Below, piece after piece: positions 1 through 34,338 of a stretch of 34,338 bases of DNA (position 1 is its first letter; every line of letters begins with the position of its first letter). The position numbers and the translations under genes are program-made. The DNA is from Kordiimonadaceae bacterium (GTDB lineage Bacteria; Pseudomonadota; Alphaproteobacteria; Sphingomonadales; Emcibacteraceae), in assembly GCA_018675425.1 (NCBI GenBank), contig JABGYD010000057.1:1-34338 (forward strand). Direction: 5' to 3'. The notes beneath the pieces were generated by a model. That model saw nothing but the letters and a program-made list of their open reading frames with translations. It was not told the origin of the DNA and made no database searches.

Positions 1-1
1 A

Positions 2-580
2 GCCTTTGCGGGTCGACCCATAAACGAAGAACCTGTTGATGAGATACTTAAAAGTGTCACAATCCCCATTCAGCTTGGCGGTGGCATCCGAGATATTGAA
101 ACAATCGAAAATTGGATTAAAAAGGGAGTAAATAGAATTATTCTTGGAACCATTGCTCTTCGTGACCCTTCATTCGTAATAGCAGCGGCTAAAATTTTTC
201 CAGGTAAGATTGTGGTCGGTATTGACGCACGAAACGGGATGGTTGCAGTTGAAGGTTGGGCGAAGACATCTGATATGTCAGCGGCGCAGCTTGGAAAAAA
301 ATTTCAGGATGCTGGGGTAACAAGTATTATTTATACCGACATTGATCGCGATGGTACGATGAACGGTCTTAACATTGAAAACACAGTAGCACTTTCGGAT
401 GCGCTGAGTATTCCGGTCATTGCTTCTGGCGGTGTTGCTTCAATAGATGATCTTAAAATATTAAAATTAGCGGCAAAAAAAACAAACGGAACTATAGAGG
501 GTGTAATTTCCGGGCGGGCAATTTATGACGGTCGTCTTAATATTCGAGATGGAATTGCAATACTTAATGGTGGATTTTAA
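2..580 (+). CDS. hisA: HisA, ProFAR isomerase (5' end outside window)
   Basis: Phosphoribosylformimino-5-aminoimidazole carboxamide ribotide isomerase, fourth step of histidine synthesis, cytosolic (beta/alpha)8 barrel. The frame is open from base 2, giving 192 residues against a usual 240-245, so about 50 N-terminal residues including the first catalytic Asp lie upstream. Visible hallmarks are [35 protein letters not shown] (second catalytic Asp region) and [10 protein letters not shown], the phosphate-binding end of the barrel. The stop overlaps the hisF start by one base (TAATG), so the two are translationally coupled. Similarity to HisF downstream is the well-known ancient half-barrel paralogy. 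The assignment is secure and only the N-terminus is unseen. Confidence 0.97.
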
Positions 581-1350
581 TGTTAAAAGCACGAATTATA
601 CCATGCCTTGATGTTATGGATGGTCGCGTTGTCAAGGGTGTCAACTTTGTAGGGCTATGTGATGCAGGGGACCCCGTTGAACAAGCTAAAATATATGATG
701 CGGCTGGCGCGGATGAGCTCTGTTTTCTTGATATTACTGCTTCAAGTGAGAACCGTTCTATTCTTCTTGATGTGGTAAGAAGAACTGCAGAACAATGCTT
801 TATGCCACTAACGGTTGGTGGTGGTGTTCGAAAGGAAGAGGATGTAAAAAACCTTTTGCTTGCGGGAGCAGATAAAGTATCGGTTATGACTGCAGCAGTT
901 GAAAGACCGGAATTAGTTAGTGAACTAGCGGAAAAATTTGGGTCGCAATGTATTGTCGTGGCTATTGATGCCAAATGTGTAGGACACAATAAGTATGAGA
1001 TATTTACGCATGGTGGCCGAAAACCTACCGGTATTGATGCGGTAGAATATGCAAAAAAAATTGCAGAATTTGGGGCTGGTGAGATATTACTTACCTCAAT
1101 AGATAGGGATGGTACCAAGGATGGTTTTAATATTGATCTCACTCGTACCATAGCTGACAACGTATCTATCCCAGTTATAGCGTCTGGCGGTGTTGGTACC
1201 CTTGAACATATGGTTGAGGGAATAAGGGATGGTAATGCCAATGCTGTTCTTGCGGCCTCGATTTTTCATTTTGGTAAATATACAATTGAAGAATGTAAAA
1301 AATATATGGCACGTTCTGGGCTCGAGGTTAGGATTGAATATGAGAAATAA
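580..1350 (+). CDS. hisF: HisF, imidazole glycerol phosphate synthase cyclase subunit
   Basis: Cyclase half of IGP synthase. With HisH (not in this window) it converts PRFAR plus glutamine-derived ammonia to IGP and AICAR. At 256 residues it is full length. Catalytic Asp11 is in [15 protein letters not shown] and the second catalytic Asp is in [24 protein letters not shown] and [11 protein letters not shown] mark the phosphate sites. One oddity is [12 protein letters not shown], where most HisF proteins have SINTAAV. The residue at position 103, normally Asn, is Met here, next to the phosphate-binding end. The ATG overlaps the hisA stop by one base, and the 3' end overlaps the hisE start by 11 bases. 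Confidence 0.97.
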
Positions 1351-1681
1351 ACTAGAGATTATTGAAAAACTTGCGAAAGTGATTGAAAGCAGAAAATGTG
1401 GCGATTTAGATAAGAGCTATGTTGCACGCCTTTTTGCAAAAGGCCAAAAAAAAATAGCTCAAAAAGTTGGTGAAGAAGCTGTTGAACTTGTCATTGCTGC
1501 TGCGCGCAATAATCGTGAGGAAGCCGTTTTAGAGTCGGGTGACTTGATGTTTCATTTGATGGTACTTTGGTCAGATATGGGAATAACTATAGAAGATGTT
1601 TGCGAGGAGCTGGCCAGTCGCGAGGGCCTTTCGGGCATAGATGAAAAGAAAGCTCGAGAGGATTTCAATGATGTCTTATGA
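1340..1681 (+). CDS. hisE: HisE, phosphoribosyl-ATP pyrophosphatase
   Basis: Second enzyme of histidine synthesis, hydrolysing PR-ATP to PR-AMP and pyrophosphate; all-alpha MazG-like fold. I choose the ATG at 1340, inside the end of hisF (ATGAGAAATAA, 11-base overlap), which gives 113 residues, close to the usual length of about 107. The same frame is open further upstream from 1229, but that would run through hisF and add residues unlike the family. Motifs are [11 protein letters not shown] (metal-binding EExxE type) and [14 protein letters not shown] (ExxD). The separate gene, not fused to HisI, is the usual alphaproteobacterial form. No hisI is visible here. It overlaps the start of hinT by 14 bases. 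Confidence 0.95.
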
Positions 1682-2027
1682 TAGTGACAATGTTTTTGCA
1701 ATGATCCTAAGGGGTGAGATACCATGTGTGAAAATTTATGAGGACAATCATGCGCTTGCTTTTAACGATATAAATCCTCAGGCACCAGTCCATACATTAG
1801 TTATTCCAAAAGGAAAATATATAAATATGATAGACTTTTCGAAGAACGCTCCTGAAGAGTTGATCGCGGGTTTTTTTCGTGCTATTGGCAATACAGCAAA
1901 ACAACTTGGATTAGAAGAAGATGGCTATAGACTGATTTCTAATGCGGGTGAAAGTGCTAACCAAGAAGTTCCTCATCTTCATTTTCATATTTTAAGTGGT
2001 AAAAAATTAGGTCCTATGCTTAGTTAA
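1668..2027 (+). CDS. hinT: HinT-type HIT family hydrolase
   Basis: Histidine-triad purine nucleoside phosphoramidase, a cytosolic dimer that hydrolyses AMP-lysine or AMP-NH2 type bonds. It has 119 residues. The active-site triad is in the C-terminal VPHLHFHILSG (HxHxH followed by a hydrophobic residue). The N-terminal FAMILRGEIPCVKIYEDNHALAF and INPQAPVHTLVIPK segments are typical. The start is either ATG at 1668 or ATG at 1671. GAGAGG at 1655-1660 sits 7 bases before the first, so I use 1668. A longer frame from 1641 lies inside hisE and adds non-family residues. It is the last gene of the his operon, and its stop overlaps the stop of the convergent kinase by four bases. Confidence 0.94.
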   Translation: MMSYDSDNVFAMILRGEIPCVKIYEDNHALAFNDINPQAPVHTLVIPKGKYINMIDFSKNAPEELIAGFFRAIGNTAKQLGLEEDGYRLISNAGESANQEVPHLHFHILSGKKLGPMLS

Positions 2028-3013
2028 TAAGCTGCCTTTTCGACGAATTCTTTAAGGTTAATGTCGGGACGAGCACCCAGATGAGTTATTATTTTGCTTG
2101 CCACTAGGTTACCAAGTGCACCGCACTCACCAATCGGCTTATCAATACTAAGGCCATATAAGAACCCGGCTGCATATAAGTCTCCTGCACCAGTTGTATC
2201 AATTAAGTTTGACACATTTATTCCCTGGATATTACTAATCTCGTCTTTATTAACAACAATACATCCTCTTGCGCCACAGGTAATAGCAACTATATCACAA
2301 TCGTGTTGAGCCCGCTGAGCTGCGTCTTGTAAATTATCAGTACTATAGAGCATTTTAATTTCGTCTTCATTGGCAAAAAGTATGTCAATATCATCTTTTA
2401 CCAGCTTCAAAAACTCTCCGTGGTGTCGATTAACGCAAAATGGATCGGAAAGACTTAGGGCTACTTTATTGCCTTCATCATGTGCTATATGAATTGTTTT
2501 TCTGAAGGCTGCTTTAGCTGGCTCGGGATCCCAAAGGTAACCCTCAAGGTAGGAAAATTTTGAAGACCTTACGATACTTTCATCTATATCTGTTTCCGTA
2601 AGATTGACACAAGCACCAAGATAAGTGCACATTGTGCGCTCCGCGTCAGGTGTTACCAAAACAATACAGTGTGCTGTTCCGGGCCCACTGAATGATGGTG
2701 GCGTATTAAAACTTGTTCCAATAGTATTGATGTCATGTTTAAAAACTTTCCCTAGTTGATCATCATGAATTTTTCCAATATATGATGTACGCGCTCCCAT
2801 AGATGCTAGGCCAGCAACTGTATTAGCCGCTGATCCGCCGGAGCATTCAATACATTTTCCAAGTTCTGCGTATAAAGTAGCAGCATCACCTTCACTAACT
2901 AGTTGCATGCTACCTTTAATGAGTTTTTTTGATTTTAAAAACTCGTCATCTACTTGGATTAAAATATCAACAATTGCATTACCTATACCGAGTACATCAA
3001 AATTTTGGGCCAT
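2024..3013 (-). CDS. PfkB-family carbohydrate kinase, adenosine-kinase-like
   Basis: A ribokinase/PfkB-fold kinase of 329 residues. DTTGAGDLYAAGFLYGL near the C-terminus is the second PfkB signature, with the catalytic-base Asp and the anion hole. ECSGGSAANTVAGLASMG near residue 50 is the first signature and substrate lid. TYLGACVNL, LEGYLWDPEPAKAA and SLSDPFCVNRHH match the alphaproteobacterial proteins usually annotated as adenosine kinase, which would make AMP from adenosine. The exact sugar or nucleoside substrate is inferred from that resemblance. The ATG at 3011-3013 has AGGAAG about 6 bases upstream. It is transcribed convergently to hinT and divergently from the EI24 gene across a 143-base gap. 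Confidence 0.88.
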   Translation of the reverse strand: MAQNFDVLGIGNAIVDILIQVDDEFLKSKKLIKGSMQLVSEGDAATLYAELGKCIECSGGSAANTVAGLASMGARTSYIGKIHDDQLGKVFKHDINTIGTSFNTPPSFSGPGTAHCIVLVTPDAERTMCTYLGACVNLTETDIDESIVRSSKFSYLEGYLWDPEPAKAAFRKTIHIAHDEGNKVALSLSDPFCVNRHHGEFLKLVKDDIDILFANEDEIKMLYSTDNLQDAAQRAQHDCDIVAITCGARGCIVVNKDEISNIQGINVSNLIDTTGAGDLYAAGFLYGLSIDKPIGECGALGNLVASKIITHLGARPDINLKEFVEKAAY

Positions 3014-3156
3014 TAATTCTTCCTATTTTCGCTAGTAAAATTCTGGATCTTTTATCATAATAACTGAGTTAGTGTAGGATTAATTCTTGCCTTTTTGAAA
3101 ATAATTGCCATATATTTTACTCATAGGCGTGATATAATGGTTTAGGAATACATGAT

Positions 3157-3861
3157 TTGAATAAACTAATCACAGGAATTGAACGCACAGGGAGGCAGAT
3201 TTTAGACAGACCTTTTCTGAAAGTATTTCTTCTCGGAATGTTCACAACTGCTGGTGTTTTACTATTATCATTTGTCCTTGCAAATGAAATTATTAAGGAA
3301 ATTCCACTTTATGCGTCTGGTTGGGCATGGTGGCAGACATTCGTTAACGGTATGCTAGGCTGGATCTATACTTTTTCTTTGTTATTTATTGTTTTTATAT
3401 TCTTTGTTCCTATTTCAACTTTAATTATTTCTATATTTCTTGATGACGTTATAGATTGTGTGGAGGATAAGTTTTATCCACATAAAAAGGCAAAAAATCG
3501 TAAAAATTTTTTGCATTTAGTTTTTTTATCAGTGCGGATGATGTTTTTTATTATATTTTTTAATTTTTTGGTTTTGCCAATCTATATGTTGTTTTTCTGG
3601 GTGCCATTTTTATCGGTTATAGTTTTTTATTTGTTAAATGGTTATTTACTTGGCTGGGGTTATTATGAAATGATTGCTTTTAGACATTTGGGTATTAAAG
3701 AGGCTGGTGTTCATCGAAAATCAATTTGGTTTATGATTTTACTAGCTGGAATGATTATGACGTTTTTGTTTATGCTGCCAATCGTTCAGTTTGTGGCACC
3801 TATAATTAGTGTGGCGTTAATTTGTCATCTATTTCATTTAAGTGAGTTTGAAGAGATATGA
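3157..3861 (+). CDS. EI24/CysZ-like multi-pass membrane protein
   Basis: A 234-residue integral membrane protein of the EI24 (PF07264, CysZ-like) family. Strongly hydrophobic segments lie at roughly residues 22-44, 66-95, 125-165 and 190-225. The family motif region LLNGYLLGWGYYEMIAFRHLG, between the third and fourth hydrophobic blocks, is clear. E. coli CysZ handles sulfate; the role of this alphaproteobacterial branch is not established, so I do not assign a substrate. The start is TTG at 3157, with AGGA at 3144-3147 nine bases upstream. No ATG is available in frame at a sensible place. A TATAAT at 3133-3138 may be a -10 box, but its best -35 (TTGCCA, 3105-3110) is 22 bases away, which is too far to be convincing. 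It overlaps the next gene by four bases (ATGA). Confidence 0.85.
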   Translation: MNKLITGIERTGRQILDRPFLKVFLLGMFTTAGVLLLSFVLANEIIKEIPLYASGWAWWQTFVNGMLGWIYTFSLLFIVFIFFVPISTLIISIFLDDVIDCVEDKFYPHKKAKNRKNFLHLVFLSVRMMFFIIFFNFLVLPIYMLFFWVPFLSVIVFYLLNGYLLGWGYYEMIAFRHLGIKEAGVHRKSIWFMILLAGMIMTFLFMLPIVQFVAPIISVALICHLFHLSEFEEI

Positions 3862-4259
3862 AATTAATATTATTAATAATTAGTACATTACTTTTATTAT
3901 CTTGCAATACCTCAAAGCAGTCTGCTGCAATACCCATTGTTTCTTCTAAATGGGCTCCTGAGCTGGAGATTATTGAAAAACTAGAACCTGCGGCGCCCAC
4001 CTTTCAAATTAGTAATATTATGAACCTCCAAAAAAGTAGTGTTGAGAGTATTTTAGGAATACCATCCTTAAGGCGGTTAGAAAAAAATTCAGAAGTCTGG
4101 CTTTACGATAATCAATTCTGTAATGCCCACATTTACTTCTATGAAAATGATAATAGCGATTTACATGTGGACTACATTGAGACGTCCCAAGAAAAAAACC
4201 TTATAGACTTAAACGGTAAAAGGGCAGATTTTTGTATATCAACGTTTCTTAAAGATTAA
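3858..4259 (+). CDS. Small lipoprotein, possibly BamE/SmpA-like fold
   Basis: 133 residues with a lipoprotein signal peptide: a hydrophobic stretch after MK and a lipobox LLSC with Cys16. The mature part has LQKSSVESILGIPSLRRLEK followed by EVWLYDNQFCNAHIYFY. A helix ending in a G-x-P turn followed by a W-x-Y strand resembles BamE/OmlA-type domains, but this is a by-eye resemblance only. Two cysteines (in NQFCNAH and ADFCIS) could form a disulfide in the periplasm. It overlaps the EI24 gene by ATGA, so the two are translationally coupled. Its stop overlaps the convergent nth stop by four bases. It is real as a gene, but its function is unknown. Confidence 0.8.
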   Translation: MKLILLIISTLLLLSCNTSKQSAAIPIVSSKWAPELEIIEKLEPAAPTFQISNIMNLQKSSVESILGIPSLRRLEKNSEVWLYDNQFCNAHIYFYENDNSDLHVDYIETSQEKNLIDLNGKRADFCISTFLKD

Positions 4260-4897
4260 TTATGAAGTTTAGTTTTACCTTTAAATTGGCAAAGATCATT
4301 AACCGGGCAGATAGGGCAACTCGGCTTACGGGCTTTACATATGTATCGTCCATGTAAAATCAACCAATGATGAGCGTGAAGAGAAAATTCTTTAGGTATT
4401 TTTTTTTCAAGTTTTAATTCAACTGCAAGAGGTGTCTTTCCAGGAGCCATTTTTGTGCGGTTTGAAACCCGAAAAAGGTGAGTATCAACTGCAATAGTTG
4501 GTTGTCCAAAGGCCATATTTAGTACGACATTAGCTGTTTTTCTTCCAACACCATTTAGTTTTTCTAGATCTTCACGATTTTTTGGCACCAAACCATCGAA
4601 ATTGTCTACCAGCATCTGTGCCGCTTTAATGACGTTTTTAGCCTTGGTATTAAAAAGTCCAATGGTTTTTATATGTTGTTTTAATTTATCTTCACCAAGG
4701 TTGAGCATTTCTTGCGGCGTCGCCACAACTTTAAAAAGACCCTTTGTTGCTCTATTAACACCTATATCAGTGGCTTGCGCGGAGAGAGCTACGGCAACTA
4801 ATAAAGTATAGGGATTTGTATAATCAAGTTCGCCCTTTGGTTCAGGCTCACGTTCTTCAAGTCTTCTAAAAAATTCGTAGACATTATCTTTTTTCAT
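4256..4897 (-). CDS. nth: Endonuclease III (DNA glycosylase/AP lyase)
   Basis: Base-excision repair glycosylase/AP lyase for oxidised pyrimidines, 213 residues. The helix-hairpin-helix LEKLNGVGRKTANVVLN carries catalytic Lys120, and TIAVDTHLFRVSNR carries catalytic Asp138. Both fall at the same numbers as in E. coli Nth. The 4Fe-4S ligands follow the C-x6-C-x2-C-x5-C pattern in the C-terminal segment starting CKARKPSCPICP. Residues 93-114, just before the hairpin (bases 4556-4621), are strikingly similar to a stretch inside the TPR gene at 10546-10611. The gene stands alone on the minus strand, with its 3' end overlapping the lipoprotein gene by four bases. Confidence 0.97.
   Translation of the reverse strand: MKKDNVYEFFRRLEEREPEPKGELDYTNPYTLLVAVALSAQATDIGVNRATKGLFKVVATPQEMLNLGEDKLKQHIKTIGLFNTKAKNVIKAAQMLVDNFDGLVPKNREDLEKLNGVGRKTANVVLNMAFGQPTIAVDTHLFRVSNRTKMAPGKTPLAVELKLEKKIPKEFSLHAHHWLILHGRYICKARKPSCPICPVNDLCQFKGKTKLHN
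4556..4645 (-). repeat. nth copy of a segment shared with the TPR gene
   Basis: Donor-like copy of a short shared segment. In nth it encodes the helix leading to the HhH motif (AQMLVDNFDGLVPKNRED and flanks). Codon-aligned against 10546-10611, the core 66 bases (4556-4621) differ at 11 positions, and 18 of 22 residues match. With one 3-base gap the similarity extends outward to an AAGGCT shared by both copies. Beyond the Leu at residue 114 the two proteins part abruptly. Confidence 0.85.
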
Positions 4898-5056
4898 TAT
4901 ATTCCTTTTGAATAGCCTTAGTTAATAGTTAAAAAAATTGATAGATTCAAAGTTATTTTGTAATAAACGTTGGGCTTTAATAATATTAACTAAATTGATC
5001 TGGAGCTATTGGTTTTTTTCTATATTATATGTTGGAATTTTTAAAAGAGGTATAAA

Positions 5057-5356
5057 ATGCTCATTATTATCATCGCAATTTTCATTACATTATCAATTAT
5101 TATTAAGAGTTACAAACGTATTGATGATGTTAATGTGACTTCTTCTGATGTTATAAAAGCAACCTGTCTTGCAACAATAGCTATTAGTTTTTTGGTGTTA
5201 CGTAATTTATATTTTGCTCTTCCGGAAGAGGGTATGGTCACTAACGAATATTTAAATTATCGAAAGATATTATTGTGGGGGTTCATTGCCCTTATGGGTT
5301 ATATTTTTAGGGCTATAATTTATAGTTTGGTATATTTTTACCGCAACCGAGGGTAG
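5057..5356 (+). CDS. Unrecognised small membrane protein
   Basis: A 99-residue protein I do not recognise. It has three hydrophobic segments: residues 1-18 (isoleucine-rich), about 33-53 (ending in NLYFAL) and about 72-95. A short charged loop lies between the first two (KSYKRIDDVN) and the protein ends in a basic tail, YRNRG. AGAGG at 5046-5050 is six bases before the ATG, a good ribosome site, which is the main support for the start. It stands alone, between the divergent nth and the long AT-rich gap. An overlapping frame from 4938 has no ribosome site and an implausible composition. Likely a real inner-membrane protein; no function can be given. Confidence 0.6.
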   Translation: MLIIIIAIFITLSIIIKSYKRIDDVNVTSSDVIKATCLATIAISFLVLRNLYFALPEEGMVTNEYLNYRKILLWGFIALMGYIFRAIIYSLVYFYRNRG

Positions 5357-5539
5357 TTTGTGAAGTAGGGCTCTATTTTTATCATCTAAAAAAATTACCT
5401 CTTCAGATCAAAATTACCACAAAAACTATATTGTCTAACTATAGTAAACTTTAATTATAAGTAAATTTAAATATTGAATAGCCTCAAAAATATTACGAAT
5501 CTATTTCTTATCTTAGATCGGAAATATAGAACATTTTAT

Positions 5540-5565
5540 TATGATTAATTTAAGTATTAATCATA
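5540..5565. repeat. Inverted repeat, 10-base arms
   Basis: TATGATTAAT and ATTAATCATA are perfect reverse complements separated by TTAAGT. It could be an operator or a cruciform in the AT-rich gap. Given the base composition, a 10-base match at short spacing could arise by chance in a 750-base region. It loosely recalls metal-repressor operators but does not match the classical Fur consensus. Confidence 0.35.
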
Positions 5566-6059
5566 TTTTACATATTAATTTATCAGAATAAAAGATAATT
5601 ATTTTCTTGAAAAAATTTTATATTTTATTCTTTATTATTATTTAAGCCCTTAATAACAATGGATTTTTATTTTAGATAATAGTTTATTTATTTTGTTATA
5701 TTAAAAAATAAAGCTTATATAAATTAATTTTTTGATCTTTTAACTAAACGAGTTCTTGAAATTAATTTTTATTTTTTTTATATAAGGTACCGTCAGTCTG
5801 TTGTATCGGCTCCATTAAGAGTTGTGATTGAAAATTATTTATCGATTAAATAATAACAAGAGGATAAAATAATTATTACTTCTGGTGTTCAACCCTAAGT
5901 ATTATTATAAGGTAAATACTAGAATGAATTAAAGATAAACTGCTAATGGGGATGAGTAAGTGATAGTAAGGGGATATATACTAAAAACAGCATATAATAA
6001 TTTTAGCTATTCAAACCTCAGTAATTCATTTGCTCACTCAATTTGTATTTTAATTAATG

Positions 6060-6072
6060 CCACAATATGTGG
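6060..6072. promoter_or_regulatory. Short palindrome ahead of the TonB operon
   Basis: CCACA-ATA-TGTGG is a perfect 5-base dyad centred about 45 bases before the DUF3450 start codon. It sits just after an AT-rich stretch that could supply a -10 element (TTGCTC at 6030-6035 and TTAATT or ATTAAT around 6050-6058, about 15-17 bases apart). The position suits a repressor or activator site for the operon. It is short, and no known regulator consensus was recognised. Confidence 0.3.
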
Positions 6073-6110
6073 TTTAACCGTAATAACTCAAAAAAGCTGT
6101 AGGAAGACGC

Positions 6111-6908
6111 ATGATTAAGAATCGATTAAGAACTATTCTTCTTTCCGCCATTGTTGCTACAGGGACCCTTTCATTAGGCTCCTTAGCAATTGGACAAACA
6201 CTATTAAGTGATGTCCTAAATGAAGGAATTTCCGCCAACCAAATTGCACAACAATCTCAAGCTCGAGTAAATATAATTGTTGATGATACTGATAAGATTA
6301 TCACTGAATATAAAAGTATTCTTAAAACTGTTGATGGTCTCAGAGTATATAATGCGCAGATGGATCGATCCATTGAACGTCAATTGCAGGCAATGGAAGA
6401 ATTAACCGAAAATATCAAAAACGTTACAGATATTAAACGTCAAGTCGAGCCGTTGCTAGTTAGAATGGTTGATGGATTAGAGCAATTTATAAAAAATGAT
6501 ATTCCTTTTCAATTGGAAACACGTTTAGCAGGCCTTGACCGGGTAAAAGATCTCATGACTGATCCAGATGTGGATGCCTCTGAGCGGTTCCGCACTGTGT
6601 TTGAGCTTTATCAGATTGAAAGTGACTACGGAGGGGTTTTTCAAAGTTATCAACAAACTATGGAAGTTGATGGAATAGAAAGATTTGTTGATATGTTAAT
6701 GGTTGGCCGTGTTGCATTACTTTATCAAACGACAGACGGTTTAGTTTCAGGCGCCTACAATAAAGACACTAGAGAGTTTGAAATTGTTGATCAAGGAACT
6801 TACCAAAGGTCAATAAATACAGCAATTAGAATGGCGAATGCAAAAGCGCCTCAAAATACTTTACTATTGCTGCCAATAGCAGCACCGTCTCAAGGGAGTG
6901 TTCAATGA
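6111..6908 (+). CDS. DUF3450 periplasmic protein of TonB2-type operon
   Basis: 265 residues matching the DUF3450 family (PF11932), found as the first gene of TonB2-type clusters. It has a signal peptide (basic MIKNRLR, hydrophobic core, likely cleavage after SLAIGQ near residue 29). A long helical, probably coiled-coil region runs over residues 35-125 (QSQARVNIIVDDTDKII, MDRSIERQLQAMEEL). The family's later motifs include ETRLAGLDRVKDLM, ERFRTVFELYQIESDYG and MLMVGRVALLYQT. Its molecular role is not established; it is thought to work with TtpC in the periplasm. AGGA at 6101-6104 precedes the ATG by six bases. It overlaps the next gene by ATGA. Confidence 0.9.
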   Translation: MIKNRLRTILLSAIVATGTLSLGSLAIGQTLLSDVLNEGISANQIAQQSQARVNIIVDDTDKIITEYKSILKTVDGLRVYNAQMDRSIERQLQAMEELTENIKNVTDIKRQVEPLLVRMVDGLEQFIKNDIPFQLETRLAGLDRVKDLMTDPDVDASERFRTVFELYQIESDYGGVFQSYQQTMEVDGIERFVDMLMVGRVALLYQTTDGLVSGAYNKDTREFEIVDQGTYQRSINTAIRMANAKAPQNTLLLLPIAAPSQGSVQ

Positions 6909-8260
6909 GAAATTTCATAAAAATTATTGTTGCTTTAACTTTAAGTAGTTTTTCTTCTGCTGCAATTGGACAAGAGACTAGTCTTGATGCGTTACTTGAC
7001 ATAGTTCGTCAAGGCAAAGTGAACGAAACTGAAGAGTATCGTCAACGTGAGGCTGAATTCAGAGAGGCAAAGGACAGACAGTCAGGACTTCGTACTGAAG
7101 CTCAGACTGCACAGCGTGCTGAAGAGCGCCGTTCTGATCGGCTAGAGGCACAGTTTGCATCAAATGATGATAAACTTACTGAGCTAGAGCAAGAGTTTAC
7201 AAATGAACTTGGCGCACTGAAAGAAGTTCTTGGTGTACTACAGTTGGTCTCAGGGGATACACGTTCACGTTTAGAATCCTCTTTGACATCCACCCAATTT
7301 GAAGGTCGAGAAGAGTTTATTACTACTCTTATCCAAAAAACTTCATCTGGAACGCAACTTCCAAGCATCGAGGAAATTGAACGTCTTTGGTATGAAGTTC
7401 AGCGTGAAATGACTGAACAAGGTCGTGTAGTTACATTTGATAGAGCTGTTAAATTGAATGATGGTTCTGAAGTTGTTGTTCCTGTAACACGTGTTGGTGT
7501 CTTTAATATTGCCATGGATGGCAAATACCTTAAATATGAACAGGGTCTAGTTGCTGAGCTTGATAGTCAACCAGAATCCCGTTTTATGGATTCCGCGACT
7601 GGGCTTCAAAACTCAACGTCTGGTTTTGCTGCATTTGGTCTTGATCCGTCACGCGGTTCAATTCTTGCACTTCTAATTCAGAGGCCAGGTTTTGAAGAGC
7701 GTATTGAGCAGGGTGGTACAATTGGTAATCTTATTATTGCTGTTGGCGGTATTGGAATACTACTTTTTCTTGAACGCGTAATTTTTCTTTCACTTGCAAG
7801 TGGAAAGGTAAAAGCACAAATTCGCAGCGAAACTATCAATGAGAATAACCCACTAGGGCGTGTGTTAGCAGTTCATGAAGCGAACAGAGGTACTGATGTG
7901 GAAACATTAGAGCTAAAAATTGATGAAGCTATTTTGAAAGAAATGCCACCGCTTGAACGTTTCTTAACAATGATCAAGCTGATTTCTGCTATCGCACCTC
8001 TAATGGGGCTGCTAGGTACAGTGACAGGTATGATTGAAACATTCCAGGCTATGACATTATTTGGTACTGGTGATCCCCAAGTTATGGCTGGCGGTATTTC
8101 CGCTGCGTTGATGACTACTGTTCTTGGTATTTGTGTTGCCCTTCCAATGCTTTTCCTTCATTCACTGGTGAATGGTATGAGCCAAAGAATTGTGCACACT
8201 ATCGAAGAGCAAAGTGCTGGTATCATTGCTGTTCATGCTGAACAGCGTGGGAGTAAGTAA
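6905..8260 (+). CDS. ttpC: TtpC-like MotA/TolQ/ExbB protein with periplasmic coiled coil
   Basis: 451 residues. It has a signal peptide (likely cut after SSAAIGQ near residue 22), a charged coiled-coil region at about 30-120, and a mixed periplasmic domain to about 265. The C-terminal MotA/TolQ/ExbB proton-channel domain has membrane segments near 270-290, 355-378 and 395-420 (APLMGLLGTVTGMIETF and GGISAALMTTVLGICVALP are family-typical). This architecture, a large ExbB-like protein next to a normal ExbB, is that of TtpC, required for Vibrio TonB2 systems. By analogy it couples proton motive force to an outer-membrane transporter through TonB. It is coupled to DUF3450 by a four-base overlap and lies two bases before exbB. 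Confidence 0.9.
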   Translation: MRNFIKIIVALTLSSFSSAAIGQETSLDALLDIVRQGKVNETEEYRQREAEFREAKDRQSGLRTEAQTAQRAEERRSDRLEAQFASNDDKLTELEQEFTNELGALKEVLGVLQLVSGDTRSRLESSLTSTQFEGREEFITTLIQKTSSGTQLPSIEEIERLWYEVQREMTEQGRVVTFDRAVKLNDGSEVVVPVTRVGVFNIAMDGKYLKYEQGLVAELDSQPESRFMDSATGLQNSTSGFAAFGLDPSRGSILALLIQRPGFEERIEQGGTIGNLIIAVGGIGILLFLERVIFLSLASGKVKAQIRSETINENNPLGRVLAVHEANRGTDVETLELKIDEAILKEMPPLERFLTMIKLISAIAPLMGLLGTVTGMIETFQAMTLFGTGDPQVMAGGISAALMTTVLGICVALPMLFLHSLVNGMSQRIVHTIEEQSAGIIAVHAEQRGSK

Positions 8261-8262
8261 CT

Positions 8263-8790
8263 ATGTTAGGCCTAATAAATATATTAGAACTAGTCCGCGA
8301 TTTTATGGAGAGGGGTGGCCCTGTTCTAATTGTGATCTTTGTTGCGATATTAGTATTATGGGCCATGGTTTTGGAGCGGATGATATACTTTAAAACCCGC
8401 CATAAAATCCAAGTAGACGAAGTTATGGGTACTTGGGAGGCGCGCACTGAGCGCACCTCCTGGTACGCCCGTAAAATTCGTGAAGCCATGATTAGTCAAA
8501 TTAATATGGATCTTCGGGGTTCCATCTCTCATATTAAAACACTCGTTGCAGTTATTCCCCTAATGGGACTACTTGGAACAGTGTGGGGTATGATTGAGGT
8601 TTTCGATGTGCTGTCCGTAATGGGGTCAGCGAATGTGAAGGCGATGTCTGCGGGCATTTCTAAAGCGACGATACCTACAATGGCTGGAATGGTAGGTGCC
8701 CTTTCGGGGGTATTTGCATCTTCTTATATACAAGCACGTATAGACAAAGAAGCTGAACTGGTTGAAGATCATTTAACAATGGATCATTAA
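8263..8790 (+). CDS. exbB: ExbB, proton-channel subunit of TonB system
   Basis: 175 residues, the short TonB2-type ExbB. An N-terminal membrane segment covers about residues 18-38 (GGPVLIVIFVAILVLWAMVLER). It has a short cytoplasmic loop and two C-terminal segments carrying VIPLMGLLGTVWGMIEVFD and AGISKATIPTMAGMVGALSG. Thr residues in the latter correspond to the polar pore lining of the family. Five ExbB subunits normally surround an ExbD dimer in the inner membrane. GGAG at 8250-8253 lies nine bases before the ATG. The gene starts two bases after ttpC and is followed ten bases later by exbD. Confidence 0.95.
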   Translation: MLGLINILELVRDFMERGGPVLIVIFVAILVLWAMVLERMIYFKTRHKIQVDEVMGTWEARTERTSWYARKIREAMISQINMDLRGSISHIKTLVAVIPLMGLLGTVWGMIEVFDVLSVMGSANVKAMSAGISKATIPTMAGMVGALSGVFASSYIQARIDKEAELVEDHLTMDH

Positions 8791-8800
8791 GAGAGATAAA

Positions 8801-9199
8801 ATGCGTAAACACAAAAAAAACCAAGAAGAAGCAGCAATTGATATGACACCGATGCTTGACATCGTCTTCATCATGCTGATTTTCTTCATCGTCACTGCCT
8901 CCTTTCTCAAAGAGGCAGGTATTGAAGTTAACCGTCCGGAAGGTTCATCTGGTGAGCCACAGGAAAAAGCAAATATTATGATTGCTGTTACTGATGGTGA
9001 TGAAGTATGGATGGAAAAGCGTCGCATCGACGTTAGGGCTGTTCGTGCCAACGTTGAACGCCTTAAAGCTGAAAATCCTGAAGGTACAATCGTTATTCAG
9101 GCTGACATAAAATCGACTACAGGTATTGTTGCCGAAATTATGGATTCTCTGAATGCTGCAGGTTATACGGATCACGTGCTGGCAACACAACTTAACTAA
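8801..9199 (+). CDS. exbD: ExbD, TonB-system stator protein
   Basis: 132 residues. One membrane segment runs at about residues 20-41, with the essential protonatable Asp20 in DMTPMLDIVFIMLIFFIV, matching Asp25 of E. coli ExbD. A charged cytoplasmic N-terminus (MRKHKKNQEE) precedes it, and a periplasmic domain of about 90 residues follows (EGTIVIQADIKSTTGIVAEI, AGYTDHVLATQLN). GAGAG precedes the start by a few bases. The spacing of 10 and 11 bases to its neighbours shows one transcript. Confidence 0.96.
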   Translation: MRKHKKNQEEAAIDMTPMLDIVFIMLIFFIVTASFLKEAGIEVNRPEGSSGEPQEKANIMIAVTDGDEVWMEKRRIDVRAVRANVERLKAENPEGTIVIQADIKSTTGIVAEIMDSLNAAGYTDHVLATQLN

Positions 9200-9210
9200 G
9201 GGAGAATGTA

Positions 9211-9813
9211 ATGGTTGCACGATATGTTATTTCATTTAGTTTTGCGGCATTAATTACTTTTGGATTATTCTTTGGCATGCAGTGGCTGATTTCTACTGGT
9301 GATATTGAATTAGAGGATGCAGGAAAAAGAATTCGTGTTGAAATGGGGCAAGTAAGAGCAGTGGAAGAAGTTCGTCAAATTGAGCGAAAACCTGATATTC
9401 CCGAAGAAGTTGAAGCGGCACCTGATATGAATATTGATATGTCTTCGTCTGTAGATAATGTTGGTGGTGGTGTCGAAATTGGCTCAGCTGCGATGGAAGT
9501 AACTGCAATATCTACTGGTGTTGGTGGTTTCTCTGCTACAGATGGTGAGTACTTACCTATTGTCCGCGTTCCACCTCAGTATCCTGCTCGTGCAGCAGAG
9601 AATGGAATCGAGGGCTACGTGATCGTCACATTTACCGTAACTGCTGAAGGTACGACAAAAGATGTGGTTGCAATCGAGTCAAGTCATAATATGTTTGTCA
9701 GAGCAGCAGTGAAAGCAGCAGGAAAATATAAATATAAACCAAGAGTTGTAGATGGCGAACCGATTGAATCGTCGGGTGTCCGGGTTCGTATTGAATTTGA
9801 ATTGGCTGATTAA
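9211..9813 (+). CDS. tonB: TonB, energy-transducing periplasmic protein (TonB2 type)
   Basis: 200 residues. An N-terminal membrane anchor spans about residues 7-27. The C-terminal TonB domain, from about residue 110, contains VRVPPQYPARAAENGIEGYV (the YPARA region of TonB) and ends YKYKPRVVDGEPIESSGVRV. The linker between anchor and domain (about 50-105) is short, acidic and glycine-rich, without the long Pro-Glu/Pro-Lys spacer of E. coli TonB. That fits the TonB2 type, whose reach is thought to be aided by TtpC. It contacts TonB boxes of outer-membrane receptors; none is encoded in this window. GGGAG lies just before the start. Confidence 0.94.
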   Translation: MVARYVISFSFAALITFGLFFGMQWLISTGDIELEDAGKRIRVEMGQVRAVEEVRQIERKPDIPEEVEAAPDMNIDMSSSVDNVGGGVEIGSAAMEVTAISTGVGGFSATDGEYLPIVRVPPQYPARAAENGIEGYVIVTFTVTAEGTTKDVVAIESSHNMFVRAAVKAAGKYKYKPRVVDGEPIESSGVRVRIEFELAD

Positions 9814-9834
9814 AGTAAGGAAAGAAATTTAACT

Positions 9835-11391
9835 ATGAAAAATCTAAGAAAAGTGTCTAGAACTCTTTTAATAGCCACCGTAATGAGTGGTGTTGTAGTT
9901 ATAGCTGGCAAAATTCCAGCGATAGAAAATTATTCTGGTCAATATGCTAAGGCTCAGGAGCTTGGTGTATCTTCTCAATCTAGAACTGCTGCTGCTGCTG
10001 CTGCTAGGGCAGCACGTCCTAGAATTAGGTCGGTCCCTTCCACCGGTGAACGGGCTGGAAAAATTCTAGTAAAGGCTCAAGAATATATTTCAGAAGAAAT
10101 TCCATTAATTGCTGAAGCTAAAGAGCTCTTGGTTAAACAAAGAATTGAACGGTGGAATTCCACTGAAACAGCTGGGTATTACCAAATAATGTCTTCTATT
10201 GCGGGCTCAGAAGATGATTTGGAAACTGTTGTTTTATATTATAAAAAACTACTAGATATCAAAACTATACCCTATAGCCTGAGGGACCAGCTTACATTCA
10301 GTATTGGCCAGATAGAATTTTCAAATGAAAATTATGCGCTAGGTTTGAGTTACTTATATGATTGGCTTAAATATCAACCGGACCCAAGTGTTACTCAGTT
10401 AGAAATGTTTGCAAATGCGCACTATACAATTGGTCAAAATGCGCCAGATGAATCTCCTGAAATGGTGAAAAATTATCGCCTTGCCATTGAATATATAAAT
10501 TGGGTAATTAAAAAATCGAAGGCTGCGGCAAATATCATCATAAAGGCACAAATGCTTGTAGATGAATTTGATGGTTTGGTGCCAGAAAATCGCGAAGACC
10601 AACAAAAACTAACCGCAGCAACAGCCTTAGCGGGCAAGGAAATAAAGCCAGAAAAAGAAAATTGGTATCAGGTTTTGCGGGCTCTTCATAATTCTCTCGG
10701 TGAAACCCCAAAGGTTCTCGAATATGCTGAATTTTTAGCTACAACGTGGCCACAGAAGCAATATTGGGTACAGCTTTCTAATCTATATGCGATGGCTAGT
10801 TCAGAAGAAAATATGAGTGAAGTCGAAGTGTTAAAATTTGAAAAAAAACAATTAGCAGCTATGGAATTAGCGCATAGACAAAATATGCTTGATACCGGGC
10901 GTGAATTAGAAACGATGGCCCAGCTTTATCTCTATCATGATAGTCCCTATCAATCTTCTAAAACGATGGCGAAATCGTTGAACGAAGGTCTTTCAGAAAA
11001 GAGCCAAAGAAACCTTGAGCTGCAATCAACCGCATTTATTAACGGTAAAGATCTAGTTGATGCCGTAGGACCTTTAAATGCAGCTGCCGAATTGGATGAA
11101 GATGGTAATCTTTATATGAGACTTGCTAACGTATACCTTAGTCTAGATAATTATGAAGGAGCGGCAGAAGCAATTTCTAAAGCCCTCGTTAAGGGTGGCT
11201 TAAGCCGTCCAGATCAATCAAGTCTTCTTCAGGGACAGGCTTACCTTGCATTAGAAAATTTTGATGGTGCCCGTAAGTCCTTCCGTGAAGCAGCAAAGGA
11301 TGATAGATCTGAAAAGATGGCACGTAATATGCTGAGATATGTTGATTCTGAAGAAAAAAGGATTAAGGATATTAGAGAATATCTGTCGTAA
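9835..11391 (+). CDS. TPR-repeat protein of the TonB operon
   Basis: 518 residues. An N-terminal hydrophobic segment (about 10-27) gives a signal or anchor. It is followed by a Ser/Ala/Arg-rich stretch with a six-Ala run, then helical TPR-like repeats to the end (clear ones are EDGNLYMRLANVYLSLDNYE and the next LLQGQAYLALENFDGARKSF). It is the last gene of the operon, as in TonB2 clusters of Vibrio and Shewanella, and is probably periplasmic and protein-binding. Residues 229-259 are odd: they carry a segment homologous to endonuclease III (AQMLVDEFDGLVPENRED) placed between two repeats. The neighbouring KENWYQVLRALH and WPQKQYWVQLSNLYA read like ordinary family sequence. The frame stays open throughout. 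AGGAAAG precedes the ATG, and a strong terminator follows. Confidence 0.9.
   Translation: MKNLRKVSRTLLIATVMSGVVVIAGKIPAIENYSGQYAKAQELGVSSQSRTAAAAAARAARPRIRSVPSTGERAGKILVKAQEYISEEIPLIAEAKELLVKQRIERWNSTETAGYYQIMSSIAGSEDDLETVVLYYKKLLDIKTIPYSLRDQLTFSIGQIEFSNENYALGLSYLYDWLKYQPDPSVTQLEMFANAHYTIGQNAPDESPEMVKNYRLAIEYINWVIKKSKAAANIIIKAQMLVDEFDGLVPENREDQQKLTAATALAGKEIKPEKENWYQVLRALHNSLGETPKVLEYAEFLATTWPQKQYWVQLSNLYAMASSEENMSEVEVLKFEKKQLAAMELAHRQNMLDTGRELETMAQLYLYHDSPYQSSKTMAKSLNEGLSEKSQRNLELQSTAFINGKDLVDAVGPLNAAAELDEDGNLYMRLANVYLSLDNYEGAAEAISKALVKGGLSRPDQSSLLQGQAYLALENFDGARKSFREAAKDDRSEKMARNMLRYVDSEEKRIKDIREYLS
9988..10005 (+). repeat. (GCT)6 trinucleotide tract
   Basis: Six uninterrupted GCT codons encode six alanines just after the predicted signal region of the TPR protein. 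Unit gain or loss would keep the frame and only change the alanine run. It is the only perfect codon repeat of this length I noticed in the window. Confidence 0.8.
10519..10611 (+). repeat. nth-derived segment inside the TPR gene
   Basis: Codons for residues 229-259 of the TPR protein. The core, 10546-10611, matches nth 4556-4621 (opposite strand) at 55 of 66 bases and 18 of 22 residues, in the same codon phase. Six of the ten differing codons are synonymous. Similarity stops at the Leu codon ending at 10611, where nth continues into its HhH motif and this gene continues TAATALAG. The relationship is seen directly; the direction of copying (nth to TPR) is inferred because the segment is at home in Nth. 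Confidence 0.85.
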
Positions 11392-11412
11392 CCACTAAAA
11401 AGCACTAAAATG

Positions 11413-11447
11413 AAAAAAGCAGGAAGACTTTTCTTCCTGCTTTTTTT
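11413..11447 (+). terminator. Rho-independent terminator of the TonB operon
   Basis: GCAGGAAGA (11419-11427) pairs perfectly with TCTTCCTGC (11432-11440) around a four-base loop, followed by seven T. A run of A on the left extends the pairing. It lies 22 bases after the TPR stop codon. Confidence 0.95.
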
Positions 11448-11478
11448 ATATTTGTTAAAATTTAATATATCTTCTTTT

Positions 11479-11521
11479 ATGGTTAATTAAAAATTTGGGG
11501 TTTAATTTTTTAATTAACCAT
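11479..11521. repeat. 15-base inverted repeat with TTAACCAT ends, upstream of the EAL gene
   Basis: ATGGTTAATTAAAAA (11479-11493) and TTTTTAATTAACCAT (11507-11521) are exact reverse complements around a 13-base loop. Each arm ends in TTAACCAT read outward, which resembles the extended half-site of the alphaproteobacterial cell-cycle regulator CtrA. It lies 110-150 bases before the degenerate EAL gene and after the TonB-operon terminator. A 15-base perfect dyad is unlikely by chance even in AT-rich DNA. The canonical TTAA-N7-TTAA spacing is not met, so the regulator is a guess. Confidence 0.55.
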
Positions 11522-11631
11522 GACTAACTGCTGCATATCTTGATTGCCTTGATGATTTGTTCTAACGTTATGGAACTAATTTATAGTCTGACTTAATAAT
11601 AAATGTTGGCTCTTCTGATTCGGATTTCTTT

Positions 11632-12816
11632 ATGACTTTGCTTGTTCATATTATTCTTATGCTTGGTTATATTATTATTGCATTATTTGCTGCGATAGCT
11701 ATTCCAGGGGTGTTTTCTGAAATCAGTATTTTAGGAGCTAGGGTTATTGCCGGTGGTATCTTTTTATTGGGTATTCAGGTCCATATTATTTTATCTATTC
11801 AGGCTAATAAAGAAAATTTTACAAACCGTTTGATGTCCCTTCACCAAGACTTTCAAGTTTATTTAGATAAATTAGAAAAGTACAAGAACGAAGCAAAGAT
11901 GTTGCGTGGCGAACTCCTATTCAAAAAAAACAACCCTAACAAAGAAATTGTTACTCAATTACTTATGTTAAAAAAGTTAATTATCAAAGTTACGGATAAG
12001 TTAAGTAAGCCTAAAAATCAAAAAATGATTAAGTCCGGGGAATATGTTTCCAATGAGGATAATTTACCAGTTAATACAGAACTGGAGAAAATATTAGGAG
12101 CTAGTGATTTTGTACTTAAGGATAAAATTGTAGATCTATACTTGCAACCAATTGCATCACTGAAAAGAAGGCATGTTATACATTATGAGGCTTATGCAGG
12201 AATCAAAGATAGTGCGGGTGAAATTTTATTTCAATCTGAGTTCACTAAAACTATTAACAATTCTGGAGCACTTGTCACTCTTGACAGCATTCTTCTTGTC
12301 AAATGCATTCAGGTGATAAGACGTCTAGGAACTAGAAAACCAAATATGTTTTTTTTCTGTAATATTTCATCTGTATCACTTAATGACAAACACTTTTTTT
12401 CACAGTTTATTAATTTTATGCTTGATAATAAGGAATTAGCAGATCGCCTTATACTTCAATTTACTCAGAAGGATGTAATAAAACAATCTCCTTCTGTATG
12501 GGGTTCTCTAGCAACCCTTGGTAAATGTGGATATAAATTTTCGATGATTGACGTAGAATTACTTAACGACAACCTAATAGAGCTTGCGGCACGAAACTTT
12601 CATTTTGTAAAGATTAAAGCTGGGATGTTGCTTGCCGAGAATGTTGATCGAAATAATATTATCAAAGCATATAAAAAACATAATATTGAGTTAATCCTTG
12701 AAAAAATTATAAGTGAGCAATGCCTTGCTGAGTTTCTTGATTGTGGAGTAAGTGCCGGACAAGGGCCACTAATGGGGCCGCCTATAATTAGCGGTGATTT
12801 TACTAAAAAACTATAG
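11632..12816 (+). CDS. TipF-like membrane protein with degenerate EAL domain
   Basis: 394 residues. Two membrane segments lie at about 5-27 and 33-55, a coiled-coil region at about 60-130, and an EAL-type domain from about 155 to the end (DLYLQPIASLKRR, HYEAYAGIKD, FFCNISSVSL, KFSMIDVELL, HFVKIKAGMLL, GQGPLMGPP). Key catalytic residues are altered. The EAL motif reads EAY, the usual E-x-x-E is QFTQ, DDFGTG is replaced by MIDVELLN, and KID reads KIK. It is therefore unlikely to hydrolyse cyclic di-GMP but may bind it. The layout matches TipF of Caulobacter, a c-di-GMP-responsive flagellar positioning factor. No flagellar gene is present here, so the role is inferred. No strong ribosome site precedes the ATG; a start at 11662 is possible. 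Confidence 0.8.
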   Translation: MTLLVHIILMLGYIIIALFAAIAIPGVFSEISILGARVIAGGIFLLGIQVHIILSIQANKENFTNRLMSLHQDFQVYLDKLEKYKNEAKMLRGELLFKKNNPNKEIVTQLLMLKKLIIKVTDKLSKPKNQKMIKSGEYVSNEDNLPVNTELEKILGASDFVLKDKIVDLYLQPIASLKRRHVIHYEAYAGIKDSAGEILFQSEFTKTINNSGALVTLDSILLVKCIQVIRRLGTRKPNMFFFCNISSVSLNDKHFFSQFINFMLDNKELADRLILQFTQKDVIKQSPSVWGSLATLGKCGYKFSMIDVELLNDNLIELAARNFHFVKIKAGMLLAENVDRNNIIKAYKKHNIELILEKIISEQCLAEFLDCGVSAGQGPLMGPPIISGDFTKKL

Positions 12817-12826
12817 GTCGTGCTGA

Positions 12827-12857
12827 ATGAAAACTAGTACTATAATTAGTTTTTCAT
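12827..12857. repeat. Inverted repeat between the EAL gene and ribF
   Basis: ATGAAAACTA and TAGTTTTTCAT pair over ten bases with one bulged T around a ten-base loop. It starts ten bases after the EAL gene stop. No T-run follows, so it is not a standard intrinsic terminator. It may be a 3' processing hairpin or chance. Confidence 0.35.
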
Positions 12858-12913
12858 ATGGATTAGAATATTAGCTCTCACAGCTTAACCTGACATATAA
12901 AAGATTTTATTAA

Positions 12914-13903
12914 ATGAAAATTATTCGACAAGTTGAATCCATAGCCGATGAGAATAAAGGGTCTGTGATAGCACTTGGTAATTTTGATGGTTTTCACAAG
13001 GGTCATCAAAAAGTGATCGGTGCAGCTGGAAGGCTTGCCAAAGAAATGAACACAAGCCTTACCGTAATAAGTATGGAGCCTCACCCAAGAATGTTCTTTA
13101 ATTCGGGCCAAAAAGAATTTCGCCTTAATTCTTTGCAAACTAAATCTGATTTATTGAAAAAATTTGGCGTTGATTATTTTATTGTTCTTCCCTTTGATAA
13201 AACTCTTGCAACTATGGAGGCTGAAGATTTCGTTCTTGATATCTTGATCAGAAAAATTGAAGCGCTACATGTAGTTGTTGGTTATGATTATTGTTTTGGT
13301 GCTGGGCGACGTGGCGGTATCAATGTCTTAGGATGGCTTTCAAAAGAAGAACAATTTGGCCTCACTATTGTTGAGAAGGTAATGGAGGATGATCATATTT
13401 ATTCATCTAGCAATATTCGCGCGACACTTGAAGCCGGTGATGTGCGTAAAGTAGCTGATCGGCTTGGGCATTGGTGGCATGTTGAAGGACAAGTTTGTCA
13501 AGGTGATCAAAGGGGGCGCACCATTGGTTTTCCAACTGCCAATATTTTACTAGCAGGTTATAAAGAACCTAAGTATGGCGTTTATGCCGTTCGAATGATA
13601 ATTGAATGTGGGCCAGGTAAAGGAACTTGGGAAGCTATTGCAAATGTGGGTAGGCGGCCAACTTTTAATAAAAAAGATGTGTTGCTTGAAATTTATATTT
13701 TTAATTTTAATTTTGATATATATGGACAATCTGTAAAAGTTGAATTTGTCGATTTTATTCGTCCGGAGTATAAATTTGACGGGCTCGAAAGTTTAAAAAA
13801 ACAGATTAAGAAAGATTGTCTCGTTGCAAAAAAAATACTCAGTAAAACAGAAAACCAACAATCATTTATCCCAAGTCCACAATTAGCAGACCACATATCA
13901 TAA
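12914..13903 (+). CDS. ribF: RibF, bifunctional riboflavin kinase/FAD synthetase
   Basis: Makes FMN and then FAD from riboflavin, cytosolic, 329 residues. The N-terminal nucleotidyltransferase domain has GNFDGFHKGHQKVI (HxGH-type), EPHPRMFF, GYDYCFGAGRRG and the SSSNIR loop. The C-terminal flavokinase domain has GDQRGRTIGFPTANI (the Mg-ATP binding PTAN motif), YGVYAVR and ANVGRRPTF, followed by a catalytic Glu in LLEIYIF. Length and motif order are normal. It is followed after 73 bases by ileS, the common bacterial ribF-ileS-lspA order. The ribosome site is weak. Confidence 0.97.
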   Translation: MKIIRQVESIADENKGSVIALGNFDGFHKGHQKVIGAAGRLAKEMNTSLTVISMEPHPRMFFNSGQKEFRLNSLQTKSDLLKKFGVDYFIVLPFDKTLATMEAEDFVLDILIRKIEALHVVVGYDYCFGAGRRGGINVLGWLSKEEQFGLTIVEKVMEDDHIYSSSNIRATLEAGDVRKVADRLGHWWHVEGQVCQGDQRGRTIGFPTANILLAGYKEPKYGVYAVRMIIECGPGKGTWEAIANVGRRPTFNKKDVLLEIYIFNFNFDIYGQSVKVEFVDFIRPEYKFDGLESLKKQIKKDCLVAKKILSKTENQQSFIPSPQLADHIS

Positions 13904-13976
13904 ATTAAGCTCGACATTAGGGGTATCAAATTGTTACATAAGGTAAATTTTTTAAATTATTAGATTAAGTGAAAAT

Positions 13977-16799
13977 ATGACCAAAGATTATCGCGATACT
14001 ATCTTTCTACCAAAAACAGATTTTCCTATGAAGGGTAATTTACCTAACCGTGAACCAGACTGGCTCAAACGTTGGAACGATATTGATATCTACGCTAAGA
14101 TTCGAAAAACCTCCGAAGGTCGTGAACGGTATATTCTTCATGATGGTCCTCCCTACGCTAATGGTGATATTCATATTGGCCACGCCATGAATAAGATCCT
14201 TAAGGATATTATTGTTCGTACTCAGCAGATGCTTGGAAAGGACGCGCCCTATGTTCCGGGGTGGGATTGCCATGGTCTACCTATTGAATGGATGATAGAA
14301 AAAAAATACAAAAATTCTGGCAAAAATAAAGATGAGGTTGACCCGGTAGAGTTTCGACAAGAATGTCGAGATTTTGCAAAAAAATGGGTGGATGTTCAGC
14401 GCGACGAATTCAAGCGTCTTGGGATCTTTGGTGATTGGGAAAAGCCTTATCTTACTATGAACTTTTCAAGTGAAGCTCAAATTGTAAGGGAGCTTCTTAA
14501 GTTTCTTATGAATGGGGGCCTCTATCGTGGTTCAAAGTCCATCATGTGGTCGGTTGTTGAAAAAACTGCTTTAGCTGAAGCAGAAGTCGAATATATGGAC
14601 CATACGTCTCATATGATTGATATAGGCTTTAAAGTCGTAAAATCAAATATTGATAAAATTGTTGGTACAAAAATTGTTATTTGGACTACCACACCTTGGA
14701 CTATGCCTGGTAACCGAGGCATTGCATATGGAAAAGAATTTGATTACTCGTTGATTAAAGTCAGCGAAGTAAATGAAAAATCACTTGTAAAAATAGGTGA
14801 AAAACTTGTTATTGCAAAAGCATTGGAAAAAGAGTTTTGTAGCCGAACAGGGATTACGGGTCACAGCGAACTGGCATCCTTTAAAGGTTCAGATATTGAG
14901 GGTACCATATGCCATCATCCTTGGCACGGCCAGGGTTATGATTATGATGTACCAGTTATCGAAGGCTTTCACGTCACTACAGATTCGGGCACTGGCTTTG
15001 TCCATATTGCACCAAGCCATGGCCAGGAAGATTTCGAGGTTGGGCAAAGTTTTGGCCTTGAAACCCCTTATACCGTTGATGAGGGGGGTCTTTATTATGA
15101 TAATATTCCAATGTTTGCTGGTGAACATGTTTATAAAGTTCATGATCATATTTGTGAGGAAATGGTGAAGGTTGGGGCACTTCTTGCTCGAGATAAAATA
15201 GTTCATAGCTATCCTCATAGTTGGCGTTCTAAGGCGCCTCTTATTTTTAGGAATACGCCTCAGTGGTTTATTTCTATGGAAGAAAATAATCTGCGCGATA
15301 AAGCACTTAAGGCTGTTGACAGTGTTCGCTGGATACCAGAAAATTCAAAAAATAGAATGAATTCAATGGTTGCAGACCGACCTGATTGGCTTGTTTCTAG
15401 ACAGCGTGCCTGGGGGGTACCCATAACTGTATTTGTGCATAAAGGTACGAATGATCTTCTTATGGATCCGGCAGTCAATCAAAGAATTGCAACTGCTGTA
15501 GAACAATCTGGTGCTGATGCATGGTACACAGCAGATATACAGGAACTTCTCGGTGATAAATATAATGCTAATGATTATGAGCAAGTTTCGGATATTCTTG
15601 ATGTCTGGTTTGACTCTGGATGTACTCACGCATTTGTAGTTGAAGAGCGTGATGAATTAAGCCGTGGAGATGGAAAACGTAGTGCTGATCTCTATATTGA
15701 AGGAACAGACCAGCATCGTGGATGGTTTCAGTCCTCTCTTCTTGAAAGTTGTGGCACCCGGGGCGATGCTCCTTATGATCAAGTGCTTACACACGGATTT
15801 ACAGTTGATAAAGACGGGCGAAAAATGTCTAAATCTCTTGGCAACGGTATGGATCCACTTAAAATAATGAAACAATATGGTGCAGATATTTTACGTCTGT
15901 GGGTTACCTCGACTGATTATTTTAATGAACACCGTATCGGTGATGAAATTATAAAAAAACAGGCGGAATCTTATCGTAAAATAAGAAACACTATGCGTTT
16001 TATGATTGGTAATTTAACTGAATTTGACGATGCAGAAATACTTCCTTTTGAAGAACTCCCAGAATTAGAGAGGTGGGTTTTACACCGGCTTACTGAGGTT
16101 GATGAAAAAGTACGTAGCGGTTTTGATGATTATAATTATCACAGGGTTTACAATGCTCTTTATAACTTCTGTTCAGTTGATTTATCCGCTTTCTATTTTG
16201 ATATTCGTAAAGATGCCCTTTATTGTGACGGTAAGATGACTAGTCGCCGCCGTGCTGCCCGAACAGTTCTTGACGAAGTATTTAAAATAGTCACAAAATG
16301 GTTTGCACCTATATTAGTCTTTACGGCAGAGGAAATCTGGCAATCACGTTTCCCAAGTGAAGATGATAGTGTTCATTTAAAAACTTTTCATGATATTCCG
16401 GCAGGCTGGTGTGACATCGCTCTAGGTGCTAAATGGGAAAAAATTAGAACTTTACGTAAAGTGGTGACTGGAGCACTTGAGATAGAAAGAGGCGAAAAAC
16501 GGATTGGTTCAAGCCTTCAGGCAAAGGTGTATGTCTATGTTTCTGACCAAAATTATATTGATGCTTTTGATGGCATTGATCTTGCTGAGGTAACCATAAC
16601 CTCTGCAGCTGAAATGATATTGAAAGAGGCACCATCAGATGCGTTTACAATGGATGACAGTCCTGGAATTGCAGTAATAAGCAATCTTTCAAAGGGTGTA
16701 AAATGTGAGCGTTGTTGGCAAGTCCTTGTTGAAGTCGGGACTATTGCGGATCACGACGATATTTGTAAACGCTGTGCTGATGCTGTCGAGGCTCTATAG
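13977..16799 (+). CDS. ileS: Isoleucyl-tRNA synthetase
   Basis: Class I synthetase charging tRNA-Ile, 940 residues. The HIGH motif is in PPYANGDIHIGHAMNK near residue 65, and KMSKS is in GRKMSKSLGNGMDP near 615. The CP1 editing domain is marked by WTTTPWTMPGN and GTGFVHIAPSHGQEDF. The C-terminal zinc-binding motif CERCWQV...CKRCAD (about 908-934) is intact, so this is the bacterial IleS1 type rather than the eukaryote-like mupirocin-resistant type. It is followed three bases later by lspA, which suggests one transcript. Confidence 0.98.
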   Translation: MTKDYRDTIFLPKTDFPMKGNLPNREPDWLKRWNDIDIYAKIRKTSEGRERYILHDGPPYANGDIHIGHAMNKILKDIIVRTQQMLGKDAPYVPGWDCHGLPIEWMIEKKYKNSGKNKDEVDPVEFRQECRDFAKKWVDVQRDEFKRLGIFGDWEKPYLTMNFSSEAQIVRELLKFLMNGGLYRGSKSIMWSVVEKTALAEAEVEYMDHTSHMIDIGFKVVKSNIDKIVGTKIVIWTTTPWTMPGNRGIAYGKEFDYSLIKVSEVNEKSLVKIGEKLVIAKALEKEFCSRTGITGHSELASFKGSDIEGTICHHPWHGQGYDYDVPVIEGFHVTTDSGTGFVHIAPSHGQEDFEVGQSFGLETPYTVDEGGLYYDNIPMFAGEHVYKVHDHICEEMVKVGALLARDKIVHSYPHSWRSKAPLIFRNTPQWFISMEENNLRDKALKAVDSVRWIPENSKNRMNSMVADRPDWLVSRQRAWGVPITVFVHKGTNDLLMDPAVNQRIATAVEQSGADAWYTADIQELLGDKYNANDYEQVSDILDVWFDSGCTHAFVVEERDELSRGDGKRSADLYIEGTDQHRGWFQSSLLESCGTRGDAPYDQVLTHGFTVDKDGRKMSKSLGNGMDPLKIMKQYGADILRLWVTSTDYFNEHRIGDEIIKKQAESYRKIRNTMRFMIGNLTEFDDAEILPFEELPELERWVLHRLTEVDEKVRSGFDDYNYHRVYNALYNFCSVDLSAFYFDIRKDALYCDGKMTSRRRAARTVLDEVFKIVTKWFAPILVFTAEEIWQSRFPSEDDSVHLKTFHDIPAGWCDIALGAKWEKIRTLRKVVTGALEIERGEKRIGSSLQAKVYVYVSDQNYIDAFDGIDLAEVTITSAAEMILKEAPSDAFTMDDSPGIAVISNLSKGVKCERCWQVLVEVGTIADHDDICKRCADAVEAL

Positions 16800-16802
16800 A
16801 CG

Positions 16803-17273
16803 ATGTTTCGCTTGGGCTTCATAATTGCATTGATCGTATTTTCTATTGATCGCTTAAGCAAATGGTGGTTTATAGATATTTTTAAATTACCAGCCAAAGG
16901 TACGGTAGAAATTTTCAATATATTTGATGTCGTAATGGTCTGGAATCGAGGTGTAAGCTTTGGATTTTTATCTGCAAGTGATGATGTTGGTAGGTGGGCG
17001 CTAGTTGGATTAAACCTAATCATTGTTACGGTATTGATTTACTGGTTAAAAAGTGCAAAAAATTATAATTTATCTGGTGCAATAGGGCTTATTATTGGTG
17101 GTGCTTGTGGAAATATATACGATCGGGTAAAGTTTGGTGCGGTTGCTGATTTTTTTCAGTTTCATTGGGAAGATTGGTATTTTGCCGTATTTAACTTTGC
17201 AGATAGTTTTATATTTATTGGTGCTATGTTATTAATATTTAATTCAAATTTCCGTAGTGATTCTAAAAATTAA
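16803..17273 (+). CDS. lspA: Lipoprotein signal peptidase
   Basis: Signal peptidase II, an inner-membrane aspartyl protease that cleaves lipidated prolipoproteins. It has 156 residues and four membrane segments (about 5-22, 63-82, 92-108, 130-148). The catalytic Asp pair is Asp116 (GAVADFFQF) and Asp134 (FNFADSFI), with the same 18-residue spacing as in E. coli. The conserved WNRGVSFGF and GGACGNIYDRV motifs are also present. It would process the two small lipoproteins in this window, including the one encoded 20 bases downstream. Confidence 0.97.
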   Translation: MFRLGFIIALIVFSIDRLSKWWFIDIFKLPAKGTVEIFNIFDVVMVWNRGVSFGFLSASDDVGRWALVGLNLIIVTVLIYWLKSAKNYNLSGAIGLIIGGACGNIYDRVKFGAVADFFQFHWEDWYFAVFNFADSFIFIGAMLLIFNSNFRSDSKN

Positions 17274-17293
17274 ATTAAAGAAGAACAAAACTT

Positions 17294-17521
17294 ATGATTA
17301 TTAAAAATAAAGTGAATTTGACATTAGTATTGGTCGTTTTTCTTACTACCCTTGCGGGATGTTCTGGTAAAAGTGCACCTGATGAATTTTTGGTTCTTAA
17401 AAATGCACCACTTTCATTGCCACCTGAATTTTACTTAACACCAGGGGGGCCAGATGCAGACCTTGATGAAGTGGTTGAGCCACAAGACATTGCTAAGCGT
17501 GCGCTTTTTGGCAGTAATTAA
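17294..17521 (+). CDS. DUF3035 (BamF-like) small lipoprotein
   Basis: 75 residues. A lipoprotein signal peptide has lipobox LAGC with Cys23. The mature part has PDEFLVLKNAPLSLPPEFYL, the pattern of DUF3035 (PF11233), a short alphaproteobacterial lipoprotein family associated in annotation with the BAM outer-membrane assembly complex (BamF). At 75 residues it is shorter than many relatives, which carry longer C-terminal tails. Its position after lspA is common in alphaproteobacteria. BAM membership is inferred from the family. Confidence 0.8.
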   Translation: MIIKNKVNLTLVLVVFLTTLAGCSGKSAPDEFLVLKNAPLSLPPEFYLTPGGPDADLDEVVEPQDIAKRALFGSN

Positions 17522-17590
17522 TGCTGGCTAGCCTTAATGTCATAATCATCAATATAACGTTAACCTAACCGGAAAAACGGAGAAGAAAAT

Positions 17591-19435
17591 TTGGGCATCC
17601 GCCTTCTTTCAGAAAATACTATAAATCAAATCGCTGCTGGGGAGGTTATCGAAAGACCTGCAAGTGCTGTAAAGGAACTAGTAGAAAATGCTATTGATGC
17701 AGGTGCAAAAAATATTAACGTTATCATGGTTGAGGGCGGTAAAAAGTTAATTAGTGTTTCTGACGACGGTCAAGGGATGACAGCAGAAGAATTAAACCTT
17801 GCAGTTGAACGTCACGCTACTTCAAAATTAAAGGAAAATGACCTTTCCAATATTGTTACTATGGGTTTTCGTGGTGAAGCTCTTCCTTCGATTGCATCTG
17901 TGAGTCGGTTTAAATTTAAAAGTCGGGCCAAAGGTAGCAAGGATGCCTGGGAAATAAATATTTCTGATGGCAAGAAATCCGTTGTTTCACCAACAGCTCT
18001 TGACTGTGGTTCTTTTGTAGAAGTAAGAGACCTTTTTTATTCAACTCCAGCCCGACTTAAATTTTTAAAAACTGACCGTACAGAGTTTTCACAAACCCGT
18101 GATGTAATTAAACGTCTGAGCATGGCAAACCCTGACATTGCTTTTTCACTTTATGATAATGACAGAAAGGCTTTTCAAGTCTCTACGGCGCAGGGTGAAT
18201 TACTAAATGTTAGACTTCGTAGGCTTGGTTCTATTTTAGGAACGGAGTTTACTGATAATGCACTTGCAATCGATGCCGAGCGGGAAAATATGAAATTAAC
18301 TGGTTACGCAGGTTTACCTACTTTCAACCGTGGTAATGCTCAACATCAATACTTGTTTGTAAATGGTAGGCCAGTAAAAGATAAATTGTTGACTGGTGCC
18401 GTTCGGGGTGCATACATGGATTTTCTTGCGCGCAACCGTCATCCGGTGCTTGCACTTTTTCTTGAAGTACCTACAGATATGGTTGATGTAAATGTGCATC
18501 CTGCAAAAGCAGAAGTACGATTTCGTGATAGTGGTGTTGTGAGAGGACTGATTGTTGGTGCTTTACGACACGCATTAGCGGATGCAGGACACAGAGCCTC
18601 AACAAGTGTTTCCAATGCTGCTCTTGGTGCATTTAACACTCAAAACTTTACTCCAACTATGCCTTTTCATTCAAGTGCACAGAAAAACTTTGAAATATCA
18701 TCATTTCATTCGTCTAGTGATTTGTCAGGTGTAACACAGAATTATTATTCGCCTATAGGGCATAGCTCTGGGTCATTCTCCCAACCAATGGGTAGAAACG
18801 AAGCATTAGAAGTAGGTTCCAGTGATCGTGGTGTAGCTAATGAGGATTTATCAAAATTTCCTCTTGGTGCAGCGCGAGGTCAGCTTCATGAAACATACAT
18901 AATTTCTCAAACAAAGAATGGTATAATTATTGTTGACCAACATGCCGCGCACGAAAGACTTGTATATGAGCGTATGAAAGGTCATATGGCTCAAGGTAAA
19001 GTTCCGAGACAGGTGTTGCTACTTCCTGAAGTGGTTGAGATTGAACAACTAGCGGTTGATAGACTATTGGCTCGTCAATGTGAGCTCGAAAACCTTGGTC
19101 TTGTTTTTGAGGGGTTTGGAGAAGGAGCTGTTGTTGTAAGAGAAGTGCCCGCGCTGCTTGGGGATACTGATATTAAAGGATTAATTCGTGATCTTGCCGA
19201 TGAAATAGCAGAGCTCGACCAAGCACTATCCCTTAGAGAAAAGCTTGAGGAGGTCTGCAGTTCTATGGCCTGTCATGGAAGTGTTCGGGCTGGACGGCGT
19301 ATGGCAACTGCAGAGATGAACGCCCTTCTTCGCGAAATGGAAGTCACTCCTTATTCAGGACAGTGTAATCACGGGCGTCCTACATATGTAGAGTTAAAGC
19401 TCAGTGATATTGAGCGCCTTTTTGGTCGTCGCTAA
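17591..19435 (+). CDS. mutL: MutL mismatch-repair protein, endonuclease type
   Basis: 614 residues. The N-terminal GHKL ATPase has [11 protein letters not shown] (catalytic Glu/Asn), DDGQGM and [16 protein letters not shown], then the transducer domain ([23 protein letters not shown]). A variable Ser-rich linker covers about 340-415. The C-terminal domain has [12 protein letters not shown] near residue 449, the DQHA-x2-E-x4-E endonuclease motif, plus ACHGSVRAG and CNHGRPT. It should therefore nick DNA itself, as expected where MutH is absent. The start is TTG at 17591 with GGAG eight bases upstream; the N-terminus then aligns perfectly with the family. The 3' end overlaps convergent rsmD by 35 bases. 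Confidence 0.97.
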
Positions 19436-19982
19436 TACACTTCTTTAAAATTGAAAACCTTGCTTCGCCTATTTTATTAGTTTTAATTTCTTTGAAGAAT
19501 GATGTAAAATTAATTTTTTCCCCAGCTGAGTACTCTGTTATGATTAATCCTTCATCACAAAGTAAATTCTGCTCATGAATATTTAAAAGCGCTGGTGTGA
19601 TTAAATCTTTATAATAAGGTGGATCAATAAAAATTAGGTTAAAAAAACCTTGGGCCTTCGTCATGTTTAAAGCATTCTTAATTAAGTAAATAGTATTTAC
19701 CGGATTATTAATAAGGGCGGTATTCTTCCTTATTAATTTCATAGATGTTGAACTTTTATCAACAAAAGTAACCTGACTGGCCTCGCGCGAAAGTGCTTCA
19801 ATACCGAAAGCCCCCGATCCTGAAAATAAATCAAGAACTCTTGAGCCTCTTATACCTGGTCCATTACCATGTTGGATAATATTGAAAATCGTTTCGCGCA
19901 TGCGGTCTGTAGTAGGTCTGATCCTATCATTATCTGGAGCAATTAACTTCTTACTCCTATATTTTCCACCTATTATTCTCAT
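19401..19982 (-). CDS. rsmD: RsmD, 16S rRNA m2G966 methyltransferase
   Basis: SAM-dependent guanine-N2 methyltransferase for 16S rRNA, 193 residues. The N-terminal [12 protein letters not shown] and [14 protein letters not shown] are family signatures. [18 protein letters not shown] is SAM motif I near residue 49, and [11 protein letters not shown] is the catalytic DPPY near 118. It starts inside the rluB stop (ATGA overlap 19979-19982), so it is translationally coupled to rluB. Its last 35 bases overlap the end of mutL on the other strand, and the C-terminal dozen residues look non-conserved. Confidence 0.95.
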
Positions 19983-20890
19983 TTTAACCTAGATCGAAAT
20001 TTTCTTGCGTTTGTATTTTTATCTTTTGTTAGGGAATGATGTTTATTTTTAGGTTTTGCATTTTTCTTGGGTTTTGTTTTCGCCCAACCGGTACCCTTAG
20101 ACTTTGACTTTTCAGGTGTTACATATTCATTTACTTCTGTACTAAGCGTTTGAAAATAGCCATCGCAATTTTGTTTAAGTAGACTTACTGCTACTTCCTC
20201 TACACTACCGCGTTGAAGAGTTTTAAGCTCAAACGGTCCGTATGAAGTTCTGAGTAGACGGGTCACTGTAAGGCCTGCATATTCAAGCAGTTTACGAACC
20301 TCACGATTTTTACCCTCTTTGATACGGATTGTAAGCCACTGATTGACACCTTCCTTACGCTCATCTAACTCAACTTCAACACTACGGTAATTTGTGCCAT
20401 CGATTGTGACACCTTTAGTTATTTCTTCGAGCCGTTTGTGATGGAAGCGACCATTGACGCGCACCCGGTATGACCTAATCCAGCCAGTTGATGGAAGTTC
20501 AAGCCATCTGGCTAATCCTCCATCATTAGTAAGTAGCAATAGACCTTCGGTATTGAGATCAAGCCTTCCTATGGATATAACTCGGGGCATATTATCTGGT
20601 AATGCTTCGAATATTGTTGGTCTGCCACCTGGGTCATAATATGTAGTTAATCGTCCTGTTGGTTTGTGATAAATCCATAAACGTGCCGCTTCGGGCGCGT
20701 TTACTTTTTGATCGTCTACGGTAATTCCTTGAACTGATTTAATCAGTGTCGCTGGACTTTGGACAGTTTTACCATCGATTTTAACCATGCCAGCGTCAAT
20801 CATACGTTCTACTGCACGGCGCGATCCCACACCAGATCTTGCAAGAACTTTAGCGATACGCTCGCCGTTATTTTTATTTAATTCACTCAT
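19979..20890 (-). CDS. rluB: RluB-type 23S rRNA pseudouridine synthase
   Basis: 303 residues from the ATG at 20888-20890. The frame remains open upstream to 21007, but that part would run into the divergent tadA gene and lacks family similarity. The N-terminal S4 RNA-binding domain is RIAKVLARSGVGSRRAVERM. The RsuA/RluB-type catalytic domain has GRLDLNTEGLLLLTND, with the catalytic Asp. The C-terminal tail of about 45 residues is very Lys-rich (KPKKNAKPKNK), common in alphaproteobacterial members and probably RNA-binding. It is expected to modify the 23S rRNA region around U2605. It is co-transcribed with rsmD. Confidence 0.92.
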   Translation of the reverse strand: MSELNKNNGERIAKVLARSGVGSRRAVERMIDAGMVKIDGKTVQSPATLIKSVQGITVDDQKVNAPEAARLWIYHKPTGRLTTYYDPGGRPTIFEALPDNMPRVISIGRLDLNTEGLLLLTNDGGLARWLELPSTGWIRSYRVRVNGRFHHKRLEEITKGVTIDGTNYRSVEVELDERKEGVNQWLTIRIKEGKNREVRKLLEYAGLTVTRLLRTSYGPFELKTLQRGSVEEVAVSLLKQNCDGYFQTLSTEVNEYVTPEKSKSKGTGWAKTKPKKNAKPKNKHHSLTKDKNTNARKFRSRLK

Positions 20891-20969
20891 AATGACCACA
20901 ACATAGGGTAAGCGGTAAAAATTGCAATCTTTGCTTGACCTTTTTCGTCTTCTTCCGCAAGCTACGATA

Positions 20970-21428
20970 ATGTCTTCATTTGATAATACGTATATGAATC
21001 TTGCCATTGCGGAAGCTATAAAAGCATCCAGGAGGAATGAAGTTCCAGTTGGAGCAGTTATTGTTCTTCGCTCAAAAAACGAAATAATTTCTACTGCTTC
21101 AAATAGAGTGATTGAGTTAAAGGACCCTACAGCTCATGCCGAAATTCTTGCAATAAGAAAGGCCTGTCAAGTTATGGATAGTGAGAGGCTGTTTGATTGT
21201 GATCTATATGTCACTCTGGAGCCCTGTCCGATGTGTGCTCAAGCTATTTCATTTTCTCGTATTAAGCGACTATTTTTTGGGGCTGCAGATCAAAAGGGTG
21301 GTGGGGTGGAGAACGGAGCAATTGTATTTAATGCAAAAAGCTGTCACCATAAGCCTGAAATTTATGGTGATATTATGGCAGCAAATTCGGAAAAATTGTT
21401 ACGAAAATTTTTTAAGGATCGAAGATAA
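20970..21428 (+). CDS. tadA: TadA, tRNA adenosine(34) deaminase
   Basis: Converts A34 to inosine in tRNA-Arg(ACG). It has 152 residues from the ATG at 20970. The zinc-deaminase motifs are intact: TAHAEILAIRKA (HAE, with the proton-shuttling Glu) and TLEPCPMCAQAI (PCxxC), followed by FGAADQKGGGVENG. The ribosome site is poor. A longer frame from a TTG at 20922 adds non-family residues, and an ATG at 20994 would trim the N-terminal helix, so 20970 is the best compromise. It is divergent from rluB across 79 bases, and mscS starts at the very next base after its stop. Confidence 0.94.
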   Translation: MSSFDNTYMNLAIAEAIKASRRNEVPVGAVIVLRSKNEIISTASNRVIELKDPTAHAEILAIRKACQVMDSERLFDCDLYVTLEPCPMCAQAISFSRIKRLFFGAADQKGGGVENGAIVFNAKSCHHKPEIYGDIMAANSEKLLRKFFKDRR

Positions 21429-22742
21429 ATGAATGGCAGTGAATTTATATCAAAAGCAGAGTTGATTATTCTCCTAGAACAATATTACATTTTGATATTA
21501 AACTGGCTTAATACAAATTTGTTTACCCTAGAAAGTTTTATTCAACTTGTTGTTATTTTTGTATTATTTTTAATTAGCTACGGTGTCGCTCAAAAGTTTT
21601 CTCCCTTTGTGCACAAAGTACTTACGGGAAAAATAATTTATAGAAAATCTGAAAGATTTTTAAAAGCTATGTATTTACCAGTAATGTGGTGGGCATTGGT
21701 ATTTATTGCATGGATAGTTGCCGACAGCCTGAGTACGCCGATCATTCTATTCAGAATGGCCAGCACGCTAATTTCAGTTTGGATAGCTATTCGGTTAGTA
21801 ACCTTGATGATTGAAAGTGATACTATCTCGAGATTTATTCGAGTTGTCGTTTGGAGCATGGCGATCCTCAATATTCTTGGCTTACTTGAGCCTTTTGTGA
21901 CCTTTTTATCCTTCATGACCTTTAATTTTGGTACCACAAATATTAGTGCTCTAACAATTATAACTGGCATCACCAGTATGATTGTATTGATTTGGGCTGC
22001 ATTATTAGTATCAAGTATTATTGAAACAAAACTTCGGGAATCACCGACTGTCACTCCGTCCGCTAGAGTGCTGCTAAGCAAATTATCACGCATAGTTCTT
22101 GTAGTACTCTCCTTCCTATTTGCTATATCAACCATGGGAATTGATTTAACAGCTTTAGCAGTTTTTGGTGGTGCAATTGGTGTTGGTCTTGGGTTTGGTC
22201 TTCAGAAGGTAGTATCAAACTTTATCAGTGGTGTTATTTTGCTTTTAGATAAGTCAATAAAACCCGGTGACGTTATTGAAATTTCAGGTACGTATGGCCG
22301 GATTAATAAGTTAGCGGCGCGCTATACGTCAGTAATTTCTCGTGATGGCCGTGAACATTTGGTGCCAAATGAAGATATAATTACTCAACCTGTAATAAAT
22401 TGGACATTTTCTGATAAGAAAGTTCGACGGCACTTACCAGTAAACGTATCATATGATAGTGACTTAGAAAAAGCTATGGGATTGATGCTAGAAGCAGCAA
22501 TAGAATCACCTCGGGTTATTAAGGATCCAAAGTCGCGTGTTCTTATCAAAGGCTTTGGCGATAATGGTATCGACCTCGAGCTAAGAATATGGATTAGGGA
22601 TAGTGAAAACGGAGTTTCTAACATTACTAGCGAAATTTATTTAGCCATATGGAAAAAGTTTAATGCTGGAGAAATAGACTTTCCTTATCCTCAACGCGAT
22701 ATTCATATTGTTTCTAATAAAACACACCTTGATGAAATCTAG
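21429..22742 (+). CDS. MscS-family mechanosensitive channel
   Basis: 437 residues. An N-terminal multi-helix membrane region has hydrophobic blocks at about 35-60, 75-95, 105-125, 140-165 and 175-200. The pore helix and upper vestibule follow: TALAVFGGAIGVGLGFGLQK, VVSNFISGVILLLDKSIKPG and DVIEISGTYG. A beta domain with VPNEDIITQPVINW follows, then an alpha/beta end. The Gly/Ala-rich pore helix is characteristic of MscS. It is larger than E. coli MscS (286), closer to the YbdG/YnaI-type size class. It probably acts as an osmotic safety valve. Its start abuts the tadA stop with no spacer, and its stop lies two bases from the convergent small gene. Confidence 0.93.
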   Translation: MNGSEFISKAELIILLEQYYILILNWLNTNLFTLESFIQLVVIFVLFLISYGVAQKFSPFVHKVLTGKIIYRKSERFLKAMYLPVMWWALVFIAWIVADSLSTPIILFRMASTLISVWIAIRLVTLMIESDTISRFIRVVVWSMAILNILGLLEPFVTFLSFMTFNFGTTNISALTIITGITSMIVLIWAALLVSSIIETKLRESPTVTPSARVLLSKLSRIVLVVLSFLFAISTMGIDLTALAVFGGAIGVGLGFGLQKVVSNFISGVILLLDKSIKPGDVIEISGTYGRINKLAARYTSVISRDGREHLVPNEDIITQPVINWTFSDKKVRRHLPVNVSYDSDLEKAMGLMLEAAIESPRVIKDPKSRVLIKGFGDNGIDLELRIWIRDSENGVSNITSEIYLAIWKKFNAGEIDFPYPQRDIHIVSNKTHLDEI

Positions 22743-22744
22743 GT

Positions 22745-22966
22745 TTACTTCTTTTCTTTTAGGACGTCCTTCAGAAATGTAATGAAGTTTGTAAAACCGT
22801 GTTCAACTTCTTCCATATGATCCTCTAGGTGATCAATTTCTGAATGTTGATTATCTATCTTTCTGTTATCAAGCTCTTCTTGCAGCTCGCTCAATGTAAT
22901 TTTAGTATGTTTGATTAGCTTTTTTAATTTTTTAGTAGTTAAGGATTCATATTCTTCGTGGGTCAT
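22745..22966 (-). CDS. Small charged coiled-coil protein paired with NptA
   Basis: 73 residues, not recognised. It is almost all charged and helical, with heptad-like spacing (LKKLIKHTKITLSELQEEL, then IDHLEDHMEEVEHGFTNFI) and no Cys, signal or membrane segment. AGGAA lies about seven bases before the ATG (22964-22966). It begins 15 bases after the Na/Pi transporter stop on the same strand, so the two are probably one transcript. Many Na/Pi cotransporters of this family carry a C-terminal PhoU-like helical domain, and the one here does not. A regulatory partner role is a hypothesis only. Confidence 0.7.
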   Translation of the reverse strand: MTHEEYESLTTKKLKKLIKHTKITLSELQEELDNRKIDNQHSEIDHLEDHMEEVEHGFTNFITFLKDVLKEKK

Positions 22967-22981
22967 AATATATTTCCTTAC

Positions 22982-24145
22982 TTAAAATTGATTTGTGATA
23001 AAGATTAGTATTGCGGGCAGTCCAAAGAAAACTCCTAATATATAGAGCAGTGCAAGTGTTTTTCTTTCTGTCGCAACTCGAGCTATCCACAAAGCTCCGC
23101 GTATAGGAATTTTTCGCAGGTTTTTAACGCCATAAATAAGCAAAACTGCACTTGAGTTATAAATCAGATGAACCAGAGCAATTTGAAGGGCAAACACTGC
23201 TGAATCTCCAGATATGGCGGTTGCTGCTAGAAGTGCGGTAATTGTGGTCCCTATATTAGCACCTAGTGTGAAGGGATAAATTTGCTTAAGACGAAAGACA
23301 CCCGTTCCTGCAAGCGGCACCATCAAACTAGTGGTCGTTGACGAAGATTGGACTAAAACGGTAATTACTGCACCAGAGAATATACCGGCGACAGGTCCCT
23401 TTCCGATTGCGTTGTGCATAATTGCTTTAGCGCGCCCCACCATAAGTTTTTTAAGTAATTTTCCAATTAAGGTAATGGCTAGAAAGATGATGGCAATACC
23501 AAAAATAATTAGAATAATATATTGAGCATTTTCAGAAATAATTGCGGAGGTATCTGCAAAAAAATCTATGACTGGTTTGGTAGCCGGTTTGATAAAATTA
23601 AATCCTTTAACACTCACATTTTCTCCGCCAACGAGTAACCCTGCGAAGTACCCTCCAATTTTTTCAAGCGGGTGAAACAATATCTCAATGGGCAGAAAAA
23701 TGGCGACTGCCATTACATTGAAGAAGTCATGAACGGTTGCTGATGCAAATGCTCGCCTAAATTCTTTTTTCTTTCTAACGTGGCCAAGGCTAACGATAGT
23801 ATTAGTAATAGTTGTACCAATATTAGCACCCATGATCATTGGAACAGCCATCTCAACTGGAAGGCCGCCTGCTACAAGACCTACAATGATAGAGGTGACA
23901 GTTGAAGAAGACTGGATCATTGCTGTGGCTAATATACCAATAATTAGTCCCATGAACGGATTTGTAGCAAACTGGAAAAGTTCGCTTGCCTGACCCTTGG
24001 TGGCGCCTTTAAATCCTGCACCAATCATTCCGACAGAACTGATAAGAAGATACACTAACGTTGCAATAGCAATCCATTGAGTTATTGATTTAATGGTATT
24101 AATAGATTCTGTTGAATCATTATTGCCTTTTGATTTACTTGTCAT
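22982..24145 (-). CDS. Na+/phosphate cotransporter (NptA/PNaS family)
   Basis: 387 residues with two inverted Na/Pi cotransporter repeats (PF02690). The first has MIQSSSTVTSIIVGL and MGANIGTTITNTIVSLGHV. The second has VLVQSSSTTTSLMVPLAG and TLGANIGTTITALLA. The paired QSSST motifs form the substrate site in this family. About eight to nine membrane segments are visible. No C-terminal PhoU domain is present; the sequence ends ILIFITNQF soon after the last helix. It presumably imports inorganic phosphate with sodium. A possible promoter lies upstream (TTTAAC, 16 bases, TATAAT within 24180-24210), but the region is too AT-rich to be sure. No PhoB-type box is visible. Confidence 0.93.
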   Translation of the reverse strand: MTSKSKGNNDSTESINTIKSITQWIAIATLVYLLISSVGMIGAGFKGATKGQASELFQFATNPFMGLIIGILATAMIQSSSTVTSIIVGLVAGGLPVEMAVPMIMGANIGTTITNTIVSLGHVRKKKEFRRAFASATVHDFFNVMAVAIFLPIEILFHPLEKIGGYFAGLLVGGENVSVKGFNFIKPATKPVIDFFADTSAIISENAQYIILIIFGIAIIFLAITLIGKLLKKLMVGRAKAIMHNAIGKGPVAGIFSGAVITVLVQSSSTTTSLMVPLAGTGVFRLKQIYPFTLGANIGTTITALLAATAISGDSAVFALQIALVHLIYNSSAVLLIYGVKNLRKIPIRGALWIARVATERKTLALLYILGVFFGLPAILIFITNQF

Positions 24146-24239
24146 ACTAAACCCGTGTTATATTTAATGTTATCTATCACAATTATATATATATTTGATT
24201 TAGGTTAAAAGAAGTAATTAATAATATTATTTTAATATT

Positions 24240-25520
24240 TCATTCCTTATTTTCATGCTCTACTGCTCGCCATCCAATATCTTTGCGATAAAACCCTTCT
24301 GGCCAATTAATTTGATTAAGCGCAGTATATGCGTCATTCTTTGCTTCCGTAACAGTGTTAGAAAGTGAGGTAATATTCAATACTCTTCCACCAGTTGCTA
24401 GAATGTTATGGCCAATTTTTTTTGTTCCTGCATGGAAAATCATAATGTTATTTGCTGATCCAGCTTGTTCAAGATTTATTATTTTTGAATTCTTTTTGTA
24501 TGGACCAGGGTATCCATTTGCAGCCATAACTACGTTAAGCGACACTTTATCTGACCACTTTGCTTCAACCTGATTAATAGTACCGTTTGCACATGCAATT
24601 AATATAGGAACAATATCACTTTCTAGGCGCGCCATAAGGCATTGACATTCCGGATCACCAAATCGAACATTATATTCAATGAGTTCGGGACCTTTATCGG
24701 TGATCATTAAGCCAGCGAATAGAACACCCTTAAAGGGTGTTCCTTCGGCGGCCATTCCTTTTACGGTTGGCAGAATAATTTCGTTAATAGTCCGCTTCTG
24801 CATTGCTGCGTCCATTACCAGGGCGGGTGAATAGGCACCCATCCCACCAGTATTTGGTCCAATATCACCTTCGCCAACCCGTTTATGATCCTGTGCGGTT
24901 CCAAATGGTAAAATATTTTTACCATCGGTTAAAACGAAGAAACTTACTTCCTCTCCAATTAAAAATTCTTCAATTACAAGCTCTGTGCCTGCGGCACCAA
25001 ACTGTCCATTAAAAATATCATCAACGGCTTCGAATGCTTCTTGAATAGTTTCCGCTATGATTACACCCTTACCTGCTGCAAGGCCATCTGCCTTAATAAC
25101 TATTGGCGCTCCCTTTATTCTGATGAATTTTTTTGCTGATGGGGCATCTTTAAAACGTCCGTAAGCGGCAGTTGGAATATTATATTTTGCACATAGGTCT
25201 TTTGTGAATCCTTTAGATCCTTCAAGAATGGCTGCTGCAGCGTTAGGGCCAAATGTCTGAATTTCTTCGCCAATCAATCTATCGGAAAGGCCTTCAACAA
25301 GGGGTGTTTCTGGACCAATGAGAACAAATTCAATATTTTTTTCACGGCAAAATAAGACAACTTCATCATGGTTACTGGAGTTTATATCAACACATTTGGC
25401 AATATCACCCATACCGCCATTACCTGGTGCTACATAAAGCGTATCAATGAGTGGTGATTGCGCTACCTTCCATGCTAAAGAATGTTCACGACCGCCAGAA
25501 CCAATGATAAGAATATTCAT
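24240..25520 (-). CDS. purD: PurD, phosphoribosylamine-glycine ligase
   Basis: GAR synthetase, second step of purine synthesis, an ATP-grasp enzyme. It has 426 residues from the ATG at 25518-25520, with AGGAA about seven bases upstream. The frame continues to a GTG at 25544, but that adds unneeded residues. Motifs are [14 protein letters not shown] (N-terminal nucleotide-type loop), [25 protein letters not shown] (ATP-grasp lysine and loop), [11 protein letters not shown] and [11 protein letters not shown] (metal ligands). E. coli PurD is 429 residues. It is divergent from xseA, an adjacency I recall as common in alphaproteobacteria. Confidence 0.97.
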
Positions 25521-25604
25521 ATGTAATTTCCTTTTTTTATCCACTTCACTCTTGTATCATGGCAGCATATGGAAACAAGATAGGAATCATAAAAAAAAAC
25601 CTTG

Positions 25605-27038
25605 ATGAATAATTATCCAGACAACGATAAAACTATGAAAAGTAATGCACAGGAATATTCTGTGACAGAGTTAAGTCTTGCCCTTAAAAGATCTGTTGAA
25701 GATCAATTTGGTTATGTGAAAATCAGAGGAGAAATTTCAGGCTTTAAACGTGCAGCCTCTGGCCATGTTTATTTGGCGCTTAAGGATGAAAAGTCATTAC
25801 TGGATGGTGTAATGTGGAAAGGGGTGGCAGGAAAACTTACATTTAAGCCCGAAGATGGTCTTGAAGTAATTTGTATTGGAAAATTAACCACATATCCGGG
25901 ACGCTCAAAATATCAAATTGTTATTGATAGGATGGAGGTGGCTGGTGAAGGGGCGTTGATGGCGCTTCTGGAAAAACGAAAAAAGAAACTGGCTTCTGAG
26001 GGTTTATTTGATGAAGACCGTAAAATATCTATTCCGTATATTCCAAAAACAGTTGGTGTTGTTACGTCACCAACTGGTTCAGTTATTCGTGATATACTTC
26101 ACCGCTTTTCTGATCGGTTTCCCCGCAACATAATTGTGTGGCCAGTTTTAGTGCAGGGTGAGGGTTCTGCTTCTCAGATAGCAAAGGCTATCAATGGTTT
26201 TAATACACTTGAGGTGGACGGAAAAATTCCGAGACCTGACGTATTGATTGTTGCTCGTGGGGGGGGCAGTCTTGAAGACCTATGGAGTTTTAATGAAGAA
26301 GTGGTTGTCCGCGCTGTTTCTATGTCAAAAATTCCATTAATTTCTGCAGTTGGACACGAAACAGATACTACTCTAATTGATTATGTTTCTGATCATCGTT
26401 CGCCCACCCCAACAGCGGCAGCGGAACGTGCAGTACCTGTCAGGGTTGATCTGACTTACGCGGTGAATGATTTCAATATTCGTCTCGAAAAAGCATCACG
26501 TAGGCACTTAAATAATTTTGCTCAAATTGTTCAAAGTCTTGGTCGTGGGTTACCAAAACCTACAGAACTTCTTTCATTTTCATCACAGCGTTTAGATGAC
26601 CTGAGTGAAAGGTTGCCACGTGCTCTTAAAGTGGGAGTGGAGCGGCAGGAAATGAAGCTTAGGAGCATTAAAACTTTGCTTCGACCAGAAACTTTGAAGT
26701 CAGATATTAGGGTTGCAGGTGAGAAATTAGTTATAGCAGAAGAGAGAACGGCTAGAGCGCTGAGTAATCTTATCGTTAAAAAAAGAAATAAATATGAAAA
26801 CCCAGCCCGATTACTTGAAAGCCTCAGCTATCAAAGCGTTTTAAAGCGAGGGTTCTCTATAGTTTATAACGAACAGGGTAAGGCCCTTAGTAATAGTAAA
26901 GCTATTAAAAATGGTGATAAAATCGGTATCGAATTTTGTGATGGCGCAATTAATGCTGTGGCAACTGCCCAAAATGCAAAGCCGGGTAATAAAAAAAAGT
27001 CAAATCTATTATCGCATGAACAAGGACAGCTTTTATGA
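25605..27038 (+). CDS. xseA: Exonuclease VII large subunit
   Basis: Catalytic subunit of exonuclease VII (single-strand DNA exonuclease with XseB, not seen here). It has 477 residues from the ATG at 25605; a TTG at 25602 is immediately before it. The N-terminal OB-fold has YVKIRGEISGFKRAASGHVY. The catalytic domain has GVVTSPTGSVIRDIL, VARGGGSLEDLWSFNEE and SAVGHETDTTLIDYVSD. A long helical region follows, then LKRGFSIVYNEQGKAL, a small C-terminal beta domain typical of the family. AGGAA at 25582-25586 is far from the start, so the exact N-terminus is uncertain. Its stop overlaps the M23 peptidase start (ATGA). Confidence 0.95.
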   Translation: MNNYPDNDKTMKSNAQEYSVTELSLALKRSVEDQFGYVKIRGEISGFKRAASGHVYLALKDEKSLLDGVMWKGVAGKLTFKPEDGLEVICIGKLTTYPGRSKYQIVIDRMEVAGEGALMALLEKRKKKLASEGLFDEDRKISIPYIPKTVGVVTSPTGSVIRDILHRFSDRFPRNIIVWPVLVQGEGSASQIAKAINGFNTLEVDGKIPRPDVLIVARGGGSLEDLWSFNEEVVVRAVSMSKIPLISAVGHETDTTLIDYVSDHRSPTPTAAAERAVPVRVDLTYAVNDFNIRLEKASRRHLNNFAQIVQSLGRGLPKPTELLSFSSQRLDDLSERLPRALKVGVERQEMKLRSIKTLLRPETLKSDIRVAGEKLVIAEERTARALSNLIVKKRNKYENPARLLESLSYQSVLKRGFSIVYNEQGKALSNSKAIKNGDKIGIEFCDGAINAVATAQNAKPGNKKKSNLLSHEQGQLL

Positions 27039-27844
27039 AAAATATTTTATTTTTTTTAATGGTTTTTGTCATTACGTCTATCCCCTGCCTCGCAAAGAAT
27101 GGTCTTAATATCAATGAGCCACTTAAGCAAGGCGGTTATTATGTAGGCAAGGTAATGCTTGGTGATAAAGTGACTTTTCACGGTAAAACAGTTAAGCAAT
27201 CGTCAGATGGTTCATTTATCATTGGCCTTGGTTGGAAATATAAAGCAAAAGCTAATATCCGCGTTGATCATAAAGCAGGAGGCCATACGATTTACAGGCT
27301 GGATGTGATTCCTCACGATTATGAGGTCGAGGAAGTATCGGGTTTGCCTCCAAAATATGTAGACCCTCCCATTAAGGTAAAGATGAGGATTGCTAAAGAT
27401 GCAGCTGATGTTAGGGCTGTTCGAGCTATAGATAGCTCCCTTAATAATTTTAAAGAAGCTATAATTTGGCCTGTTAAGGGGCGAATTAGTGGGCGATTTG
27501 GCTCTCATCGCATACTTAATGGTGAGCCACGGAACCCTCATACGGGGCTTGATATTGCCCCAGGGCAAGGTGCCTTAATTGTAGCTCCTTTAGGCGGTAA
27601 AGTTTCATTGGTTAGTGACCAGTACCTGACTGGAAAGACTATGGTAATTGATCACGGCCACGGTTTGAGCAGTGTGTATGCCCATATGGAGAAAACCTTC
27701 GCCCTTCAGGGTCATCTAATAAATCAAGGTGACCCCATTGGAACGGTTGGGAGTTCCGGACGAGCTACCGGTCCTCATCTCCATTGGGGAATAAATTGGT
27801 ATGGGGAAAGACTTAATGCCGGTGTTGCACTTGGTATTGAATAA
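27035..27844 (+). CDS. Secreted M23 (LytM) peptidase
   Basis: 269 residues. A signal peptide spans residues 1-20 (hydrophobic FFLMVFVITSIPCLA, cleavage near LAK). An N-terminal beta-rich region covers residues 25-100. The C-terminal M23 domain has the zinc ligands NPHTGLDIAPGQG (HxxxD) and GPHLHWGINW (HxH), plus VIDHGHGLSSVYAHM. All metal and catalytic residues are present, so it should be an active peptidoglycan endopeptidase rather than an EnvC-type activator. It is translationally coupled to xseA by a four-base overlap and followed 15 bases later by the porin-like gene. Confidence 0.93.
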   Translation: MKNILFFLMVFVITSIPCLAKNGLNINEPLKQGGYYVGKVMLGDKVTFHGKTVKQSSDGSFIIGLGWKYKAKANIRVDHKAGGHTIYRLDVIPHDYEVEEVSGLPPKYVDPPIKVKMRIAKDAADVRAVRAIDSSLNNFKEAIIWPVKGRISGRFGSHRILNGEPRNPHTGLDIAPGQGALIVAPLGGKVSLVSDQYLTGKTMVIDHGHGLSSVYAHMEKTFALQGHLINQGDPIGTVGSSGRATGPHLHWGINWYGERLNAGVALGIE

Positions 27845-27859
27845 AGAAGGTTAAATAAA

Positions 27860-28537
27860 ATGCTTCAAATACTATTAATTACTTTCTTATTAATACTTGT
27901 ACCGATTGCCAGCAAGGCACAAAATGTGATGTTTGGTGGGGAACTTGTAGTTAGTGCTGAACTGACTAGTGATTATCGTTTTCGCGGCGTGTCAAAATCT
28001 AATAATAATATTGCGGTTCAGGGTGGACTTGATTGGTATGCTGATAGTGGTATTTATGCGGGGATCTTTGCATCTAGTTTAATTGATTTTAAAACATCCG
28101 ATATTGAAACTAATTTTTATGCAGGCTATAGCACTGAAAATAAAGGTATAATTTATGATTTTGGTGCCATTTCTTACGTATACTCTGATGGTAAAAATGC
28201 TAGTTATTTCGAAACCTTTGGTTCAGTTGGTGTTGATCTTGGCTTACTCTCTAGTTCGATAGGAATTTCTTATATGCCAAATCAGAATAATCTTGGAAAA
28301 AAAGACAACTTTTACTTTTTCAATGATACTCGTGGATCAATCCCCGGTTTTCCCATTAATATTGATCTTCACCTTGGATATGAAGACGGTTATTTTGGAA
28401 ACAAAAAATGGGATTGGAGTTTAGGAACTAGCATTATTTTTGAGAAATTTGAAGTGGGTATATCTTATGTAGATACCAATGTAGTCGGCAAGCGCTCGGA
28501 CAGTGGTATAATATTTAATGTTGAAGCTTATTTTTAA
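27860..28537 (+). CDS. TorF-family putative porin
   Basis: 225 residues. A signal peptide has likely cleavage after SKAQ near residue 21. The rest is alternating beta-strand sequence ending in aromatic Phe (NVEAYF), the usual outer-membrane barrel end. SAELTSDYRFRGVSKSNNNI near the N-terminus is the signature of the TIGR02001/TorF family (conserved proteobacterial outer-membrane protein). WYADSGIYAGIFAS follows the same family. Its physiological substrate is unknown. It is probably last in the xseA operon; no clear T-rich hairpin follows, only an AT-rich inverted repeat 35 bases downstream. Confidence 0.85.
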   Translation: MLQILLITFLLILVPIASKAQNVMFGGELVVSAELTSDYRFRGVSKSNNNIAVQGGLDWYADSGIYAGIFASSLIDFKTSDIETNFYAGYSTENKGIIYDFGAISYVYSDGKNASYFETFGSVGVDLGLLSSSIGISYMPNQNNLGKKDNFYFFNDTRGSIPGFPINIDLHLGYEDGYFGNKKWDWSLGTSIIFEKFEVGISYVDTNVVGKRSDSGIIFNVEAYF

Positions 28538-28571
28538 TTTTTCAGCTTTTTTAAAAAATAAGAAGTATTAA

Positions 28572-28612
28572 TTATATTTAAACCAAATCTAATATCATCG
28601 CTTTAAATATAA
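28572..28612. repeat. Inverted repeat in the porin-csp gap
   Basis: TTATATTTAAA (28572-28582) and TTTAAATATAA (28602-28612) are exact reverse complements around a 19-base loop. It contains only A and T, so it is weak as RNA structure. It sits between the porin stop and the cold-shock promoter. The rest of 28538-28914 holds only the csp promoter and leader. Confidence 0.35.
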
Positions 28613-28725
28613 AAAACTTGAAATAAAACACAAAACTGATTCTTAAAAAAACAGTTCTAGAATATTTTATTTTTGTCATTTTTGCCCTTTTATTAGCCAA
28701 AATCTATCAAAATGTATGAATTACA

Positions 28726-28754
28726 TTGACTTGAGCGAAAAAAAGGTGTTTATA
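28726..28754 (+). promoter_or_regulatory. Candidate cold-shock gene promoter
   Basis: TTGACT (28726-28731), a 17-base spacer and TTTATA (28749-28754) give a good sigma-70-like pair. Transcription would start near 28761 and leave a leader of about 150 bases before the csp ATG. Long leaders are usual for cspA-type mRNAs and serve cold-dependent control. Confidence 0.55.
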
Positions 28755-28914
28755 GCGCCACGTTTGAATAATATATTTGCTACCCGATCCGCTTCTCTTT
28801 CCACATAATACGGTTTAGTTGAGGATAATAGGCGTAAGTCATTATCAAGCCGACATTGTTAACTGCTAAATAGTGGTTAATGTATATACCGTAATTTGCA
28901 CAAGGAGAAATAAC

Positions 28915-29118
28915 ATGGCAACAGGTACAGTAAAATGGTTTAACCCAACAAAGGGTTTTGGATTTATCGAGCCAACAGAAGGCGGCAACGATGTGTTTGT
29001 TCATATCAGCGCTGTTGAGCAATCTGGTCTGTCTACTCTAGACGAAGGTCAAACTGTTGAGTATGAAGTTCAAGAACAAAGAGGCAAGGAAGCTGCTTGC
29101 AATCTTAAAGCCGTTTAA
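28915..29118 (+). CDS. CspA-family cold-shock protein
   Basis: 67-residue single cold-shock domain that binds single-stranded RNA and [19 protein letters not shown] carries RNP1 (KGFGFIE) and [14 protein letters not shown] carries RNP2. The ATG at 28915 is preceded by AAGGAG at 28902-28907, seven bases away, a strong ribosome site. The frame opens earlier at 28873, but those residues are not part of the family. It has its own promoter and terminator and is monocistronic. It probably acts as an RNA chaperone. Which paralogue (CspA, CspD and so on) cannot be told. Confidence 0.97.
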
Positions 29119-29132
29119 TTAAAATATTTATC

Positions 29133-29167
29133 AAAACACGGGCTGGTTTTATTGCCCGTGTTTTTTT
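29133..29167. terminator. Bidirectional intrinsic terminator, csp/pmbA
   Basis: ACACGGGC and GCCCGTGT form an eight-base stem around a ten-base loop. It is flanked by A-runs on the left and T7 on the right, so both strands give a hairpin plus U-tract. It lies 15 bases after csp and 15 bases beyond the convergent pmbA stop and so serves both. Confidence 0.92.
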
Positions 29168-29181
29168 ATGCCTAACTCAAA

Positions 29182-30534
29182 TTAGCTGCCTGCAAGCATC
29201 ATTTTTTCGATAAGTAATGTTGGCGCATCAGTTCCGTATTTAATATCAAGATCATCGGCAGCAGTCATTTGCATGAACATATCTTTTAAATTTCCTGCAA
29301 TAGTAATCTCATTTACAGCATAGGTTAGGGTACCATTTTCAATCCAGAAACCACTTGCTCCTCTGCTATAATCCCCTGTAATTCCATTAACAGAGCTCCC
29401 AATTAGTTCTGTAACGTAAAAACCATTTTTAATATCCCCAAGTAAATCTTTAACGTTTACTTGTCCGGCTTCCATATAAAGATTGCTAGTTGATGGGGTT
29501 GGAGGGCTCGATGTACCGCGACTGGCACGGCCGTTCGTTGCAACACCAAGCTGACGAGCGCTTGTGCTGTCGAGTATCCAACTTTTAAGTACTCCATCTG
29601 TAATAATATCCAGTGGTGCATTTCGAACTCCTTCACCATCAAATGGCCGAGATGATGGCCCGCGCAATAGGTGAGGATTATCAATAATATTAATTTTCGT
29701 TGGAAAAATTTGTTTTTCCATCATTTCAAGAAGAAAGCTAGTACCACGAGCTATTGCAACACCGTTAATTGCACCAGCAATGTGACTAACTAGTGTTCGG
29801 GATACTCGAGGGTCAAATACTACTGGGACTTCACAAGTACCTACCTTTCGCGGATTAAGTTTTTTTAAGGTGCGGCTTGCTGCCTCTTGTGCAATTTTAT
29901 GGGGACTATCCATATCTTCAAAATGACGGCATGAAGTCCAGGCATAATCACGCTCCATGGTAGTGCCTTCACCGGCAATTACCGAAATACTGCAGCCAAA
30001 GTTACTTGATTTATAATGACCAAGAAAACCATCGGAATTAGCAAGCGTAATCGACCCTTGGCTAGAACTAGCGCTAGCCCCTTCAGAATTTGTTATGCCT
30101 GAGGTCTCGAGGGCATGTGCCTCAGTTTCAGTAACAATATTCTTAAGAGTTTTTTCATCAATAATACAATCATCATAAAGGTCAAGATCTGGAATATTAT
30201 CAAGTGCAAGAAGTTTTTTATCGGCTAGTCCAGAGTAGGGATCTTCGGGTGTATTTGTTGCCATATCAAGGGCTCTGCTAACTAATTCATCAAGGGTAGC
30301 GTTCGACATATCACTGGAAGATACTATTGCCTGGTTCTTCCCTATAATTACTCTAAGACCAAGATCAGAATTTTCAGAGCGTTCAACATCCTCTAACTTT
30401 CCAAGCCGCCAGGAAACAGAATTTGATTTACCAGTAAAGAAAACAGCGTCGGCATGATCTGCCCCTGATTTTTTGGCTTTTGATACAAGCTCAGCCAGCC
30501 GATTGGGTGACATCATATTTGCACTATCACTCAT
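29182..30534 (-). CDS. pmbA: PmbA/TldE metalloprotease subunit
   Basis: 450 residues, PmbA (TldE) of the TldD/PmbA protease, which matures peptides such as microcin B17 and degrades CcdA in E. coli. Visible family segments are LGLRVIIGKNQAIVSSSDMS, DPRVSRTLVSHIAGAINGVA, RPFDGEGVRNAPLDII, TSNLYMEAGQ and the C-terminal ELIGSSVNGITGDYSRGASG and NEITIAGNL. As expected for the E subunit, no HExxxH zinc motif is present. That is carried by TldD, which is not in this window. It begins seven bases after ubiD on the same strand. Confidence 0.95.
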   Translation of the reverse strand: MSDSANMMSPNRLAELVSKAKKSGADHADAVFFTGKSNSVSWRLGKLEDVERSENSDLGLRVIIGKNQAIVSSSDMSNATLDELVSRALDMATNTPEDPYSGLADKKLLALDNIPDLDLYDDCIIDEKTLKNIVTETEAHALETSGITNSEGASASSSQGSITLANSDGFLGHYKSSNFGCSISVIAGEGTTMERDYAWTSCRHFEDMDSPHKIAQEAASRTLKKLNPRKVGTCEVPVVFDPRVSRTLVSHIAGAINGVAIARGTSFLLEMMEKQIFPTKINIIDNPHLLRGPSSRPFDGEGVRNAPLDIITDGVLKSWILDSTSARQLGVATNGRASRGTSSPPTPSTSNLYMEAGQVNVKDLLGDIKNGFYVTELIGSSVNGITGDYSRGASGFWIENGTLTYAVNEITIAGNLKDMFMQMTAADDLDIKYGTDAPTLLIEKMMLAGS

Positions 30535-30541
30535 AATATTC

Positions 30542-32026
30542 CTATTCGATGTTTAATTTTGACCATTTAGCGTCAACAGTTTTTATGATTTCTTCATCCA
30601 TTGAGATTAGTTCGCCCCATTCACGGTTCGTTTCACCATCCATCTTGTTAGTGGCATCAAGTCCAATTTTACCTCCAAGGCCAGAAACTGGTGAGGCAAA
30701 ATCAAGGTAGTCTATAGGGGTGTTTTCTGTGAGTGTTACGTCACGGACAGGGTCCATCCTTGTAGACATAGCCCAAATAACTTCTTTCCAATCCCGTGCG
30801 TCAATATCATCGTCTACTACAATTACAAACTTGGTATAGATAAATTGCCTCAGGTAAGACCATACACCCATCATCACACGTTTGGCGTGGCCGGCATAAG
30901 CCTTCTTAATTGAAACAACGGCAACACGGTACGAGCAACCTTCTGGAGGTAACCAAAAATCTACAATTTCAGGAAATTGTTGTTGCAGAAGTGGAATAAA
31001 TATTTCATTGAGGGCTTCACCAAGTATAGCCGGCTCATCAGGTGGTTTTCCTGTATATGTTGAAAGATATATAGGGGCCTTGCGCATTGTCACAGCAGTT
31101 GCAGTAAAAACTGGAAATTTTTCAACACTGTTATAGTAACCGGTATGGTCTCCAAACGGACCTTCGTTTTGATAATCATTTAGTGAGACGTGACCCTCAA
31201 TAACAATTTCTGCAGAAGAGGGAACTTTAATTGGAACTGTTTGACAGTCAACAAGCTCAGTTTTCTTGTCGCGAAGTAGTCCTGCAAATTGATATTCAGA
31301 GAGGGTATCTGGCACCGGTGTTACCGCACCTAGAATAGTTGCTGGATCAGCGCCAATAACCACAGCAACAGGTAATGGTTCTGATTTTTTATTTTTCCAA
31401 CGTCTGTGGTGTTGTGCACCACCTCGGTGTTTAAGCCACCGCATCAGTGTCTGATTTTTGTTCAGAACCTGCATCCGATAAATACCCAGATTATAATCAT
31501 CCTCTTTAGTCTTACCTGGCCCCTTTGAGACTATCAGTGGCCAAGTAATCAGAGGTGAAGCATCGTCTGGCCAGCATTTCTGTATGGGTAAATTGTTAAG
31601 GTCTATATCATCACCAGTGAGAATTATCTCATGTACTGGACCGTTTTTTACAGTTTTTGGCCTCATGGTCATCGCTTTTTTAAGCATGGGAAGCTTATCA
31701 AGGGCGTCTTTAAATCCGCTTGGAGGTTCTGGTTGTCGAAGCTCTGCTAATGTTAGCCCAATTCCACGAAGATCTTCGGGCTTTGCATCAATTCCCATGG
31801 CAACACGCTCTACTGTGCCAAATAAATTAGTTAACACTGGCATAGTACTTTTAGTACCATCACATTTAATAACGTTTTCAAACAGAAGTGCTGGACCACC
31901 ACTTTTTAGTGTGCGTCGACTAATTTCTGTCATTTCAAGGTCACTTGCTACCGGCTCAGTAATGCGAACCAGATTACCCGTTTTTTCAAGATGACTTATA
32001 AAATCTCTAAGTGATGAATAGCTCAT
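30542..32026 (-). CDS. ubiD: UbiD, prenylated-FMN 4-hydroxybenzoate decarboxylase
   Basis: 494 residues, full length. It decarboxylates 3-polyprenyl-4-hydroxybenzoate in ubiquinone synthesis using prenylated FMN made by UbiX. Family segments are [42 protein letters not shown] (Arg-rich cofactor site), [29 protein letters not shown] (acidic active-site segment) and [18 protein letters not shown]. It lies 42 bases after ppa and seven before pmbA on the same strand, so the three probably share a transcript. Confidence 0.95.
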
Positions 32027-32068
32027 GGCTTCTTATAGGAGAAATCATCTCAAATGATAAGAGTAAAA

Positions 32069-32611
32069 TTACTTCTTAACCGATAATTTATCTCGGGTGA
32101 TAGCCTCCATTATAAGACTTTTTGCTGTCTCAGGACCTTTCCAACCAATAATCTTAGTCCACTTCCCTTCTTCAAGATCCTTGTAATGCTGGAAGAAGTG
32201 TTGGATCTGGTTGAGGAGTAGTTCTGGAAGGTCTTTGTGTGTACTGACATTTTTATATGTTGGGTCTGTTTTAAGATCAGGTACCGCAAGAATTTTTTCA
32301 TCGAACCCTTGCTCATCTTCCATAAGGAGAACACCGATAGGTCGAGCACGGATAATACAACCTGGCACTAATGGTTCACCGACAACAACAAGTACATCAC
32401 AGGGGTCGCCATCATCGGAAAGTGTGTGGGGAATGTAACCATAGTTTGCAGGGTAACGCATGGGAGTATGAAGAATACGATCAACAAGAATAGCACCACT
32501 ACGTTTATGCATTTCATATTTAACAGCCGCACCCCCCACAGGGACCTCAATAATGACGTTGATTTCTTCTGGCGGATTAAGACCAGTATTTATTTTATTA
32601 ATAAGAGGCAT
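32069..32611 (-). CDS. ppa: Soluble inorganic pyrophosphatase (family I)
   Basis: 180 residues, hydrolysing cytosolic PPi to phosphate to pull biosynthesis forward. The signature [16 protein letters not shown] contains the Mg-binding Asp cluster. [29 protein letters not shown] and the later [17 protein letters not shown] complete the active site. E. coli Ppa is 176 residues. It has its own promoter just upstream and a terminator separates it from hppA, the membrane pyrophosphatase. The ribosome site is weak. Confidence 0.96.
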
Positions 32612-32651
32612 TTTAGATACTCATGCTATTTGATTTAGGTGATATTGGCGC

Positions 32652-32679
32652 AATATATCTAATTAAATTACTTTGTCAG
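32652..32679 (-). promoter_or_regulatory. Candidate promoter for ppa-ubiD-pmbA
   Basis: On the minus strand CTGACA (32674-32679), a 16-base spacer and TATATT (32652-32657) form a good sigma-70-like pair. The start would fall about 34 bases before the ppa ATG. It lies between the hppA terminator and ppa, which supports independent transcription. Confidence 0.6.
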
Positions 32680-32692
32680 TATGTTTCTACAT

Positions 32693-32720
32693 AAAAAAAC
32701 CCCGCGTTAAGCGGGGTTTT
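32693..32720 (-). terminator. Intrinsic terminator of hppA
   Basis: Reading the minus strand, AAAACCCCGC and GCGGGGTTTT pair around a five-base loop, followed by a T-run of seven. It is 22 bases after the hppA stop. It separates the membrane and soluble pyrophosphatase genes. Confidence 0.94.
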
Positions 32721-32742
32721 CTCAAATTGCTAATAAAAGGTA

Positions 32743-34338
32743 TTAACCAATACCCAATTTTGCAACAATTGCGACCAAAAGAATAGCAACAATGTTGGTA
32801 ATCTTAATAAGCGGATTAATAGCTGGGCCTGCGGTATCCTTATAAGGATCCCCAACAGTGTCACCAGTAACAGAAGATTTGTGGGCTTCTGAGCCTTTAC
32901 CACCGTGGTTACCATCTTCGATGTACTTCTTAGCATTATCCCATGCACCACCACCGGAGGTCATTGAAATAGCAATGAATAAACCAGTAATGATTGTACC
33001 TAGAAGCATCGCTCCTAGAGCCTGGAAGGCAGAAACAACAGAACCATCAATGAAATATACTGTAAAGAAGAGGACGAATGGCGCTAAGAGCGGCAGAAGT
33101 GAAGGAAGTATCATTTCCCTAATTGCCGCCTTAGTGAGAAGATCAACAGCTTTACCGTATTCAGGTTTAGCTGTTCCTTCCATGATACCTTTAATTTCCT
33201 TGAATTGCCGGCGCACCTCAACAACCACACTGGCTGCTGCGCGACCAACTGCAAGCATCGACATAGATGCAAATAGATAAGGAAGCATGCCACCAATAAA
33301 TAGACCTATGATGACAAATGGATTTTGAAGTTCAAATGTAATATCCGCATACTGAGGAAGGTAATGTGCTATTTCCTCAATATAAGCTGCAAATAAAACA
33401 AGTGCTGCGAGTGCAGCGGAACCTATAGCATAGCCTTTTGTTACAGCTTTAGTAGTGTTACCTACCGCGTCAAGCTTATCAGTTGTCTTGCGAACATCCT
33501 CAGAAAGGTTAGACATTTCTGCAATACCGCCAGCGTTATCCGTTACTGGACCGTAAGCATCAAGTGCAACAACCATACCTGCAAGTGAGAGCATGGCCGT
33601 TGCGGCTATTGCAATACCAAACAAGTCAGCTTGCCAGTAAGAAATGAATATACCACCACAAATAATAATTACTGGAACAGCAGTTGATTCCATAGAAATG
33701 GCAAGTCCCTGAATAACATTCGTGCCGTGACCGGTCTCCGATGCTTCAGCAATAACTTTAACAGGCCGATATTCAGTGCTTGTATAATATTCAGTGATCC
33801 AAACAAGAAGTGCAGTTACACCCAGGCCAGTTAAAACACAGTAATAGAGGTTCATTGCGCTAATAATTGTACCATTTGCTAATTCTGCGTTAGAGAATAC
33901 ATCCCATTGATGAAACATACCATATATGAGTGCTGCGGAAATTACTGCACTTGCAATTAGACCTTTATAGAGAGCACCCATGATGTTTTCAGATGCACCA
34001 AGCCTCACGAAAAAAGTGCCAATTACTGTCGCTATAATTGATAGTGCTCCAATCATTAGTGGAAGAACCATCATATTGTTAACGGAGCTTTCTACAAAAG
34101 CACTCGAAGCAATAAGCATTGTTGCCACTATGGTAACAGCGTATGTTTCAAAAAGATCAGCTGCCATGCCCGCACAATCTCCCACATTGTCACCAACGTT
34201 GTCTGCAATTGTAGCTGGGTTGCGAGGGTCGTCTTCTGGAATGCCAGCCTCTACTTTGCCAACCATATCGCCGCCAACGTCAGCACCTTTTGTAAATATA
34301 CCACCACCTAAACGTGCAAAAATTGATATAAGACTGGC
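32743..34338 (-). CDS. hppA: Membrane H+-translocating pyrophosphatase (5' end outside window)
   Basis: Uses PPi hydrolysis to pump protons across the membrane. 531 C-terminal residues are present and the frame runs off the window edge, so about 150-170 N-terminal residues are missing from a usual total of about 700. Seen are [20 protein letters not shown] (substrate-binding motif), [19 protein letters not shown] (acidic motif), [14 protein letters not shown] and [14 protein letters not shown] near the C-terminus. [10 protein letters not shown] has Lys at the position that is Ala in potassium-dependent enzymes, so this should be the K+-independent proton-pumping class. More than ten membrane segments are visible. 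Confidence 0.97.

Follow-up and report, generated by a model that had tools for sequence, protein, structure and literature searches.

In-frame insertion of a short nth copy in the TPR gene of a TonB2-type operon in a Kordiimonadaceae bacterium

The window studied here, that is, the whole stretch of DNA analysed (34,338 nucleotides, positions 1 to 34,338 of contig JABGYD010000057.1 in assembly GCA_018675425.1 of a Kordiimonadaceae bacterium), contains a TPR gene in which a short copy of nth, the gene of endonuclease III, is inserted in frame. Among the genomes compared, this one is the only carrier of the insertion, and the copying ran from nth to the TPR gene. We consider it probable (about 0.8) that a piece of the genome's own nth was copied into this TtpD-like gene by one event, after the split from the sampled relatives, that the frame was left open, and that the helical hairpin predicted to result is tolerated. 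Positions of the features are collected in Table 1.

Table 1. Positions in the window of nth, the TPR gene and the parts of the insertion
Feature	Position	Strand	Basis and remarks
nth, endonuclease III, intact, 213 aa	4256..4897	-	Pfam HhH-GPD 2.1e-22, HHH 1.2e-8, EndIII_4Fe-2S 2.4e-5
Donor segment (core) within nth	4555..4622	-	blastn
Upstream genes of the operon: DUF3450, MotA/ExbB (451 aa), MotA/ExbB (175 aa), ExbD, TonB_C	6111..9813	+	Pfam
Recipient TPR gene (product 518 aa), closing the TonB2-type operon in the ttpD place	9835..11391	+	alignment of relatives, Foldseek
AAGGCT, weak candidate for 5'-junction microhomology	10519..10524	+	occurs as well at 4640-4645 (minus strand), codons 85-86 of nth
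Insertion, 114 bp = 38 codons, TPR residues 231-268, in this genome only among those compared	10525..10638	+	MAFFT alignment
Widest stretch alignable to the nth of some relative	10530..10615	+	own nth only 10545-10612
Insert core copied from nth, 57/68 bp identical to own nth	10545..10612	+	BLASTN E 8e-17 (gene to gene), 1.2e-14 (own genome)
Last 23 bp of the insert (3' tail), no source found	10616..10638	+	shuffle test, genome search

The likeness involves TPR residues 238-259 and Nth residues 93-114, which align without gaps and are identical at 18 of 22 positions. At the DNA level 55 of the 66 bases agree, the codon phase is equal in both genes, and six of the ten changed codons are synonymous. 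All these counts had been put forward in the original prediction, made from the sequence alone, and all were reproduced; the two genes are indeed on opposite strands, and the distance then given as about 6 kb is 5.6 kb from the end of nth (4897) to the start of the insert (10525). At the protein level, BLASTP finds 21 of 29 residues identical (E 5e-10). Chance is ruled out for this match, since the insert DNA finds nth in its own 2.2 Mb genome with E 1.2e-14, and the next match stands at E 0.23. Used in turn as a query against the genome, Nth, which aligns to the solved endonuclease III 2abk with E 2.8e-74, hits the TPR gene and, apart from its own gene, only one distant homologue (28% identity). 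Within its own genome, nth is the sole counterpart of the insert.

A self-comparison covering 353,502 of the 2,202,078 bases of the genome gave six matches at E<=1e-4, among which the TPR/nth pair is the only one to link two long, otherwise unrelated reading frames. The idea that such copies are a habit of this genome was considered and, for the compared portion, rejected: the other five matches are three palindromes and two repeats, the latter with longest frames of at most 61 aa. Capture of nth sequence is apparently a single event in this genome. A 153-bp repeat with 94% identity is present in two copies in the compared 353 kb (L108 and L111, at G000:C66:77264-77416 and 120282-120434); its longest frames are 31 and 61 aa, and it is possibly an RNA element or a small repeat. 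Outside the window, an inverted 117-bp match (71%) joins G000:C63:68412-68527 and 152684-152799, where the longest frames are 33 and 56 aa.

In the alignment of TPR proteins, the inserted residues, AANIIIKAQMLVDEFDGLVPENREDQQKLTAATALAGK, are absent from all 31 other rows, which represent 29 genomes, one paralogue and one duplicate record, and they form the sole run of at least three residues common to at most one other row. Relatives found in the genus search match the protein as two pieces, about 1-230 and 270-518, which adjoin in the target. Ten of the 29 other genomes belong to the genus, which has 12 further members in all; 18 more are from the family, and the last, G051, comes from a different family in the order. 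The genus members G005 and G011 gave no TPR match and are hence outside the alignment. The two extra rows are the paralogue G007b and JAJFIR010000031.1, a duplicate record of G007. The row of G002 is probably a paralogue too (42% identity, like G007b), the end of its nearer copy (73%) lying at a contig edge. A TPR match of some kind exists in 75 of 99 genomes, the present one included, and those left out of the alignment are mostly the weaker matches. A diverged additional member of this TPR family is encoded in G007 (L015, on G007:C30; 42% identity), without the insert.

The donor segment, in contrast, is present in all 30 Nth compared (the own protein and 29 others, drawn from 56 genomes with an nth match), and since it is absent from the other TPR rows, copying must have run from nth to the TPR gene. 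The proposal that a short nth copy, in an insertion of roughly 40 residues, had entered the gene in this lineage is thus supported: the insertion counts 38 residues, and the contrary picture, a segment belonging to the normal fold of TPR orthologues, was looked for in the 31 rows and not seen.

The recipient occupies the last place of a TonB2-type operon. Its TPR matches in Pfam are weak (1.5e-5, below the curated cut-off), and the 50 Foldseek matches listed are generic TPR superhelices. According to PMC6957404, the Vibrio TonB2 operon has ttpB2 (DUF3450) first and ttpD2 (TPR) last, after tonB2, and the TtpD2 of Vibrio vulnificus is essential to TonB2 iron uptake. The present gene order fits this arrangement, the TPR protein coming last, after tonB, in an operon that opens with a DUF3450 gene; by operon place and TPR content, the recipient is TtpD-like, a probable iron-uptake helper. 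It differs from the Vibrio protein, to which it is likened on these two grounds, by its length (518 against 425 aa) and by the insert, which no other compared genome has. As TtpD2 is poorly conserved in the same account (about 35% between Vibrio species; PMC6957404), such a gene would be a plausible place for a tolerated insert. Directly past the TPR stop codon, an imperfect palindrome (11404-11455) is possibly the terminator of the operon.

What the insert adds to the protein was approached by AlphaFold2 modelling of the TPR protein, as had been proposed at the outset. In the protein of G003, which has no insert (mean pLDDT 87.1), helices are predicted at 208-230 and 237-249. The insert-bearing protein (mean pLDDT 87.7) is predicted to have a helix at 208-244, a turn at 245-252 and helices at 253-266 and 275-287, and the ten-residue blocks of the insert region have pLDDT values of 84-91. 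Most likely, the insert is a small added helical hairpin between two repeats, in which one repeat helix is lengthened and a second short helix appears. Since the insert is covered by none of the other aligned sequences, its fold is predicted from a single one, and the model may be leaning on the Nth motif known from training. In the solved structure to which the own Nth aligns, the equivalent stretch is, we assume, a helix-turn-helix ahead of the hairpin. The likeness between insert and Nth stops before GVGRKTA, and the DNA-binding hairpin and the catalytic residues were hence not carried into the insert. Endonuclease III would thus have supplied a helix-turn-helix stretch, and DNA-binding function is not expected in the TPR protein.

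A transplanted helix-turn-helix could have been kept because it is functional, for instance by altering the surface with which the TtpD-like superhelix contacts its TonB2 partners. We regard this as rather unlikely. Outside the insert, the TPR gene is under purifying selection as judged by its comparison with G003 (dN 0.26, dS 1.29). For the insert itself, the comparison of the two copies that had been suggested yielded a dS value (0.66), and a divergence of 11 in 66 bases does not suffice for an estimate of selection on it.

Which nth served as donor is the next question. Compared over the 66 bases, the own nth comes first with 55 identities, followed by a small margin by those of G003 and G005, with 53 each. 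When the insert was searched against 396 genomes of the order, the own nth was the best match outside the insert (74.3 bits, against 66.2 for G003), and in the 12 other genomes with a match, all matches lie inside nth; among 385 genomes of the class, no match was found at E<=1e-4 beyond the own genome. Both sets were drawn evenly from larger groups, and the two best candidates were scored per genome. Within this sample, a foreign donor was rejected, as none beats the own nth. Furthermore, the insert and the own Nth have in common a Leu103 (codon TTG) that occurs in none of the 29 other Nth, and a maximum-likelihood tree groups the insert with the own nth (ultrafast bootstrap 85, a moderate support on 66 sites). 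Taken with the order-wide search, the shared leucine and the tree make the nth of the own lineage the likely and well supported donor. The two genes are also linked, on opposite strands and 9-16 kb apart, in all six other genus genomes that have both on one contig, so that donor and target probably lay near each other before the event.

The 11 bases at which the insert and the own nth differ can be sorted by comparison with the nth of 11 other genus members: three are changes of the own nth, two are changes of the insert, and six are ambiguous or weakly polarised. The own nth is derived at codon 98 position 3, codon 99 position 1 and codon 106 position 1, its state occurring in none of the 11 others; at codon 106, the insert retains Glu where the own Nth has Lys. 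Conversely, the insert is derived at codon 111 position 2 and codon 112 position 1, again with a state seen in none of the 11, the outcome being a Gln in place of Leu111 and the change E112Q. Polarised in this way, both copies are seen to have changed since the copying. The own Nth is itself unusual near the HhH motif, with Asn99, Leu103 and Lys106 where the 11 other genus Nth have mostly Asp/Glu, Val and Glu; at position 115 it has Asn, and the other 29 Nth have Pro or Ala.

Synonymous divergence offers an approximate idea of age. Between the insert and the own nth, dS is 0.66 (13.7 sites); between the own nth and that of G003 it reaches 1.89 in these codons and 1.28 when the gene is taken in full. 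With 0.84 between the insert and the nth of G003, the margin to the own value is narrow, and the age is therefore rough. The initial view of the piece as old and either tolerated or selected holds in part: its age is only partly borne out by these values, and toleration fits as well as selection.

These same figures bear on the possibility that the donated nth came from a sister species or strain outside the sample, entering by uptake of short DNA (natural transformation, for example) followed by illegitimate integration. The divergence from the own nth would then date the split of the strains and not the insertion, and a recent copy from such a strain would give a similar dS picture. It would also explain why the insert keeps, at codons 98, 99 and 106, states common in relatives where the own nth is derived, and the nth of another genome, G003, the closest relative found, is nearly as close to the insert as the own one (53 versus 55 of 66 bases; dS 0.84 versus 0.66). 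However, both the tree and Leu103 link the insert with the own lineage. Moreover, L111Q and E112Q break positions kept in 30/30 and 29/30 Nth, so part of the change should have come after release from Nth duty, and an internal donor, lying near its target, requires no transfer. We tend to doubt a sister donor for these reasons, and find it quite unlikely.

Another concern is that the genome, sole carrier of the insert among those compared, is a single draft in 94 contigs with 2.61% contamination, and the insert could be an assembly artefact or chimera. This is very improbable. None of the nth compared has the sequence of the insert (over 66 bases the own nth departs from it at 11, the 29 others at 13 or more), the insert preserves the frame of a gene of 518 codons, and this gene sits inside a contig of 153.5 kb, while the linkage of nth and the TPR gene recurs in six relatives. 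The original prediction had already held its divergence against a chimera, and we agree.

The copied stretch does not fill the whole insertion, the own nth being alignable to 68 of its 114 bases. Counting from the first base of the insert, the nth matches of G010, G025, G008, G029, G028 and G020 start at base 6 and that of G019 at base 3, and the match of the G003 nth ends at base 91. In a shuffle test, the 5' 21 bp of the insert gave p 0.018 with the own nth (0.031 against random windows) and 0.001 with that of G009, the value being above 0.06 for 7 of the 12 nth, so that an extension of the nth likeness beyond the core on the 5' side is no more than suggested. The 3' tail has no significant likeness to the sequence downstream in nth (p 0.32 for the own; lowest 0.11, for G003), and the 24-mer 10612-10635 has no second site in the genome with up to 3 mismatches.

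As to the junctions, the hexamer AAGGCT just ahead of the insert is a weak candidate for a 5' microhomology. An AAA + GCN form is found at this place in 3 of the 10 genus TPR rows (G007, G004 and G001) and is absent in the nearest, G003 and G008; used as the microhomology, AAGGCT would leave one extra codon to explain. On the 3' side, neither microhomology nor target duplication was found. A 13-nt direct repeat near the ends of the insert (85%, spacing 102, p 0.047 against random windows) was not accepted as a target-site duplication, and the insert is not bounded by inverted repeats: between 10480 and 10700 a single palindrome was found, one of 13 nt that lies upstream (10484-10503). Although elements inserting in frame inside protein genes are known, such as the Rickettsia palindromic elements, a mobile palindromic or transposable element carrying an nth-like piece (RPE-like or MITE) is the least credible origin and was rejected, as the own genome matches at E below 0.2 are the insert and nth alone, that is, two sites of which one is nth itself, with no terminal inverted repeats and with a direct repeat no better than that just described.

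We thus return to copying from the own nth, and most likely to a one-off template-switch or microhomology copy which happened to be in frame and was tolerated. After the split from the sampled relatives, some 70-86 bp of nth would have been copied from the opposite strand, a few kb off, and would have landed where two helical repeats of the TtpD-like gene meet. This could have occurred in a single fork-local event of template switching or microhomology, or through a short single strand of nth pairing with the replication fork, and the same event would have left the 23-bp tail. With the same codon phase and a total of 114 bp, the frame stayed open, the insert is translated within the TPR protein, and the helix-turn-helix form would, according to the model, be kept. 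The TPR protein presumably still works with the insert, which would be tolerated and perhaps mildly useful.

Short ectopic or templated insertions reportedly arise in Acinetobacter baylyi by short-patch double illegitimate recombination. The present case resembles them in that a short piece of intragenomic DNA is found at an unrelated site, with no mobile element and scant homology at the ends. It differs in that the product has lasted, in frame, in a gene of a conserved operon, with donor and copy both readable, and in that its source lies on the opposite strand at a distance of a few kb, with a doubtful microhomology at 5' and none found at 3'. Rickettsia palindromic elements sit in frame within protein genes and likewise bring an apparently tolerated gain of tens of residues; the insert, unlike them, is neither repetitive nor palindromic, and its source is an ordinary gene, nth. 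In the literature on copying mechanisms, in-frame insertions, chimeric genes and the operon, consulted without nth as a query, we met with no account of a TPR gene that carries a piece of nth.

The growth of proteins by capture of short coding pieces of unrelated genes has often been proposed. To our knowledge, it is seldom that a single case lets one read the donor, the recipient, the empty site, the direction and the relative age together. Here the first four are readable and the age only roughly; the mechanism is probably ordinary, and it is the completeness of the record that is unusual. With its Glu at 106, the insert is also a small fossil of an earlier state of nth, since lost from the living gene of this genome, and it provides an example, open to testing, of how a peptide already able to fold was moved from one protein to another. 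If the functional reading were true, a helical-repeat protein would have been caught in the act of growing, having taken over a ready-folded helical hairpin that belonged to an unrelated enzyme.
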